This document shows, one piece after another, positions 1 to 55,689 of a DNA stretch of 55,689 nucleotides. The DNA is from Candidatus Methanophagaceae archaeon GoMg1 (GTDB lineage Archaea; Halobacteriota; Syntropharchaeia; Alkanophagales; Methanospirareceae), in the NCBI GenBank assembly GCA_013180605.1, contig QBUL01000187.1, positions 1 to 55,689 of the forward strand, read 5' to 3'. Position numbers and translations under genes: made by a program. The notes under the pieces are model-generated. The model made no database searches. It saw nothing but the letters and a program-made list of their open reading frames with translations, and was not told where the DNA came from. Within the stretch, counting starts at the first letter, position 1; the number at the start of each line of letters is the position of its first letter.

Positions 1-480
1 CAAGGTTTCCGAGAGCAGTGCCTTCACCGCGTCTGTCGCCAATCTCCTTAGCAATAGCGAGAGCCTGCTCATAATATTTAATCGCTCGCTCCACCTGCCC
101 CAGGACATAGTAAGCAAGTCCAAGGTTTCCGAGAGCATTACCTTCACCGCGTCTGTCGCCAATCTCCTTAGAAATAGCGAGTGCCTGCTCATAATATTTA
201 ATCGCTCGCTCCTCCTGCCCCAGGTCAGAGTAAGCATTTCCAAGGCTTCCGAGCCAGGCGCCTTCATTTCTTCTGTCTCCAATCTCCTTAGCAATCGCGA
301 GTGCCTGCTTATAATATTCAATCGCACGCTCCACCTGCCCCAATAGATAGTAAGCATTTCCAAGGCTTCCGAGACCAGCACCTTCACCGCGTCTGTCGCC
401 AATAGCCTGTGCAATCTTAAGCGCTTTTTCAGAATACTCAATCGATTTTTTATAAGACCCGATTTGACCATATAAAACCC
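1..480. repeat. 120-bp tandem repeats encoding TPR units
   Basis: Units at 1-120, 121-240 and 241-360 are highly similar in DNA (shared blocks such as CCAAGGYTTCCGAG and AATCTCCTTAG at a constant 120-base spacing), with a diverged fourth at about 361-480. Each unit encodes one 40-residue TPR. Synonymous positions are also conserved, which points to recent duplication or gene conversion rather than only protein-level constraint. Confidence 0.85.
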
Positions 481-979
481 CCAGAGAACCCAGCAAGTAT
501 CCGCTTATTTCAGCCTCAGTTGAAAGCTCGGAAAGCAGTTTCTCTTTTAGCTCTATACTTCGCTTGATATCTTCCAGAGATTTATATTCAGTCTCTAAGG
601 CGAATTCAACCAGAGCAGGTCTGCGCTCTTCAGTCATAGATACTTCCATAAATTCTACCACACGGTTTCTGAACGCGAAGAAGTCAGGCGCCTCAAGACT
701 GATACGAGCAAGTTCCTCTTCTCTTACCCAGAATACCGCCTTGACATGGTGCTCAACAAGTTCTTCACGCTTAAAATTCAAATACTGAAGCGCTTCAGGA
801 AATCCTTTATCCATATTACGAACGGAAAAAACATAGTTGCCGGAGTTCATTGAAGAAAAAAAGGCGGGCAGGTCTTTATTGCCCCCTGCGTCCACGCTTA
901 CAACTTCGAGCCCCTGCTCAACCAGCGCTCTCTTAAGCGATTTCTCAACGTCACTTCGCAAAAATTCACTCAGATACAT
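1..979 (-). CDS. TPR-repeat protein, C-terminus beyond window edge
   Basis: Open from ATG at 979 to the window edge with no stop, so the C-terminus is missing. About 326 residues are visible. The first ~130 residues form a non-TPR domain containing VFWVREEELARIS, a motif I associate with N-terminal domains of NTPase/TPR proteins. From about residue 145 the protein is tetratricopeptide repeats; the last three visible units are 40-residue copies (LGNAYY.LGQ.ERAI.YYEQALAI.KEIGDRR) of the kinesin-light-chain-like type. Such proteins are protein-interaction scaffolds, often in signalling or NTPase-linked regulators; no catalytic domain is seen in the visible part. No operon partner: the next gene upstream is 48 bases away on the same strand. 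The repeats are nearly identical at DNA level, so repeat number may vary. Confidence 0.85.
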   Translation of the reverse strand, partial: MYLSEFLRSDVEKSLKRALVEQGLEVVSVDAGGNKDLPAFFSSMNSGNYVFSVRNMDKGFPEALQYLNFKREELVEHHVKAVFWVREEELARISLEAPDFFAFRNRVVEFMEVSMTEERRPALVEFALETEYKSLEDIKRSIELKEKLLSELSTEAEISGYLLGSLGVLYGQIGSYKKSIEYSEKALKIAQAIGDRRGEGAGLGSLGNAYYLLGQVERAIEYYKQALAIAKEIGDRRNEGAWLGSLGNAYSDLGQEERAIKYYEQALAISKEIGDRRGEGNALGNLGLAYYVLGQVERAIKYYEQALAIAKEIGDRRGEGTALGNL

Positions 980-1027
980 GGCATATCCAAAAAATCAAGA
1001 AAAATCATAGAAAAATTGGAATATCCT

Positions 1028-1606
1028 CTAAACTCTTCCTAAACAACGTTTTATAAACCTTTCAGATGGATATTCGTGAATAGTCGTAGCGATTATTTCC
1101 CCTGCCCCGTATTCAGACACAACCAAAATCGCTTTCGTATTCTCCTCTTTATCGCCTTTTATTCTTAATATTACTTCTCCTTCTATCCCCACCTCGTCGA
1201 AGTAACCATCGCACATGCATTCTCCTTTTTCCACTATCACTGCTACTTTATGCTCCTTTACCACCTCTATTCTTACCCTCCTCTTCTCCATCACGTATTC
1301 GGTTTTTATGGGAAGCCAATTGTATGCGTCCTTGTTTGAAAGCGCACCGGATACTAAAAGAACACCTCCCGCCTTTACAAAATCTTTTATACACTCACTA
1401 TTTGCTCTGAGTCCCTTTAGTATTCCCGAATATCGTTCGTTCCCAAATCCCGCTGGCACTATCACTAACTTATAGCCGGTAAATGAAAAGAACGGAGCAA
1501 ACAACAGATTCGGCGTTATTAGCTCACAATCAAACCCCTTATCGGTGAGGTGCTGCATAAAAGGCGTATCTTTATCCCATAATAACGCTATCTCTCTTTC
1601 CTTCAC
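1028..1606 (-). CDS. Class I glutamine-amidotransferase-like (ThuA/BPL_N-like) protein, unknown role
   Basis: 192 residues. The N-terminal half reads like a flavodoxin/class I amidotransferase fold: KLVIVPAGFG, then a glycine-rich turn with FVKAGGVLLVSGAL, and near the C-terminus GAGEIIATTIHEYPS, which resembles the end of ThuA/BPL_N-type domains. No clear catalytic Cys-His-Glu triad can be assigned, so enzymatic activity is uncertain. Its start overlaps the stop of the upstream 121-residue gene (ATGA at 1603-1606), so the two are translationally coupled. A distantly similar fold seems to be present in the gene at 15400. The specific function is unknown. Confidence 0.6.
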   Translation of the reverse strand: MKEREIALLWDKDTPFMQHLTDKGFDCELITPNLLFAPFFSFTGYKLVIVPAGFGNERYSGILKGLRANSECIKDFVKAGGVLLVSGALSNKDAYNWLPIKTEYVMEKRRVRIEVVKEHKVAVIVEKGECMCDGYFDEVGIEGEVILRIKGDKEENTKAILVVSEYGAGEIIATTIHEYPSERFIKRCLGRV

Positions 1607-1968
1607 TTTTTCTTTAATACCACTATATCGGGTCGTGGTGAAGCTTTAGAGCCTGCAAATTCCTTTTTGCATCGTTCGCATAATTCCCTCGCCGTTAGCG
1701 TGACCACTTCTTCGCTTCCCGGCAGCTTTCTCGCATATACAAACTCCGGCTCTACGCCAACGGATTTGCTTATCTCCTCTAATACCGCACTTATCTTCTC
1801 CCTGAACACGTCTACATCGTCATATTGCAATCCACGCAGGTCTGCTGCGAAGCCGGTACAGCCACACACCATCCCGAATACTTTTGCTTCCGGCACGAAT
1901 ATGTTCCCTATCAGATGCCTCAGCTCTTCTTCAAGCTTTTTCCTGCCTTCACTTATCTCTTCCTTCAT
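1603..1968 (-). CDS. Conserved-looking small protein with cysteine pairs, unknown function
   Basis: 121 residues, charged, no membrane segment. Cysteines occur at GMVCGCTGF near residue 35 and at ELCERCKKEF near residue 97, giving two possible metal-binding pairs. I do not recognise the family. It is the first gene of a two-gene operon with the amidotransferase-like gene (4-base overlap). Upstream (about 1985-2030) is a copy of the TATA-bearing end of the GACGCAGATT repeat, so its promoter is probably supplied by that repeat. Confidence 0.6.
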   Translation of the reverse strand: MKEEISEGRKKLEEELRHLIGNIFVPEAKVFGMVCGCTGFAADLRGLQYDDVDVFREKISAVLEEISKSVGVEPEFVYARKLPGSEEVVTLTARELCERCKKEFAGSKASPRPDIVVLKKK

Positions 1969-1987
1969 TTTTCTGCAAGATATTTTA

Positions 1988-2041
1988 TTGCATATAAAGT
2001 ATAACTTCCTTCTATTTAAGACGCGGATTTACACGGATTTA
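1988..2041. repeat. Short copy of the TATAAAGTATAACTTC...GACGCAGATT repeat
   Basis: Contains CATATAAAGTATAACTTC, then TATTTAAGACGCGG and ATTTACACGG, matching the longer copies at 13211, 20251 and 22467. It lies just upstream of the minus-strand gene starting at 1968 and between it and the U32 pair. Confidence 0.75.
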
Positions 2042-2050
2042 TTTATTTTG

Positions 2051-3070
2051 TCATTTCACCACGCTCAAAACCTTACTCGTCAGCTCATCGCAATACCTGC
2101 ATTCATCGCATATCTTTTTGCACCGTTTCCATTGTTTTATGCTGCCATCCAGGAGTTTGTTATCCAGGTAAAACGTATAGCTGAGTTCGGAAGGGCAATC
2201 AAGAAGTTCAAGCAGGTTTCCTTTAAATGACCGTCGTGAGTATGCCGTCATGCAATTTATTATCCAGTTCACCGTGTTTGCTCTACCCGCAATCTTGAAT
2301 TTTTCTATCCCTATCTCCTCGTATTCCTTCATATCCTCGGGTCTTATCCACGGCGACCTTATGATCTCCGATGGCTGTCGCATGCGAATGGATATGCACT
2401 TATCGAAATAGTAGTCGCCAAAGGTATTCAGTGGCTGGTTCCGTGCATTCAAAAAAGAAGATCGGGGGGTGGTTATGTGCGAGAAGAGGTTGAAATGCGC
2501 ATACCGAAACGGGCACTTATAAAGACAGGCTTCGTTCACAAGTATTCGGATGTCGCAATTCACGGCTCTCAGTATTGCTTCTAATGTTTGGAAGTCCCTG
2601 TTGATGTTCGTGTCCACCGTGATTGTATCGGCACCCAGGTCCTCAAAGAATTCAGCACGCTGCGGTGAATCTACATGCGCTACACACGAAACAACCGTCT
2701 CCATCGGGAACTCCTTCAAAAGCTCAATTAGATACGGCTCTGCCACGGTAATACCATCAACATCCGCCTTATTCAATTCCCCAAAGTACCACTCAAACAC
2801 CTTATAACCCTCGAAGGTAAGGTGATAACCGCCCAGGCATGATGCATTTATCACAATGTTCATCTTTATGTCGTGCTGATGCGCATAAGCAGTCTGCTCT
2901 TTTATCTCTTCAATAACCGCTCCGTGGAGCATCGCTCTTCCGCTGCCTACCACTTCTGGAGAGCCCGCCATGTAAACCTCATATACGTCTTTCAAACCCG
3001 CTGCTTCTTTTGTTTCTATTATCTCCTTCAATGCGGGGAAATGACCCGGATGCGGGACTATCACTTTCAT
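2051..3070 (-). CDS. Peptidase U32 family protein (second of a tandem pair)
   Basis: 339 residues, homologous over its length to the preceding gene. U32-family features: an alpha/beta barrel start (PHPGHFPALKEII), the central NEACLYKCPFRYAHFN cysteine motif, a DKC cysteine and a C-terminal CKKICDECRYC cluster. In characterised U32 relatives (UbiU/UbiV, TrhP, RlhA) conserved cysteines hold a 4Fe-4S cluster and the proteins act in hydroxylation of quinones or RNA, not proteolysis. By analogy this is probably an Fe-S protein; substrate unknown. Its ATG overlaps the stop of the upstream paralogue by 4 bases, so the pair is probably made together and may form a heterodimer as UbiU-UbiV does. Confidence 0.8.
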   Translation of the reverse strand: MKVIVPHPGHFPALKEIIETKEAAGLKDVYEVYMAGSPEVVGSGRAMLHGAVIEEIKEQTAYAHQHDIKMNIVINASCLGGYHLTFEGYKVFEWYFGELNKADVDGITVAEPYLIELLKEFPMETVVSCVAHVDSPQRAEFFEDLGADTITVDTNINRDFQTLEAILRAVNCDIRILVNEACLYKCPFRYAHFNLFSHITTPRSSFLNARNQPLNTFGDYYFDKCISIRMRQPSEIIRSPWIRPEDMKEYEEIGIEKFKIAGRANTVNWIINCMTAYSRRSFKGNLLELLDCPSELSYTFYLDNKLLDGSIKQWKRCKKICDECRYCDELTSKVLSVVK

Positions 3071-4074
3071 TTGATACTGGTCAATACCTCCTGTGTAAGT
3101 TTATCACAATATCCACATTCGTTACAGATTTTTTTACAGTTCTTCCATTGTTCTATGCTCCCCTCAAGCTTTCCGTTATCCACGTAAAACACGAACCTTA
3201 GCATTTGAGGGCAGTCCAGGAGTTCAAGCAAGTTCCCCTTGAACGACCTGTGAGAATACGCCTTCATGCACTCTATTATCCAGTTCACCGTTTTTGTCCT
3301 CCCGGAAAGCTTGAAGCTCTTTATCCCTATCGCTTCGTATTCCTTCACATCTTCGGGTCTTATCCACGGGGACTTTATTATCTGCGTGGGGTCTCTCAGA
3401 CGGATGTTTATGCATTTATCGAAATAGAAGTCGGGTGCGAATAGAGGAGAGCGAGGTTGGTTTAAACTGCTGAGATGCGAGGCGAGATTGTAGTGAAAAT
3501 ACCTGAAAGGACACCGGTAAAGGCAGCCTTCGTTCACTATTACCCTCACGTCACAGTTAACCGCTTTTACTATTGCTCTCAACAGCGGGAAATGACGGTT
3601 TATGTTCGTGTCTACCGTTATCACATCAGCCCCAAGGTCTTCAAAGAACTTAGCACGCTGTGGCGCATCAACATAAGACAAAACCGATACAATGGTTTTC
3701 ATCGGGAAATCGCGCAGAAGCTCCACGAGATAGGGCTCTGCCACTATAACACCGTCAACGTCTGCTTTATTCAACTCGCTGAAATACCACTTGAACATCT
3801 TATAGCCCTCGAAGGTCAGATGATGGCCCCCGAGACACGTGGAATTCATTACGATATTCATTTTTATATCGTGCTGATGCGCATATTCGGTTTGTTCCCT
3901 TATCTCATCAATAAGCGGTGCATGCAGTACTCCTCTTCCGCTTCCCATTACTTCCGGCGAGCCGCCCATGAACACCTCTTCCACTTCCTCTAATCCTTCT
4001 TCCAACTCTTTTGCTTCTATTATCTCCTTCAATGCGGAAAAATGCCCGGGATGCGGAACCATTAGCCTTGTCAT
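3067..4074 (-). CDS. Peptidase U32 family protein (first of a tandem pair)
   Basis: 335 residues from the ATG at 4074 (MTRLMVPHPGHF), which aligns with the start of its downstream paralogue. The frame remains open upstream to a micro-ORF at 4254 inside a repeat element, so a 60-residue N-terminal extension is possible but I judge it unlikely. Cysteines: NEGCLYRCPFRYFHYN, FDKC and the C-terminal CKKICNECGYC, as in the paralogue. Same inferred role: a U32-type Fe-S protein, perhaps an RNA or cofactor hydroxylase subunit. The duplication has kept all cysteine positions while surface regions have diverged, which argues for two working subunits. Confidence 0.8.
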   Translation of the reverse strand: MTRLMVPHPGHFSALKEIIEAKELEEGLEEVEEVFMGGSPEVMGSGRGVLHAPLIDEIREQTEYAHQHDIKMNIVMNSTCLGGHHLTFEGYKMFKWYFSELNKADVDGVIVAEPYLVELLRDFPMKTIVSVLSYVDAPQRAKFFEDLGADVITVDTNINRHFPLLRAIVKAVNCDVRVIVNEGCLYRCPFRYFHYNLASHLSSLNQPRSPLFAPDFYFDKCINIRLRDPTQIIKSPWIRPEDVKEYEAIGIKSFKLSGRTKTVNWIIECMKAYSHRSFKGNLLELLDCPQMLRFVFYVDNGKLEGSIEQWKNCKKICNECGYCDKLTQEVLTSIK

Positions 4075-4116
4075 CGGTCTATTAAGAATATCAGTAGTTC
4101 TATAAAAATCATTTAA

Positions 4117-4301
4117 ATTTTTTTCTTTTAGCACAAACCTTTTCTTAAGAAGAAAAGCTTTACCAAAAGAAGATGGAAAACTTTCTTTCACAAAGAAAGT
4201 TTTATCAACAACTTTTTTACCTTCGGTAAAAACCTTGACTAAAAATATTTCCATGTTTTTTCTTTTAGCACAGGTTTTCTTTTTTACAAAAAGAAAAAGT
4301 G
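4117..4301 (-). repeat. KVFTEGKKVV element, copy 1, with micro-ORF
   Basis: An A/T-skewed element between the divergent U32 and pyrF genes. Read on the minus strand it has a hairpin (CTTTTTCTTTTTG / AAAAGAAAAC), the box CCTGTGCTAAAAGAAAA, then a micro-ORF from ATG at 4254 encoding MEIFLVKVFTEGKKVV and more, then a second hairpin and box (GTGCTAAAAGAAAA). The same element occurs at 52948-53070 and, reduced to hairpin and box, at 55060-55106. The micro-ORF stays in frame into the U32 gene. Confidence 0.8.
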
Positions 4302-4303
4302 TT

Positions 4304-5023
4304 ATGGCAAAACTATTTCGAGAGACGCAAGGTGTAATCCCGGCGTGTGACGTAACCACGATAGAAGAATTCCAAACGTTAATTGAGCGGACATGCTCGA
4401 TTGAAGGAATCGTGGGATATAAGGTAGGGTGCACACTTGCGTTACGCTACGGATTACCGAAATTGGCGGAGATAGCAGCAGAGCAGACCGACTTGCCTGT
4501 GATATATGACCATCAAAAGGCAGGCACGGACATACCGGCGATGGGGGCTAAATTCGCAGAGGTGTGCGCAAAAGCAGGTGTAAAAGTCGTTATTATTTTC
4601 CCGATGGCGGGTCCTGCCACCGAGAAAGCGTTTATCGAAGCCGCATTTAAAAACGGGTTGGTTCCCTGGGTGGGCGGTGAAATGACACATGAGAAGTACC
4701 TGCATAGAGAAGGGGGATTTATTAACGCTGATGCACCAAAAAAGATATACAAAATCGCAGCAGAATGCGGTGTGGAATATTTCGTAGCTCCTGGAAGCAA
4801 ACCCGGTATTGTTGCGGAATACAATCGTTTCCTATCGGAAATCGTGAACGAGCCGAAGTTTTGCATGCCCGGGATTGGTTCACAGGGTGGTGCGATAAGC
4901 AAAGCTTTTGAAGCAGTAAAAGGTAAAGAAGCGTATGCTATTATAGGGTCTGCGATATACAAAAGCAGGGATATAGAGGGTGCGGCGAGAAGGTTTTGCA
5001 AGGAGGCAATGGCGTTCTTATAA
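4304..5023 (+). CDS. pyrF: Orotidine 5'-phosphate decarboxylase, atypical archaeal type
   Basis: 239 residues from ATG at 4304. Catalyses the last step of UMP synthesis, OMP to UMP plus CO2. The catalytic Asp-Lys-Asp set of the family appears as YDHQKAGTDIP (D69, K72, D76), a spacing variant of the common DxKxxD motif; a phosphate-binding loop is seen near the C-terminus as PGIGSQGG. The frame is open further upstream (from 4235), but that part lies inside the repeat element, and the chosen ATG fits the family start. The start codon lies 2 bases from the hairpin end of the repeat, the same arrangement as the gene at 55058. Confidence 0.8.
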   Translation: MAKLFRETQGVIPACDVTTIEEFQTLIERTCSIEGIVGYKVGCTLALRYGLPKLAEIAAEQTDLPVIYDHQKAGTDIPAMGAKFAEVCAKAGVKVVIIFPMAGPATEKAFIEAAFKNGLVPWVGGEMTHEKYLHREGGFINADAPKKIYKIAAECGVEYFVAPGSKPGIVAEYNRFLSEIVNEPKFCMPGIGSQGGAISKAFEAVKGKEAYAIIGSAIYKSRDIEGAARRFCKEAMAFL

Positions 5024-5349
5024 TTGCTCACAATCGGATGAGGGGGGAGGATGGTTGAGCAATTAACTTGACAATCTCTCATTTCAAAATCTTTTTGTCT
5101 CTCCGGGAATATCCGAAAATCGCCCATCTTCTCGTAAAATCCGCTCCCTTCATTATCTGTAATATCTCTCGCATCTTCTCCGCATTTGAAAGGCAAGTTT
5201 CAATTAAAAAAGGGTAGTGCCCTAATTAAGAATAGTTAATGAAAAGAAATCTTGCCATGTCCATAGGTGGTCTGTTAACCCTTCTAACATTGCAGGTGAA
5301 GTTCTTCTTTTGAACTCATTTATGAAATCCCGAGAGATTTAAAGAAAAA
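5024..5349. other. Gene-free stretch before the pseudogene cluster
   Basis: About 325 bases with no convincing gene on either strand. A minus-strand frame here contains GFYEKMGDF, which resembles the end of GNAT acetyltransferases, and could be a worn fragment, but the match is too short to call. No RNA gene or clear repeat was recognised. Confidence 0.5.
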
Positions 5350-5475
5350 TCATTTTTTGGTAAACAACTTCCTTATCCCCGCGCCAACCGTCTCAACCTG
5401 ATGCTTGCCTATCTTCTCTCTGCTCTCTTTCAAGAACTGGATACCTCTTTTGTATTCCTCAACCCATTCATTTGC
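5350..5475 (-). pseudogene. 3' fragment of a second ilvC
   Basis: The 126 bases encode the last ~41 residues of ketol-acid reductoisomerase, ending in a stop at the same place as the intact ilvC at 21439. Shared text includes FLKESREKIG and HQVETVGA, with several substitutions and about 85-90% DNA identity by eye. The homology stops abruptly at TTTGCA, where a plus-strand gamma-lyase fragment starts. This is a broken duplicate joined by a rearrangement; the intact copy is elsewhere in the window. Confidence 0.85.
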
Positions 5476-6032
5476 AACCCCACGTTTTCAGAGACCATTA
5501 AAATTGAGTGCGGACGCTGCTGTTCATAGCAGTACAAAATACATAGGTGGTCACGCAGATATTTTAGGAGGTGTCATTGTCGGAAGAAAAAAGCAGATGA
5601 GCGGTTTTGGTGGTATGATCTCTTTTGGAATCAAGGGCGGAGGCACAGTCTAAAAATCTAGTGATTTATCACCGCGGAGAGCGCAGAGTACGCAGAGTTT
5701 TAAGATGATTTTATCCTTGTTGAGTTTCCTGATGTCTCCGCGTGCTCTGCGGTGAAATTCAAGGATATAGAGATTTCACTAGAAAATTCGACAGTGCCAA
5801 GGGCGGAATAGAGGAGGGACGCAAGCTCATGAACCGCGTTGAACGGTGTACTTTAGCGGTTAGCCTCGGGTACGTTGATACCGTAATACAACATCCGGCA
5901 TCTATGACCCACGCGAATATACCCCGAAAGGTCAGGTTGAAGATTGGGATAACCGATGATTTGGTGCGACTCTCTGTCGGTATAGAAGAGCCAGAAGACA
6001 TAATAGCAGATCTGGAACAAACATTAAGCTAA
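5467..6032 (+). pseudogene. Cys/Met-metabolism PLP enzyme (gamma-lyase/synthase), 5'-truncated and split by a 157-bp insertion
   Basis: The left part (to 5641) encodes FATP.FQRPL and VHSSTKYIGGHADILGG, the region around the PLP-binding lysine (STKY) of the methionine gamma-lyase / cystathionine gamma-synthase family. The right part (from 5799) encodes [30 protein letters not shown] and the usual C-terminus ending [11 protein letters not shown]. The N-terminal ~190 residues are absent. Between the parts lies a miniature transposon. Deleting it with one copy of the 9-bp duplication restores [14 protein letters not shown] in frame, so the insertion is what split this remnant. Confidence 0.88.
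5642..5798. mobile_element. 157-bp MITE with terminal inverted repeats and 9-bp target duplication
   Basis: Ends: GGCACAGTCTAAAAATCTAGTGA at the left and the inverted GGCACTGTCGAATTTTCTAGTGA at the right (18 of 23 positions match; shared core GGCAC.GTC.AA...TCTAGTGA). It is flanked by AAGGGCGGA at 5633-5641 and again at 5799-5807, a perfect 9-bp target duplication. The interior carries a nested palindrome (CACCGCGGAGAGCGCAGAG ... CTCTGCGGTG) related to CCGCAGAG repeats at 40936 and 53930. No transposase is encoded, so it must have moved in trans. Confidence 0.9.
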
Positions 6033-6098
6033 CCGACTTTACATATTTAAAGGTTTATTCTCCAGCATTATATGTGGTATCATAACGATTATAAATTT

Positions 6099-6547
6099 AT
6101 GGTAAAAGTCTTGGGTCACAGAGGCTGTGCAAGCATAGAGCCTGAGAACACGATTAGGGCTTTTAAGAGAGCAATGGATTTAGGTGTGGATTTTATTTAA
6201 AGATTGTAACGAAAGAAGGGTTGAGCAGTAAAGTCATTATAGTTTCTTTCTGGCACGATGTATTGAAGAGAATTAAAGAGATAGAACCGGAAATAAAAAC
6301 CGGAGCTATCTTTGTTGGCAGACCCGTGGATACAGTATCAATAGCAAAAGCAGCTAAATCAGAATTGATATGCCTGAAACACAAATTCATTGATGAGGAA
6401 GTCGTAGTGGAATGCCACGAAAATGACATTGAAGTCAATGCATGGACCGTGAACGAGATAGAGGATATAGAAAGGATGAAGGAATTAGGTGTTGACATAA
6501 TAAGCAGTGACCATCCAGATAGGGTCTTAGAAGAATTAAAATCATAA
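6099..6547 (+). pseudogene. Glycerophosphodiester phosphodiesterase, internally deleted and frameshifted
   Basis: The frame from ATG at 6099 encodes MVKVLGHRGCASIEPENTIR and continues to a stop at 6198; HRG...PENT is the catalytic start of the GDPD family. From about 6209, in another frame, follows a typical GDPD C-terminus (VIIVSFWHDVLKRIK, VNAWTVNEIEDIERM, GVDIISSDHPD). The two pieces together give about 145 residues against 230-250 in the family, so the middle of the barrel is gone and the frame is broken. It stands next to two other broken genes. Confidence 0.85.
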
Positions 6548-6565
6548 TTTTGAGATACATGAAAA

Positions 6566-8239
6566 ATGGGGAAAGAAATAGCCGCATTCGATTACGAAGA
6601 GGAAAGAAAGAAGTTCAAATGGGATATTCCTGAAGACTACAACTTTGTTGATGTTATTCGAAGATGGACAGACGATAGAACAAAGTTGATGGCGATTACT
6701 GAGCATCCAGACGGGAAGGTTGAGAAAGCAGGATACTGGGAAGTATGGGACAGTGCCATGAGATTTGGAAACGTCCTGAGAGATTCAGGCATCCAGAAAG
6801 GCGATCGGGTTTTGGTGATACTTCCGAGGGGAACGGATGTTTATACTGTGAGCACCGGTATCTGGGCAATAGGCGGCGTTGTTGTTCCTGGCACAATAAT
6901 GCTCAGGAGAGCAGATATAGAATATAGGATTTTAGATGCCGGGGTCAAGGCTTTAATTACAAGTGATTCAACCGTTGCTGATGAGGTAGATGCAATTAAA
7001 GGTAGAATTTCAATTGGAAACCTTTTCTTTTCAGGTCAGAGGGAAGGATGGCGGGACTTCCGGCAGGAGGTCAATTCGGCATCAAGTACTCTAACGCTTG
7101 AAAAAATCAAAAAAAGTGATCCCTTAGCCGTCAACTACACCTCCGGGACTACGGGCGCACCAAAAGGAGTGTTACACACTCATTCATTGATGTACTGTTT
7201 CGATAGGCTGAATAGATATTACTGGTGGGATACACAACCAGACGAGCTGTGCTGGGCAACAACAGAACCCGGATGGGCTAAATGGTACTGGGCACCATTT
7301 GGGGCTATTTTAAACGCCGGCGCTACAAACTTCCATTACTCGGGCAGATTTGAACCTGAAAAATGGTTTGAGCTGCTTGCTAAATGGCGGATAAACAGGG
7401 CGTGTATGACTCCAACAGAACTCAGGGCTATGGCAACCATTGATGATGCAAACAGGAGATACGATTTGAATGACTTGAAGGTCATTTTAACTGCTGGAGA
7501 GCCCTGCACACCATGCATTATTAGATTCTTCGATGAGAAGTTTGGAGTATCGGTTAGAGAAGGTTATGGGCAGACAGAAACTTGCGTTATTGCCTGCAAT
7601 TTACCAGGGATGGAGATAAAGCAGGGGTCGATGGGCAGGTTTATACCCGGGGTTGAAGGAGCAATTGTGAATCCTGAGACAGGAGAACGAGTGCCGGTAG
7701 GTGAGAGGGGAATGATTGCTGTTGCTAAGGATCATCCGATGCTGTTCAAAGGATATCACAATAAACCAGAAAAAACTGCTGAATGCTTCGTTGGCAATTG
7801 GTATTTAACTGGAGACCTCGCAATGATGGATGAGGCGGGATATATATGGTTTGACTCAAGGGCTGATGACGTCTGTATAAGTTCGGGATATAGAATTGGT
7901 CCATTTGAGGTTGAAAGTGCAGTTGATTCGCATGAGGCAGTGCTTGAATGTGCGATGATTCCAAGCCCTGACCCCATAAGAGGAGAGATTGTTAAGGTTT
8001 TTGTTGTCTTACAGGAGGGACACGAACCATCGGAACAACTTATCAAAGATATTCAGCAGCATGTCAAACGGATAACTGCCCCGTATAAGTATCCGAGAGA
8101 GATTGAATTTGTTAAAGAGCTCCCAAAAACTATTAGTGGTAAAATTAAGCGTAAAGAGCTCAGAACCAGGGAGTTTGAGAGAAAAAGGGATGTAATTGAA
8201 AAACTTAAAGAAAAAGGGTTATGGCTGAGGTTGGACTAG
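6566..8239 (+). CDS. AMP-forming acyl-CoA synthetase (medium-chain/acetyl-CoA synthetase-like)
   Basis: 557 residues, full length. Adenylate-forming (ANL) enzyme: activates a carboxylate with ATP to acyl-AMP and then acyl-CoA. The phosphate loop reads YTSGTTGAPKG, followed by aromatic-rich ETEPGWAKWYW, the A5 motif GYGQTET, the hinge region WYLTGDLAMMDEAGYIWFDSRADD and the catalytic lysine region KTISGKIKRKELR near the C-terminus. The sequence looks most like medium-chain acyl-CoA synthetases (ACSM type). Substrate cannot be read; a short or medium fatty acid or aromatic acid is plausible. It stands alone after a cluster of pseudogenes and may take part in the same acyl-CoA economy as AcdAB and the 2-oxoacid oxidoreductase. 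Confidence 0.85.
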   Translation: MGKEIAAFDYEEERKKFKWDIPEDYNFVDVIRRWTDDRTKLMAITEHPDGKVEKAGYWEVWDSAMRFGNVLRDSGIQKGDRVLVILPRGTDVYTVSTGIWAIGGVVVPGTIMLRRADIEYRILDAGVKALITSDSTVADEVDAIKGRISIGNLFFSGQREGWRDFRQEVNSASSTLTLEKIKKSDPLAVNYTSGTTGAPKGVLHTHSLMYCFDRLNRYYWWDTQPDELCWATTEPGWAKWYWAPFGAILNAGATNFHYSGRFEPEKWFELLAKWRINRACMTPTELRAMATIDDANRRYDLNDLKVILTAGEPCTPCIIRFFDEKFGVSVREGYGQTETCVIACNLPGMEIKQGSMGRFIPGVEGAIVNPETGERVPVGERGMIAVAKDHPMLFKGYHNKPEKTAECFVGNWYLTGDLAMMDEAGYIWFDSRADDVCISSGYRIGPFEVESAVDSHEAVLECAMIPSPDPIRGEIVKVFVVLQEGHEPSEQLIKDIQQHVKRITAPYKYPREIEFVKELPKTISGKIKRKELRTREFERKRDVIEKLKEKGLWLRLD

Positions 8240-8331
8240 AGTCGCAGAGTAGGAGGGGGCATCGGCATGGGTGCATGAGGCTATAGTTAACCTACTTTGG
8301 TATTAAATAAGACGTATATATTAAAAAATTT

Positions 8332-9237
8332 ATGTTAATTATAATGACAGTAACTTTAGATGGAATAATTAGTTCATTAACCAATAATGATATTGTCGCA
8401 GGTGCAATTTTAGGAAGTATTATAATCCCCTTAATTTTTTATTTAATCCTGTTTTTGCATAGAAAATATATTTCATTATTACCTGCAAATTCTCTTCTTG
8501 GACAATTTAAAGATAACGAAATAGAATGTTTATTTTTTCTAAAAGAATTATACGATATTCAAAAATCCAATGAATATTTGTTTAAAATTCCTGATTTCTT
8601 TCCACCTCATACTACAATGAAGGAACAAAGAGCAATTAATATACCAAGAGTTTTTGCAAAGGCAGATACTGAGTGTTTAAATGACGTTATGAATGTTTTG
8701 GGAACGGTTGGAAAAAATAAAAATATAGAAATTGCAAGTATAGAAACAGATTGGGATGTTTGGAACAAACCCCTCATTTCAATTGGTGGGAATTACAAAA
8801 CAGAAAGAATTTTAGAAAGATGCAAACCGATTTACGTTGAGCAAGGATTTGCAGATATAGATCTAAATGGGAAAAAAGAAAAATCGTATTATTTTAAATT
8901 AAAAAATAAAAAAGAAAAATTATTTGCAATTATACCTGATGATTATGGGATAGTCCACAAAACAAAAGATATATCGACAGGAAATGATGTATTTTTTATA
9001 TTGGGTTTAGGTTGTTTAGCGACTGAGTCTGTTGGAAGATTTTTTAGGAGTCAATTTTTACAACTGGGAAAAATGTATGGTAATAGGCCATTTGTTGCAA
9101 TAATAAAATCTAATTTATATGAAGGAAAAGAAAGTTATGTTTTGTATGATTATTACCCTGAACCAACATTTATTAGAAAAATTGTTTTTCCCATCACTTG
9201 GTTTAAACATTTTAAGCCTGAAAAAAAATATACTTAG
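8332..9237 (+). CDS. AT-rich membrane-anchored orphan protein
   Basis: 301 residues. One N-terminal membrane helix at about residues 22-46 (IVAGAILGSIIIPLIFYLIL) is followed by a soluble domain, so it is probably membrane-tethered with a cytoplasmic domain. Noticeable spots are LISIGGNYKTERIL, then DDYGIV, then ILGLGCLATESVGRFF, a glycine turn before a helix. I do not recognise a named family. Codon use is strongly AT-rich compared with the acyl-CoA synthetase upstream and the GC-rich dehydrogenase downstream, suggesting recent transfer. Single-gene unit. The alternative start at 8344 would remove four residues. Sensor or effector of a defence system is possible, but this is inference only. 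Confidence 0.6.
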   Translation: MLIIMTVTLDGIISSLTNNDIVAGAILGSIIIPLIFYLILFLHRKYISLLPANSLLGQFKDNEIECLFFLKELYDIQKSNEYLFKIPDFFPPHTTMKEQRAINIPRVFAKADTECLNDVMNVLGTVGKNKNIEIASIETDWDVWNKPLISIGGNYKTERILERCKPIYVEQGFADIDLNGKKEKSYYFKLKNKKEKLFAIIPDDYGIVHKTKDISTGNDVFFILGLGCLATESVGRFFRSQFLQLGKMYGNRPFVAIIKSNLYEGKESYVLYDYYPEPTFIRKIVFPITWFKHFKPEKKYT

Positions 9238-9477
9238 GAAATAGCATCTGCTTCAAAATCAATAGACTAATATGGTACAGACTTTGTGATCTCGCTAGAA
9301 GATGTTGCTGAACAAAGATACACGAGAGTCACTATACCCCGTACTTAACTTAATTACGAAGCCTGCCTGATATTATTTGGCATAAAGGTATGTAAAAGCA
9401 TTTCGTTTTTTTCTCTCAACAGTTTTCCTCATCACCATACCACTGCATGACTTCTGTTTGCGAATCGTTGTGTTTAG

Positions 9478-10611
9478 CTATACGAAACCAGGAGCTGAGG
9501 AAAACAGCGACCAGCGTCTATAACTCATGGATTTCTTCAGCCGCTGTACGGCGAGGTCCACGGCAACTTCCCGAGGCAGTATCCCTCTGGCTGCCGCATC
9601 CTCCAGCACCAGCCGGGTATTGCGCCGCAGCCTCTCCTCGATAGCCTGAAATGCCAACGACTGGCAGGCTCTTTGACACTCCATAGCCGCGCAGATCACG
9701 CCACCCGCGTTGGCGATAAAATCGGGAACGCAGAGCACTCCTTTCTCGTAAAGGTATTTTTCCGCACCGTAGGTGATGGGGATGTTGGCACCTTCGATTA
9801 CCAGCTTGGTTTTCAAGCGGTTTACGTTTTCCTCATCAATAACGTCAGGCTGCGCCGCTGGAATCCAGATATCGCACTCGATGTCAATCACTGCGTCACG
9901 GTGGAGCTTCTTTCCGTCCGGATAATCGGCTACACTCTTGCCCGCCTTCTTCAACTCGATCAATGCGTGGACATCAAGCCCTTGGGGATTGTAGATTGTC
10001 CCCCGGGAATCCGCTACACCCACCAGCATGGCACCCTTTTCCGTGAGGAAGCGGGCAGTGTGTTTACCCACGGCACCGAAGCCCTGGACTACGACCCGAG
10101 CCCCTTCCAAATCGAAGTCACAGTACTCAAGGGCGACATCTGTGACGTGGCTGATACCCCATCCAGTCGCCCCGATCTCGTCGAGGGGTATTCCGCCGAA
10201 TTCGCAGGGCAATCCCACCACCCTGCCGATCTCATCCTTTACCCAGGCCATGCATTCCTCATCGGTACCCATGTCCGGAGCGAATATATACTCTTGAATT
10301 TCTCGCAATGAGCTTGCAAAAGCCCGAATCAGTGTCTCTTTTTCTTTTTTCGGCATCTTCGGATCACCGTAGATCACCGACTTGCCGCCACCGTGAGGCA
10401 GATCGGCAGCGGCGTTCTTCAATGTCATGGTCCGTGCCAGCCGGAAGCACTCCTCCGTACTCACGTCAGGAGCCATGCGCAATCCGCCAATCGCCGGCCC
10501 TCTTGCTACGTTGTCCACCACCAGAACTGCCTTCAGCCCCACCGAAGGCTCATAAACGTGAATGACCTTTGTCGGTCCTAACTCATCCGCAAATCTAAAG
10601 ATGTCTTCCAT
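9478..10611 (-). CDS. Glu/Leu/Phe/Val dehydrogenase
   Basis: 377 residues from ATG at 10611, preferred over 10629 because GAGGGA lies 9 bases upstream. Oxidatively deaminates an amino acid to a 2-oxoacid with NAD(P)+. Visible: GPAIGGLRM and LPHGGGKSVI (substrate/catalytic lysine region), APDMGTDEECMAWV, the Rossmann motif GFGAVGKHTARFL, and IEGANIPIT with PDFIANAGGVI. The length is a little longer than leucine dehydrogenases and shorter than hexameric glutamate dehydrogenases; which substrate is used cannot be decided. GC content is visibly higher than that of the flanking genes, and the last ~20 residues (after KKSMSYRRW) look unlike the family. I infer horizontal origin with an altered 3' end. 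Confidence 0.85.
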   Translation of the reverse strand: MEDIFRFADELGPTKVIHVYEPSVGLKAVLVVDNVARGPAIGGLRMAPDVSTEECFRLARTMTLKNAAADLPHGGGKSVIYGDPKMPKKEKETLIRAFASSLREIQEYIFAPDMGTDEECMAWVKDEIGRVVGLPCEFGGIPLDEIGATGWGISHVTDVALEYCDFDLEGARVVVQGFGAVGKHTARFLTEKGAMLVGVADSRGTIYNPQGLDVHALIELKKAGKSVADYPDGKKLHRDAVIDIECDIWIPAAQPDVIDEENVNRLKTKLVIEGANIPITYGAEKYLYEKGVLCVPDFIANAGGVICAAMECQRACQSLAFQAIEERLRRNTRLVLEDAAARGILPREVAVDLAVQRLKKSMSYRRWSLFSSAPGFV

Positions 10612-10747
10612 CAAACTATTCCCTCGCATCTAAAATTCTTTTATGTTCTTATATGTTGAAATGCTTACCATGAGTTTAATCCTTATGAGTGGAAAGCATG
10701 AATTTATATAAGGCATAAATCAGAGAGAGAATAATGGGCAATGTAGA

Positions 10748-10927
10748 ATGAAAGGAAGGAAAATAAAGGAGAAAGAAGGTTCAGCCATAGTGATGTATAT
10801 ACGAAGTACTTCAGATATACTGCCAAAAGGGAAGGATATACGAAATTCGTATATACCTCCAAATTGGAATGATATGCGATGTATTGCGGATATAACTAAG
10901 TTAAACTCAATCGAGAAAGAGGGCTAA
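10748..10927 (+). CDS. Small ORF of 59 residues, unknown
   Basis: ATG at 10748, stop at 10925. The peptide contains VMYIRSTSDILPKGKDI, YIPPNWNDMRCIADITKLN and ends in SIEKEG. It has balanced amino-acid use and a central WNDM.CIADIT segment that looks protein-like, but I cannot name a family. Its final codons overlap a 14-base sequence (10911-10924) that occurs inverted at 12188-12201 beyond the next gene. It may be a real small gene or the edge of a gene broken by insertion of the AT-rich unit. Confidence 0.35.
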   Translation: MKGRKIKEKEGSAIVMYIRSTSDILPKGKDIRNSYIPPNWNDMRCIADITKLNSIEKEG

Positions 10928-10950
10928 AATTAAATGGGGGACAAAAATTA
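10911..10950. repeat. Left inverted-repeat pair flanking the HEPN-like gene
   Basis: TCGAGAAAGAGGGC at 10911-10924 and GGGACAAAAATTA at 10938-10950. Both recur exactly inverted on the other side of the gene (12188-12201 and 12130-12142), in mirrored order. Confidence 0.8.
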
Positions 10951-10998
10951 GAAAATGTAAACAAAGTTATATAAATTAGAAAATAATCTTAATTTATT

Positions 10999-12132
10999 AT
11001 GAAAGATGCAGATGAATTTTATAAACCTGCGATTAAGCAAAAAGTATTAATTGATGGAATTGCAGGCGAAACAATAGCAAAAGGCTCTACAGGAAAAATA
11101 ATTCAAAAAGGATTTCTGACTTCAGTTCAAACTAATTTTGCTTCTATTGCTAACAATCTAACATCTACTTTTTATTCGTATAATTCAAAAGATTTAGTTA
11201 ATAGTTCATTAATTATTATCAAAAAGGATAATACTGCAAAAATATACTCTAAATTTCCTTTATCTATGTTAATGAGAGCTAAGAAAGATATTAAAAAGGG
11301 AACATTAGTAAATAGAGAAGATATTTTTGATATTGCAAAACTTGAATTTAAGGATTCTGTTTACGAAGTTAACATTGAAGCTGACGATAAAATCATCTTT
11401 ATTTTTAGGATGGATTGGAAATTCGGCATATTTTTTGACTTCACTAAAAAAATAGATTCGGGAAAATTGAAAGAAGAGTTAGGTTATTGTTATAAGCGTT
11501 TATTTTTTTATGATTTGTACGCATTTCTTGAAAATGAAAATTATTTCAATGATTTAAGAGCGGATGGATGGTTTCCATTTATAAGAATTATTGGAAGAAA
11601 TTTTGATACGATAATGCAATACTACAAAGAAGACAAAAAACATGACTTCCAAATTGATGAATTAATCTCAGAATTCACAAAAGAAAAAATTGAATCATTT
11701 ACACAATATTGGTGGAAAAAACAATTATTTAATGATAAGAAAGGAATCATTGAAGCAGGAATTAATTCTTTTTTACAAAATGATAAAAATGGATTTATTA
11801 CATGTTTACATACACTTTATCCTCAAATAGAAGGAATTATGGGTTTTGATTATTTTAATGTCAATGGCAAAAAACCTTCATTTAGAGAACTTATAGACCA
11901 TATAAAACAAAAAGCAGAGTCTAAATTTAACACAGTTTCATCAACAGGATTTCCTACGGAATTTTATGAATATCTAAAAAAGACTGTTTTTGAAAATTTT
12001 GATCTTGCAACAGGAAAGGTTGATTTATCTAGACACACAACATCCCATGGATATGCTAATGCAGATGATTTTAACAAGGCGAAAGCACTCCAAGCAATTC
12101 TAATTTTAGACCAAATATACTTCTATTTGTAA
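10999..12132 (+). CDS. AT-rich protein with C-terminal HEPN-like RxxxxH motif
   Basis: 377 residues, no signal or membrane segment. The C-terminal ~100 residues contain SRHTTSHG, an R-x4-H-type motif like the catalytic motif of HEPN ribonuclease domains in abortive-infection and toxin proteins, preceded by a helical region (LHTLYPQIEGIMGFDYF). The N-terminal two thirds has no recognised domain. The gene is very AT-rich and is bracketed by two sets of perfect inverted repeats, suggesting it arrived as a unit. A role in phage or plasmid defence is an inference from the motif and setting. No partner gene is next to it. Confidence 0.55.
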   Translation: MKDADEFYKPAIKQKVLIDGIAGETIAKGSTGKIIQKGFLTSVQTNFASIANNLTSTFYSYNSKDLVNSSLIIIKKDNTAKIYSKFPLSMLMRAKKDIKKGTLVNREDIFDIAKLEFKDSVYEVNIEADDKIIFIFRMDWKFGIFFDFTKKIDSGKLKEELGYCYKRLFFYDLYAFLENENYFNDLRADGWFPFIRIIGRNFDTIMQYYKEDKKHDFQIDELISEFTKEKIESFTQYWWKKQLFNDKKGIIEAGINSFLQNDKNGFITCLHTLYPQIEGIMGFDYFNVNGKKPSFRELIDHIKQKAESKFNTVSSTGFPTEFYEYLKKTVFENFDLATGKVDLSRHTTSHGYANADDFNKAKALQAILILDQIYFYL

Positions 12133-12201
12133 TTTTTGTCCCATCGATTTAGTTCTTTATGTATCGCATTCGCTCTTTAGATAGAACGCCCTCTTTCTCG
12201 A
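12130..12201. repeat. Right inverted-repeat pair flanking the HEPN-like gene
   Basis: TAATTTTTGTCCC at 12130-12142 overlaps the stop codon of the HEPN-like gene, and GCCCTCTTTCTCGA lies at 12188-12201. They are exact complements of the left pair at 10938-10950 and 10911-10924. Confidence 0.8.
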
Positions 12202-12258
12202 CTTTGATTTTTCCCTTCGGGACGTTGCACTAAAAATCAATCCTAACGGAGAGTTCAA

Positions 12259-12333
12259 CAGGGATTATGAGGTTACGAAGTCTTGCAGACTTCTCCACCC
12301 AAATTCGCCTAAGGCGAACTTCTCATAATCCTG
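12259..12333. repeat. Three-stem palindromic element (cloverleaf-like)
   Basis: Outer stem CAGGGATTATGAG (12259-12271) pairs with CTCATAATCCTG (12322-12333), one G bulged. Inside are two perfect hairpins: GAAGTCT-TGC-AGACTTC (12277-12293) and TTCGCC-TAA-GGCGAA (12304-12318). No gene lies here. It may be a repeat element or a structured RNA; it does not look like a tRNA. Confidence 0.75.
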
Positions 12334-12508
12334 ATGTTAAGCAAAATTAAAAAGATACAGGAAGAATCAACGTATGAACTCAAAAATCATCATTACTTTG
12401 TCAGCTTTTGTTTACAGGCTTTGTATTTTTTTGATTTAACTTTTGCACTTTGCACTTTTCATTTTGCGTTGTCTGCTCAAAAATCCACCGATTTTTTAGC
12501 AGATACGG

Positions 12509-13210
12509 TCATTGTAACACCACTCTCGCATCCACTGCCACTGCCCCCTCTTCATAAACCAAAAGGGGGTTTATTTCTATTTCTTTTATCTCTTCTATCT
12601 CCAGTAAGACCTCAGACAGCTTCATAACGGTGGATGCCAGTTTCTCTATGTCAACCGGCTTCGAACCTCTGAATCCTGTCAACAGTGGGTAACTCTTTAC
12701 CTCTCGCATCATATCAAAAACCTCTTCTCTGTCCAGCGGTGCAAGCCTGAAGCTCACGTCCTTCACGAGTTCCACGGCAATGCCCCCTGTGCCGAACATA
12801 ACAGCAGGACCAAATTGCGGGTCCCTCAAGCCCCCTATTATCAGCTCTATACCCGTGGGGACGGTCTCCTCTAAAAGAAAACCCGCTATCCTTGCCTTTG
12901 GTGCTTTTTCTGCAAGATTCTTCTTCAGCTCCCTCAAGGCAACGCTCGCTTCTTCGCTGTCTTTTATACCTGTTATTACCCCACCAAACTCCCTTTTATG
13001 AAGGATGTCTTGCGATACCACTTTGAGAACAAGAGGAGGAGTAATCTCCTTTGATTTTATTGCCACATCATCCAGCCCTTCGACCAAAACCGATTTGGGC
13101 ACCTGTATGCCCCATGCAGATACCAGTGCTTTCGCCTCCGGCTCAAAGAGGGCTTGCCTGCCTGCGTTTAAGGCATTAATGACGAGCTTTTTAGCTTCTT
13201 CTTTGTTCAT
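12509..13210 (-). CDS. acdB: ADP-forming acyl-CoA synthetase, beta (ATP-grasp) subunit
   Basis: 233 residues, the normal size of a separate beta subunit. With the alpha subunit it converts acyl-CoA, ADP and phosphate to the acid, ATP and CoA, the main substrate-level ATP step of archaeal peptide and pyruvate fermentation. ATP-grasp features: PPLVLKVVSQDILHKREFGGV near residue 60, then FLLEETVPTGIELIIGG and VMFGTGGIAVEL. The alpha subunit (16753) is encoded separately 3.5 kb away, with accessory DNA between them, so an original acdAB neighbourhood may have been split. Its start lies 22-30 bases from a TTAAATATAA box contributed by the repeat at 13211. Confidence 0.88.
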   Translation of the reverse strand: MNKEEAKKLVINALNAGRQALFEPEAKALVSAWGIQVPKSVLVEGLDDVAIKSKEITPPLVLKVVSQDILHKREFGGVITGIKDSEEASVALRELKKNLAEKAPKARIAGFLLEETVPTGIELIIGGLRDPQFGPAVMFGTGGIAVELVKDVSFRLAPLDREEVFDMMREVKSYPLLTGFRGSKPVDIEKLASTVMKLSEVLLEIEEIKEIEINPLLVYEEGAVAVDARVVLQ

Positions 13211-13348
13211 TGTACATAAAGTATAACTTCCTTATATTTAAGACGCAGATTAACACGGATTTACGCGGATTTTAAGTTTAATTTTAATATTGTTGATTGT
13301 TGATCTTTATCATCTGTGTTAATCTGCGTTAATCTGTGTCAATAAATA
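13211..13348. repeat. GACGCAGATT repeat with TATA-bearing end, upstream of acdB
   Basis: Left block GTACATAAAGTATAACTTC, then TATATTTAAGACGCAGATTA and ACACGGATTTACGCGGATTT; right block CATCTGTGTTAATCTGCGTT and AATCTGTGTCAATAAATA is the imperfect complement of the left, so the whole is a ~135-base palindrome-like element. Related copies lie at 20251-20505, 22467-22596, 41070-41115 and 53868-53903. Confidence 0.85.
13230..13241 (-). promoter_or_regulatory. Probable acdB promoter (TATA box) inside the repeat end
   Basis: On the minus strand CTTAAATATAAG is centred about 26 bases upstream of the acdB ATG, the distance expected for an archaeal TATA box driving a leaderless or short-leader transcript. 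The same block stands before porA and, less well conserved, before ilvC and the gene starting at 1968. Confidence 0.55.
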
Positions 13349-13456
13349 AAAAAAATTGAGAAATAATAGAATAAGGATAAAAAGCAATGTTAGCGCGCAC
13401 GATCAGGGCAATATGGTTATGTTTAGCATACTTCTGTATTAGTAGGAGACCAACCA

Positions 13457-14707
13457 ATGCAGAATATTGACCTCTATTACGAGTCTCTTAAACAAGTATA
13501 CGATCAAATTGAGAGCTGGGAGCATAATCCTTCCTTACGCGAGAGATTTGTAGACTGGTTGGTCGGCATAAGCGGGGTCCTATTTGTTCTATCGCTAATA
13601 CCTATATTCCCTGCAATACTTGTATTTGTTGGTAGCCAAACAGGTCTTGTCATTGGGCCTATCAATTTAAGCGTGGCCACTTTTGGACAATTCATACTCG
13701 TCTGGATCATCACCACTGTGGTCACAGGGCCTATTCTTGGATTAATGGTTTGGATAGACAACAAAGTGGATTCCGCAGTTGAAGAGTCAAAGAGACCGCC
13801 ACAAACACTTTCACCAGAACAGCTAACATTCGTAGCTGTTTACGAGAGCTACAATGAGCTCAAGACATTCTTCGTGAGTCATATTGAACAACACGTCAAC
13901 AACTCCTTGAAAGCCTTGAAAAGAATAGTGTCTCGTAGAATGCTATGGCGAGCTTCGCCTTCGGCATTACATATCATTGGAGAAGATATCGACGTTGGCC
14001 CTCACGAACGAGAACTCTCATACCGAGAAATGTATGTGCGGGAGCATCGCTCCTTTCAGAAATCTACTTCTAGCTTGGCAATGCAAGTGTCAGTCGCTCA
14101 ATCATTTCTGAACATCTTTGAAAAATACGCTTGGTTCCAATTGGATACTGCAACCAAGTCTGTACTTCAAGCGCTCATATCATTCCCTGCTAAGATATAC
14201 TATCGCCTTTTAGAGAAAGAAGACCTCCCAATCGTTCTTAGCATTTTGGAGAACCTGAGCAAGTTTATTTACGCTTATCTGCCGGAACATCAAACCTATA
14301 TGGAGCCCGAGGCGCTTCAGAGGTTACAGAATGATGGCCGCAAAGCATTAGATTCTTTTGTGCAACAAATAAATGACCTCGCCCCTTATCGGCCCGTCGT
14401 GGAAAAAGGAGAAAAACGGCTAAAACCAGAAATCCCTCCTCTTGGTTTCAAGAAAAATTTATCGAGGCTCTACGCGGACAATGTTTTCTTCAGATTCACA
14501 CTCTGGTTCATAATCATTCTGCTGCTTACCTCAGGAATAGTGTATCTCGTAAATCAACGGGTAGCACAACTAGACATTAACGTTATGGTAAGCGTGGTCA
14601 TCGGAGCGAGTGCCACAGGGGCTGCAGCATTGGCTGCCTTTACGCAAAAAGCTTCAAAGGAAAAAGTTGAACAAGAAGACCAAAGAAACGAATCTGACGA
14701 AGACTGA
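13457..14707 (+). CDS. Four-helix membrane protein of unknown function
   Basis: 416 residues. Two membrane segments near the N-terminus (about residues 35-60 and 70-100), a long soluble middle of ~250 residues, and two more near the C-terminus (about 350-372 and 378-400), then a charged tail (KEKVEQEDQRNESDED). The paired helices at both ends around a large soluble domain resemble membrane-anchored sensor or effector proteins, but I recognise no family. The composition differs from both AT-rich neighbours and the core genes. Upstream spacer carries the acdB repeat; no operon partner. Confidence 0.6.
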   Translation: MQNIDLYYESLKQVYDQIESWEHNPSLRERFVDWLVGISGVLFVLSLIPIFPAILVFVGSQTGLVIGPINLSVATFGQFILVWIITTVVTGPILGLMVWIDNKVDSAVEESKRPPQTLSPEQLTFVAVYESYNELKTFFVSHIEQHVNNSLKALKRIVSRRMLWRASPSALHIIGEDIDVGPHERELSYREMYVREHRSFQKSTSSLAMQVSVAQSFLNIFEKYAWFQLDTATKSVLQALISFPAKIYYRLLEKEDLPIVLSILENLSKFIYAYLPEHQTYMEPEALQRLQNDGRKALDSFVQQINDLAPYRPVVEKGEKRLKPEIPPLGFKKNLSRLYADNVFFRFTLWFIIILLLTSGIVYLVNQRVAQLDINVMVSVVIGASATGAAALAAFTQKASKEKVEQEDQRNESDED

Positions 14708-15009
14708 TTTGTATAGCAATGATGTGCGGGCTAATCACGGCTTGCACCCGACCCGGCCAATCGCGGCCCGAATTTGAAAGGAGCACCGTTGTTGTAGGGC
14801 GACTTGTGTCGGGCAATGTACTGCAAACCCGCCGGGCAGGTGAAGCCGGTACCGTTATCTTATCTATGAAGGAGCACTGTCGAACATGTTTGTAACTTAT
14901 ACAGGATCGTTGTTGCGATAGAAACCGGACAGGTTTACCATCTGCTCCGTTTAGTTGTCCAGCGGGCTGCGGACAACGAGAACGTTCCTCGTAGCTACAG
15001 GGGTACAGA
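14708..15009. other. GC-rich spacer without a recognisable gene
   Basis: About 300 bases richer in G+C than the surroundings. A short plus-strand frame begins at 14719 but matches nothing I know. It directly adjoins a recombinase remnant, so it is probably the debris of an integrated element. Confidence 0.4.
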
Positions 15010-15185
15010 TCATAGTGTCAAGTTTTGATGACTCAGGAGTTTCTGAATCGTCCTGATGACATAACCATTTTCCAATAAATGTGTCGGGAAGCTATGTCTT
15101 AGTGTATGAACAAAGGCATTTTTCGTAATGCCTGCTTTTTCAACCACGGTTTTGGAAGCCATCTGCGGTGATGCCAAGTGTACAT
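15010..15185 (-). pseudogene. Tyrosine recombinase (Xer/integrase) C-terminal fragment
   Basis: The reading frame contains [23 protein letters not shown] and [10 protein letters not shown], the catalytic HxLRH box II and the following helix of tyrosine recombinases (the Arg of HTLRH and the His of the LLSH position are seen). The catalytic tyrosine segment beyond HQNLT is lost at a stop, and the N-terminal half is not present upstream. A remnant of an integrase, marking former site-specific integration in this accessory stretch. Confidence 0.8.
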
Positions 15186-15399
15186 GGTAACGGCTGACCG
15201 TAAGGAATTTTAATGGTAAAAAAGGATAAAAGCCTCCTGTTTTATGTAATAAAAGTAATAAAAGACGTAGGTGGACATAGAGCACGAGATGAGTTTATGA
15301 TAGTCTTAAGAGGTATTGCCAAATTAATTGCTACAGTTATTTATATGCAAGTGAGAAATAATAGAACAAAGATGGGAAACAGTGTTATAGGAAAATAAT

Positions 15400-16353
15400 A
15401 TGAAGAAAATTCTCGATGATTTATTCATTTCCTTAATTATTACTTTGGTTATTTTGGGATTTAATTCTTTCATTGGTTCTTTCATTGGTACACCCAAATG
15501 GCACCACTATATATTTGCATTAATTGTACTTTTCTTAGTTAAGTGGCTCATTTTGCCATGGGTGTGGAAAGAAATAAAAGCTATTAAGAATTGGGCCAGA
15601 AAGAAATTCTCCAAAATAGGCATTTTAAACGGCAGTATTTTTGATCCAGCGAAAGAATTCCGTTGCCAAAAGGCATGGACAAATGTAACGGCAAGCATGT
15701 GGAATTCTGAACTAAAAAGGAATCTTAAGACAAGAAAAAAAATTCAAATGATTTCAACTTCTCAAATAGATGATAGTTTTTCTCTTATCATCAACCCCTT
15801 TGGTGATATCTATCCAGAAAAAAATACCAAATCGCATGAAACATTTGATGAAATTAAAAATTTTATTAAACAGGGGGGCATTTTTGTTTGTACTGGTGGC
15901 GCTTTCTTTTCTCATCAAGATACAATACATTTACAAGAATCTGATTGGGTATTCAAGCGCACTATAAATGGAGTCCAATCCTTAAAGGAATCTTTGCTTT
16001 ATTATGGTTTTGGAGTTGAAACAACAGGTGATGTATTTGTTAATGGTAGGGCATTAATGCAAGAACCAACGGAAGTCGAGATATATCAAAAAGAAGAAGA
16101 TAAAATTTATACTGGCAATCTATCTACTGCGACAAAAATAAAACGATTTAGAGCCCTAATCCCACAAACATCAGAATATATTCCATTTATTCGCGAAAAA
16201 AATGATGTATCGTTTCCAGTAGCTGCAGTAAGATTAGGAGAAGGATACTTGCTTCATGCGGGAATATATTTAGAATCGGTAAGATCAAATGAATTTAAAT
16301 TATTGATAGAAATTATTAAAAATTTAGTTGATTCGGAATTTAAAAACCTATAA
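15400..16353 (+). CDS. Membrane-anchored protein with amidotransferase-like domain
   Basis: 317 residues, AT-rich. Two hydrophobic segments at about residues 8-30 and 37-58 anchor it, followed by basic residues. The soluble domain begins near residue 100 and has FSLIINPFGDIYP, then FIKQGGIFVCTGGAFF, and near the C-terminus AAVRLGEGYLLHAGIYLES, an arrangement similar to class I amidotransferase-like/ThuA-like folds in which a glycine-rich strand-turn is followed by a late GxGY strand. A similar layout is seen in the soluble protein at 1028. No catalytic residues are assigned; function unknown. Single gene next to integrase and TIR remnants, consistent with mobile accessory DNA. Confidence 0.55.
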   Translation: MKKILDDLFISLIITLVILGFNSFIGSFIGTPKWHHYIFALIVLFLVKWLILPWVWKEIKAIKNWARKKFSKIGILNGSIFDPAKEFRCQKAWTNVTASMWNSELKRNLKTRKKIQMISTSQIDDSFSLIINPFGDIYPEKNTKSHETFDEIKNFIKQGGIFVCTGGAFFSHQDTIHLQESDWVFKRTINGVQSLKESLLYYGFGVETTGDVFVNGRALMQEPTEVEIYQKEEDKIYTGNLSTATKIKRFRALIPQTSEYIPFIREKNDVSFPVAAVRLGEGYLLHAGIYLESVRSNEFKLLIEIIKNLVDSEFKNL

Positions 16354-16452
16354 CAACTCAATCGAGCAGACTTAAACTCGCGCTTTCAGCGCTCGCTTAA
16401 GCCGCTTATTTCGAATCTTAGGCACTGAGGACTTTGTTCGTCGAGGCACTTG

Positions 16453-16719
16453 ATGAAGGTATTCTTGAGCCATAGTCACCGAGCTAAAGCCCTTGTCCGG
16501 GCGGATCCGCTCGTACCGGCCCAAAAATATATCCATGTGGATAGACGAGTACGATCTCCTGATAGTGCAGACATTAACGCGCCGATAAGAACTGCGATCC
16601 AAGAAGAGGCGGATTTCGTGATAGTTTGCCTCGGTCAGGAGGCAATGAAATCTGAATGGGTCAGGAGAGAGTTTGAATGGACACTTGAAAGAGAGAAGTT
16701 CCTTTCAAATTTCAAATAA
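16453..16719 (+). pseudogene. TIR-domain protein, probably truncated
   Basis: 88 residues from ATG at 16453. The start (MKVFLSHSH) and the later IRTAIQEEADFVIVCLG and EWVRREFEWTLE match the TIR fold; the serine of SHS and the Glu-rich helix of NADase TIRs can be recognised in part. The part between (about residues 12-45) is divergent, and the reading frame ends right after the fourth helix, before the usual end of the domain and any effector or sensor partner. It may be a degraded defence gene; a short working TIR cannot be excluded. Confidence 0.6.
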
Positions 16720-16752
16720 CGCATAATCCTATTCATCTATGTTTTTGATAAC

Positions 16753-18117
16753 TTACCTCTTACCACCAGCTAATACCGCTGCCGCCCTCGCTGCGCTTTC
16801 TGGCGTATAAAATACGGGCATACCTTTTTCTTCGAAGTGCTTTGCCATTCTCCTTGTAAACTCACCACCTGGGCTGCATACGATCATCGGTTTATTATAT
16901 GTATCCCTGACCTCTTTTAGTTTATCTACCAGTCGTTCAGTGATTTCCGGTGGACCCCATAGCACAGCTACAATGACAATATCATATTCTTCCCTCAAAC
17001 CCGCCTCAAGGGCAATCACGTAATCCTCATCTGTAACACTACCGGTCAGGTCTATGGGATTACCCGTAGCGGAGAACCCGGGAAGTTTGGAGCTCAGGCG
17101 TTTTCTCGTCTCCTCTGTAAGACCGGTCACTTCAAGTCCCAAATCCTCACAAGTATCTGCTATACTTATGCCGACGCCTCCACCATCCGTTACAATCAAA
17201 ACCTTTTTCCCCTCGACCAATCCATAGGTGTTCAAAACCTTACAGGCATCCTTTAACCCTTCGTATCCGTCCACCTCTATTATCCCTGCCTTTTTAAATG
17301 CTGCCCTGTATATTTCATACCTCCCGCATATTGCCCCCGTATGGGACCTGGCAGCATGAACCCCCGCCTCCCTTTTGCCCACCTTCACGGCAACAACGGG
17401 CTTTTTCTTTGTGCATCGGGATGCCACATCTACAAACCTCCTTCCGTCGTCTACCGATTCTATGTATAAGACAATAACCTTCGTTGCCTCATCATCCATC
17501 AAGAAATTGAGACAATCGGTCTCTCCAACGTCAACTCTATTCCCATAACTCACAATCCTTGCCACTCCAATACCTTCTGATGCCATCTCATCCACGATCA
17601 TTTCAGCAAAAGAACCGCTCTGAGTGAGTATGGACAGCCCGCCTCTTTTAAGTCTCTTCATCCTATCCACAGGTATAAAGAAGGTATCTATCCTGGACAC
17701 GGTATCATATATACCCAAACAGTTTGGACCGATGATCCTTATCCCCTTCCTTTCAACAATCTCTTTTAGTTCTTCCTCTAACCTCCTCCCTGCATCCCCC
17801 ATCTCCTTGAAACCCGCACTGACAATGATTGCACCCCTGACATTTTCGACGGGCTTCAGGCACTCTATGACCCTTGGGGCAGGGAGTGCAAAGATAGCCA
17901 CATCAATATCGTCCTTTATTTCGGCTATTGAGCGGTAGCACTTGCAGCCGTTGATATATGAATATTTTGGATTTACCAGATAGATCGCCCCCTTAAAACC
18001 AATTCTCTTAAGGCTTCCCAATATAACATGAGAAGGTTTTTCAGGGATCGGCGAAGCTCCAACAATGGCGATGGATTTAGGGCTAAAGAAGAAGCTTATG
18101 TCTGTTCCAATACTCAT
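16753..18117 (-). CDS. acdA: ADP-forming acyl-CoA synthetase, alpha (CoA-binding, phosphohistidine) subunit
   Basis: 454 residues: CoA-binding Rossmann domain (SIAIVGASPIPEKPSHVI), then two ligase-CoA domains. H259 in ARSHTGAICG is the phosphohistidine of the family; a glycine-rich turn TDGGGVGISIAD is also present. Pairs with AcdB to make ATP from acyl-CoA. The gene overlaps the end of porB by 35 bases on the same strand, so porA-porB-acdA form one unit: the oxidoreductase makes acyl-CoA and AcdA/AcdB harvest it. Confidence 0.9.
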   Translation of the reverse strand: MSIGTDISFFFSPKSIAIVGASPIPEKPSHVILGSLKRIGFKGAIYLVNPKYSYINGCKCYRSIAEIKDDIDVAIFALPAPRVIECLKPVENVRGAIIVSAGFKEMGDAGRRLEEELKEIVERKGIRIIGPNCLGIYDTVSRIDTFFIPVDRMKRLKRGGLSILTQSGSFAEMIVDEMASEGIGVARIVSYGNRVDVGETDCLNFLMDDEATKVIVLYIESVDDGRRFVDVASRCTKKKPVVAVKVGKREAGVHAARSHTGAICGRYEIYRAAFKKAGIIEVDGYEGLKDACKVLNTYGLVEGKKVLIVTDGGGVGISIADTCEDLGLEVTGLTEETRKRLSSKLPGFSATGNPIDLTGSVTDEDYVIALEAGLREEYDIVIVAVLWGPPEITERLVDKLKEVRDTYNKPMIVCSPGGEFTRRMAKHFEEKGMPVFYTPESAARAAAVLAGGKR

Positions 18118-19018
18118 TTACCATCTCCTGAATCTTATTCAGCGCCTCTTCCCTTCTCACTGGTTTAAAGAGATGGGCGAACCTTCCTTGTTCTTTTAGA
18201 TAATCTTCCACAGGCTTAAATCTTTTTGGAACAACCGTATGTTTTACCTCACCAAAAACAGCCTCTTTTAATGCCCAGATACCTGTATCAACCGCCAGTT
18301 TTGCAAGTTTAACAGAGTAGGACGAGTCTATTCCCCATCCAGGAGGACAGGGAGAAAGGGCTATAAAGAGTTTGGGTCCTTTGTACTGTTCTGCCTTTTT
18401 AAACTTGTTAATCAAATCAACAGGGTGGGCTGGCGAGATGGTGGCAAGATAGGGTGGCTTGTGACTATTCCATATCTCAAAGAGGTCTTTCTTTGGAAGC
18501 TCCGATCCTATTGGACTTATCCTTCCTGGAGGAGTTGTTCCAGTCTTTGATGCAAATGGTGTTGCCCCGGACCGCTGGAAGCCGGTATTTCCGTATGCTT
18601 CATTATCGTAACAGATATAATAGAAGTCGAGGTTGCGGTAGATAGCCCCAGATGTAGACGAAAGGCCCATATCGTAAGCAGCCCCATCGCCCGTCAATAC
18701 TACTACCTTCAAATCCTCTTCTGGGTCGAGCCTACTCTTTTTTACCAATATATCCAGAGCATCACGAATCCCTTGCGCACCGGCAGGGGCACATGCCATT
18801 GCGGTATAAAGCCATGAATTCTTAAAAGGGGTAAAGGGATAGATGGAAAGGAGGGTAAAGCAACCGGCAGCATTTACGATAACAACCCTTTTACCCAGTG
18901 CTTTCATACAGTGCCTCAGTGCCAAAAGCCCCCCACAACCCGCACAAGTAGGAGTGCCTGGGAGTACGTTCTCTTCAGGGGGTAGGTCTTTAATAGATTT
19001 GATACGCTCTATCTCCAT
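18083..19018 (-). CDS. porB: 2-oxoacid:ferredoxin oxidoreductase, beta (TPP) subunit
   Basis: 311 residues from ATG at 19018, chosen over the ATG at 19069 because GGAAAGGGG lies just upstream and it avoids a long overlap with porA. Thiamine-diphosphate binding motif GDGAAYDMGLSSTSGAIYRN with DNEAYGNTG, and the CAGCGG cysteines that bind the Fe-S cluster with a later cysteine. Decarboxylates a 2-oxoacid to acyl-CoA with ferredoxin reduction. Substrate may be pyruvate or a branched-chain 2-oxoacid; the neighbouring ilv genes favour considering 2-oxoisovalerate, but sequence alone does not decide. Confidence 0.88.
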   Translation of the reverse strand: MEIERIKSIKDLPPEENVLPGTPTCAGCGGLLALRHCMKALGKRVVIVNAAGCFTLLSIYPFTPFKNSWLYTAMACAPAGAQGIRDALDILVKKSRLDPEEDLKVVVLTGDGAAYDMGLSSTSGAIYRNLDFYYICYDNEAYGNTGFQRSGATPFASKTGTTPPGRISPIGSELPKKDLFEIWNSHKPPYLATISPAHPVDLINKFKKAEQYKGPKLFIALSPCPPGWGIDSSYSVKLAKLAVDTGIWALKEAVFGEVKHTVVPKRFKPVEDYLKEQGRFAHLFKPVRREEALNKIQEMVNEYWNRHKLLL

Positions 19019-19023
19019 TTCTT

Positions 19024-20250
19024 TTACCCCTTTCCGGCTATCCCCTTCAATCTCGCCATTTCCTTCCATTCTGTCTCTGTATATAGAAGTTGAGATGTTT
19101 TCTCCCCTTCTCCCTCCACACCCCTAACCTTAATCATATTATCAAAGATGAACTCAAACTCTCCAGGGCTTATGTTTTTTCCACCAAGACCACCAATAAA
19201 AGATAGCAAGTGAGGCCTCTGTTTCTCATTATATAGGCAACTGGCAATCTCCGAATGCAGAATGCCGCCCTTGCCTATGCTGATGTTCTGGTCTATGACC
19301 GCTACAGCCCTCCTCCCTTTAAGTGCACCCGTTATATCCTCCACTGGAAATGGTCTTATGAGCCTCAACCTCAAAAGCCCTGCCTTTATTCCCCTTTCTC
19401 GTGCTTTATTCACTGCAGCCTTTCCGAGCGTGGAAAATGAGTTGGTCATAACGAGAACATATTTGGCATCCTCCAGCATATAGCCTTCTATGGTATCATA
19501 GTTTCGGCCAAACTCCTTTTCAAATTTCCCACATACCTCTTTGTAGACATTCAGCGCATTTTGACTTGCCAGATGCATCTGGTATTTGAAATAAGAATAC
19601 ATTGACCCGCCAAGGACTGCCACGCCCTGGGCCATGGGTTGACTTGCCTTGAAGAAAGCATGTCTTGGCTGGTAAGGCGGCAGAAACTTCCTAACCGTCT
19701 CCAACTCGGGCACCTCTACGGGTTCCCTGGTAAACGAAAGATAAAACCCATCCATATTCACAATAACCGGTAGAAGCACCTGCTCGTCCTCTACCAATCT
19801 GTATGCCATCAGTAGAGAATCTAAAACCTCCTGGCAGGTCTCACAGTGTATCTGCAAAAATCCCGAATCCCTCGCTGCGAGTACATCGTTATGATCTGGT
19901 TCGAGAGTAATCGGTGAAGACAATCCCCTCGATACATTGACCATCACCAGAGGGACTCGCCATCCTGCCACTGTATAGAGCATCTCAAAACCATACATAA
20001 GCCCTTGACTCGATGTAGCTGTAAAAGCCCTCACCCCGGTAGCAGAAGCAGCCCCTGCTGCTGTAATCATAGAATGTTCTGAGTCCATTGTAACGAGCTT
20101 GCTATCCATATCCCCATCAGATATCCATTTTGCCAATGTCTCGATAATCTCTGTCTGTGGAGTTACAGGGTAGACTGGAATATAATCCACCTCTGCTAAT
20201 CTCACTCCCCATGCAGCCGCTGCATTGCCAGTGAGCATCTCTCTTTCCAT
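19024..20250 (-). CDS. porA: 2-oxoacid:ferredoxin oxidoreductase, alpha subunit
   Basis: 408 residues, the usual alpha-subunit length. Recognised by YPVTPQTEIIETLAKW at the N-terminus (2-oxoacid binding threonine region), MDSEHSMITAAGAASATGVR, TATSSQGLMYGFEML and the C-terminal VIDQNISIGKGGILHSEI. Followed after 5 bases by porB and then acdA. The gamma-delta part lies upstream on the same strand but is separated by a 264-base spacer filled with a repeat, unlike the tight order common in archaea. Confidence 0.88.
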   Translation of the reverse strand: MEREMLTGNAAAAWGVRLAEVDYIPVYPVTPQTEIIETLAKWISDGDMDSKLVTMDSEHSMITAAGAASATGVRAFTATSSQGLMYGFEMLYTVAGWRVPLVMVNVSRGLSSPITLEPDHNDVLAARDSGFLQIHCETCQEVLDSLLMAYRLVEDEQVLLPVIVNMDGFYLSFTREPVEVPELETVRKFLPPYQPRHAFFKASQPMAQGVAVLGGSMYSYFKYQMHLASQNALNVYKEVCGKFEKEFGRNYDTIEGYMLEDAKYVLVMTNSFSTLGKAAVNKARERGIKAGLLRLRLIRPFPVEDITGALKGRRAVAVIDQNISIGKGGILHSEIASCLYNEKQRPHLLSFIGGLGGKNISPGEFEFIFDNMIKVRGVEGEGEKTSQLLYTETEWKEMARLKGIAGKG

Positions 20251-20505
20251 TGTACATAAAGTATAACTTCTACCTATAAATTTAATTTAGGACGCAGATT
20301 TACGCGGATTTACGCAGAAGACTATTTCCTCAAGTTATCAAATGCCTTACGTTTATTATAAACTCGATAGAAGATTCTAATAATCTCCTCCGTCAATTCC
20401 TTATATTTAAAATCCTGATTATCCGCTTTCATCTGCGTCCGATTATAAAAATTATTCTTTCTTGTCTGCGTTAATCAGTGTTAATCTGTGTCTATAATTT
20501 ATTTT
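20251..20505. repeat. GACGCAGATT repeat enclosing a GxxExxY-gene stump
   Basis: Left: GTACATAAAGTATAACTTC, CCTATAAATTTAATTTAGG, then GACGCAGATTTACGCGGATT. Right: CATCTGCGTCCGATTATAAA and TCTGCGTTAATCAGTGTTAA with TCTGTGTCTATAAT. This is the same family as at 13211 but with a 110-base insert that encodes a gene stump. It separates porA from porGD and its left end gives porA a TATA-like box (TTAAATTTATAGG on the minus strand) 25-35 bases before the ATG. Confidence 0.85.
20322..20432 (-). pseudogene. GxxExxY-family protein, internally deleted stump
   Basis: Frame from ATG at 20432 encodes 36 residues: MKADNQDFKYKELTEEIIRI, FYRVYNK and a tail KAFDNLRK before a stop. The KYKELTEEII...VY start is typical of GxxExxY proteins (about 125 residues, PDDEXK-related), and the tail resembles their C-terminus, so the middle is deleted. 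The gene family is often found wrapped in this kind of CGCAGATTAACAC repeat, as here. Confidence 0.7.
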
Positions 20506-20514
20506 TCCCCTTTT

Positions 20515-21423
20515 TTATTTTCCGATCACCTTCTTAGCATGAACCTCCCTTATCTTCTCCAATGTCTTTGTGGGACATTCCTCAACACATATCAGACAGC
20601 CCTTACAGTTATCGTAATCGGTATATGGAAAGCCGTCTTCATTTACTAAAATACAACCATCAGGACATCTGGCAACGCAGATCATACACCTGGTGCAGGC
20701 ATCGTAATTCCAGACAGGTCTAAATACACGCCAGTTGCCTGTTCTTCGCAAGGGGGTATTGCCGGTAGCGTTTAGAGCAGGACTGGAGACCCCGGCAGTC
20801 TCGAACGGCATAGTGATAACCCCGCTTCCTTTTTGGATGACCTCGGCAGTTTTTAGTTCTACTGGTGGGATGGCATTAAAACAATACAGAGATGCCTCTA
20901 TGTTCTTCTCTATAAGAACTCTGTCTGTTACAATCTCAGATATCACCTTCTCCACAGCTTCCTTTAAAGAATCCTCTCGAAGACCAGCAATCTTGGAGGC
21001 AACAGCACCTGCAAGCGAGCTTAGGATTGTCCTTTCCAGTATATCAAGGCAAATCTTTGTTATATCCAGTGTTATAATCTGTCCTGAAATCTTATACTCA
21101 GCCCTCGCCTCCTCCGGACTTTGAGGGGTGTTGATAAACACGATGCCACCCTTTTTAAGCCCCGATACAGGCATTATCCGGGGATCATACAAGAGGGTTT
21201 TGTCCATCACGATCACAATATCTGGCTCTGATATCACTCCTCGTTCCATGATGGGTTCTTCAGATATGCGTGTGAAGGCAGCTATCGGTGCACCCCTCCT
21301 CTCGGCACCATACAACGGGAAGTCCTGAGCATAGTAGCCTTCCAAAAATGCTGCAGTCCCCAGCACTCTGCTGGCAACTTTCACCCCCTGACCACCCCTG
21401 CCGTGGAATCTCAACCTGAGCAT
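20515..21423 (-). CDS. porGD: 2-oxoacid:ferredoxin oxidoreductase, fused gamma-delta subunit
   Basis: 302 residues. Residues 1-185 are the gamma domain (FHGRGGQGVKVASRVLGTAA, AERRGAPIAAFTR). Residues ~235-302 are a ferredoxin-like delta domain with two 4Fe-4S motifs, CTRCMICVARCPDGC and CKGCLICVEECP. Gamma and delta are separate genes in many archaea and fused in some; here they are fused. The delta clusters pass electrons from the TPP/beta unit to ferredoxin. Encoded 264 bases upstream of porA on the same strand, 15 bases after the end of ilvC's start-distal neighbour order (ilvC lies upstream), so co-transcription with ilvC is possible. Confidence 0.88.
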   Translation of the reverse strand: MLRLRFHGRGGQGVKVASRVLGTAAFLEGYYAQDFPLYGAERRGAPIAAFTRISEEPIMERGVISEPDIVIVMDKTLLYDPRIMPVSGLKKGGIVFINTPQSPEEARAEYKISGQIITLDITKICLDILERTILSSLAGAVASKIAGLREDSLKEAVEKVISEIVTDRVLIEKNIEASLYCFNAIPPVELKTAEVIQKGSGVITMPFETAGVSSPALNATGNTPLRRTGNWRVFRPVWNYDACTRCMICVARCPDGCILVNEDGFPYTDYDNCKGCLICVEECPTKTLEKIREVHAKKVIGK

Positions 21424-21438
21424 TTTAGAAATAGAAAC

Positions 21439-22437
21439 TCATTTTTTAGCAAACAACTTCCTTATCTCCGCACCAACCGTCTCAACCTGATGCTCCCCTA
21501 TCTTCTCTCTGCTCTCTTTCAAGAACGGAATCCCCTTTTTGTATTCCTCAACCCATTCATTTGCGAATTCACCGCTCTCAACTCGTTTCAGCGTTTCTTT
21601 CATCCTCTCCTTTACCTCAGGTCCGATTATCTTATGCCCTACGGACCACATTCCATACTCCGCCGTGTTAGAGATAACCTCTGCCATTCGCTTTATCCCG
21701 CCCTGCCACACTAAATCCACAATGAGCTTCATCTCGTGCACGCACTCGAAATACGCCATTTCCGGTGGATAGCCTGCTTCTACTAAAACCTCAAAACCAT
21801 TTTTCATTAATTCTACTAACCCACCGCATAAAACGCACTGCTCACCGAATAAATCCTCGTATGTCTCCTCTTCAAAAGTACATTCTAAGATGCCAGCTTT
21901 TGTCCAGTGCATCGCCTTTGTCATCGCCAGCGCCACGTCTCTGGCTTTTCCCGACGGGTTCTGTTTTACGGCAACGAGACCGGGAACGCCAAAGCCTTCT
22001 AAATATGCCTTCCTTTCCTCTGTTCCCGGCGCCTTCGGTGCAACCATAATAACGTCCACGTCCTCTCTTGGAACAATTCGTTTGAAGCAGATATTAAAAC
22101 CATGCGAAAAACCGAGTGTTTTTCCTGCTTTCATGTGCTTCCTTATCTGATTTTCATAAATATCCGGTTGTATTTCGTCTGGAAGCAGGATATGCACAAT
22201 ATCTCCTTTTTCTGCCGCTTTTTCTATCGCCAATACCTCAAAACCGTCCTCTTTTGCCTTTTCCCAGCTTGGGTTTTTACTGCCGCCTAATATCTCCGTC
22301 TCCCCTATGATTACGGCAACGCCGGAATCTCTTAAGCAGTTTGCCTGTGCATCTCCCTGTGCCCCATACCCCATCACTGCTATTGTTTTATCTCTTAAAA
22401 TGCCCTCATCTATATCCTCATCATGTAATACGTTCAT
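21439..22437 (-). CDS. ilvC: Ketol-acid reductoisomerase
   Basis: 332 residues, class I length. Catalyses the Mg2+/NAD(P)H-dependent second step of valine, leucine and isoleucine synthesis. Rossmann motif AVMGYGAQGDAQA near residue 20, then HILLPDEIQPDIY, KTLGFSHGFNICF, VDVIMVAPKAPG, and the C-terminal metal-site residues in DLFGEQCVLCGG and ECVHEMKLIVDLV. The ribosome-binding sequence GGAGGGGAG lies 5-6 bases before ATG. A second, broken copy of its 3' end is at 5350. A repeat at 22467-22596 separates it from ilvN. Confidence 0.93.
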   Translation of the reverse strand: MNVLHDEDIDEGILRDKTIAVMGYGAQGDAQANCLRDSGVAVIIGETEILGGSKNPSWEKAKEDGFEVLAIEKAAEKGDIVHILLPDEIQPDIYENQIRKHMKAGKTLGFSHGFNICFKRIVPREDVDVIMVAPKAPGTEERKAYLEGFGVPGLVAVKQNPSGKARDVALAMTKAMHWTKAGILECTFEEETYEDLFGEQCVLCGGLVELMKNGFEVLVEAGYPPEMAYFECVHEMKLIVDLVWQGGIKRMAEVISNTAEYGMWSVGHKIIGPEVKERMKETLKRVESGEFANEWVEEYKKGIPFLKESREKIGEHQVETVGAEIRKLFAKK

Positions 22438-22466
22438 GTTATCTCCCCTCCTGTATGTTTTATTTT

Positions 22467-22596
22467 TGTGTATAAACTATAACTTCATTCTATTTAAGAC
22501 ACTGATTTACACGGATTTTTTCTTTCTTTTGCTGGGCTGGGCTAACGGCATTAATCTTTTCATCTGTGTTAATCTGCGTTAATCTGCGTCAATATT
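22467..22596. repeat. GACGCAGATT-type repeat between ilvC and ilvN
   Basis: Left block GTGTATAAACTATAACTTCA then TTCTATTTAAGACACTGATT and TACACGGATT; right block CATCTGTGTTAATCTGCGTT and AATCTGCGTCAATATTTT. It matches the copies at 13211 and 20251 and again lies immediately upstream of a minus-strand start codon. Confidence 0.85.
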
Positions 22597-22707
22597 TTAT
22601 TTTCTATTTTCTTGTAAGTAATTTTATTATATTTATAAATGTTGCTTTTTTGATTTAAAACTTTTTCGAATACCTTTTCACAAAAGGAGAACTCATGTAC
22701 CTCATTT

Positions 22708-23208
22708 CTATTTCTCCACGCCTCCACCCGCACTTATCCCAATCGCCGTGACCCCCGTCCTGAACAACTGTTTCACGCCAAAATGGCGCATCAAATCCAC
22801 GAACCTATCTATCTTTTTTGGCTCTTCCGTAAGTTCCAGTGTTACGGAATCCAGAGCGGCGTCCAATATTTTCGCTCCGTAAGATTCCGCAAGCTGCATC
22901 ACCTCCAAACGGGCTCCTGAATCCTTCGCATGCACCTTTAGCAGGCATAAATCGCGGATAATCGCTTCGTTCTCTTTCAAATCCACCACTTTTACCACTT
23001 CTATCAGGTTGCTGAGCTGCTTCCTTACCATCTCCAGCTCGCTCTCTGAACCCTCTATCGCTACCGTCATCCTCGATAACCCTTCCTTCTCGCATGGAGA
23101 AACCGTAAGCGAGGTGATATTGATTCCTCGCTGGGTGAACATGCCCGACATTCTCGTAAGCACCCCCGGATTATCCTCCACCAATAACGAAATTATATGT
23201 GTTTGCAT
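22708..23208 (-). CDS. ilvN: Acetolactate synthase, small regulatory subunit
   Basis: 166 residues. N-terminal ACT domain (HIISLLVEDNPGVLTRMSGMF, RGINITSLTV) that binds valine for feedback inhibition of the large subunit, and the usual C-terminal domain (ILDAALDSVTLELTEEPKKI). The start overlaps the end of ilvB by 16 bases, so the two subunits are coupled. Confidence 0.92.
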   Translation of the reverse strand: MQTHIISLLVEDNPGVLTRMSGMFTQRGINITSLTVSPCEKEGLSRMTVAIEGSESELEMVRKQLSNLIEVVKVVDLKENEAIIRDLCLLKVHAKDSGARLEVMQLAESYGAKILDAALDSVTLELTEEPKKIDRFVDLMRHFGVKQLFRTGVTAIGISAGGGVEK

Positions 23209-24911
23209 CTTTCCGTTCCTATCATTCCCGTTATACCACCACCTGGAGGAATCATAGGCAATACCTTGTCCTCCTTACCTACAATCATGTCAAGCACTGC
23301 GGGTTTTCCCGACTCAAATGCGTTGTTTAATGCGTCTTTCAAATCCTCTGGCTTTTCCACTCGCTCGCCATAGCATCCAAACGCTTCCGCCAGCTTAACA
23401 AAATCCGGCGTTATTCCCAAACCTGTATGCGCGTATTTCTTTTCATAGAACAGCTCCTGCCACTGCCTTACCATACCCAAATATCTGTTGTCTAATATGC
23501 AGACCACGACGGGTATATCATTCTCAACGCAGGTAGCCAAATCTTGACAGGTCATCAGGAAACTTCCGTCCCCTGCTATGTCCACGACTTTCTTATCCGG
23601 TGCCGCAACCTTCGCTCCTATTGCTGCGGGGAATCCGAATCCCATCGTCCCCAGTCCGCCGGAGGAAATAAAAGTGCGGGGCTTTCTCGTCATGTAATAA
23701 TGCGCTGCAAACATCTGACACTGCCCCACTTCTGTGGTGACGATTGCGTCGTCATCCAGGATTCTGCTGATTTCTTTTATTAATATATCTGATACCGATG
23801 CCCCTTCCCTCGATATATCTTCTACACACGAGTCACATGCCTCGTGCATCTTTTTTATTCTCTTCTCCCATTCGCTCTCACTTTTCTTCGCTCTTTTTTT
23901 CTCCAGCAACTTTAATATTCCCGACAGCGCGAGTTTTACATCTCCTACAATCGGTATATCCACCTGTATGTTCTTGTTTATCTCCGCGGTATCTATGTCC
24001 ACGTGTATCAGAGTGGCATCCGGAGCAAACTGGTCTAATTGCCAGCCCGTGGTTCTATCGCTGAATCTTGTCCCTAAGGCAAGCAGAGCATCGCATTCAT
24101 TAATCGCTCTGTTCGCATAGAGCTGTCCATGCATCCCTGCCATGCCCAAGCAGAAAGGATGATTTTCGGGAATCGCTCCTTTACCCATAAGCGTTGTTAC
24201 TACGGGAGCACCAAGAAAATCAGCTAAATGACGTAACTCCACCGCAGCATCTGCGCTGATAACGCCTCCGCCTGCCAGTATAAGAGGTCGCTCCGCATTT
24301 GCTAAAATCTCAACAACTCGCTTTATTTGCACTTGATTCGGCTTTATATTCGGTTTATAGCCCGCAAAAGTCTCCTTCTGGTGTAAATCCACCTTTGCCT
24401 TACCTGCTAATATGTCCGTTGGCAGGTCAACCAAAACAACCCCTTTCCTTCCGGTATTGGCAATATAAAAGGCATTATGGATGACCTTGGGTAAATCTTC
24501 TGTTCTTTTTACGAGGAAGTTATGTTTCGTGATGGGCATGGTGATAGTGAAGGTGCTGGCTTCCTGAAATGCGTTTGTGCCTATTACAGAGGTCGGCACC
24601 TGCCCTGTTAATGCCACCACAGGCGAAGAATCCATGTTTGCATTCGCCAGTCCAGTAACGAGGTTCGTGGCGCCGGGACCCGAAGTGGCGATGCAAACGC
24701 CTGCTTTACCTGATACACGTGCATAGCCGTCAGCAGCGTGCGCCGCACATTGCTCATGCCTCATTAATATGTGTCTTATCGCCTCTTCCTTGTACAGCAC
24801 ATCGTACAAGTCTAACAGAGCTCCCCCAGGTATTCCAAAGGCTACTTCCGCTCCTTCCGTCTTCAACTCCTCTACTACTATTTCCGCACCACTTAGCTTC
24901 TGCTTTGCCAT
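23193..24911 (-). CDS. ilvB: Acetolactate synthase, large catalytic subunit
   Basis: 572 residues, full length. TPP and FAD-dependent condensation of two pyruvates (or pyruvate with 2-oxobutyrate). N-terminal FGIPGGALLDLYDVL with the catalytic glutamate in RHEQCAAHAADGYARV; central domain (LILAGGGVISADAAVELRHL); C-terminal TPP motif VDIAGDGSFLMTCQDLATCVENDIPVV with NRYLGMVRQWQ. First gene of ilvB-ilvN-(repeat)-ilvC. Preceded by a 100-base spacer towards the antiporter gene. Confidence 0.94.
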   Translation of the reverse strand: MAKQKLSGAEIVVEELKTEGAEVAFGIPGGALLDLYDVLYKEEAIRHILMRHEQCAAHAADGYARVSGKAGVCIATSGPGATNLVTGLANANMDSSPVVALTGQVPTSVIGTNAFQEASTFTITMPITKHNFLVKRTEDLPKVIHNAFYIANTGRKGVVLVDLPTDILAGKAKVDLHQKETFAGYKPNIKPNQVQIKRVVEILANAERPLILAGGGVISADAAVELRHLADFLGAPVVTTLMGKGAIPENHPFCLGMAGMHGQLYANRAINECDALLALGTRFSDRTTGWQLDQFAPDATLIHVDIDTAEINKNIQVDIPIVGDVKLALSGILKLLEKKRAKKSESEWEKRIKKMHEACDSCVEDISREGASVSDILIKEISRILDDDAIVTTEVGQCQMFAAHYYMTRKPRTFISSGGLGTMGFGFPAAIGAKVAAPDKKVVDIAGDGSFLMTCQDLATCVENDIPVVVCILDNRYLGMVRQWQELFYEKKYAHTGLGITPDFVKLAEAFGCYGERVEKPEDLKDALNNAFESGKPAVLDMIVGKEDKVLPMIPPGGGITGMIGTERCKHI

Positions 24912-25012
24912 TTTTCCCTAGTTTTCCCCACGCCTTTTAATTTATATCCGTGATGCCGTGGCTCAAATTATCTCTTTTGAATATAGTGCTTGCAGAATAT
25001 TTAAACCTTTTG

Positions 25013-26176
25013 CTATCCCTTCTGATGCATCTTCTTGAAAATAGTAGGGCAGCTAATACTTGTTATTAACGCAAGCACAATGATAGCCGATTCCATTGCT
25101 GTATCTACCAATCCGAGTTCCAACCCAACCGCTGCCATCGCGATTATCAAGCTTAATCGCGAAGAAAGTAAAACACCGGCGGAAATGCTATCCTTCAATG
25201 AATGCCGGATGAGAAAAAGCAGCGACGGCACTATCTTCACCACGAATGCGATTAAAAGTAGCATTGGAACAAGATAAATCCCTCCTCGCGCCAAAGCTCC
25301 AAGGTCAAACTGCATTCCTACGCTTATAAAGAATATCGGTATGAGGAATCCGTAACCAATCCCGAAGAGTTTCTGCTCGAGCACCGTCCCGCCACGGAAC
25401 AAAAGGGAGAGCATCACACCCGCAAGAAACGCACCCAGTATGGCTATGGCTTTAATATCGGCTATCTCGGATAAAGCAACGAATACGAGCAATAATGCGA
25501 AGGCAGCCCTTACACCCATCTCTGTCGGCTGGTCAGATTTAAACCACGCGGAAAGACGCTCTGGATAATGCCAGATCACAAGCTTACCCACGTAATACAC
25601 CATGAAAAACAGAATAAATACAAGTGCAATTAAAAACATCTCCCATGTGACTCCCTTTTTAAAATGTAGCGTGTACACCGTAACGAGCAACACAGTGGCA
25701 AAATCAGCAATGAATGCCGATATGAGGATTGTCTGTCCAAAGTCACTCTTTAATAGCCCCAGTTCCCTTATCGTTGGCACGGTTAAGCCCACCGCGGAGG
25801 TTGAGAGGATGAGCGCAAGATATAATCCAAAGCCCTGTTTAGTCGTCAGGAATATCGAAATGCCGAGCGTGATGATAAAGATAAAAGTTCCAAGGATAAA
25901 CAGTTTCGCACCATGAACCTCAACCTTAGAAAAATCTATCTCCAGACCTACTAAAAACATCAGAAATATAAGTCCAAAGCTCGCAAGAAAGTCTATAACT
26001 ATTCGTCCTTCTGCTTCGAGTGAGAACCCCAAAAGCCCAAAGAGCATTCCGCAGACGATTTCTCCAACCACTGCCGGGACGCCTATTCTATCAGAAAGAA
26101 TTGGAATGATGAATGCGAATACCGCTATCGCTAATAATAGGATATAGGGACTTATAGTTATGGTCACAATCATCAC
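25013..26176 (-). CDS. Cation:proton antiporter, CPA2 (KefB/NapA-like) family
   Basis: 387 residues with about 11-13 membrane helices. Typical CPA2 features: IPILSDRIGVPAVVGEIVCGML at the N-terminus, FLMFLVGLEIDF (helix 3) and ILGAFLAGVMLS. Exchanges Na+ or K+ for protons across the cytoplasmic membrane. It lacks its own C-terminal RCK domain; a TrkA-N/USP protein encoded just upstream (4-base overlap, 26173-26176) is the likely gating partner. Confidence 0.88.
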   Translation of the reverse strand: MMIVTITISPYILLLAIAVFAFIIPILSDRIGVPAVVGEIVCGMLFGLLGFSLEAEGRIVIDFLASFGLIFLMFLVGLEIDFSKVEVHGAKLFILGTFIFIITLGISIFLTTKQGFGLYLALILSTSAVGLTVPTIRELGLLKSDFGQTILISAFIADFATVLLVTVYTLHFKKGVTWEMFLIALVFILFFMVYYVGKLVIWHYPERLSAWFKSDQPTEMGVRAAFALLLVFVALSEIADIKAIAILGAFLAGVMLSLLFRGGTVLEQKLFGIGYGFLIPIFFISVGMQFDLGALARGGIYLVPMLLLIAFVVKIVPSLLFLIRHSLKDSISAGVLLSSRLSLIIAMAAVGLELGLVDTAMESAIIVLALITSISCPTIFKKMHQKG

Positions 26177-27330
26177 ACAACCGTTAGAACAGAACAGGGA
26201 GCGTCATTTACTATTTTCCTTATCAGGTCTGACCTTATAACACCCGTTCCTTTCCAGGGAATCACTGCGAGCTCGTAATTCCCACTTTTTACTTCTTTTA
26301 CCGCTTCTATCATTGGGTTACCTTCCACCCAATTTTCAATAATCCGTACGTTTCCTTTTTCTCCCATCTTTTTTATCCCATCAATCAGCTCGCCGGGAAC
26401 TGTCTCCAAAATGAGTAAATGCAGCTCAGCCCCGCATGAATGCGCTATCTGAACCGCGTGCCTTCCAACACTCGCAGATACATCAGATGAATCCAGAAGT
26501 GCAAGAACGCGTTCGTAATACCTAAATGTTCGCGCAACAAGAATCGGACAGCAAGCGCATTTTATCAGCTTCAAAACGACACTCCGTTTAAATAATTTAT
26601 CCAGAATGCCAAGTTCTTCGTGGTCTAGTATTATACAATCAGGGTAATAGGCGTGTTCTTTTACACGGTCCATTATTATACAGCCAGGATAATGCAGGTG
26701 CTTTTTTATTATCTCCATCAGTTTTTCCTCTTCCAACAATATCTTAAGCGGTACGCCCATCTCCATTGCCCGGGATTCCATCTCTTGCCTGTCTATCTCC
26801 TCAGATGATACAGCAGTAACCTCCGCCCCCACGACGGAAGCAACCAACAAAGCTTCTTTGAACGCCTTATCCACCGTATCATTACTGATAATCGGAACGA
26901 GGATTTTTTCGAAAGGCATGTGTATTTCGGCGCTCGCATCAAAGCCAGAACGCATCATATCGCCGATGAGATTCGCAACTATCTTTGTAGGAAACATGAT
27001 GGATTCAATACCCAACTTCTGAAATCTCTCCCTGTCTTCCGGGTCTTCTACCCGAACAATTATCTTAGGGACACCGTATTTCTTCGCAATAGCTGCAGCG
27101 CGATAATTGACATCGTCATTGCCCGTGAGCGATATAAAAGCCTCGGCATCATCCAAACCAACTCGCTTTAGCAATTCTTCGTCGCTTCCATCGCCAATAA
27201 TTACCTCTACGCCCGCTAATCCCTGGAGTTTCTCACGCTTTTCCGTGTTTATCTCAATAATTACAGATCCGGGTAACTGAGCTGCCAGATCTCTCCCTAC
27301 TCTTCCACCACCAATAATGATCTTTTTCAT
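26173..27330 (-). CDS. TrkA-N (RCK) protein fused to universal-stress-like domains
   Basis: 385 residues from ATG at 27330 (MKKIIIGGGRVGRDLA); an earlier start would put extra residues before the glycine-rich NAD loop. Residues 1-135: TrkA-N Rossmann domain (GGGRVG, VEVIIGDGSDEELLKRVGLD, FISLTGNDDVNYRAAAIAKK). From ~145: two USP-like domains (PFEKILVPIISNDTVDKAF; YYERVLALLDSSDVSASVG). The first USP-like part contains a repeated segment (HLHYPGCIIMDRVKEH / HAYYPDCIILDHEEL). Likely a nucleotide-sensing regulator of the antiporter with which it overlaps by 4 bases. Confidence 0.85.
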   Translation of the reverse strand: MKKIIIGGGRVGRDLAAQLPGSVIIEINTEKREKLQGLAGVEVIIGDGSDEELLKRVGLDDAEAFISLTGNDDVNYRAAAIAKKYGVPKIIVRVEDPEDRERFQKLGIESIMFPTKIVANLIGDMMRSGFDASAEIHMPFEKILVPIISNDTVDKAFKEALLVASVVGAEVTAVSSEEIDRQEMESRAMEMGVPLKILLEEEKLMEIIKKHLHYPGCIIMDRVKEHAYYPDCIILDHEELGILDKLFKRSVVLKLIKCACCPILVARTFRYYERVLALLDSSDVSASVGRHAVQIAHSCGAELHLLILETVPGELIDGIKKMGEKGNVRIIENWVEGNPMIEAVKEVKSGNYELAVIPWKGTGVIRSDLIRKIVNDAPCSVLTVV

Positions 27331-27421
27331 TTCTTCGACTTGACAGAACAAATTAGAAATTAAACGGTTCCTTTAAAAATTTATTTAGTGGGAGCGTGAA
27401 CAGATAAAAAGAGAAACGAGA

Positions 27422-29983
27422 ATGGAAAAAGAGGGTTTTCTACTGGACATTGATTATGTAACGGAGAGAGACGATACAGGGAACGAAAAGCCGGTGATAC
27501 GACTATGGTGCAAGAGCAAAGAAGGAGAGGTTTTTGTTGTGTTAGACAAAAGTTTCGAGCCGTATTTTTACGCCTTTCTACATTCTCATTTCCATTCTTA
27601 CCCCTACCGAGATATTGAAGAAACTAAGGGAGTGGTGGAAAAAATCCGAGTGGATAGAGGAGACGAACAAATAAGCGTTAAGCGAGTGGAATTTTGCCAG
27701 AAGAAATTACTTGGTGTTGAACAGAAAGGGTTAAAGATTTATGCCGAACATCCGAGACACGTTCCGCTGCTGCGAGAGGCAGTCAAAAAAGCAGGTCTTA
27801 CCGTGCTTGAAGCGGACATTCTATTTGCCATTCGGTACTTGATAGACAAACAACTGAGACCTTTTGATGGCATAAACGTGATGGGCAAAGAAATAAAATT
27901 GGACTATGCCAATACGGCTATTCTTGCCTCGGACATATCGTACAAAAAAATGGGCGGCGGGGGTGACCTGCCAGCGCTAAAAATCCTCGCTTTTGACTGC
28001 GAAATGGCTACGCTGAGCGGGTATGGAATGCCATCGCCGAAAAGCGACCCGATAACAATCATTTCGGCTGCATACACCGAAGGTATAGGAAAAGAAGTCA
28101 AAGCAAAGCTCTTCATGATGGAAGAAGAGGGATGGACGGAAAAGGGGGATAAAAAAGTAATAACCGATTTTTTGAACTTTGTAGCGCAATTCCAGCCGGA
28201 TGTTATCGTGGGCTATAATTCTGACGCTTTTGACTGGCAGTACATAAGGGAACGTGCGAAAATGCACAGGATTCGTTTAACCGTCGGTGTGGATGGCAGC
28301 ACGGTGCAGTATGACAAGGAGAGGGGAGGTGCGTTGCCCGGGGTGAACATCACGGGGCGGCTGAACGTTGACCTTTTCAAACTCGCAAAGCGCGACTTAA
28401 GCAGCGTGAAAGTGAAGAAACTGGAAAATGTAGCCGAATACCTTGGCGTGATGAAGAAAATCGAGAGAGTAAATTTAACGCCACGTGAGATTACCGACTA
28501 CTGGGTTGACGCTTCGCCGTCGTCTGCCGCGCGACAGCAGTTATACGAATACGCAAAGGCGGATGCAGTCAGCACGCTGGGCATCGCGGAGAAGATGCTG
28601 CCACTGCAAATAGAACTTTCTAAGATGATCGGCTATCCTCTGGACGAGGTAGCAAAGATGGGCCGGGGCAGGCAGGTAGAAGCGTTTTTAACCGCAGAAG
28701 CATTCAAAAAAGGCGAACTGGTGCCACCAAAGCGAGGAGCAGAAAAGACCTTCGAGGGTGGATTCGTACTCCCTCCGGAAAAGGGCTTGCACGAGAATGT
28801 TATCGCCCTTGACTTCTCTTCTATGTACCCCACCATCATGATTTCCTTTAACATCTCCCCTGATACATTCGTAGAAGCCCGGGGTGCGAGTGCAGAACCT
28901 GAATCGGATTTACATATCGCACCGGAGGTGGGCTATGCATTCAGAAAAACGCCGGATGGATTCTTTAAACGAATAATGAGCGATTTGATCGCACGAAGAA
29001 GAGCGATAAAGGCGGAAATGAAGAACCACGACAAAAATTCCGACAAATATCTGTTGCTGGACATACAACAGCAGAGTATCAAAATCCTCACGAACAGCTT
29101 CTATGGATATACGGGATGGAGCGCAGCGAAATTTTACAAGCGCGAATGCGCTGAAGCGACAACGGCATGGGGACGGCATTTTATAAAGCGCACGGTGGAG
29201 GTAGCGGAGAAGCTCGGATTTGAGGTTATCTATGGAGATACCGACAGCATATTCGCGAAACTCCCACTCACGCCTGATGCGGCGGCAAAAGAAGGAGATA
29301 TAAAAGCGGCGACGTGGGATAAAGCGAGAGAAGTTTCAGCGCGTATTTCCGAGGAGCTTCCACTTGAACTCGAGATACAGGACTTCTTTAAAGCTATTTT
29401 CTTTACGGGGAAGAAGAAGAGATACGCAGCGCTTACCGACAAAGGCGAGATCATAGTGCGTGGCCTGGAAGTGCGCCGCGGGGACTGGTGCGAGCTGGCG
29501 AAGGAAGTGCAGACGGAGGTGATAGAACTCATATTAAAACAAAAAGACCCTGAAGCTGCTATGAAATATGCCAAAACCGTCATACAGGACGTAAAAGAGG
29601 GAAAAATATCCGTAGACAAGTTAACGATTTACAAGACGCTCACCAGAAAGATAAGCAGCTATGAGACAAAGCAAGCGCACGTTATGGCGGCAGAAAGAGC
29701 TTTAACTTCGTCCTCGCGCATTGTATACGAAGTTGGCTCGAAAATCCCGTATGTGATAATAAAAGGCGCAGGGAAGACGAGCGACCGTGCATTCCCCGTG
29801 GATGTTATAGAGAGAAGCGAAGGGGACGAAATAACAGCAGAGGGGCGAGCATACCAGATTGACTGCTCGTATTACGTCCAGCATCAGCTGATACCGGTTG
29901 CGCACCGAGTGCTGCAACTTTTTGGCTATGACCTCTCTTCTTTTGATGATATGCGCCAGAAGACATTAGGTCATTGGTTTTGA
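27422..29983 (+). CDS. polB: DNA polymerase, family B
   Basis: 853 residues. Replicative or repair polymerase with proofreading. Exonuclease motifs: ExoI LAFDCEM (D192, E194), ExoII GYNSDAFDWQYI, ExoIII YAKADAVSTLG. Polymerase motifs: A, LDFSSMYPTIM (D464); B, KILTNSFYGYTGW; C, YGDTDSIF (D606, D608). N-terminal domain has the beta-strand/uracil-pocket architecture of archaeal PolB. The divergent gene upstream is the TrkA-N protein; the histone gene follows on the same strand after 70 bases but has its own promoter. Confidence 0.95.
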   Translation: MEKEGFLLDIDYVTERDDTGNEKPVIRLWCKSKEGEVFVVLDKSFEPYFYAFLHSHFHSYPYRDIEETKGVVEKIRVDRGDEQISVKRVEFCQKKLLGVEQKGLKIYAEHPRHVPLLREAVKKAGLTVLEADILFAIRYLIDKQLRPFDGINVMGKEIKLDYANTAILASDISYKKMGGGGDLPALKILAFDCEMATLSGYGMPSPKSDPITIISAAYTEGIGKEVKAKLFMMEEEGWTEKGDKKVITDFLNFVAQFQPDVIVGYNSDAFDWQYIRERAKMHRIRLTVGVDGSTVQYDKERGGALPGVNITGRLNVDLFKLAKRDLSSVKVKKLENVAEYLGVMKKIERVNLTPREITDYWVDASPSSAARQQLYEYAKADAVSTLGIAEKMLPLQIELSKMIGYPLDEVAKMGRGRQVEAFLTAEAFKKGELVPPKRGAEKTFEGGFVLPPEKGLHENVIALDFSSMYPTIMISFNISPDTFVEARGASAEPESDLHIAPEVGYAFRKTPDGFFKRIMSDLIARRRAIKAEMKNHDKNSDKYLLLDIQQQSIKILTNSFYGYTGWSAAKFYKRECAEATTAWGRHFIKRTVEVAEKLGFEVIYGDTDSIFAKLPLTPDAAAKEGDIKAATWDKAREVSARISEELPLELEIQDFFKAIFFTGKKKRYAALTDKGEIIVRGLEVRRGDWCELAKEVQTEVIELILKQKDPEAAMKYAKTVIQDVKEGKISVDKLTIYKTLTRKISSYETKQAHVMAAERALTSSSRIVYEVGSKIPYVIIKGAGKTSDRAFPVDVIERSEGDEITAEGRAYQIDCSYYVQHQLIPVAHRVLQLFGYDLSSFDDMRQKTLGHWF

Positions 29984-30005
29984 TAGTGTTTTAGAGGTCA
30001 TACAA

Positions 30006-30021
30006 CCGAAAAGCTTATATA
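30006..30021 (+). promoter_or_regulatory. Histone gene promoter (BRE and TATA box)
   Basis: CCGAAAAG followed by CTTATATA about 33-40 bases before the histone ATG, a strong archaeal BRE/TATA pair with an expected start near 30044 and a short leader. Confidence 0.7.
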
Positions 30022-30053
30022 CCCCTTTGTATTATGTAATCACAGTGATAGAA

Positions 30054-30254
30054 ATGGCTGAAATACCAACAGCACCTGTAACCAGGTTAATGAGAAACGC
30101 CGGAGCAGAGAGAGTAAGCGAAGATGCGAGTCAGGCATTGGTAGAGGTATTAGAAGAATATGGCGAAAAAATAGCGGCAAAATCCGTTAGCCTCGCCAAA
30201 CATGCCGGAAGGAAGACAGTGAAGGCCGAAGACGTCTTGGAAGCAGTAGCATAG
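30054..30254 (+). CDS. Archaeal histone
   Basis: 66 residues from ATG at 30054 (an upstream in-frame ATG at 30027 lies where the transcript would start and is rejected). A single histone fold: IPTAPVTRLMRNAGAERVS, then ALVEVLEEYGEKIAAKSVSL and AKHAGRKTVKAEDVLEAV. Forms dimers and longer oligomers that wrap DNA. Same family as HMfA/HMfB. Followed by a long T tract. Confidence 0.95.
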   Translation: MAEIPTAPVTRLMRNAGAERVSEDASQALVEVLEEYGEKIAAKSVSLAKHAGRKTVKAEDVLEAVA

Positions 30255-30301
30255 AAAAAAAGCAGAATAAAGGGGAACTATAAAACATACAAAATTCACC
30301 C

Positions 30302-30316
30302 TTTTTTTTTTTTTTT

Positions 30317-30318
<2 letters not shown>
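30302..30318 (+). terminator. Oligo-T terminator of the histone gene
   Basis: An uninterrupted run of 17 T residues lies 48 bases after the histone stop, the classic archaeal intrinsic termination signal. It overlaps the stop codon of the convergent nadM gene by a base or two. Confidence 0.8.
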
Positions 30319-31094
<776 letters not shown>

Positions 31095-31098
<4 letters not shown>

Positions 31099-32120
31099 AC
31101 ACCTCCTTTCCTTTTCTTTACCAGTAAAACAAAACTAATAAAGAGTGCAAAAGCTGCAGATAAAGTTTCAAAGCCCGGTGCCTTCGGTACTGGAGTGGGA
31201 TAAGGCATAGGCATAGGGGCTGGTGCGCTTGGACGAATAAAATCAGTAATTTCTACCGTGGGTGAAATTTCTACCGTCTTCTCTTTCGCTTCTACTACTA
31301 CCGTTCTGTTCACAAAAGGACTTAATAGAACCATCCCACTGCTCTCTTTTATTATCCTTTCTGATTGCCATATTTGAATCTCAAATATGTAATCCCTACC
31401 ATTAAGCACCCTTAGCTCTGCGTAATGTAGCGATGTAGTGCCTTCTTTTAGAACCCCGAGGTCTTCCCACCCCATATCTGCTATTAACCTCGTTTCGTTG
31501 TCCCTCGCCTTTATCAAAGCTCTCAGACCGCCAACATCTTTTCCGAGATTGTCAATGTATAGAGTGGTATTGACGGTTGCATACTCCTTCTCTTTCCCCA
31601 TTCCGCTCTCTACTTCTACTGCTTCCACGAAGAAATCAAGTTCCCGTATGGAAATTTTTGCAACAGAAGGAGGTTCCAAACGTGATAATCCATAAATCTT
31701 TCTTTCTCCCCGCAATATGCCTTTGCCGTCTTCAAAAACAACTATTTGCAGTCGATAGCCGCCTTCTTTTGGAAGTTTCAAGTACGTGTTCGCATATTTT
31801 GTCTCTCTTCCGTCTATTTCCCCCACTTTCGACCCATTAGAAGCTACGAGTAAATTTGTATCTGCATCGTATGCCTTTATCAACACATCCACTTCGCCGG
31901 ATTTCACATCTCCGCTATTATCCAGATACATGGTCACGTTTAGCATTACATCGGCAATACCAAGCGCTTCGGCAGATATGTCAATATCCGCGATTGCTAT
32001 TTCAGACTGCTCATAAGATTTTAAACCGCCGCCAATCGTTGCTACTAACGCAATAAGCACTAAGAACGCAAGCACTACCACAACTGTTGCAATTGTCAGT
32101 TGTTTTCCCTGCAAGTCCAT
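31095..32120 (-). CDS. Surface protein with PGF-CTERM-type sorting signal
   Basis: 341 residues. An N-terminal membrane anchor/signal (IATVVVVLAFLVLIALVATI) is followed by two related ~120-residue beta-rich domains, each starting near an IADIDI / ISIRELDFF strand and containing VTMYLDNSG / TTLYIDNLG. A Pro-rich linker (APAPMPMPYPTPVP) precedes KAPGFETLSAAFALF, a hydrophobic segment and KKRKGG, matching the PGF-CTERM signal processed by archaeosortase A. So it is exported and anchored at the S-layer side. The domains look like the DUF7490 type, as far as I can judge by eye. Confidence 0.75.
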
Positions 32121-32198
32121 AACATTTATTTATTTGTCCTCATTTATAAATATTTGTGCATTACTATTATTAGCGGGGCATATTGGAGGTAAGAAAAA

Positions 32199-32744
32199 AT
32201 GGCTGTCGTTGTATTTTTGGCTACGGGATTTGAAGAGATAGAAGCTATGGGTATTGTGGACACACTCAGAAGGGCGGGGATAGAGGTTGTGATTGCCGGT
32301 CTTCAAACGGGCGCTATCGAAGGCGGGCATGGAGTTAAGGTGGTTCCGGATAGAGAAATAGAAGGGATTAATATCAAGGATTTTGATGCGGTCGTTTTGC
32401 CTGGTGGGTCTCCCGGGTACGTGAATCTGGGTAACGACAAACGCGTTTTGGATGCGGTGAGAAAAGCATTTGAACTCGGTAAAGTCGTTGCAGCTATCTG
32501 TGCTGCACCTTCGGTATTAGCAAAAGCGGGGATTTTAGAGGGAAAAAAAGCGACGATTTATCCGGGTTTGGAAACCACTTTAGCCGGTGCAAAACACATC
32601 AATGAGCGAGTGGTAGTGGATGATAAGATAATCACCAGTCAGGGTCCGGGGACTACGCTCGAATTCGGCGTTAAACTGGTCGAGATATTAGCGGGAGTGA
32701 AGAGCGCACGCGAACTTAAGAATAGTCTCATAGCGAATTTTTAG
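32199..32744 (+). CDS. DJ-1/PfpI family protein
   Basis: 181 residues. Typical DJ-1 start (VVFLATGFEEIEAMGIVDTL), VVLPGGSPGYVNL, the nucleophile-elbow cysteine in VAAICAAPSVLA and TSQGPGTTLEF. DJ-1-like proteins act as deglycase/chaperone or hydrolase-like enzymes; the exact activity is not readable. Full length for the family, single gene, convergent with nothing close. Confidence 0.88.
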   Translation: MAVVVFLATGFEEIEAMGIVDTLRRAGIEVVIAGLQTGAIEGGHGVKVVPDREIEGINIKDFDAVVLPGGSPGYVNLGNDKRVLDAVRKAFELGKVVAAICAAPSVLAKAGILEGKKATIYPGLETTLAGAKHINERVVVDDKIITSQGPGTTLEFGVKLVEILAGVKSARELKNSLIANF

Positions 32745-32772
32745 ACTGGCTGTTTCATCGAGCGAAATAGCG

Positions 32773-32904
32773 TTGAAAAGGAGGGTAGAGAAACCAGAGG
32801 AAATGGGTGCGGATGCGGTCGTGAATCTTCAGTTTATGACTTCGATGGTGATGACTGGTGCCGCGGAAATACTTGCACACGGGACTGTGGTGAAGTTAAG
32901 GTGA
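32773..32904 (+). pseudogene. YbjQ-like (heavy-metal-binding domain) C-terminal fragment
   Basis: An open frame encodes RRVEKPEEMGADAVVNLQF and then TGAAEILAHGTVVKLR before a stop, matching the C-terminal half of YbjQ/UPF0145 proteins (about 105 residues). The N-terminal half is missing, no in-frame ATG fits, and only ~43 residues remain. Confidence 0.7.
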
Positions 32905-32935
32905 AGTAAGATAAAAAATTAAAAAAGGAGGATAA

Positions 32936-33544
32936 TTAATATCCTCCAAATCTTGGTCCGAGTTCGGGTATTAGTTCCGGCATTGTAATAAGTGCAGCAA
33001 AGACCACTATAGCGGCAACGATTCCCGGTATGATTATTGCGAGAATAAACGCGAGAACTGCTTTTCCAGTGGATAGCTCGTGAAGTTGCCTTATGCCGAT
33101 GATTTCCACAACAAGAGCCCATATTCCTGCAATGATGCCTATAAATGGAATCCATCCCAATAGGTAGCTCGGCGTCGCTCCGTACATCAATGCCTTTATG
33201 GTCTGCGTTACTCCTTTTCTACCGCCCACAACATATACCCAGATGTGCATCCAGAGACCCATAATGAAAACAGCAATTATCCCGGCGATTAACGACAAAA
33301 CAAGCATGGATACCGCAAGAAGAGGCCCCGCAGTAAGCCCCAGCATCGCAGCCCACGGTCCTACTATCCATGCCATCGCCGAAAATGCTACCAACACCAT
33401 GATACTGAAAAGCACTGCATATATCGCTAAAAGGACGACGAAATACTTGAAGGCATCGCCGAGTGTGTCTTCCTTAGAGTTGTCGAACGTTTTTGAAGGA
33501 CTGAACAAGAATCCCTTTATTCTTTCCCTGGTACTTAACACCAT
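32936..33544 (-). CDS. Yip1-domain membrane protein
   Basis: 202 residues with five hydrophobic segments after an N-terminal FSPSKTFDNSKEDTLGDAFKY, the typical opening of prokaryotic Yip1 (PF04893-like) proteins. Function in archaea unknown, possibly membrane organisation. The divergent acylphosphatase gene starts 140 bases away. Confidence 0.75.
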   Translation of the reverse strand: MVLSTRERIKGFLFSPSKTFDNSKEDTLGDAFKYFVVLLAIYAVLFSIMVLVAFSAMAWIVGPWAAMLGLTAGPLLAVSMLVLSLIAGIIAVFIMGLWMHIWVYVVGGRKGVTQTIKALMYGATPSYLLGWIPFIGIIAGIWALVVEIIGIRQLHELSTGKAVLAFILAIIIPGIVAAIVVFAALITMPELIPELGPRFGGY

Positions 33545-33683
33545 TTTGTGTCACCGAAATAACTAAAAATGTTTTTCTCCTTATAAAGTTTTCGGTTGCT
33601 GTTCGCTTTCTGGATATTCTATTGTAAAATGCCGAATATTTTTTATATTGCATTGCTTTTTTTTATTATTGTTTTTAATAATC

Positions 33684-33968
33684 ATGGACTCAAAAGTAAG
33701 GGCACATGTGTTTGTCAAAGGGCGAGTGCAAGGAGTTCTATTTAGGCACACAACCAAAAAAGAAGCGAATCTGCGGGCGGTAAATGGCTGGGCGCGAAAC
33801 ATGGAAGATGGGCGAGTAGAAGCGGTATTTGAAGGAACAAAGGAAAAAGTGGACGAAATGATAGAATTTTGTCATTATGGGCCTCCTGCGGCGAAGGTGT
33901 CGTCGGTAAAGGTTACATGGGGAGAACATACGGGGGAGTTTAGAAATTTTTATGTTCGGTATCGGTAA
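33684..33968 (+). CDS. acyP: Acylphosphatase
   Basis: 94 residues from ATG at 33684. Hydrolyses acyl phosphates. The signature VKGRVQGVLFRHTTKKEA contains the catalytic arginine, and NGWARNMEDGRVEAVFEG holds the catalytic asparagine. An upstream in-frame ATG adds a hydrophobic stretch and is rejected. Confidence 0.92.
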   Translation: MDSKVRAHVFVKGRVQGVLFRHTTKKEANLRAVNGWARNMEDGRVEAVFEGTKEKVDEMIEFCHYGPPAAKVSSVKVTWGEHTGEFRNFYVRYR

Positions 33969-34034
33969 ATGATTCTAAGAGGACAGAAATGAATGAATGA
34001 ATGGAATAAAGAAATAAAGGCAACGAGGTGGAAA

Positions 34035-34331
34035 ATGGACAAAAAACTTGAAGAAATGATAAATACCATCAAAGCAAATAAGAACTTCCTGGAGGAGGAG
34101 TATAAGGTAAAAGAGATAGGTGTGTTCGGCTCTTTTGTACGCGGTGAGCAAAAGAGGAGGAGTGACGTGGATGTCCTTGCGGACTTTTATGAAGTGCCTG
34201 ACCTATTTAACTTCATCAGCCTTGAACGGTATCTCCAAAGGATTTTGAAGAAAAAAGTTGACCTCGTAAGAAAGCCGGTAGTGAGGAAAGAGCGGAAGAA
34301 AAGAATCTTGAGCGAGACGGTGTATGTATGA
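34035..34331 (+). CDS. Minimal nucleotidyltransferase, MntA-like antitoxin
   Basis: 98 residues from ATG at 34035 (MDKKLEEMINTIK). The catalytic motif GSFVRGEQKRRSDVDVLADF (GSx10DxD) is intact. In MntA-HepT systems the nucleotidyltransferase AMPylates and silences the HEPN toxin. Its stop overlaps the start of a 38-residue HepT-like stump (ATGA at 34328-34331). With the toxin truncated, the antitoxin may be an orphan. Confidence 0.82.
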   Translation: MDKKLEEMINTIKANKNFLEEEYKVKEIGVFGSFVRGEQKRRSDVDVLADFYEVPDLFNFISLERYLQRILKKKVDLVRKPVVRKERKKRILSETVYV

Positions 34332-34444
34332 AAAGGGACTATAAAATCGTTTGGAAGGTGATAAAGGAGCGTCTACCCATACTTAAACGACAAATCGAAG
34401 CACTTCTTAAGGATGCGGAGGGGAAAGAAGCTACAGGAGCATAA
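34328..34444 (+). pseudogene. HepT (HEPN toxin) C-terminal stump
   Basis: 38 codons: MKRDYKIVWKVIKERLPILK then RQIEALLKDA. This matches the last helix of HepT/DUF86 proteins (usually YFG.D..IVW..I...LP.LK..IE.LL). The RxxxxH catalytic motif and first ~95 residues are gone, while the ATGA coupling to the antitoxin is kept. Confidence 0.75.
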
Positions 34445-34530
34445 GGCTTTCGGCTGATTATAGGCAGCTTAATGCTTTATAGATTGCGATTTATCAGAGA
34501 AAAAAAATATTGTAGCCTATAAAACTCGTA

Positions 34531-35337
34531 ATGTCCGGTTATAAAGACAAAATACTGTTCGCAAAAAATCCTAATGAATACATAAACGACTCACAGCGAG
34601 CACGAGCAACCAGTTTCTATTCCTCTATCTGTGCGACTTATGGGAAAACAAACCTTGAATCATTAATGAAAACAAAGAGAAAAGGGAAAAAATATCCTGA
34701 CCCATTGGCTGATTTACCGATAGCTTGCCACAAGGATTTTGGCGATTATAATAAAAGAAGGGCAGAGCTCTTTGAGAAAGGGAGAAAATGGTTCGATGGT
34801 AGAGTTGCTAACTGGGCAAAAAATCCTGAAATCCCTGAGCTCAACTTTCCTTCGCTCAAAGTGAAATATCCAGAAGGCAAGAAGTTCGAATTCGGTAATA
34901 CCTCACTTCGATTCAGTAAACCTCTGTTTCATGGCATAGAGTTCTCACGCGTGGGTTGGGTATTTTATACGATTGTGGAGCACGAAACCGAGAAATTTAT
35001 CCATTCTTCTGACCTTGACGGTCCTATAATCGAGGATTATGCGCAGCAAATAATCCATGAGAATCCTCAGGTGCTTATCCTGGATGGTCCTATGACCTAC
35101 ATGTTTGGCTATTTGCTGAACCGGATTAATTTAAACCGGGCAGTGGAGAATGCCGCAGAAATTGTGCGTGAAATTGATGCGGAATTGATTATTTACGACC
35201 ATCACTTGCCAAGAGATAGAAAATTTCGCGAAAGGACTGAAAAGGTGTGGAACACAGCAAAGGAAGCGAAGAAGAAAGTTATGACTGCGGCGGAATTTTT
35301 GGGTAAGGAACCGGTTGTGCTTTCAGTAGGGTCTTAA
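34531..35337 (+). CDS. UPF0282 metallo-beta-lactamase-like protein lacking its N-terminal metal site
   Basis: 268 residues. The C-terminal two thirds match the UPF0282 family: SKPLFHGIEFSRVGWVFYT, FIHSSDLDGPIIEDYAQQII, ILDGPMTYMFGYL and IIYDHHLPRDRKF. Family members begin with ~90 residues carrying the HxHxDH metal ligands; here the protein starts inside the following region (YKDKILFAKNPNEYINDSQR). An extra segment rich in Lys/Trp (GRKWFDGRVANWAKNP) lies in the middle. It is either a 5'-truncated pseudogene or a derivative without the usual metal centre. The neighbouring toxin stump shows that deletion has been active here. Confidence 0.6.
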   Translation: MSGYKDKILFAKNPNEYINDSQRARATSFYSSICATYGKTNLESLMKTKRKGKKYPDPLADLPIACHKDFGDYNKRRAELFEKGRKWFDGRVANWAKNPEIPELNFPSLKVKYPEGKKFEFGNTSLRFSKPLFHGIEFSRVGWVFYTIVEHETEKFIHSSDLDGPIIEDYAQQIIHENPQVLILDGPMTYMFGYLLNRINLNRAVENAAEIVREIDAELIIYDHHLPRDRKFRERTEKVWNTAKEAKKKVMTAAEFLGKEPVVLSVGS

Positions 35338-35376
35338 TAGCTGTGCTCGAAAGCGGTGTTGGTTCTGGGTTATAAC

Positions 35377-35506
35377 ATTTTGAGTATATCTAAAGTTCCG
35401 AGCGAAGCGAGGATTTTGGGTGAGGGCGTAGCCCGAACCTGATATACTCTGTTGGCCGACCCGAAGGGCAAGGGAGCGATAGCGACCGCAGAGTCGTGGA
35501 CGAAAG
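35377..35506. repeat. Structured repeat L flanking the wHTH-TIR gene
   Basis: About 130 bases. Stem GAGTATATC (35382-35390) / GATATACTC (35441-35449) encloses hairpins (CGAGCGAAGCGAG; GGGCGTAGCCC). A tail GGGCAAGGGAGCGATAGCGA and GAGTCGTGGACGAAAG follows. Same order and similar sequence as repeat R at 36326-36452, in direct orientation. Confidence 0.7.
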
Positions 35507-35508
35507 TT

Positions 35509-36273
35509 TTACGGTTCTTCATCTAATATCTTTATCCTACTTCCTAAGTCTTTTAAATACCCTTCAGCTTTTTTCTCATCTTGTGGTAGATTTTCCGGGT
35601 CTAATGGGAATATATCTGTCAATAATTTCGCTAATCCCGATGCTTGATATCCTTTTTGAACAAAAACCGCAACATTTTTACCTGGTCCACTCTTAAATGC
35701 CATACCTATCTCATTTCCAATCCAGCCGACCTCACCTCCTTTATCAAAAACATGAGCGGTCAAAATCTGGATAATGCAATCAGAATCACGGATTGCTTGA
35801 TCTATTTTGTCAATCGTTGGTTTAACTTTGTAAATTTCTTTTTGCCATATGGTATTAAATCCTGCATTCTCAGCTCTATTCCTAACCCATCTAATCAATT
35901 GATTTGCACCATCATCGAAAGAAGCACTAATGAATGCAATAGGCTGTTTTGCCTTTTTTCTTTTTTCTATGTATACATCTTTTTCTTCTCTTTCCCTTGC
36001 TTTGAGAATATCTATACCATCTGCTGTTATTTTTAGACCAAGAGAGAGGTCAAATGGAAACGAACCAAATGGTAATGGGATTTCTACTCTAACTTCTTTC
36101 TTCTCTAAAAGCTTATGATCCTCTAGATATTTTATTTCTCTGTCAAACTTATCTGGGTTTTTATTTGATAAAAGGGCCAACAGACTGCTTTTTCTCAACG
36201 ATTTTGGATATTTTCCGTCGAGAAGGTTAAGCATTTCATAGTGATATTCAGTCAGTTTCATTTGTACCACCAA
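35509..36273 (-). CDS. Winged-helix/TIR-like protein, candidate defence effector
   Basis: 254 residues. Residues 1-90 look like a winged-helix domain (TEYHYEMLNLLDGKYPKSLR, then KYLEDHKLLEKKE and LGLKITADGIDIL). Residues ~110-250 look like a TIR-type domain: IAFISASFDDGANQLIRWV, KIDQAIRDSDCIIQILTAHV, then GWIGNEIGMAFKSG. The catalytic glutamate of NADase TIRs could be in GNEIG. AT-rich, alone, and bracketed by direct structured repeats and an inner 11-base inverted repeat (TCGTGGACGAA at 35494-35504, TTCGTCCACGA at 36304-36314). Function as a phage-defence NADase or nucleotide sensor is inference. Confidence 0.65.
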   Translation of the reverse strand: MVVQMKLTEYHYEMLNLLDGKYPKSLRKSSLLALLSNKNPDKFDREIKYLEDHKLLEKKEVRVEIPLPFGSFPFDLSLGLKITADGIDILKAREREEKDVYIEKRKKAKQPIAFISASFDDGANQLIRWVRNRAENAGFNTIWQKEIYKVKPTIDKIDQAIRDSDCIIQILTAHVFDKGGEVGWIGNEIGMAFKSGPGKNVAVFVQKGYQASGLAKLLTDIFPLDPENLPQDEKKAEGYLKDLGSRIKILDEEP

Positions 36274-36325
36274 AGTTTTGAATTACTTTTTTTGAAGATT
36301 TTCTTCGTCCACGATTTCGGCTACC

Positions 36326-36452
36326 GTTTTTGGTATATCCGAAGTTTTTGCCGATAGGCAAAAATTTGGGCGAACGACATGAGCCAGATATACCATGTTA
36401 TACGCCCCCGCTAGGGACAAGGAGCGGAGCGACGAAGAGTCGTGAGCAAAAG
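36326..36452. repeat. Structured repeat R flanking the wHTH-TIR gene
   Basis: Stem TGGTATATC (36331-36339) / GATATACCA (36387-36395), inner hairpin TTTTTGCCGATAGGCAAAAA, then GGGACAAGGAGCGGAGCGAC and GAGTCGTGAGCAAAAG. Aligns with repeat L; the stems differ by paired changes. Confidence 0.7.
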
Positions 36453-36511
36453 GCCATTTTAACTTACGAAGCATCTATTTTTTGGTGCGTATCTGCTTTT
36501 ATCTGGGCAAT

Positions 36512-36588
36512 ACCCTGTGGCTTGCCACAGGGTCGCAGCAGTAGTGGTTGGTATATGGATATTGATACCCTGCGGCTTGCCGCAGGGT
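36512..36588. repeat. Two near-identical stem-loops with compensatory change
   Basis: ACCCTGTGGC-TT-GCCACAGGGT at 36512-36533 and ACCCTGCGGC-TT-GCCGCAGGGT at 36567-36588. Both are perfect 10-bp stems with a TT loop; the one different base pair (T:A versus C:G) is compensated on both arms. They lie in the spacer downstream of the minus-strand 409-residue gene and may act as its terminator or as a repeat pair. Confidence 0.8.
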
Positions 36589-36622
36589 TCTTCATTGGAA
36601 GATCCTCCTCTCGCGTTTTTTA

Positions 36623-37852
36623 TTATCTTACATAAAGAAATTTATCGTATTGCTTAAACAAATCTGGATATTGTTGATAGAAGAGGTACTTATTGAACTG
36701 AATTCCCAAGAATGTCTTTTGAAGTGGCAATCCCTTTTGACTCCTGAGCATTGCTAGGAGTTTAACGTTGGGTATCTGCGTTCTTTTATATATGGATCGC
36801 ATCCGCATTTCTAGATTTGAACTAGCCTTTTGATTATCTAGTCGGGAGTTATATCCGCTTTCCGAACCTTTCGGGTATATAGTAAAGTCAGGCAATGGGC
36901 ATCGTAGCCATGGTTCCATACAGAAGGAAGAGTCGAAATCCTTTCGTTTTACGGTTCTAATAATTTTTTTTCCTATCGAAGGAATGGGTATAAGCGAAGG
37001 TAATAGGTTTATGATATTTTGAGTATATATTGCAACGGAAATGGACGTGGAAACCACCGCAATGTTCTCCCATTGCTTTCTAATTGTTTGCTTCACCTTC
37101 TCACTAATAAGGGGCATTTCCTCTATAAGGTTTCTTGAGGTCCGTGCTCCGTTATTCCAAGCTCGTGCTAATTTCTCGCGATACGTATGCATTTCAGAGA
37201 TATCCTCTAGTTCAATAATCCTTTTGAACAGGTTTTGCTCAATTCTTTTTCGGAGACTCGGTATTAGAGTACAGGAGTCAGGAATATGAGAAAAAAACCA
37301 ATGTCCAAGTAATTCTCTTACTTTACGCACACTATAATTCCCCTCCAATCCTGGCTCGCGTAACGTTAGGGAAGATAACCATAAAGTAGTGTACGTTGGA
37401 AACACTAAACACGCTTCGAGTTCTACAGCGGTTCCCCATCTAGCGTAGGCCTCCAGTGTTACTCCAAAATCAAAACCAAACGGTATCACGTAGGAAAGCT
37501 CTTCATCCTCTAAAACACAAGGAAGCTCTTCTTTTAGGACGTCATACAAAGCACAATAAACACGGTTCTTTCTAGCTTGGCCTAACTCCCAGAATCTATC
37601 AGAGCAAAACTCTACAAACTCAAGGTTGCATATTTCCCTTGGTAGTGAAGATTCTGTTGACTCCGGGAATAATATAGACTCAAAACCATGGAAAATATGT
37701 AAATCTTGTAGATACTTTACACACAATCTTGCGTCTCTGGTTTTATCAATATTGTAATCCCCAGTATCAATTAGGTTATACCGAAGAAGAGGTCCGGCTT
37801 TCCGGTAATCTTTCATCAATCTTATTGGGATTGTGTTAAGTATTGCTCTCAT
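36623..37852 (-). CDS. Unrecognised 409-residue protein
   Basis: No domain recognised. Largely soluble, rich in Arg, Leu and aromatic residues, with a moderately hydrophobic stretch at about residues 265-295 (VVSTSISVAIYTQNIINLLP) that might be a membrane or buried helix. It looks like an accessory gene in a stretch with TIR, toxin stump and aspartic-protease-like genes. A 63-residue ORF ends 13 bases before its start and could be the first gene of the unit. Confidence 0.5.
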   Translation of the reverse strand: MRAILNTIPIRLMKDYRKAGPLLRYNLIDTGDYNIDKTRDARLCVKYLQDLHIFHGFESILFPESTESSLPREICNLEFVEFCSDRFWELGQARKNRVYCALYDVLKEELPCVLEDEELSYVIPFGFDFGVTLEAYARWGTAVELEACLVFPTYTTLWLSSLTLREPGLEGNYSVRKVRELLGHWFFSHIPDSCTLIPSLRKRIEQNLFKRIIELEDISEMHTYREKLARAWNNGARTSRNLIEEMPLISEKVKQTIRKQWENIAVVSTSISVAIYTQNIINLLPSLIPIPSIGKKIIRTVKRKDFDSSFCMEPWLRCPLPDFTIYPKGSESGYNSRLDNQKASSNLEMRMRSIYKRTQIPNVKLLAMLRSQKGLPLQKTFLGIQFNKYLFYQQYPDLFKQYDKFLYVR

Positions 37853-37865
37853 GTATTACCACCCC

Positions 37866-38057
37866 TCAGTTACACTTCATTTCTATAACATTAACTTCTT
37901 TCCTAAGCCTTTTGCTCACGATTGCGTATAACGTCGGTATATCCGACATTAATGTCGCATATCCTCCCATTTTGGGGTTATATCCAAAACTTACTTCGTA
38001 GATCCCCCCCCCCTTTAGCAGACTGCTAACCCTCATCTCCTTCAGCCTCACTTTCAA
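37866..38057 (-). CDS. Small ORF of 63 residues with a G10 tract
   Basis: Sequence includes MRVSSLLKGGGIYEVSFGYN and ends NVIEMKCN. Not recognised. It contains a run of ten G on the coding strand (C10 at 38004-38013) encoding GGG, which would be frameshift-prone. Its position just before the 409-residue gene suggests coupling, but it may also be a chance frame. Confidence 0.3.
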   Translation of the reverse strand: MKVRLKEMRVSSLLKGGGIYEVSFGYNPKMGGYATLMSDIPTLYAIVSKRLRKEVNVIEMKCN

Positions 38058-38114
38058 TATACGAATTCTTCATTATTAAACCTAACGGGCTTTTTATCCT
38101 TTCCCTTGACAATC

Positions 38115-38492
38115 TCATCGTGTTAATTTAACAGTGCCTTCTACAAAGTTCAGCACAAGCTCCTGACCCACTGCGGAAAGAAATTCCATACCAAGCAGCC
38201 AATCTCCTGGAATAAAACATGCCTCAACCTCAAAATCTTTTATAATCACCTTGCCCAAAAACACGGGTAACTCCACAATCTCACCAGTGGCTAATCTAAA
38301 AGTGTCATAATCCACCAATTCCAGTTCCATCTCCTCCAAAACTTCTCCGGGAATGGCTATTCCACCGTTAAAGCCACTGTCTATCGTTAATGTTTGATCA
38401 CCCTCTTCGCTGAAAATAAGATTCTCTCCTTCCACAAAAGCATTAAAGAAGGGAATAAAGTCGGTAATGCCCCCTTTTATTATGTTTTCCAT
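38115..38492 (-). CDS. Retropepsin-like (clan AA) aspartic protease domain protein
   Basis: 125 residues. The DSGFNGGIAIP motif (catalytic D in DSG, usual DTG/DSG) with flanking strands and LLGMEFLSAVG near the C-terminus match clan AA aspartic proteases of the small prokaryotic type, which act as dimers. It overlaps the upstream 82-residue gene by 13 bases, a pairing commonly seen for these proteins. Target unknown; a role in a stress or toxin-antitoxin-like pair has been suggested for such sets but is not shown here. Confidence 0.75.
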   Translation of the reverse strand: MENIIKGGITDFIPFFNAFVEGENLIFSEEGDQTLTIDSGFNGGIAIPGEVLEEMELELVDYDTFRLATGEIVELPVFLGKVIIKDFEVEACFIPGDWLLGMEFLSAVGQELVLNFVEGTVKLTR

Positions 38493-38728
38493 ACCTTTCT
38501 AATTCCGCCTTTGTGCTCATGGGCATAGGGTGAACCAATGCGGATGGAATAAAAGATTTTATCAGGATATTTGTTTTTTGCTTTTTTAAGAGCCTCAAGC
38601 AACGTCTTTCCTAAGAACCATTCCTCTGATTCTGGCTCAATCACCGCAATCGTCCCCTTCTTGTCACTAAAAGAATGAACCTTTGCTAGAACTTCATCCG
38701 ACGGTCTTTTTACTTCTGGTTTCTTCAC
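38480..38728 (-). CDS. Small DUF5678-like partner of the aspartic protease
   Basis: 82 residues. SFSDKKGTIAVIEPESEEWF and LLEALKKAKNKYPDKIFYSI resemble the short proteins (DUF5678-like) that precede clan AA proteases: a strand, a glycine-lysine turn, and an amphipathic helix followed by a final strand. Overlaps the protease gene. Confidence 0.6.
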   Translation of the reverse strand: MKKPEVKRPSDEVLAKVHSFSDKKGTIAVIEPESEEWFLGKTLLEALKKAKNKYPDKIFYSIRIGSPYAHEHKGGIRKVWKT

Positions 38729-38770
38729 TTTTTATCACTTCCTCTTTCGATAAAAACCACTCATCTGATA

Positions 38771-39967
38771 TTATTTCTCTATCACCATCTCCTCCACCGC
38801 AATTCCAAAATGCCGAGCCGTCTCCGTAACATGAACCATAACCTCATCACCCGCTTTCAAATCAACCACGGAAATCGGTTTCTTTTTATCCCTACCCACC
38901 AACTTTATCGTTTCCGCATTCTGAAGTATAATACTGCACTTCCTCTTCTCACCGCCACCTGTTTCCACTTCCAGTTCCGCTTCCACGAGCATAAGCGGTC
39001 GTTTCTCTATCTTCACCCTACCTACCACCGCTTTTCTCGCACTTCCTTCCGCATTCACAATCAACACGTCATCTCCAGACTTCAACTCCGACAAATATCT
39101 CGTCTTCTCACCCACTAATATGTAAGCATAAACGCCGCCCGCATTCACCCTGAACGGTCTCGCAGCTACGTAAGGACTCTCTTCTGATTCCGAATGCACC
39201 AAGAACAACGCAAAAGACTGCGACCCCACCAGCATTCCTTCTCCTAAAGTCATCAATGAGCAGGTGTCCACGCATACCCTATCCCCCATTTCAAGTTCTT
39301 TCACGTTTGTTATCTTCGCTGCAGAAAGAGTAATCTTACCCATTTCGCTCTCGTCACGTATCTCCACCGCTCTTTTTATCTCGGATACGTCATCAGTATC
39401 AAGAAGAACGCCATCGGCACCGTATTCAAGCGTTTCAAACGCCGTCCTCGCCTCTTCTGCACTCTGCACCCCCGCTATCACCTTCGCTTCCTTCTTTTGC
39501 AGTTCCGCAATTATATTCTCCAGCGGGATTATCTTCCAATCTTTTCCTATCACAATCACGTAATCACAGTAATCCGCAATATTCACGGCAAATTGCTCAT
39601 ATTCCTTGCCTCTTATCTCCACATACACTGCACCTGCATTAACTTTACTGTCCGAAGTCCTTCTCAACGCACCTAAGACACTTGACTCACCTACTTCCGT
39701 CGGAATGGACTTCGTTCCATCTCCTTCACTTCCCTTACCATAAACGGCAACGTCCGCTTCTACTTTTTCTGTTGATTCATCGGATGCAAACGCAGCTATT
39801 TTTATGCGTCCTAACTCCTTCACCTTCTCAATGTCTGCTTCCTCAACAAGCACTCCGTCCACGCCAGATTCCAAACCTGCAGTAATCCGGGACTTCTTCT
39901 CGCCCCACGTGCCCGCTTCATCATCCGCTTTTATCCATATCTCTTTTCGCTTTTGCTTTTCTTTCAT
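38771..39967 (-). CDS. aroB': 3-dehydroquinate synthase II, archaeal type
   Basis: 398 residues, matching the MJ1249 family. Converts 2-amino-3,7-dideoxy-D-threo-hept-6-ulosonate to 3-dehydroquinate with NAD+, in the archaeal route to aromatic amino acids. Seen: KEIWIKADDEAGTWGEKKSR, ADGVLLDTDDVSEIKRAV, VCVDTCSLMTLGEGMLVGSQ and PFRVNAGGVYAYIL. Residues in the N-terminal third are more variable than usual. The upstream neighbour at 40031 makes its substrate. Confidence 0.92.
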   Translation of the reverse strand: MKEKQKRKEIWIKADDEAGTWGEKKSRITAGLESGVDGVLVEEADIEKVKELGRIKIAAFASDESTEKVEADVAVYGKGSEGDGTKSIPTEVGESSVLGALRRTSDSKVNAGAVYVEIRGKEYEQFAVNIADYCDYVIVIGKDWKIIPLENIIAELQKKEAKVIAGVQSAEEARTAFETLEYGADGVLLDTDDVSEIKRAVEIRDESEMGKITLSAAKITNVKELEMGDRVCVDTCSLMTLGEGMLVGSQSFALFLVHSESEESPYVAARPFRVNAGGVYAYILVGEKTRYLSELKSGDDVLIVNAEGSARKAVVGRVKIEKRPLMLVEAELEVETGGGEKRKCSIILQNAETIKLVGRDKKKPISVVDLKAGDEVMVHVTETARHFGIAVEEMVIEK

Positions 39968-40030
39968 TTCGAACTCCCCCTCTCTCCTTACCCCCTAGTG
40001 GCTATTGGCTATTCCCTATTGGCTATTCCC

Positions 40031-40855
40031 TCACTTCACTATTTCCATCGCCTCTTCCGCCGGAACGCCCTCATGCACTACCTTGCTTATCGCTATGGTC
40101 ATATTAGCCGGGTTCTCATGCTGAAACACGTTTCTTCCTATTGACACGCCTGCAGCACCGCTCGCGACTGCATCCTCCACCATCTTCAGCACTTCCGCAT
40201 CCGTATTCGCCTTCGGTCCTCCTGCTATTATCACCGGCACTGGACAGCCCTGCACAACTTCCTTGAACGTTTCCGGGTCACCGGTATAATTTGTTTTTAT
40301 GACATCAGCACCAAGCTCCGCACCTATGCGAGCCACGTGCTTTACCACTTCCACGTCATGCTCGTTCTTTACCTTTTCGCCTCGTGGATACATCATCGCC
40401 AGAAAAGGAATACCCCATTCCTCACATACCATTGCGGTCTCTCCCAGTTCTACAAGCATATCCGCCTCGTTCTCCGCACCCACGTTCACGTGCATTGACA
40501 CCGCATCTGCACCTAACCGCGTTGCCTCTTCCACCGTTGCCACGGTTACCTTATTTAACGGGTCGGGTCCCAACGAAGTGCTTGCAGATAAGTGAATTAT
40601 CAGCCCTATGTCCTTGCCATAACCTCGATGCCCTGCTATTACAATGCCCTTATGCACGAGTACCGCATTTGCACCTCCTTCTGCTACCGCGTTTACCGCA
40701 CGCTGCATGTCCTCCAACCCGCGTATGGGACCTAAAGTCACACCATGGTCCATAGGGACGATAACGCTTCTTCCGCTCTTACGGTCCACTATCCGCTCCA
40801 TCCTGATGCTCTTCCCTATGCTCATCTGCTCCATTCTTTCCCTTATGCTTGTCAT
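40031..40855 (-). CDS. aroA': 2-amino-3,7-dideoxy-D-threo-hept-6-ulosonate (ADH) synthase
   Basis: 274 residues, class I aldolase family of MJ0400. Makes ADH from 6-deoxy-5-ketofructose 1-phosphate and aspartate semialdehyde. Features: [31 protein letters not shown], the Schiff-base lysine in [13 protein letters not shown], and [16 protein letters not shown] and [11 protein letters not shown] phosphate loops. Directly upstream of 3-dehydroquinate synthase II, completing the entry pair. Confidence 0.92.
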
Positions 40856-40935
40856 TTTCTTCTCTCCCCTCCCCTTTTGTATAAGATTTTAGCCTTTTTT
40901 ATTGTATCTAATATAGTAAGTTGATAGTATTAGAT

Positions 40936-41115
40936 TAACCGCAGAGTTCACGGAGAACGCAGAGGGGGTAAATTTTAGATTAGGGCTAGGGAACCAGATA
41001 CCTAACACCTAATTCTCTCTGTGAACTCAGCGTTCTCTGCGGTAAATTTTGAAATGTGACATTGGCATTGCTCGTTTCATCTGTGTTAATCTGCGTTAAT
41101 CTGTGTCTATAATCA
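40936..41115. repeat. CCGCAGAG palindrome plus GACGCAGATT repeat
   Basis: TTAACCGCAGAGTTCACGG and GAACGCAGAGG pair with CTCTGTGAACTCAGCG and TTCTCTGCGGTAAATTTT over a ~110-base inverted repeat. Joined on the right by TGACATTGGCATTGCTCG, TTTCATCTGTGTTAATCTGC and GTTAATCTGTGTCTATAAT. The composite appears inverted at 53868-54046. Confidence 0.8.
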
Positions 41116-41151
41116 TTTTTTTTGATTTTTACATTTGACCTTTTGCATTTT

Positions 41152-43038
41152 TTAGACCAATCTCAACGTCTCTAAATTCATCGGCGCTACCGTCTCTATA
41201 TTAAACCTCTTGTGTATTCCACTTGCTAATGCCACACATTTGCTGCTCTCGCCGTGCATACACATTATCTTTGACGGTAGTGGCCGTATCCCTCTTACGT
41301 ATTCAATCAATTGATTGCGGTCTGAATGCCCGGAGAACCCATCTATTGTCCTCGTTTCCAGGTTTATTTTTATGTTTTTCATTTTTCCCTCGTTTGGAAG
41401 CTGTATCTCACTCCAGCCTTTCTGTATTCTCCTCCCAAGCGTTCCTTCTCCTTGATAACCAACAAAGATAAGTTTGTTCTTTTCGTCGCCTGCAAGCCCT
41501 TTCAGGTATTCTAACACAGGACCGCCATTTAACATCCCCGCAGTAGCAAGTACGATAAACGGCTCTTTCTCGTCTATTATTCCTCTCCTCTTCTCTGCAT
41601 CGTCCACCGGTACAAAAACGTCTGATAAGAATGGATTTTCACCCTGGAATATCGAATTTTTTAGATTTCGATTGAGGTACTCGGGATATGCCGTATGGAT
41701 TGCAGTCGCCTCCCAGATCATACCATCTAAATACACGGGAACCTCCAAATGCATTCTTTCCAGTGCTATCATTACTTCCTGCGAACGACCAACCGCAAAA
41801 GCGGGTATTATTGTTTTACCTCCCTTCTTTATCGTTTCCTTTATCTCTTCATTTAAATGGTGTTCCGCTTCTTTTCTCGACGGTTGCAGGTCATTCATAC
41901 CGCCGTATGTAGACTCCATGACCATGGCATCAACCCGTGGGAACCCATTAAAAGCAGGGTCAAAGAGAAACGTTCGCTCGTACTTTATGTCTCCCGTGAA
42001 TGCGAAGTTGTAAAGACCATTGCCTATGTTAAAATATGCGCTTGCAGAGCCCAGGATGTGTCCCGCATTGTAAAAAGTTAGCTTCACGTCCGGCGATATG
42101 TCTGTTACGTCCCCGTATTTCAGTGGGATGGTGTGCCTTATCGCATCTCGTATCAAGGATGATTTGTACGGGACTTTCTTCCCCTCTCTTGCCGACACTT
42201 CTATATAGTCAAGCAGAAGAAGAGCCATAAGGGCTCTCGTTGGCTCTGTCATGTATATAGGACCGTCATAACCATATAAGAGCAGAAGAGGCACTAAACC
42301 CGAATGGTCAAGATGCGCATGCGTTATTACTACCGCATCTATATCCTTTATCGGTGATGCTTCAGGAACGTATAAATAAGGCACCCCTTCCGAGCCCACA
42401 CTCACCCCGCAATCTATTAAAACCCGCGTCTCCGGCGTAGAAAGCATAAACGCATTTCTCCCTACCTCCCGACACCCGCCCAACGCGGTTATACGCAGCC
42501 ATTCATCTTCTTTTGTCTTATCTCGGTATATCATCCGCCCTACTTTTTTTACAAAGTTCTTCCTGAATTCGCTCTCCTCTCTTAGGTATCTCCTTATGCT
42601 TTTTATTGTTGTGGATTGTATCGGCGGTGCCCTGATAACATTGGGCCGCCACCCTATCACCCTTGCCACTTCTCGTAGTGTCGCTCCATGCGTGCCTATT
42701 ACCAACCCCGGCTTTTCCGCCTCTATTATCGCCTCCGCCTTGTCCATATCAAAATAAATGTCTTTTATCCCTCCTTCATCAGGTATAATGTCATAAATCA
42801 CCTTGGACGCTTTTTCCGGCTCCATCAGCATGTCACTATTTGGTCTGACGGAAATCCTTTTCTTTAATTCCCTCGCCAGTGTCCTCACTATGGCACCATC
42901 ATCAGCGAATTTCTGTGTGTCTTCCGTATATACTACAAGTTCCGGTCCTTCAAACTCCACACCGCTAATGCTTACCTCAGCCGGTAATAACCCCTTTATT
43001 CGGCGCTTTAATTCTGAAAGCGTTTCTTCTGCTGGCAT
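41152..43038 (-). CDS. fttA: Transcription termination factor FttA (aCPSF1), KH/beta-CASP ribonuclease
   Basis: 628 residues, full length. N-terminal ~150 residues hold two KH domains ([24 protein letters not shown]-type RNA contacts). The metallo-beta-lactamase domain has HAHLDHSG (H240, H242, D244, H245), [10 protein letters not shown] and the beta-CASP insert ending in [11 protein letters not shown]; the C-terminal histidine is in IMCMHGE. Cleaves nascent RNA and terminates transcription in archaea. Convergent or downstream of core genes, no operon partner visible. Confidence 0.95.
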
Positions 43039-43268
43039 TGTCTATATCCCTGCCTCTATCCTTATTCTTGCTTCTAATCAATCCTGATCTTAGTCTTAGC
43101 TTTAGCCTTAGCACAATAGCTACTTTATCTTTCGCCCTTATCCTTCCTATTTTTAGTTTTCAATATCAACATTAATGCCTGTGCCTGCACCCCCCAACTA
43201 ATTCCCGTACAGGCACAAAAACAAAATGTGTTTCAAATTTTAAAAGATTGATTCTTTGTTGTTGTTTT

Positions 43269-43883
43269 TTATGCCCCTTCTCCTGTCTCTTTATACATGT
43301 CCTTTGTTATCGTTACTATCTCTATCTCTTCGCCCGAAGCACTATCCCTTTTCATTGCGGAACGTAATGCCTGTGTTGCAAGTGCTACTCCTTCTTCCAG
43401 TGGCATGTCTGCTGAATACTTATCCTCAAGTACGCCGTATGCAATAGGCGAACCCGAGCCGGTGGCTGCAATCTCTCGCTCATCTGTATTGCCGCCAAAA
43501 GGGTCTACTGAATATATATGCGCCCCGTTTCGGTCTATCCCGCCTACCAAAAGTTGCACAAGATACGGAAACATCCGCTGCCCGTTCAGCACGTTGGACA
43601 ACAGCGTTGTCATTGCTTTTACCGTCATTGGCTCTTGTCTCCTCGTTTTATACAGCCTCGCTTCTACGGATATTAGCCGAACCAACGTCTGTGCATCTCC
43701 CACTATTCCCGCTGTGGTCATACCCATTCGGTCATCCACCTGGTATATCTTCCTCGCTGCCTTAGAAGCGATAAAAGAACCCATTGTCGCACGCTTCTCA
43801 CTCGCCAATACTACACTGTCTCCGCATATTAAACCCACGGTTGTCGTTCCCTTCTTTAACTGGTCCATTATCTCTATTTCCAT
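43269..43883 (-). CDS. psmB: Proteasome beta subunit
   Basis: 204 residues. Short propeptide ending at G12, with the catalytic threonine T13 exposed by self-cleavage ([12 protein letters not shown]); K-bearing [14 protein letters not shown] follows. Catalytic core of the 20S proteasome. First downstream partner in a row with NikR, RibL, a JAMM protease and MfnD-like genes; the nearby JAMM protease is a possible functional partner in a SAMP-proteasome route. Confidence 0.94.
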
Positions 43884-43886
43884 TTC

Positions 43887-44309
43887 CTATATTCCTCCAT
43901 GTGTCGTTGTCAGTTTCACGTGTTTTACGCCCCTCAAACTCATTATATCTTCCGCTAAATTCTTTATCCCTTTCGCCTCTCCTTTCATCACTACTACCTC
44001 AAAGCAATTCTGTTCATCTAAATGAATATGCGTTGCCGATTTTATCAGATTCATGTAATGGTGCTGCGCCTCAGTTAGCTGGTCACCCAATCCCCGCTGG
44101 CTGTGGTCGTAGAGATACGTTATAGTTCCTATTTCCTCCCCGGTCTCACGCTCCATCCATTCGTATTCCACTATATAGGCGCGGATTGCATCTCTTATTC
44201 CTTCCGACCTCGATGAGTAACCTCTCCCTCGTATTATCCCATCAAACTTGTTCAACAGATTCGAAGGCAATGATACACCTATTCGAGTCAGCCCTATCTC
44301 TTCTTCCAT
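43887..44309 (-). CDS. nikR: Nickel-responsive regulator NikR-like
   Basis: 140 residues. Ribbon-helix-helix N-terminus (TRIGVSLPSNLLNKFDGII, SSRSEGIRDAIR) and an ACT-type metal domain with the square-planar Ni ligands H83, H94, H96 and C102 (THIHLDEQNC). Represses nickel uptake genes when Ni is bound. It ends 3 bases before psmB starts and overlaps ribL by 16 bases, so its position in this run looks structural rather than functional. Confidence 0.9.
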   Translation of the reverse strand: MEEEIGLTRIGVSLPSNLLNKFDGIIRGRGYSSRSEGIRDAIRAYIVEYEWMERETGEEIGTITYLYDHSQRGLGDQLTEAQHHYMNLIKSATHIHLDEQNCFEVVVMKGEAKGIKNLAEDIMSLRGVKHVKLTTTHGGI

Positions 44310-44737
44310 TTTTCTTCACCCCTCAATTCTACTATATGTTTTATTATCTCCTCTGCTTTACAAAAAGCATTTGAATTATATCTTTTTATACGGACGACCT
44401 TCGAGTTGAAGCCCCGCTTCGAGAGTTCCCGCTCCAGCATCACCACATCGAAATCCTGGTCATACCCTATTGCAATTATATCTGGTTTTATACTATATAA
44501 AGGTTCATACATATCCTTTTCGCTACCCAGCATCGCTTTGTCTACCACTTTCAATGCAGAAATCATCTTCAACCTCTGCTCTTCCCGTATAATTGGCGTT
44601 CTTTTCCTCTTCTTCACGTTTATATCTCTCGCAACAATGACAAAAAGCTCATCACCCAGTTTCTTTGCTTCCTCCAAATAAAGCAAATGCCCTGGATGCA
44701 GTATTTCAAATGTTCCCGTCGCTAAAACCCTTACCAT
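44294..44737 (-). CDS. ribL: FAD synthase, archaeal type
   Basis: 147 residues. Nucleotidyltransferase with TGTFEILHPGHLLYLEEAKK (HxGH), then KKRKRTPIIREEQRLKMI and DIIAIGYDQDF. Adenylates FMN to FAD. Cysteine in NAFCKAEEI near the C-terminus, seen also in MJ1179. Overlaps nikR (16 bases) and the JAMM gene (7 bases). Confidence 0.92.
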   Translation of the reverse strand: MVRVLATGTFEILHPGHLLYLEEAKKLGDELFVIVARDINVKKRKRTPIIREEQRLKMISALKVVDKAMLGSEKDMYEPLYSIKPDIIAIGYDQDFDVVMLERELSKRGFNSKVVRIKRYNSNAFCKAEEIIKHIVELRGEEKWKKR

Positions 44738-45159
44738 AAAAGTTCTCCTCCTTCTTTCAACTCCTCTAAATCCTTCTCCACTATTTCCAACTCTATCTCT
44801 TCTCCTTTTGAATTATAACATCTCCAACTCTCCCTTGCATAGGGATAAAACGTGATGATATGACAATTACCCGTTTTAGAAAACATCAATAAATCCTGCT
44901 CTGATGGATGCATAGCGGCGGGATGTGGGTGACTATGAACAGACCCTACATAGTCAAGACCCATTGGCATCATATCTAGGCGTATAATTGCATTTTCATC
45001 TGACGAAACCGTGCCCGGGAGGAAAAAAACATCTGTTATGACATCCGCATCGGAGCACAGCATGCCGATGAATTCCCTCGGATAATTAGATTTGCTCACT
45101 TCGAGGATAAAATCCAACGTATCCTTTGCTATTCCCACGATTTTTCTCCTCTTGTTCAT
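44731..45159 (-). CDS. JAMM/MPN+ metalloprotease
   Basis: 142 residues. Zinc motif HSHPHPAAMHPSEQD (H75, H77, D89) with the catalytic glutamate E29 in YPREFIGML. Archaeal JAMM proteases remove SAMP (ubiquitin-like) modifiers or thiocarboxylate tags; the substrate here is not known. It sits near psmB with RibL and NikR, the only hint of a proteolysis link in the run. Confidence 0.88.
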   Translation of the reverse strand: MNKRRKIVGIAKDTLDFILEVSKSNYPREFIGMLCSDADVITDVFFLPGTVSSDENAIIRLDMMPMGLDYVGSVHSHPHPAAMHPSEQDLLMFSKTGNCHIITFYPYARESWRCYNSKGEEIELEIVEKDLEELKEGGELLW

Positions 45160-45169
45160 CTAAACTATT

Positions 45170-46096
45170 CTAAGAAAGTTTTAAAGTAAAACATCCTTCG
45201 GTTTTTAGTTCCTCTTCCAGCGGCAGAGTTCCAAATTTCGCTCTCAATATCAAATCCGCCACCTCGTAATTTATCACTTTTGCCGTTCCCACGATGGATG
45301 TGGTGGGTCTTGGGTTCACATCCACGACGTATGGCGTGCCATCGTCACCTAATACAAAATCCATCCCCACATATCCTTTGCAGTGAAGCAGGGTTACAAC
45401 TCTCTTACTTAACCGCATTATCGCCTTCTCGGCATCTTGTCCTACAGAATACGGAACCGACCCTCCCTCGTATATCAGCCTTCTTCCTCGCATCACTACA
45501 AATTGCTTGTTTATCGTCAGCGGCAACACGGAAAGACCTCCAACTACCACGCTACTGCTTACGTCCTCCCCTTTTATAAATTCCGTTATGATATATCCCT
45601 GATTATCCACAAAAGAAGCGTCGTTCTGACTTTGTTTTCCCTTCAGTATAAACACGTTTTCCGATGCACATCCATATCGCGGCTTCTTTACATATACCGC
45701 TCCTTGCGCTCTACCGTTCCTCATCTCTTCTTCGGGAACAATCCGCGGTACGGGTATTCCGTTATTATCCAGAATTTTTGTCGTCTGTATCTTGTCGGCG
45801 CACATTTTTACGCATTCCGACGGGCAACCCAGATTAGCGGTATTTGGCTCCAGAATCTTCGTAAGTTCGTATAGCTTCTCATCGGGTGCGATAACGATGC
45901 CCGCATCGCTCTTCTTTGAAAGTTTGTCCACTGCTGATTCAAAATCCGCTTCCGCCATCGGATAAACAACTTCATTACCCAACCGCTCAAAACTATCCCT
46001 TAACGTTGTAAGCATCGCTTTTCCTTCCCGCAGTAAAGATGCGCTCTTCCCCTTGTCCCCTCCTCCTACTGCGTATTCCGCTACCAGCACCCTCAT
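45170..46096 (-). CDS. mfnD: ATP-grasp ligase, probable tyramine-glutamate ligase MfnD
   Basis: 308 residues from ATG at 46096 (MRVLVAEYAVGGG), chosen because it lies after the end of the upstream gene and matches the family start. ATP-grasp features: EGKAMLTTLRDSFERLGNEV, KKPRYGCASENVF, ITEFIKGEDVSSSVVVG, and Mg-binding YVVDVNPRPTTS. In methanogens MfnD joins glutamate to tyramine for methanofuran, the C1 carrier of methanogenesis and reverse methanogenesis. I assign it by resemblance to that subfamily, so moderate confidence. Confidence 0.65.
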   Translation of the reverse strand: MRVLVAEYAVGGGDKGKSASLLREGKAMLTTLRDSFERLGNEVVYPMAEADFESAVDKLSKKSDAGIVIAPDEKLYELTKILEPNTANLGCPSECVKMCADKIQTTKILDNNGIPVPRIVPEEEMRNGRAQGAVYVKKPRYGCASENVFILKGKQSQNDASFVDNQGYIITEFIKGEDVSSSVVVGGLSVLPLTINKQFVVMRGRRLIYEGGSVPYSVGQDAEKAIMRLSKRVVTLLHCKGYVGMDFVLGDDGTPYVVDVNPRPTTSIVGTAKVINYEVADLILRAKFGTLPLEEELKTEGCFTLKLS

Positions 46097-46109
46097 TTTA
46101 GTCCTGTAC

Positions 46110-46760
46110 CTACGCAGGTGCAAGTGTTTTCCCGTGCTCAAGTAGTTTTGCTAACGCAAGGAGGATATTTACGAAATAATCATCCTGCATGGATTTATCC
46201 AGATGTTCCTCCCAGCTCTTCTTAATATCTGCAAATCGTTTCTCTGTCGCTTTTGATATTTTACCAATGCCGGAAGAATAAACAACCTTTTCTATTCCTT
46301 CCTCTATTGCTTTTGCCTTTATCGGTTTTCCCTCTTTTCCCCTTCGCAAATCAGTAATTAGATAGCCCATCGAGTTTAGCGCTCTCGTCACCGTTGATAT
46401 TTTTATTTGCTCTGGCCTTATCTTATTCTCCTCCTCCAGAACGTCTTCTACGGTTATCGTCCCGTTTTCTATCCTGTCGCAGTATTTCTGCAACCAGTCT
46501 GGTCCGATTCTGGCTTTTTTTATCTTTTCACCCTGCTTCTCCTTTTTCACGCCTGCTGCCAAATCTACCGTTTCACCACTCCGTAATTCAGCAACCGAAT
46601 AGCCCATCGAGTTTAGCGCTCTCGTCACTGTTGATAACTTTATGGGCGTTACCCTCACCTTATTCTCCGCTTTCAGTATATCCTCGACCGCTATTGCCCG
46701 TTTATCTATCCTTTCCATGTACTTCTGTATCCAACCTGGTGCTTCATCTATCCGCCCCAT
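46110..46760 (-). CDS. Protein with a duplicated helical domain, unknown
   Basis: 216 residues. Two ~52-residue copies at about 10-62 and 89-142: W(I/L)QKY..RI, then VED(I/L)L....NK, then an almost identical IK(L/I)STVTRALNSMGY. The DNA of the copies shares CATCGAGTTTAGCGCTCTCG exactly. The repeat looks like a helix-turn-helix-like unit with the TVTRALNSMGY recognition-type helix. The C-terminal ~70 residues are helical and lack the motif. Possibly a DNA-binding regulator; no family recognised. First gene of the minus-strand run to psmB. Confidence 0.6.
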   Translation of the reverse strand: MGRIDEAPGWIQKYMERIDKRAIAVEDILKAENKVRVTPIKLSTVTRALNSMGYSVAELRSGETVDLAAGVKKEKQGEKIKKARIGPDWLQKYCDRIENGTITVEDVLEEENKIRPEQIKISTVTRALNSMGYLITDLRRGKEGKPIKAKAIEEGIEKVVYSSGIGKISKATEKRFADIKKSWEEHLDKSMQDDYFVNILLALAKLLEHGKTLAPA

Positions 46761-46879
46761 CTCGTTTTCCTCCCTTGCATTTTTATCTTTCTTTTACCAT
46801 AATAAGGTTATTTATATTTTATGTATCAAAACATCAAAAGAAGATAAGTAGTAAATCAAAACAGCGAGAAATGAAAAAG

Positions 46880-46888
46880 GTGGTGATT
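46880..46888 (+). promoter_or_regulatory. Shine-Dalgarno site for the AUU-start gene
   Basis: GGTGGTGAT lies 4 bases before the ATT start. It is complementary to the anti-SD end of archaeal 16S rRNA (GGTGAT core) and supports translation from ATT rather than from an ATG at 46871. Confidence 0.6.
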
Positions 46889-46891
46889 TAA

Positions 46892-46978
46892 ATTCCCTGT
46901 GGAAAGAAGAGAAAATTGGCAAAGATGCGGAAGCACAAGCTAAAGAAAAGAAGGAAGAAGATGCGGTATAAGAAGTAA
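46892..46978 (+). CDS. 28-residue mS38/AURKAIP1-like basic protein, AUU start
   Basis: From ATT at 46892 the frame encodes (M)PCGKKRKLAKMRKHKLKK then RRKKMRYKK and stops. It matches very small basic ribosome-associated proteins (AURKAIP1/COX24, mS38 C-terminal type, KM..HK..K.RKK.R). There is no ATG, GTG or TTG upstream in frame that fits; a strong SD-like GGTGGTGAT precedes the ATT. Likely a ribosomal or ribosome-assembly protein, placed directly before aIF5A. AUU starts are rare and often autoregulated (as for infC in bacteria), so this is worth testing. Confidence 0.65.
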   Translation: MPCGKKRKLAKMRKHKLKKRRKKMRYKK

Positions 46979-47016
46979 GCTAAGCGTGAGAATAGAAAGA
47001 GGAGGTAAGATAAAAA

Positions 47017-47406
47017 ATGAAGGAGCTGACCGAGGCGAGGACATTAAAAGAGGGGAGGTACGTGCTTATAGACGAGGAACCCTGCACAATAGTTAACATA
47101 ACGACTTCAAAACCGGGAAAGCACGGGGCGGCGAAAGCGAGGATAGAAGGGATTGGTGTATTTGATTCGCAAAAAAGAACGGCGGTTCAGCCAGTTACTG
47201 CGAAGCTATACGTGCCTGTGATAGAGCGAAGGAGTGGTCAAGTGCTTTCAGTTTCCGGGGACATGGCGCAAATTATGGACATGGGCGACTATTCAACGAT
47301 TGAAATAGAAATACCGGGAGAGTTGAAGGGGAAAGGGAAGGTTGAGCCGGGTAAGGAAATGCCCTTCTTACACTATGAAGGGAAATACAAGATAGATATG
47401 AAATAA
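47017..47406 (+). CDS. Translation initiation factor 5A
   Basis: 129 residues. Hypusine loop TSKPGKHGAAK with the modified lysine K35. Relieves ribosome stalls and helps peptide-bond formation. Strong ribosome-binding site GGAGGT 10 bases upstream. Followed on the same strand by an EF-Tu-domain-like protein, a CBS protein and others. Confidence 0.95.
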   Translation: MKELTEARTLKEGRYVLIDEEPCTIVNITTSKPGKHGAAKARIEGIGVFDSQKRTAVQPVTAKLYVPVIERRSGQVLSVSGDMAQIMDMGDYSTIEIEIPGELKGKGKVEPGKEMPFLHYEGKYKIDMK

Positions 47407-47463
47407 GGCGGTATGGATGTAGGTGTGGGTATGGCGGTGTAGAACCAAAAAGGGAGAAATAAA

Positions 47464-47730
47464 ATGGTTGAAAAGAAGTTGGTAGGAAAAATCACGCATT
47501 ATTTCTCGAAGATAGGCATTGCCGTGGTAGAGCTGAGTGGTGATGTAAAGGAAGGGGATAGGATAAAGGTAGAAGGAGCTACGACATCGTTCGAACAGGT
47601 CATAGAATCAATGGAGATAGAAAACGAAAAAGTCGAACTCGCTACGGTAGGGCAGTCAATAGGGCTAAAGATGAAAGATCGAGTAAGGCTGCATGACAAC
47701 GTATACAAAATAATGGAGAACACAAAATAA
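47464..47730 (+). CDS. EF-Tu domain 2-like small protein
   Basis: 88 residues: LVGKITHYFSKIGIAVVELS, GDVKEGDRIKVEGATTSFEQ, SIGLKMKDRVRLHDNVYKI, the beta-barrel (domain II) of translation GTPases without the GTPase. Such proteins are widespread in archaea; role unclear, perhaps translation-related. Lies between aIF5A and the CBS protein with short gaps. Confidence 0.8.
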   Translation: MVEKKLVGKITHYFSKIGIAVVELSGDVKEGDRIKVEGATTSFEQVIESMEIENEKVELATVGQSIGLKMKDRVRLHDNVYKIMENTK

Positions 47731-47752
47731 GGATAGAGCAGAATAATGAGAT

Positions 47753-48619
47753 ATGGCGCAAAATAAGGAGAAACAGAACGAGCAAGCGAGAATAAGGGAC
47801 ATAATGGTGGAGGATGTCGCTTATGTGACCGTGCCAGGGACAAGAGAGGCGATAATGGAGATATGCAGAGAAAGATACATCTCCGGGGTTCCAGTTGTTA
47901 AAAAAGGGAAAGTAGAAGGAGTAGTTACAAGACAGGATTTGCTGAAAAATCCCAATGAGCGGCAAATAGCGCTGCTGATGAGTAGAAATCCCATTACAAT
48001 CAGCCCAGAAGCTACCATTGCAGAGGCTGCGCGGATTATCCTCTCCCATAGCTTTCGCCGTTTGCCCGTGGTGGAGGGCGAGAAGCTTGTTGGGATAATT
48101 ACCGTTGCGGACATCATCAGGGAAATAGCGAAGGGGGGCTATAAGGCGCCCATAGGCGATTACGTGGGGGAGAAGACCATAGCAACGTGGGATAAGATGC
48201 CTTTATCAGTTGCAGGTAGAATAATGGAGCTTGGAAAGGTAAAGGCAGCTCCTGTTCTGAATTTGGAATTCGAACTTGTTGGACTGATAACAGATAGGGA
48301 TTTGATAAACGCTGCGGTGATAGAGGATGAAACAGAACATTCAGACCTCTCTTTAGGCGCTGATGAAGATGCATGGACATGGGAAGGGATGAGAGATACG
48401 ATGAAACTGTACTACGGCGTATCAAAGATGAAATTACCGGATAAGCGTGTGAGCGAAGTGATGGTGAAAGAAGTGGTTACAGCGACTCGTAATTGTGAAG
48501 TGAACGAATGTGCGGGAAAAATGAGCGAAAACCAGTTCGACCAGCTTCCTGTTATCTCTACAAGAGGTAAATTGACCGGCATGCTACTCGATAGGGACCT
48601 TCTTAAGGTTCTGGAATAA
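47753..48619 (+). CDS. CBS-domain protein with four CBS motifs
   Basis: 288 residues with two Bateman pairs: IMVEDVAYVTVPGTREAIM, LMSRNPITISPEATIAEAAR, VAGRIMELGKVKAAPVLNLE and VSEVMVKEVVTATRNCEVNE. Such modules bind adenine nucleotides or S-adenosylmethionine and regulate partners. No enzyme domain attached; partner unknown. Confidence 0.85.
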   Translation: MAQNKEKQNEQARIRDIMVEDVAYVTVPGTREAIMEICRERYISGVPVVKKGKVEGVVTRQDLLKNPNERQIALLMSRNPITISPEATIAEAARIILSHSFRRLPVVEGEKLVGIITVADIIREIAKGGYKAPIGDYVGEKTIATWDKMPLSVAGRIMELGKVKAAPVLNLEFELVGLITDRDLINAAVIEDETEHSDLSLGADEDAWTWEGMRDTMKLYYGVSKMKLPDKRVSEVMVKEVVTATRNCEVNECAGKMSENQFDQLPVISTRGKLTGMLLDRDLLKVLE

Positions 48620-48644
48620 GGGGGGGGATGGAGGGTAGCTACAA

Positions 48645-49094
48645 ATGACTGTTTTAGGTGGACTTTTCAAACAGCAAAGAACGCGGTATAGAATAAACGA
48701 GGATGAGAAATTTTATTTGATGAGTTGTTCCGATTTACTGGGTGGGATAGCTCCTGTTATAGACGGCGTGGTGACCATGCATGACTTCTTCTGGGAGAAA
48801 ATCGCAGAGCCCAAATATGAAGAAGAGATGAAAAAGTGTGGAAGTGCTGCAAAGAGCAGACTTAGTGAGGCAGAGTACATTAAGGCACCGCAGCGGTGTA
48901 AAGAGATGCATGAGCACCTTGTGAATGGGCTCAGATATTTTGTGGATTCTTATAACGAATCGCTGGTTTTTTTAACGGATAAGCAAAGGGAACACATAGC
49001 AAAAGCGATAGAATTAGCGCTGTTAGGGAGCGCGGAACTCAGAGATGGAAATAGGCAGTGGGAAAAGATAAAAGAGGATGTACGGGTTGAGTAG
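48645..49094 (+). CDS. Unrecognised 149-residue protein
   Basis: Sequence starts LGGLFKQQRTRYRINEDEKF and continues helical (LSEAEYIKAPQRCKEMHEHL). No membrane segment or motif recognised. It follows the CBS protein by 25 bases on the same strand, so could be co-transcribed. Function unknown. Confidence 0.55.
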   Translation: MTVLGGLFKQQRTRYRINEDEKFYLMSCSDLLGGIAPVIDGVVTMHDFFWEKIAEPKYEEEMKKCGSAAKSRLSEAEYIKAPQRCKEMHEHLVNGLRYFVDSYNESLVFLTDKQREHIAKAIELALLGSAELRDGNRQWEKIKEDVRVE

Positions 49095-49157
49095 TACACA
49101 CATTGCAAAATGCAAAGTGTAAAATGTAAAATGATAAGTGCAAAGTCAAAGTGAGAA

Positions 49158-50678
49158 ATGGTAAGTGCAGACATTAAAGAGGGGAGAAGGGACGAAGTAG
49201 CAGAGCTTGCACGTAGAAGAGGATTTCTGTGGCTGGCTTTTGAGATATACGGGGGTGCTGCGGGGTTCTACGACTATGCCCCTCTGGGTGCATTACTGAA
49301 ACGGCGGGTGGAAACCGCGTGGCGAGATTTCTATACGAGAGAGGGTTTTTATGAGATAGAGACGACAAGCGTTGCGCCGAGGGATGTATTTGAGGCATCA
49401 GGGCACTTAGAAAGTTTTACGGACAGGACAGTGGTGTGCAAGCACTGCAAGACCTTTTTTCGTGTGGATGAGGGTATAGATATAAATAAGTCCTGCCCTG
49501 AATGTGGTGGAGAACTTGAAGCGGCAGGTGAGTTTAATCTGATGTTCCAGACGAGAATAGGCGTGCCAAAAGGCGAAAGGGGTGGAAAGGTGCTGGACAA
49601 AAGCGAAGGTTATCTGCGACCTGAGACAGCGCAGGGGACTTTTCTCAATTTCCCGCGATTGCTGAGGTTCAATCGCGATAAGCTGCCTTTTGGTGTAATT
49701 CAGATAGGGAAAGCATACAGAAACGAGATTTCACCAAGACAGAGCCTTATTCGACTGCGTGAATTCACAATAGCAGAAGCGGAGGTTTTTGTATATCCCG
49801 AGGAGAAAAACAAACATCCGCGGTTTGAAGAGGTGAAGGAAAGAAAGCTGAGGTTAGTTCCTGGTGAAGGAGCGCAAGCCCAAGAGGAGATGGAAAAGAC
49901 CGTGGAAGAAGCAGTTAGGAGCGGAACAATCGCAAATGAGTATTTAGGGTATCATATAGCGAAGGTAGATGAATTTTTGGAGGGGATAGGAATTCCACGG
50001 GATAAACTGAGGTTCCGACAACATGAGCCGGAAGAGATGGCGCATTATGCACAAGATTGCTGGGATGCGGAATTCTTTAGCGATAGATATAGCTGGATGG
50101 AGATTGTAGGTGTGGCGGATAGGGGGGATTATGACCTTTCGTCACATGCATCATATTCGAATACCGATATGGGTGTGTATCCTCAATTGCAATCTCAAGT
50201 GCAAGCCGAAGGCGAAGCGGAGAAGGCAAAGGCGAAGATTATACCGCACGTGATTGAACCCTCTTATGGAATAGATCGGATAATCTATGCGTTACTGGAA
50301 AGTTCGTTTTACAAGGAGCAAGTGGGGAAAGAGAAAAGAAAAGTGCTGAGGTTTAAGAAGGAAATGGCACCGATAAGAGCGGCGGTGTTCCCATTGCTCA
50401 ATCGGGATGAGTTGAAGCGTAAAGCAAAGGAAGTGTTCCAGGACTTGAGAAATGAGGTGATATCCGTTGAATATGACGATTCGGGCAGTATTGGCAGGCG
50501 GTATCGGCGTCAGGACGAGATAGGCACGCCTTATTGTGTCACCATAGATTACGATACGCTGGAAGACGATACGGTAACAATAAGGGAAAGAGACACGATG
50601 AAACAGATTAGGGTTCCGGTAGCGGAAGTAAAAGAGGTGCTGTTAAAAGGAAGTTACGGAACGGGAAAACAATTATAA
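49158..50678 (+). CDS. glyS: Glycyl-tRNA synthetase
   Basis: 506 residues, class II homodimer type. N-terminal RRGFLWLAFEIYGGAAGFYD, YDYAPLGALLKRR with the motif 1-3 set: RPETAQGTFLNFPRL, IGKAYRNEISPRQSL (motif 2), EPSYGIDRIIYALLE (motif 3), zinc-like CKHCKTFF and CPECGG, then an anticodon-binding domain (FPLLNRDELKRKAKEV). Charges tRNA-Gly. Upstream spacer has weak AAATGCAAAGTG repeats; the start codon is ATG at 49158. Confidence 0.94.
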   Translation: MVSADIKEGRRDEVAELARRRGFLWLAFEIYGGAAGFYDYAPLGALLKRRVETAWRDFYTREGFYEIETTSVAPRDVFEASGHLESFTDRTVVCKHCKTFFRVDEGIDINKSCPECGGELEAAGEFNLMFQTRIGVPKGERGGKVLDKSEGYLRPETAQGTFLNFPRLLRFNRDKLPFGVIQIGKAYRNEISPRQSLIRLREFTIAEAEVFVYPEEKNKHPRFEEVKERKLRLVPGEGAQAQEEMEKTVEEAVRSGTIANEYLGYHIAKVDEFLEGIGIPRDKLRFRQHEPEEMAHYAQDCWDAEFFSDRYSWMEIVGVADRGDYDLSSHASYSNTDMGVYPQLQSQVQAEGEAEKAKAKIIPHVIEPSYGIDRIIYALLESSFYKEQVGKEKRKVLRFKKEMAPIRAAVFPLLNRDELKRKAKEVFQDLRNEVISVEYDDSGSIGRRYRRQDEIGTPYCVTIDYDTLEDDTVTIRERDTMKQIRVPVAEVKEVLLKGSYGTGKQL

Positions 50679-50692
50679 GTATAGCCATTCCA

Positions 50693-50888
50693 AAAAATAT
50701 TAACCACAAGATTACACATCGTGGGCTCTGCCCACGTCCCCGCAAACCCAGAAAGGGTTTATTCCACGAGAGAATAATATTCTGTAAAAATACTGTTTCA
50801 GGGTTCTATATGTGTTTTTATCCATTATTAATCCCCCTCTCTTGTGTTAATCTTGTGAAATCTCGTGGTTCATTATTTACAATTTATT
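50693..50888. repeat. AACCACAAGATTACACA inverted repeat
   Basis: TTAACCACAAGATTACACAT at the left and TTGTGTTAATCTTGTGAAAT with CTCGTGGTTCATTATTTACA at the right, an imperfect palindrome around an unmatched middle. A second copy at 52924-53108 has another element inserted in its middle. Confidence 0.75.
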
Positions 50889-51014
50889 ATCCAGTCTTAT
50901 TTTCCCGTGCCTGGCGGGTATTTCTCTTTTAAAACCGAAAATGCTTTTTTTCAGGTCTTCTTTTCTTTCTTCAATGTCTTCAACATGGGCTATTCCAAAT
51001 CTCCTGAACGCCCT

Positions 51015-51266
51015 TCACAGTTCCTTTGCAACTTCCGATTTGTGTATCCAGAAACAATATGAGCAACTCCAAATACGCCCTCCATCCTTCTTGAGCACCC
51101 ATTCCCCTCCTGTTTGTTCGTCTTCACAGGGATAAAAGGGGCAGAAACACCACGTGCAATCCTGACCTGTAAAATGACAGGGATAATATTCACACGTTTC
51201 GTCGGGTCCTACGAGTTTCTTATCCTTCAATACCCTTTTCAAGCGTTCATAAGCGAGTGGATGCAT
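51015..51266 (-). CDS. Cysteine-rich small-domain protein (PF04071-like)
   Basis: 83 residues from ATG at 51266 (MHPLAYERLKRVL). Cys-rich pattern TCEYYPCHFTGQDCTWCFCP and FYPCED..WSCSYCFWIH is typical of the 'cysteine-rich small domain' often linked to cobalamin or metal metabolism genes. Probably binds a metal. It is alone here; a longer version in another frame is a shadow. Confidence 0.75.
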   Translation of the reverse strand: MHPLAYERLKRVLKDKKLVGPDETCEYYPCHFTGQDCTWCFCPFYPCEDEQTGGEWVLKKDGGRIWSCSYCFWIHKSEVAKEL

Positions 51267-51282
51267 TTTCGGTAAAAGGGTT

Positions 51283-51633
51283 CTATACAGATTTTGACAT
51301 TGCCGCCTTGATAATGTCAATGACTTCAATCAAGTTCACTTTGTCACATGTCCTAACACCTTCTGGAGTGTGCAAGTGAAATGGAAAAGAGGAAATCTCC
51401 TTGTGATGAGGTGCGCTGTCCCATCGTTTGATCAATCTATTATTTCCATTCATAAAATGAAAGCGATAATCTGTGTGTTCCATAGATACTAACTCCCTGA
51501 AGTCTAAGGAATAGTTGTTAACAAAAACGACTTTACCTTTGATAATGCCCATTTCCTCGGAAACTAAACTGAATTCGATGCTTTTCTTTTTTATTAACCA
51601 TTTACACTCCTCTAACTTTTTTTTCCACCTCAC
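51283..51633 (-). CDS. DUF6516-like protein, possible toxin component
   Basis: 116 residues. FRELVSMEHTDYRFHFMNGN, LIKRWDSAPHHKEISSFPFH and LHTPEGVRTC match the DUF6516 pattern (RWDnaPHH). Such proteins are commonly encoded beside a small partner, as here (gap 34 bases). A toxin-antitoxin role is suggested by the arrangement only. Confidence 0.7.
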   Translation of the reverse strand: MRWKKKLEECKWLIKKKSIEFSLVSEEMGIIKGKVVFVNNYSLDFRELVSMEHTDYRFHFMNGNNRLIKRWDSAPHHKEISSFPFHLHTPEGVRTCDKVNLIEVIDIIKAAMSKSV

Positions 51634-51667
51634 TAAAATAGTCCCGGATCATAAATCATATCTGCAT

Positions 51668-51940
51668 TTATATTAATATCCCTTCTAAGAGCTTTAACTT
51701 CTTCCTCACGTGTTCATAGGCTCTGTAAGCGAAGAGGAAATCAAACCACTCTGCATCATCGCCCAAGTCGCCAGAGTCAAACTTTTGAATAAATTCCTCT
51801 CTCGACATTTTATATTTCTTCTCAAAAGTCTCCAAATCCTTTTTATATTCGTATAAACTTATTTTCAATAGATTTTCTTCAATCGCCAGCCCAGACTTGA
51901 TGATGGGTATCTCCTCTTTCTGAATCTTTATCGTTGCCAT
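51668..51940 (-). CDS. Small partner of the DUF6516-like protein, possible antitoxin
   Basis: 90 residues from ATG at 51940 (MATIKIQKEEIPIIKSGLAI). Mostly helical, acidic (EEFIQKFDSGDLGDDAEW). Expressed with the DUF6516-like gene. An upstream ATG gives a long basic extension overlapping the previous gene and is rejected. Confidence 0.6.
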   Translation of the reverse strand: MATIKIQKEEIPIIKSGLAIEENLLKISLYEYKKDLETFEKKYKMSREEFIQKFDSGDLGDDAEWFDFLFAYRAYEHVRKKLKLLEGILI

Positions 51941-51956
51941 ATTTTCACTACTCTTT

Positions 51957-52923
51957 TTATTTATTATAACACTTACTAATAGGATATGAAAAACCGCAAA
52001 TGTTACAATGGAAGCAATTTTTTGGCATTCCCGCCTTGCATAGCGGACATACATTCGCCTTTACCTTCGGCTTTGGAACTTCATCCACAACCTCTTTATA
52101 TATCTCGTAGAAGAAGAGATGCTCTTTATTCATGAATTCCATCTCATATTCTCTTTTCTTCGCATCGAACTCAGCATCCGAGATTTTCAAAGCGATAATA
52201 TCCCGTAGCTTTGTTGTTCCAGAACCGAACTCTATCGGTTCTTTTTCTCTCCATGCTACCTCACCCAATTCTTTTTCATACGCCTTTCTTAATATCCATT
52301 TCCCATATTTTCTCCCTTTTATTTCCTTTACCTTCAAGTCTGGACTCATATCGAGAGCGAATTCAACAATTTCTTTATCAAGATACGGCTGTTTTATCTT
52401 CACACCGAGAAAATCACCAAGTTTGTTAGAGGAGAAATACATCGTTTTTGAAAGATTTATTATGTATTTATTCAACTCTTTGTGTGAGAGTTCGTGCATG
52501 TAAGAATAACCAGCAAAAAGCTCGTCTGCACCATCTCCGGTCATTACGCTTTCTATTCCTAAATTCTTTGCTTCTTTTATTGCCACGTAGATAGCCAAAT
52601 CATTGGGAAGAGCAGGATCAAAACTTCTGACCGCTTTTATCACATTCCCAGATTTTTTCTAATGCTTCATTTTCTGCTATGCGGATCAAATGATGCTCAT
52701 AAAGGAACCTCTGAGCCATCCTTTTTGCATATTCAAGGTCAGGAGCAGGAGTTCCTGCTAAGGATACCGTAAGTGCTTTCTTGTTTCTTCCAGCGTCTTT
52801 AGAAACGGCAGCTAAAATGCTCGTGTCTAATCCGCCAGAAAGTAGCAATGCCTCTGCAGCGTTTCTCTCAACAGCGTCACTTAATAGTTCTCTTAGCCTG
52901 CTGCATACCTCCTCTTCTTTCAT
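51957..52923 (-). pseudogene. Asparagine-synthase-like (PP-loop) protein, single-base frameshift
   Basis: The N-terminal part (52923 to ~52645) carries LLLSGGLDTSILAAVSKDAG (PP-loop) and RMAQRFLYEHHLIRIAENEA; the C-terminal part from ~52640 in the next frame carries IKAVRSFDPALPNDLAIYVA, MTGDGADELFAGYSYM and a zinc-like tail (CPLCKAGMP, FHCNICGF). Joining ...LEKIWE to VIKAVRSF restores a continuous asparagine-synthase C-domain of ~320 residues, needing one base removed at about 52642. Sequencing error, recent mutation or programmed shift cannot be told apart. The glutaminase domain of AsnB is absent; such proteins amidate other substrates. Confidence 0.75.
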
Positions 52924-53108
52924 GAGTTAACCACGAGATTACACAACACTTTTTCTTTTTTGCAAAAAGAAAACCTGTGCTAAAAGAAAAACTATGGAAC
53001 TATTTTTAGTCAAGGTTTTTACCGAAGGTAAAAAAGTTGTTGGTAAAGCTTTTCTTTCTAATAAAAAGTTTCTCGTGAAATCTCGCGGTTCATTATTTGC
53101 AATTTATT
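52924..53108. repeat. AACCACGAGATTACACA repeat split by a KVFTEGKKVV element
   Basis: TTAACCACGAGATTACACAA (52927-52946) and TCTCGTGAAATCTCGCGGTT with CATTATTTGCAATTTATTAC (to 53108) match the two arms of the repeat at 50693. Between them (52948-53070) lies the KVFTEGKKVV element, copy 2. Confidence 0.75.
52948..53070 (+). repeat. KVFTEGKKVV element, copy 2
   Basis: Hairpin CTTTTTCTTTTTTGCAAAAAGAAAA (stem TTTTCTTTTT / AAAAAGAAAA), box CCTGTGCTAAAAGAAAA, then the micro-ORF starting ATG at 52994. Inverted relative to copy 1 and nested in another repeat. Confidence 0.8.
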
Positions 53109-53137
53109 ACTGGAATGACTATAATACGACAAGATGA
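52994..53137 (+). CDS. KVFTEGKKVV micro-ORF, 47 residues
   Basis: Encodes MELFLVKVFTEGKKVVGKAF, LSNKKFLVKSRGS and ends in YYWNDYNTTR. The first 16 residues match the micro-ORF at 4254 (MEIFLVKVFTEGKKVV). Its stop TGA overlaps the ATG of the UPF0280 gene (ATGA). Whether it is translated is unknown; conservation of the first part in two otherwise diverged copies is the reason to list it. Confidence 0.4.
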   Translation: MELFLVKVFTEGKKVVGKAFLSNKKFLVKSRGSLFAIYYWNDYNTTR

Positions 53138-53859
53138 AAGAGAGTTTCAGGTTAAAAGAAACTTTCGTATGGATAACCGCGGATGAAAAGAGGTACATAG
53201 AGATAGCAAAAGAGGAACTAAAACGACGTAGGAACGATTTGGAGCGGTTTACGCGATGGCACCCGTATTTCCTTGTAACGCTCGAAGGTTACCCGATAAA
53301 ACAAACAGACATCGAGTTCGGGAGTGCCATAGGAAAGGACAAGATACCCGAGATAATAACAAGAATGACAGAATCCGCGGAAAAATTTGGTATTGGACCA
53401 ATGTCTGCAGTGGCAGGGACGTTGGCGGAGTTCGCGGTGGAAGCAATGCACGATGCAGGAGCGACTTATGCAATGGTGGATAATGGCGGTGACGTTGCAT
53501 TAATATGCGATAGGGAAGTACTGGTTGGTATATATGCGGGAGAAAGTCCCTTCTCAAACAGAATTGCACTTAAGCTGCACCCCTCTTCTTCCTTATTGGG
53601 TGTGTGCACGTCTTCAGGAACGGTGGGGCATTCTATAAGCTTCGGAAACGCCGATGCGGCAACCGTGATAAGCAATAGTGCATCTTTGTCTGATGCGGCA
53701 GCTACTGCGCTCGGTAATTCCGTAACCGACGCCCAGTCTGTCTCAAAAGCATTTGGGGTGATTAAATATGTGGAAGGCATCAAAGGTGCGCTTGTGATAT
53801 ATAAGGACACACTCGCAACATGGGGCGAAATTCCGGAGGTCGTGGAAACAAGAAAATAG
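53134..53859 (+). CDS. UPF0280 family protein
   Basis: 241 residues. ApbE-related fold: VTLEGYPIKQTDIEFGSAIG, PMSAVAGTLAEFAVEAMHDA, VDNGGDVALICDREVLVGIY and TSSGTVGHSISFGNADAATV. UPF0280 proteins are common in methanogens, ANME and sulfate reducers; function unknown, FAD or flavin transfer suspected from the ApbE likeness. The start overlaps the stop of the micro-ORF before it. Confidence 0.88.
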   Translation: MKESFRLKETFVWITADEKRYIEIAKEELKRRRNDLERFTRWHPYFLVTLEGYPIKQTDIEFGSAIGKDKIPEIITRMTESAEKFGIGPMSAVAGTLAEFAVEAMHDAGATYAMVDNGGDVALICDREVLVGIYAGESPFSNRIALKLHPSSSLLGVCTSSGTVGHSISFGNADAATVISNSASLSDAAATALGNSVTDAQSVSKAFGVIKYVEGIKGALVIYKDTLATWGEIPEVVETRK

Positions 53860-53867
53860 AAAATAAA

Positions 53868-54046
53868 TTGTTGACACAGATCAACGCAGATTAACACAGA
53901 TGAAACGAGCAAAGCCAATGCCACATTCCAAAATTTACCGCAGAGAACGCGGAATTAGAGGTTTCGTTTATTAGCGGTTCAGCTCGTTAGCTAAACCTCC
54001 AAACCGCTATCCTCTGTGAACTCTGCGGTTAATCTGACATCGTCAA
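53868..54046. repeat. Inverted copy of the composite GACGCAGATT/CCGCAGAG repeat
   Basis: GACACAGATCAACGCAGATT, AACACAGATGAAACGAGCAA, CCAATGCCACATTCCAAAAT, TTACCGCAGAGAACGCGG, and CTCTGTGAACTCTGCGGTTA. Reads as the inverse of 40936-41115, including the unique linker (GAAACGAGCAA..CCAATG.CACATT). Confidence 0.8.
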
Positions 54047-54047
54047 G

Positions 54048-55058
54048 TTATATCCTCAGCAGGGCAACTTCATTTTCGTCCAGCGGTGAAACAACTATTC
54101 TCTCTTTCCTTTGTTCTTGATCTCCGTGGAGTTCAGCCCCATGAAAGGGTTTATATTCCACTAATACTTCCTCTTTGGCACCCGCATCAGAATACCTCGC
54201 AGTCAATTTTGCTGCGACTTCAATCGCTTCTTTGCTCTTTTCACCTTCCAAAATCGTTATTGGGCTCCCGTAACCAAGCACCTCGAAAACATAATCCTCT
54301 GTGTTCTTCAAATCCAGTAAAAGCGTATTCTCTGCTTCATTTCTCCCTACTATTATTTTCGACGACCCGAACCGAAAATGCCTGCCTATTTTCAGTACTC
54401 TTACATCCCGCATCGTCACGCGTTCATTATGGTCGAACAAATCCCTCAGCTTAGATGCAAATTCGCGGTAGGTTAAGAGACAACCGCCAGAAGGAGTGGG
54501 GTACTCCTCTTCCAGAATGCCAAACTTCTTTGCAAGCGCAATCTGGGGCTTTCTGCTCTTTCCTTTTATATCCAGAAGCTTGCTCCTGTCCACCCAACCT
54601 TTTTGTTCCGGAATTGTTTCAGGGAGTAGTTTTGCGGATAGCGGTCTCAAAACCATTTTTTCCAATCCCGCTTCTTTTTCCTCGAGTTCCAATGCTTTCC
54701 TGTGCTGGCTCATGGGTCTTTCACCCAGAACATCGCCTGTAAAGATGAGATTGGCACCCACGTCTTTCGCAATCCGCTTCGCTTCTCGCAGCATATAAAT
54801 ATGACAATCTATACAGGGGTTCATCCCCGAGCCATAGCCATACTTAGGGTTTCGTACCATGTCAAGGTATTCTTCACCTGATTCTACCCGAACAAGCGGT
54901 ATCCCGAATTTCTTTGCCACCTCACCCGCATAATCCCTCTTCTCCGCAGTAACAGGCAAAATAAAAGTCACGGCTACAACCTCTATACCCTGGTCTAAGA
55001 CGAGCTTAGTCGCCAATATCGAATCTAAGCCGCCGGATAACAACGCTAACGCTTTCAT
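54048..55058 (-). CDS. PP-loop tRNA thiolation-like enzyme
   Basis: 336 residues. ATP-pyrophosphatase start MKALALLSGGLDSILATKLV (SGGLDS), then VRNPKYGYGSGMNPCIDCHI, YMLREAKRIAKDVGANLIF, and YPTPSGGCLLTYREFASKL, the paired cysteines (C102, C105; and C in SGGC) of MnmA/ThiI-like enzymes; DUF814-like C-terminal segment. Probably sulfurates a tRNA base; which one is not readable. Starts next to a hairpin of the KVFTEGKKVV element, the same arrangement as pyrF at 4304. Confidence 0.75.
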   Translation of the reverse strand: MKALALLSGGLDSILATKLVLDQGIEVVAVTFILPVTAEKRDYAGEVAKKFGIPLVRVESGEEYLDMVRNPKYGYGSGMNPCIDCHIYMLREAKRIAKDVGANLIFTGDVLGERPMSQHRKALELEEKEAGLEKMVLRPLSAKLLPETIPEQKGWVDRSKLLDIKGKSRKPQIALAKKFGILEEEYPTPSGGCLLTYREFASKLRDLFDHNERVTMRDVRVLKIGRHFRFGSSKIIVGRNEAENTLLLDLKNTEDYVFEVLGYGSPITILEGEKSKEAIEVAAKLTARYSDAGAKEEVLVEYKPFHGAELHGDQEQRKERIVVSPLDENEVALLRI

Positions 55059-55059
55059 T

Positions 55060-55106
55060 ACACTTTTTCTTTTTCATAAAAAGAAAACCTGTGCTAAAAG
55101 AAAAAA
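55060..55106 (+). repeat. KVFTEGKKVV element, copy 3 (hairpin and box only)
   Basis: TTTCTTTTT-CAT-AAAAAGAAA stem (perfect, 9 bp), then CCTGTGCTAAAAGAAAAAAC. The micro-ORF is lost: the frame after the box reads ATG TGT TTA G. Lies between divergent genes like copies 1 and 2. Confidence 0.75.
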
Positions 55107-55224
55107 CGTATGTGTTTAGCTCCATCTACAACCATTTCATCCTTCTCACCTCAACAGCCATCTAAAATCCGGTTAAAACCGAAAAACTACTATATTATGA
55201 GAGCAATACCCTATTTAGAGAAGG

Positions 55225-55689
55225 ATGGACAAAGACGAGATTATCAGACAACTCAAACGTGAGAATGAGCTGCTTAAGGCACGCATAGAGGAATTCGAGG
55301 CCCAACTGGCTAGATATGAGAACCCGCATGCCCCTCCAAGCATGAGACGCGGTGGCAATAGCAGAAGGAATCAGAAGAAAGGGCACAAAGGGGTGACGAG
55401 ACAACGGGCAGAACCAGATAGGCCGGTAGAGGTCCGGATGGGTCGATGCCCGTACTGCGATGCCGAGCTTGGTGATCCGGTCAGCGTGGGATCGAAGATT
55501 ATCGAGGAGATCCCAGAACCACAACCAGTTATCGTCACCGAATACAAAATTGCACATTATACATGTCCCCGGTGTCATAGAGAAGTCGTTGCAAGCGATC
55601 CCGACTGCCCAAAAGAAGGCATATTCGGTAATAACACGATAGCACAAGCGACAGTGCTGAAATACGAGGAGCGGTTGCCACACCGTAAG
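55225..55689 (+). CDS. IS66-type transposase, N-terminal part, runs off the window
   Basis: 155 codons from ATG at 55225, no stop before the window end. N-terminal leucine-zipper-like coiled coil (ENELLKARIEEFEAQLARYE), a basic/proline segment (NPHAPPSMRRGGNSRRNQKK), and zinc-like motifs CPYCDAEL and CPRCHREV, matching the TnpC-type IS66 transposases. The left end of the insertion sequence is not clearly visible in the 165 bases before it, so the boundary is undetermined. Confidence 0.8.
   Translation, partial: MDKDEIIRQLKRENELLKARIEEFEAQLARYENPHAPPSMRRGGNSRRNQKKGHKGVTRQRAEPDRPVEVRMGRCPYCDAELGDPVSVGSKIIEEIPEPQPVIVTEYKIAHYTCPRCHREVVASDPDCPKEGIFGNNTIAQATVLKYEERLPHRK

Follow-up and report, generated by a model that had tools for sequence, protein, structure and literature searches.

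What kind of element is formed by a hairpin, a conserved box and a short open reading frame (ORF) that recur together between genes of Candidatus Methanophagaceae archaeon GoMg1: a mobile unit, a shared regulatory unit or a micro-protein family? We analyzed it in a stretch of 55,689 nt (contig QBUL01000187.1, positions 1 to 55,689; referred to as the window) and in related genomes. The original prediction listed three box-bearing copies, and all three were found in the window as claimed, with the box CCTGTGCTAAAAGAAAA located at 4258-4274 (minus strand), 52974-52990 (plus strand) and 55088-55104 (plus strand). However, a genome-wide search raised the number of copies from three to approximately 100. 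Allowing up to two mismatches, the box had 106 matches (54 + 52) in the 2.34-Mb window genome, while the reversed-pattern control had 1 + 0. The 3' arm of the hairpin, AAAAAGAAAAAGTGT, was matched 97 times versus 12 times for its control. Since most of the AAAAAGAAAAAGTGT matches carried the box at the expected position, we conclude that box and hairpin are a single unit of approximately 46 bp, which we named M1.

M1 is dispersed and restricted to one family, ANME-1/Methanophagales, to which the window genome belongs. The box was present in 32 of 35 sampled ANME-1/Methanophagales family genomes (1 to 99 matches each), in high numbers that differed between genera, and in none of 24 genomes from outside the family. 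Carriers of the motif among public genomes were mostly recorded as ANME-1 or Methanophagales, and a few matches, which may come from mislabelled bins, stood under other taxon names in the record titles. A longer exact M1 pattern matched no IMG/VR contig, which argued against a viral origin. In the literature on ANME-1 repeats, we found no description of such an element.

Copy 1 (4256-4302, plus strand) is flush with pyrF. It consists of the tracts H (4256-4266), Y (4275-4285) and R (4288-4299), with AG (4267-4268) and the linker GCACAGG between H and Y and a loop between Y and R, and its hairpin end GTGT (4299-4302) is separated by one base from the pyrF ATG at 4304. It is preceded by variable modules (4117-4255, plus strand), namely a second box (4121-4137), two hairpins and a hairpin named M2 (TTTTTACCTTCGGTAAAAA), the minus strand of which reads LVKVFTEGKKVV. 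In same-genus orthologues, these upstream modules were deleted, replaced or carried inserts. Copy 2 comprises hairpin and box (52946-52991, minus strand). Copy 3 (55060-55105, minus strand) has its hairpin end ACAC at 55060-55063, one base from the ATG (55056-55058) of a PP-loop/ThiI-like gene (55058 to 54048). It was proposed that the hairpin end lies close to the start codon of the divergent gene; this was correct for pyrF and the PP-loop gene, but copy 2 is approximately 23 nt from the asnB start, with another repeat in between. Several neighboring features were also observed. Two tandem U32 peptidase-like genes with about 71% DNA identity are located at 2051-4074, and the pair recurs in other family genomes. 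An asparagine synthetase-like gene (51957-52923) is apparently split by a frameshift into the ORFs 51957-52643 and 52618-52923. Positions 53919-54058 hold a different dispersed repeat (AGCGGTTCAGCTCGTTAGCTAAACCTCC...CTCTGCGGTTAATCTGACA) that is matched many times in family genomes. Beside copy 3, at 55227-55689, is what we take to be the start of an IS66-like transposase gene, which runs off the window end.

Since the micro-ORF was a central part of the original prediction, its coding potential was examined. As predicted, the frame is open in copies 1 and 2: in copy 1, it reaches the U32 start in frame after 60 residues (MEIFLVKVFTEGKKVV...MTRLMVPHPG), and in copy 2, it starts at 52994 and ends in ATGA at UPF0280. 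Beyond these two copies, neither a conserved frame and start nor purifying selection was found. Among 53 copies of the segment, 13 had a net frameshift and only 19 had an in-frame ATG followed by at least 15 open codons. Of the changes, a fraction of 0.19 was synonymous, compared to a uniform expectation of 0.22. The LVKVFTEGKKVV segment corresponds to the hairpin GGTTTTTACC-GAA-GGTAAAAA (about 53014-53035 in copy 2, within the M2 and M3 hairpins at 52994-53072, plus strand, which show frameshifts and no coding constraint). In three copies, the loop was inverted from GAA to TTC, and other M2-type copies carried a different double hairpin within the loop. Furthermore, the segment was conserved neither before U32 nor before UPF0280. 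Relatives of the same genus had it shortened or replaced at the pyrF site or lacked it there, and no micro-ORF preceded UPF0280 in any orthologue examined, so that a UPF0280 leader ORF was rejected. A mobile or shared micro-protein family derived from the LVKVFTEGKKVV ORF is thus highly improbable. Judged by its sequence, LVKVFTEGKKVV appears to be an accidental translation of the adjacent hairpin and not a gene. In addition, a G+C-rich double hairpin (AAGCCCTTACAGGGCTTGCGGGGTCGTGGGGCGGAGCCCCACATG) was noticed at four loci inside M2/M3 loops, as if it were loop-inserting.

The M1 unit itself is noncoding and has a defined anatomy. Written with the hairpin last, it reads H-AGCACAGG-Y-loop-R-TGT (TTTTTCTTTT-AGCACAGG-TTTTCTTTTT-nn-AAAAAGAAAAAG-TGT), where H is the 5' (Hoogsteen) pyrimidine tract, Y the Watson-Crick pyrimidine tract and R the purine tract; the complementary strand is Y-R-R'. 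A search with only the linker AGCACAGG fixed and pyrimidines on both sides found 96 places and revealed a second form, CTTTCTT-AGCACAGG-TTCTTTC with the purine arm GAAAGAAAG-TGT. Two more forms had the H/Y/R tracts TTTTCTT/TTCTTTT/AAAAGAAAG and TTTCTTT/TTTCTTT/AAAGAAAAG. The linker was constant across these four states, which were represented by 187 (A), 26 (B), 5 (B2) and 3 (C) copies; copy 1 belongs to subfamily A. H and Y were exact mirrors in 183 A, 26 B, 4 B2 and 2 C copies, and a parallel H-R run of at least 7 was detected in 180, 25, 4 and 2 copies, respectively (211 of 221 in total; median of 10 in A). Thus, all three tracts shift jointly between the subfamilies, with R matched by Y in antiparallel and by H in parallel orientation. 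Among the matches listed for non-A forms in 51 family genomes, 119 of 150 were exact H/Y mirrors, in three states. As copies of one form are not independent, the evidence for tract matching amounts to only about three independent changes. At five loci, an extra stem (TGCGAAGCAAATTTTCCGTAAAGGCTTTTGCTTGCAAAAGGG) in the M1 hairpin loop was observed, which lengthens the distance between box and gene.

Mirror repeats are not a product of ordinary copying, which yields direct or inverted repeats. An antiparallel H-R pairing, i.e., a rival hairpin, fits equally well in A and B, but in B2 H matches R at 7 of 7 positions in parallel and at 6 in antiparallel orientation, and therefore Hoogsteen pairing was favored. 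Some points count against a triplex. Triplexes of the Y motif that contain C are favored by low pH, although the M1 tracts hold only one or two C residues. A third tract was found upstream of 156 of 1,313 Y-R hairpins used as a control, and A/T-rich triplex motifs readily occur by chance (PMC4666352). The order H-Y-R on one strand corresponds to class IV of Holder et al. (PMC4666352). M1 has this tract order (class IV as written here, class II on the complement), with a third strand that is parallel and matched to R and a stem of at least 6 nt. Its H-Y linker AGCACAGG is 8 nt and exceeds the 1- to 6-nt loops searched by ITxF, a range that is a search setting and not a structural requirement; an earlier triplex-motif search accepted loops of 0 to 10 nt (PMC4666352).

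The closest known relatives of this kind are the PIT elements, BoxC and TMECO of Escherichia coli (Holder et al. 2015, PMC4666352). Like M1, they are short, highly conserved, high-copy intergenic elements without strand bias or a common gene function, they have three homopurine/homopyrimidine tracts on one strand, and their copy number is very unequal between close relatives. In contrast, TMECO is G/C rich and belongs to class II, whereas M1 is A/T rich, archaeal and divided into covarying subfamilies, with a constant 8-nt linker. Moreover, M1 is flush with borders of coding sequences (CDS), while TMECO has no preferred distance (10 to 310 nt).

This position was quantified using 158 copies, which were retrieved by motif and not by gene. 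The hairpin edge was within -2 to +2 nt of a CDS border, as defined by a simple ORF rule instead of a trained gene caller, in 44 copies (27 starts and 17 stops). For the box edge, this applied to only 2 copies, and for random intergenic control points to 57 of 4,000 (1.4%). Although orthologous flush copies are not independent, the effect was already visible in the window genome alone (about 16 of 58 copies). An ATG directly followed the hairpin edge (gap of 0 to 1 nt) in 29 unbiased copies, and 28 of these ATGs head an ORF of at least 61 amino acids. Stop codons at or beside the M1 junction were also seen, with empty orthologous sites for comparison. The flush genes encode PyrF, a ThiI-like protein, a PurQ-like amidotransferase, EPSP synthase, MutL, a TIM-barrel protein, a MobA-like protein and a TRM5-type methyltransferase. 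They have no common function, and a metabolite-specific riboswitch was therefore rejected. The proposal that copies lie between divergent genes holds for the three window copies but for only 18 of the 124 intergenic copies; the others lie between convergent (34) or tandem (72) genes. Likewise, the copies are not always upstream of genes: overall, the intergenic copies favored neither gene starts nor gene ends nor divergent spacers.

These data bear on the possibility that M1 is a cis-regulatory 5' leader or a bidirectional terminator, in which two pyrimidine tracts would alternately pair with one purine tract, and U-rich tracts and the hairpin at the AUG would govern how the flush gene is transcribed or translated. 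The copies with a flush ATG argue for it, as do the position at pyrF and the PP-loop gene, which is retained in different genera despite changed upstream DNA, and the TATA-like sequence that precedes the composite at pyrF and mobA. However, stop codons are abutted as well, the genes are functionally unrelated and no overall strand or gene-side bias is seen. Furthermore, M1 was lost before the same gene in close relatives, and it matched no described RNA family in Rfam. We therefore regard a leader or terminator as quite unlikely in general, while the idea of a regulatory unit, which lacks support as one shared by the copies, may still apply to single genes. A conserved tail (TTATTACTGGAATGACTATAAAT) with the TATA-like CTATAAAT was observed beside the composite at 53106-53126 in the window and at many other loci; it is possibly a dispersed promoter.

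The prediction of a dispersed, probably mobile unit was supported by the copy number and family restriction described above, and also by the surroundings of M1. In 63 of the 158 copies, the hairpin side continues into TGTGTAATCTTGTGGTTA-like sequence, and 47 of these 63 embedded copies have an inverted counterpart on the box side (background, 5%). Thus, about 30% of the copies (47 of 158) lie in composites bounded by inverted AACCACRAGATTACACA repeats; the flush copies are mostly without them. Copy 2 of the window is part of one of these composites (52929-53090), with the left repeat AACCACGAGATTACACA at 52929-52945 (plus strand) and the right repeat at 53073-53090 (minus strand, reading AACCGCGAGATTTCACGA). 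This insert is missing from the asnB-UPF0280 spacer of three relatives. The bounded composite and the insert-free relatives support mobility. M1 also occurs in mosaics with other hairpin modules.

Accordingly, M1 could be an ordinary nonautonomous mobile repeat, similar to MITEs or REP/BIMEs, with hairpins recognized by an enzyme and an incidental third tract. Its high copy number that varies between genera, the flanking inverted repeats, the insertion polymorphism and the mosaics are in line with this. With MITEs, M1 shares its noncoding and dispersed nature, the inverted repeats around some copies and the presence or absence between relatives, and with REP/BIMEs the mosaic of short extragenic palindromes with other modules. 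Unlike MITEs, M1 has no terminal inverted repeats of its own and many copies lie outside bounded composites; neither a target duplication nor a partner transposase was established, the transposases checked being of the Y1 type only. Unlike REP, M1 shows no GTAG/CGTC tag and has a third tract and a linker in addition, and the M1 hairpin is absent from Y1 transposase loci of the genus. An IS200/IS605-type partner was rejected, because the window genome had only fragmentary Y1 transposase matches, with no M1 hairpin at those loci, and no matching autonomous element was found. The H/Y mirror maintained through four states is unexplained by copying and unneeded by a hairpin-binding enzyme. Taken as the full explanation, an ordinary mobile repeat is unlikely.

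Comparison of relatives revealed both age and turnover. M1 is located directly before the pyrF ATG in genera g1, g2, g7 and g14 and is missing there in g4 and g13. At the PP-loop gene, a flush copy was present in g1, g7 and a single g14 genome; elsewhere, remnants or nothing were found. At seven other genes, copies were kept, eroded or missing within the genus, and the DNA on the box side was freely rebuilt between relatives. Flush copies were thus kept at orthologous genes across genera.

Together, these data make it probable that M1 is a noncoding, dispersed intergenic element of ANME-1 with matched tracts that can fold into an intrastrand triplex. A single M1 strand exposed during replication, repair or transcription would adopt a Y-motif triplex of class IV (class II on the complement). 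M1 may have spread partly as cargo of AACCACRAGATTACACA-bounded composites moved by some enzyme, and partly together with duplicated neighboring hairpin modules. Insertion or triplex-provoked breakage would then lead to loss of flanking noncoding DNA on the hairpin side only, and this one-sided deletion would halt where the next loss would harm a gene, leaving a flush edge. It is unusual that the flush edge meets start codons as well as stop codons, and this suggests that some process trims intergenic DNA. Since start and stop codons are both recognizable only to selection on the coding sequence, we favor erosion over targeting; a deletion ratchet is the most likely source of the flush edge. 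Small intergenic changes and deletions around triplex motifs were described in E. coli (PMC4666352), which would fit M1 erosion by analogy but is no proof of it. At pyrF and the PP-loop gene, M1 has been conserved for longer than is predicted for a purely selfish repeat, which counts against this explanation.

While the kind of element is known from E. coli, M1 is an A/T-rich, archaeal, covarying repeat in flush position that would form an intrastrand triplex. Stable triplexes in vivo are unsupported in E. coli (PMC4666352), and joint changes of all three tracts, as seen across four subfamilies, are the kind of evolutionary evidence needed on this question. The constant M1 skeleton makes it testable using short oligonucleotides. 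For annotation of ANME-1 genomes, the repeats should not be called genes, and genes should not be extended through them, as in the U32 ORF of copy 1. ANME-1 archaea are key methane oxidizers of which there are no pure cultures. It is conceivable, although doubtful, that in these living archaea selection preserves an intrastrand triplex, and that this structure erodes its flank up to the coding border and thereby sets intergenic length family-wide.

Follow-up and report, generated by a model that had tools for sequence, protein, structure and literature searches.

Within the window, by which we mean the whole 55,689-nucleotide stretch of DNA analysed here, probably from a methane-eating archaeon, two pieces of a decayed gene for a Cys/Met-metabolism PLP enzyme (PF01053) are separated by a short element with inverted ends and a direct duplication of the target on either side. 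The features of the locus are as follows.

5471–5641, plus strand: upstream piece of the decayed PF01053 gene
5633–5641, plus strand: left copy of the 9-bp target duplication, AAGGGCGGA (from the sequence and a repeat finder)
5642–5798, plus strand: entire miniature transposon (MITE), 157 bp (family consensus 168 bp)
5642–5664, plus strand: left terminal inverted repeat, GGCACAGTCTAAAAATCTAGTGA, corresponding to the 3' end of the autonomous insertion sequence (IS)
5669–5697, plus strand: left arm of the core fold-back, TCACCGCGGAGAGCGCAGAGTACGCAGAG
5736–5755, plus strand: right arm of the core fold-back, CTCCGCGTGCTCTGCGGTGA
5776–5798, minus strand: right terminal inverted repeat, GGCACTGTCGAATTTTCTAGTGA (minus-strand reading), corresponding to the 5' end of the autonomous IS
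5799–5807, plus strand: right copy of the target duplication, AAGGGCGGA
5799–6032, plus strand: C-terminal piece of the same PF01053 pseudogene, beginning with the 9 bases of the right target duplication

The coordinates that an initial annotation, made from the sequence, had proposed for a 157-bp element with terminal inverted repeats proved exact, and 23-bp ends were found at both borders. The two ends are 78% complementary according to the repeat finder, and the end motif GGCACNGTCNAANNNTCTAGTGA matches each of them with 0 mismatches, these being its only two matches in the window when up to 3 mismatches are allowed (0.04 expected). The perfect duplication described at 5633–5641 and 5799–5807 is likewise present, and since the 10-nt match returned by the repeat finder includes the last C of the element, the duplicated target is 9 bp long. 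Neither a transposase frame nor any other open reading frame lies inside the 157 bp, in agreement with the claim that no protein is encoded there. The interior folds back on itself via CACCGCGGAGAGCGCAGAG and CTCCGCGTGCTCTGCGGTG, and about 11 bp of it are missing relative to the 168-bp consensus. The element is a MITE: it is short and non-coding, has inverted ends and a target duplication, belongs to a multicopy and polymorphic family, and has its ends in common with an autonomous element that bears a transposase.

Copies of the element and their target duplications

The search of the whole genome with the 23-base end, which had been recommended as a check, recovered further copies, some of them with duplications of 8–9 bp. 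The assembly from which the window comes (2.34 Mb in 189 contigs, 86% complete) gave about 42 related matches by blastn, and with up to 2 mismatches allowed the end motif was counted 65 times, whereas the reversed pattern used as a control gave 0. Twenty-four full-length copies were aligned to derive the consensus, the ends being conserved across copies, and the nearest full copy is 92% identical to the one in the window. When both flanks of 38 full copies (25 from the same genome and 13 from relatives) were scored, a perfect duplication of 8 or 9 bp was present in 14 and one with a single mismatch in another 3, while about half of the 38 had no clear duplication; none of 756 control pairs, in which the left flank of one copy was combined with the right flank of another, gave a duplication. 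Among 48 genomes of the same archaeal family that were searched, 27 contained strong matches to the MITE (E about 1e-15 or better), and outside that family a match of about 1e-15 appeared in one distant genome only. The end motif GGCACNRTCNAANNNTCTAGTGA can be used as a marker of IS and MITE insertions across the family.

A second MITE subfamily of 167 bp, with the ends GGCACAATCGAAAAAACCAG and GGCACAATCGATTTTTCTAG, was also recovered (L062, 3359–3525; L061, 1359–1525), and its copy in L062 is flanked by the 8-bp duplication GTTTCAAG. Elsewhere, one insertion with the same outer flanks occurs in two species (L008, 1501–1668, in the window's own genome; L145, 1501–1672, in the relative G004) and has a target duplication in neither; it is an older insertion common to both.

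The partner insertion sequence and its transposase

It had been claimed that a transposase encoded elsewhere must have moved the element. This stands in so far as there is an element that has these ends and bears a transposase gene; for the window's own genome, only a frame-shifted copy and a remnant of the gene were found in the 189 contigs of the 86% complete assembly. There, one pair of end motifs encloses a 1931-bp element (C126:12011–13941) that has no clean duplication and whose transposase gene undergoes a frame shift near an A8 run, and a deleted remnant of the gene lies in C154. In the own-genome IS copy (L059, 2490–2580) the frame shifts at a run of eight A, where the homologue of G011 has a continuous frame; decay of the copy, a slippery site and an error of assembly are all candidate causes. 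Better preserved elements occur in relatives. That of G004 (L082, 1009–2655) is 1647 bp long, has the same ends, a perfect 9-bp duplication (TGATTAGGC) and an open frame of 398 aa, and that of G011 (L083, 83–1727) carries, in 1645 bp between the same ends, an intact transposase of 439 aa, without a duplication.

The two ends of the IS are unlike each other, TAATTTTCTAGTGA on the 5' side and TAAAAATCTAGTGA on the 3' side, and the MITE carries one of each: 24 of 26 positions agree between the MITE left end and the IS 3' end, and 21 of 23 between the MITE right end and the IS 5' end, whereas the wrong pairing gives only about 18–19 of 23–24. Since the similarity between MITE and IS is confined to these 23–26 bp, the interior of the MITE does not derive from the IS as found, and the link between the two rests on their ends and on the length of the duplication. 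It is conceivable, though unlikely, that a different IS with similar GGCAC ends, for example one in the missing 14% of the genome, mobilised the MITE instead of the IS66-like element, because each MITE end departs from its IS counterpart at 2 positions and the second subfamily (GGCACAATCGA...) shows that several end variants are circulating; this is countered by the one-to-one pairing of left and right ends with the IS found here and by the 8–9 bp duplications that both produce. With this IS family as the partner, its transposase would bind both MITE ends in trans, cut or copy the MITE and join it to target strands staggered by 8–9 nt, and host repair would then create the 8–9 bp duplication.

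The best NCBIfam match of the transposase was IS66, at 29–37 bits against a cut-off of 180, followed by ISL3 in a single homologue (26.5 bits, cut-off 180) and IS256, likewise in one homologue (21.6 bits, cut-off 150; absent from the results of the two others). The catalytic region matched the Pfam family DDE_Tnp_IS66 (PF03050) above the Pfam cut-off in two of three homologues. Because all NCBIfam scores fall below their cut-offs, the element is best regarded as an unassigned DDE IS near the IS66, ISL3 and Mutator-type enzymes, and the partner enzyme is a zinc-ribbon DDE transposase of about 440 aa in that neighbourhood. The conserved blocks LYDEQ, VVTDLY and ENYYS plausibly hold the D, D and E positions; an AlphaFold model with a mean pLDDT of 44.5 was too poor to confirm them, and the order of its secondary structure elements does no more than hint at an RNase-H-like core. 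Sequence comparison with the PDB gave no match, neither the transposase nor the end motif had a copy in viral contigs, and a search of plasmids returned only archaeal relatives at about 21–26% identity.

Among known systems, IS66 is approached through its best NCBIfam match and the PF03050 catalytic region; IS66 ends begin with GTAA, whereas those of the partner, which stays below the NCBIfam cut-off and has a single ORF, begin with GGCAC. The ISM1 group (ISfinder) is archaeal and makes 8–9 bp duplications. Prokaryotic IS of the Mutator superfamily, such as IS256 and ISH6, also produce duplications of 8–9 bp (PMC3942029), as the MITE family does. The likeness to IS256 comes from weak profile similarity in one homologue of the partner transposase, which lies far below the IS256 cut-off and has an N-terminal zinc ribbon, and the likeness to ISH6 passes through a distant relative in Halococcus. 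Prokaryotic MITEs such as the SM elements of Sulfolobus and those of haloarchaea resemble the element in size, lack of an ORF, terminal inverted repeats, target duplications, copy numbers in the tens and similarity to the partner IS mainly at the ends (PMC10969869; PMC3852290), while the ends themselves and the partner transposase are different.

Decay of the host gene and the empty site in relatives

Intact relatives of the PF01053 gene, with frames of about 395–419 aa, were found in other genera only; one of them (L126) is a 419-aa open frame for a Cys/Met-metabolism PLP enzyme. In the window, the upstream piece lacks the N-terminal half of the gene: the remnant starts at about FATPRFQR, so that the N-terminal ~190 residues are absent, and an in-frame deletion of 222 bp (74 codons) separates VVGRK from KKQMSGFGG, with its junction at about 5587–5590. 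Two genomes of the same genus, G001 (L129) and G004 (L160), have the uninterrupted site that comparison with relatives had been expected to reveal, although it lies within the pseudogene. The G001 site aligns without gaps to the joined flanks of the window and has a single copy of the target; in the syntenic locus of G004 the site is likewise empty, and the GDPD-type (glycerophosphodiester phosphodiesterase) gene that follows it is the same as in the window, at 94–97% identity. The empty site in both indicates that the MITE insertion is lineage-specific. The locus is a complete MITE case in uncultured archaea, in that its ends, the partner IS, the target duplications and relatives with an empty site are all documented; literature searches on MITEs or transposable elements in the same archaeal group found no description.

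The N-terminal truncation and the 222-bp deletion recur in both relatives, neither of which has the MITE, and since then the remnant has acquired damage of its own in each, a stop in G001 and in G004 and additionally a deletion in G004. As the truncation and the 222-bp deletion are common to genomes without the MITE, decay of the gene came first and the MITE later, which corrects the order of events implied by the initial annotation, an insertion into a working gamma-lyase gene. Its observation that the frame becomes open once the element and a single duplicate are taken out is correct locally; no gamma-lyase is restored, however, and the open frame at the junction is no sign that a working gene was hit. 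It is therefore highly improbable that a functioning gamma-lyase gene was knocked out by the MITE in the lineage of the window, even though the MITE sits between two PF01053 pieces and the joined flanks keep an open frame: besides the lesions common to G001 and G004, each with its own later damage, intact PF01053 relatives are known in other genera only. This scenario is refuted unless the common lesions arose independently at identical breakpoints. The target is an already dead gamma-lyase-type pseudogene, and insertion into a dead gene was probably neutral.

Taken as a whole, we regard it as nearly certain that the feature is a non-autonomous MITE that carries both distinct ends of a ~1.65-kb IS, whose DDE transposase of ~440 aa has a zinc ribbon and stands close to the IS66, ISL3 and Mutator-type enzymes, and that landed in an already dead gamma-lyase-type pseudogene. 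Downstream, the GDPD-type gene of the window (6107–6544) lacks about 238 bp of the syntenic G004 locus, with the junction at 6196/6197, and is thus a decayed gene as well.

Fold-back repeats within and beyond the MITE family

The DNA fold of the element is stronger than that of shuffled sequences (z = -3.4), a property that would fit a structured RNA gene or a regulatory cruciform of the host, but the target duplications, the empty sites, the dispersal of copies and the match of the ends to an IS, together with an Rfam search in which nothing credible and no family near threshold was found, leave such a non-mobile origin next to no probability.

Longer forms of the MITE, of 303–325 bp (L037, 1501–1803; L038, 1501–1814; L046, 1199–1523), carry an additional fold-back of the GACGCAGATTTACGCAG / AATCTGCGT type within their core, and in L037 and L046 this nested fold-back is bordered by direct repeats resembling TTTTCTGGT. 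The pattern in these two suggests that a miniature element was inserted in another and subsequently multiplied with it. Our results raise the tentative possibility, which we hold with rather less than even confidence, that the partner represents an undescribed IS family, marked by 8–9 bp duplications, GGCACNRTCNAA ends and a DDE transposase that has a zinc ribbon and lies between the IS66, ISL3 and Mutator-type enzymes, that it is largely confined to one archaeal family including Methanophagales (ANME-1), and that its MITEs became longer as they captured fold-back repeats nested within each other and reached more than half of the genomes searched there.

The palindrome CCGCAGAG in the interior of the element recurs in the window, as had been noticed, with 6 occurrences against 0.86 expected. 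The proposal that these recurrences are MITE interiors did not hold, since the other paired sites, at 40936–41045 and 53938–54028, are without GGCAC ends and belong to a different dispersed fold-back family that overlaps the MITE over about 30 bp of the core only. At 40936–41045 and 53865–54031, the arms CCGCAGAG...CGCAGAG adjoin a stretch of the form GAAACGAGCAA(T/A)GCCAATG(T/C)CACATT / AACGCAGATTAACACAGATG, and the stretch at 40900–41090 has 48 matches in the window's own genome.
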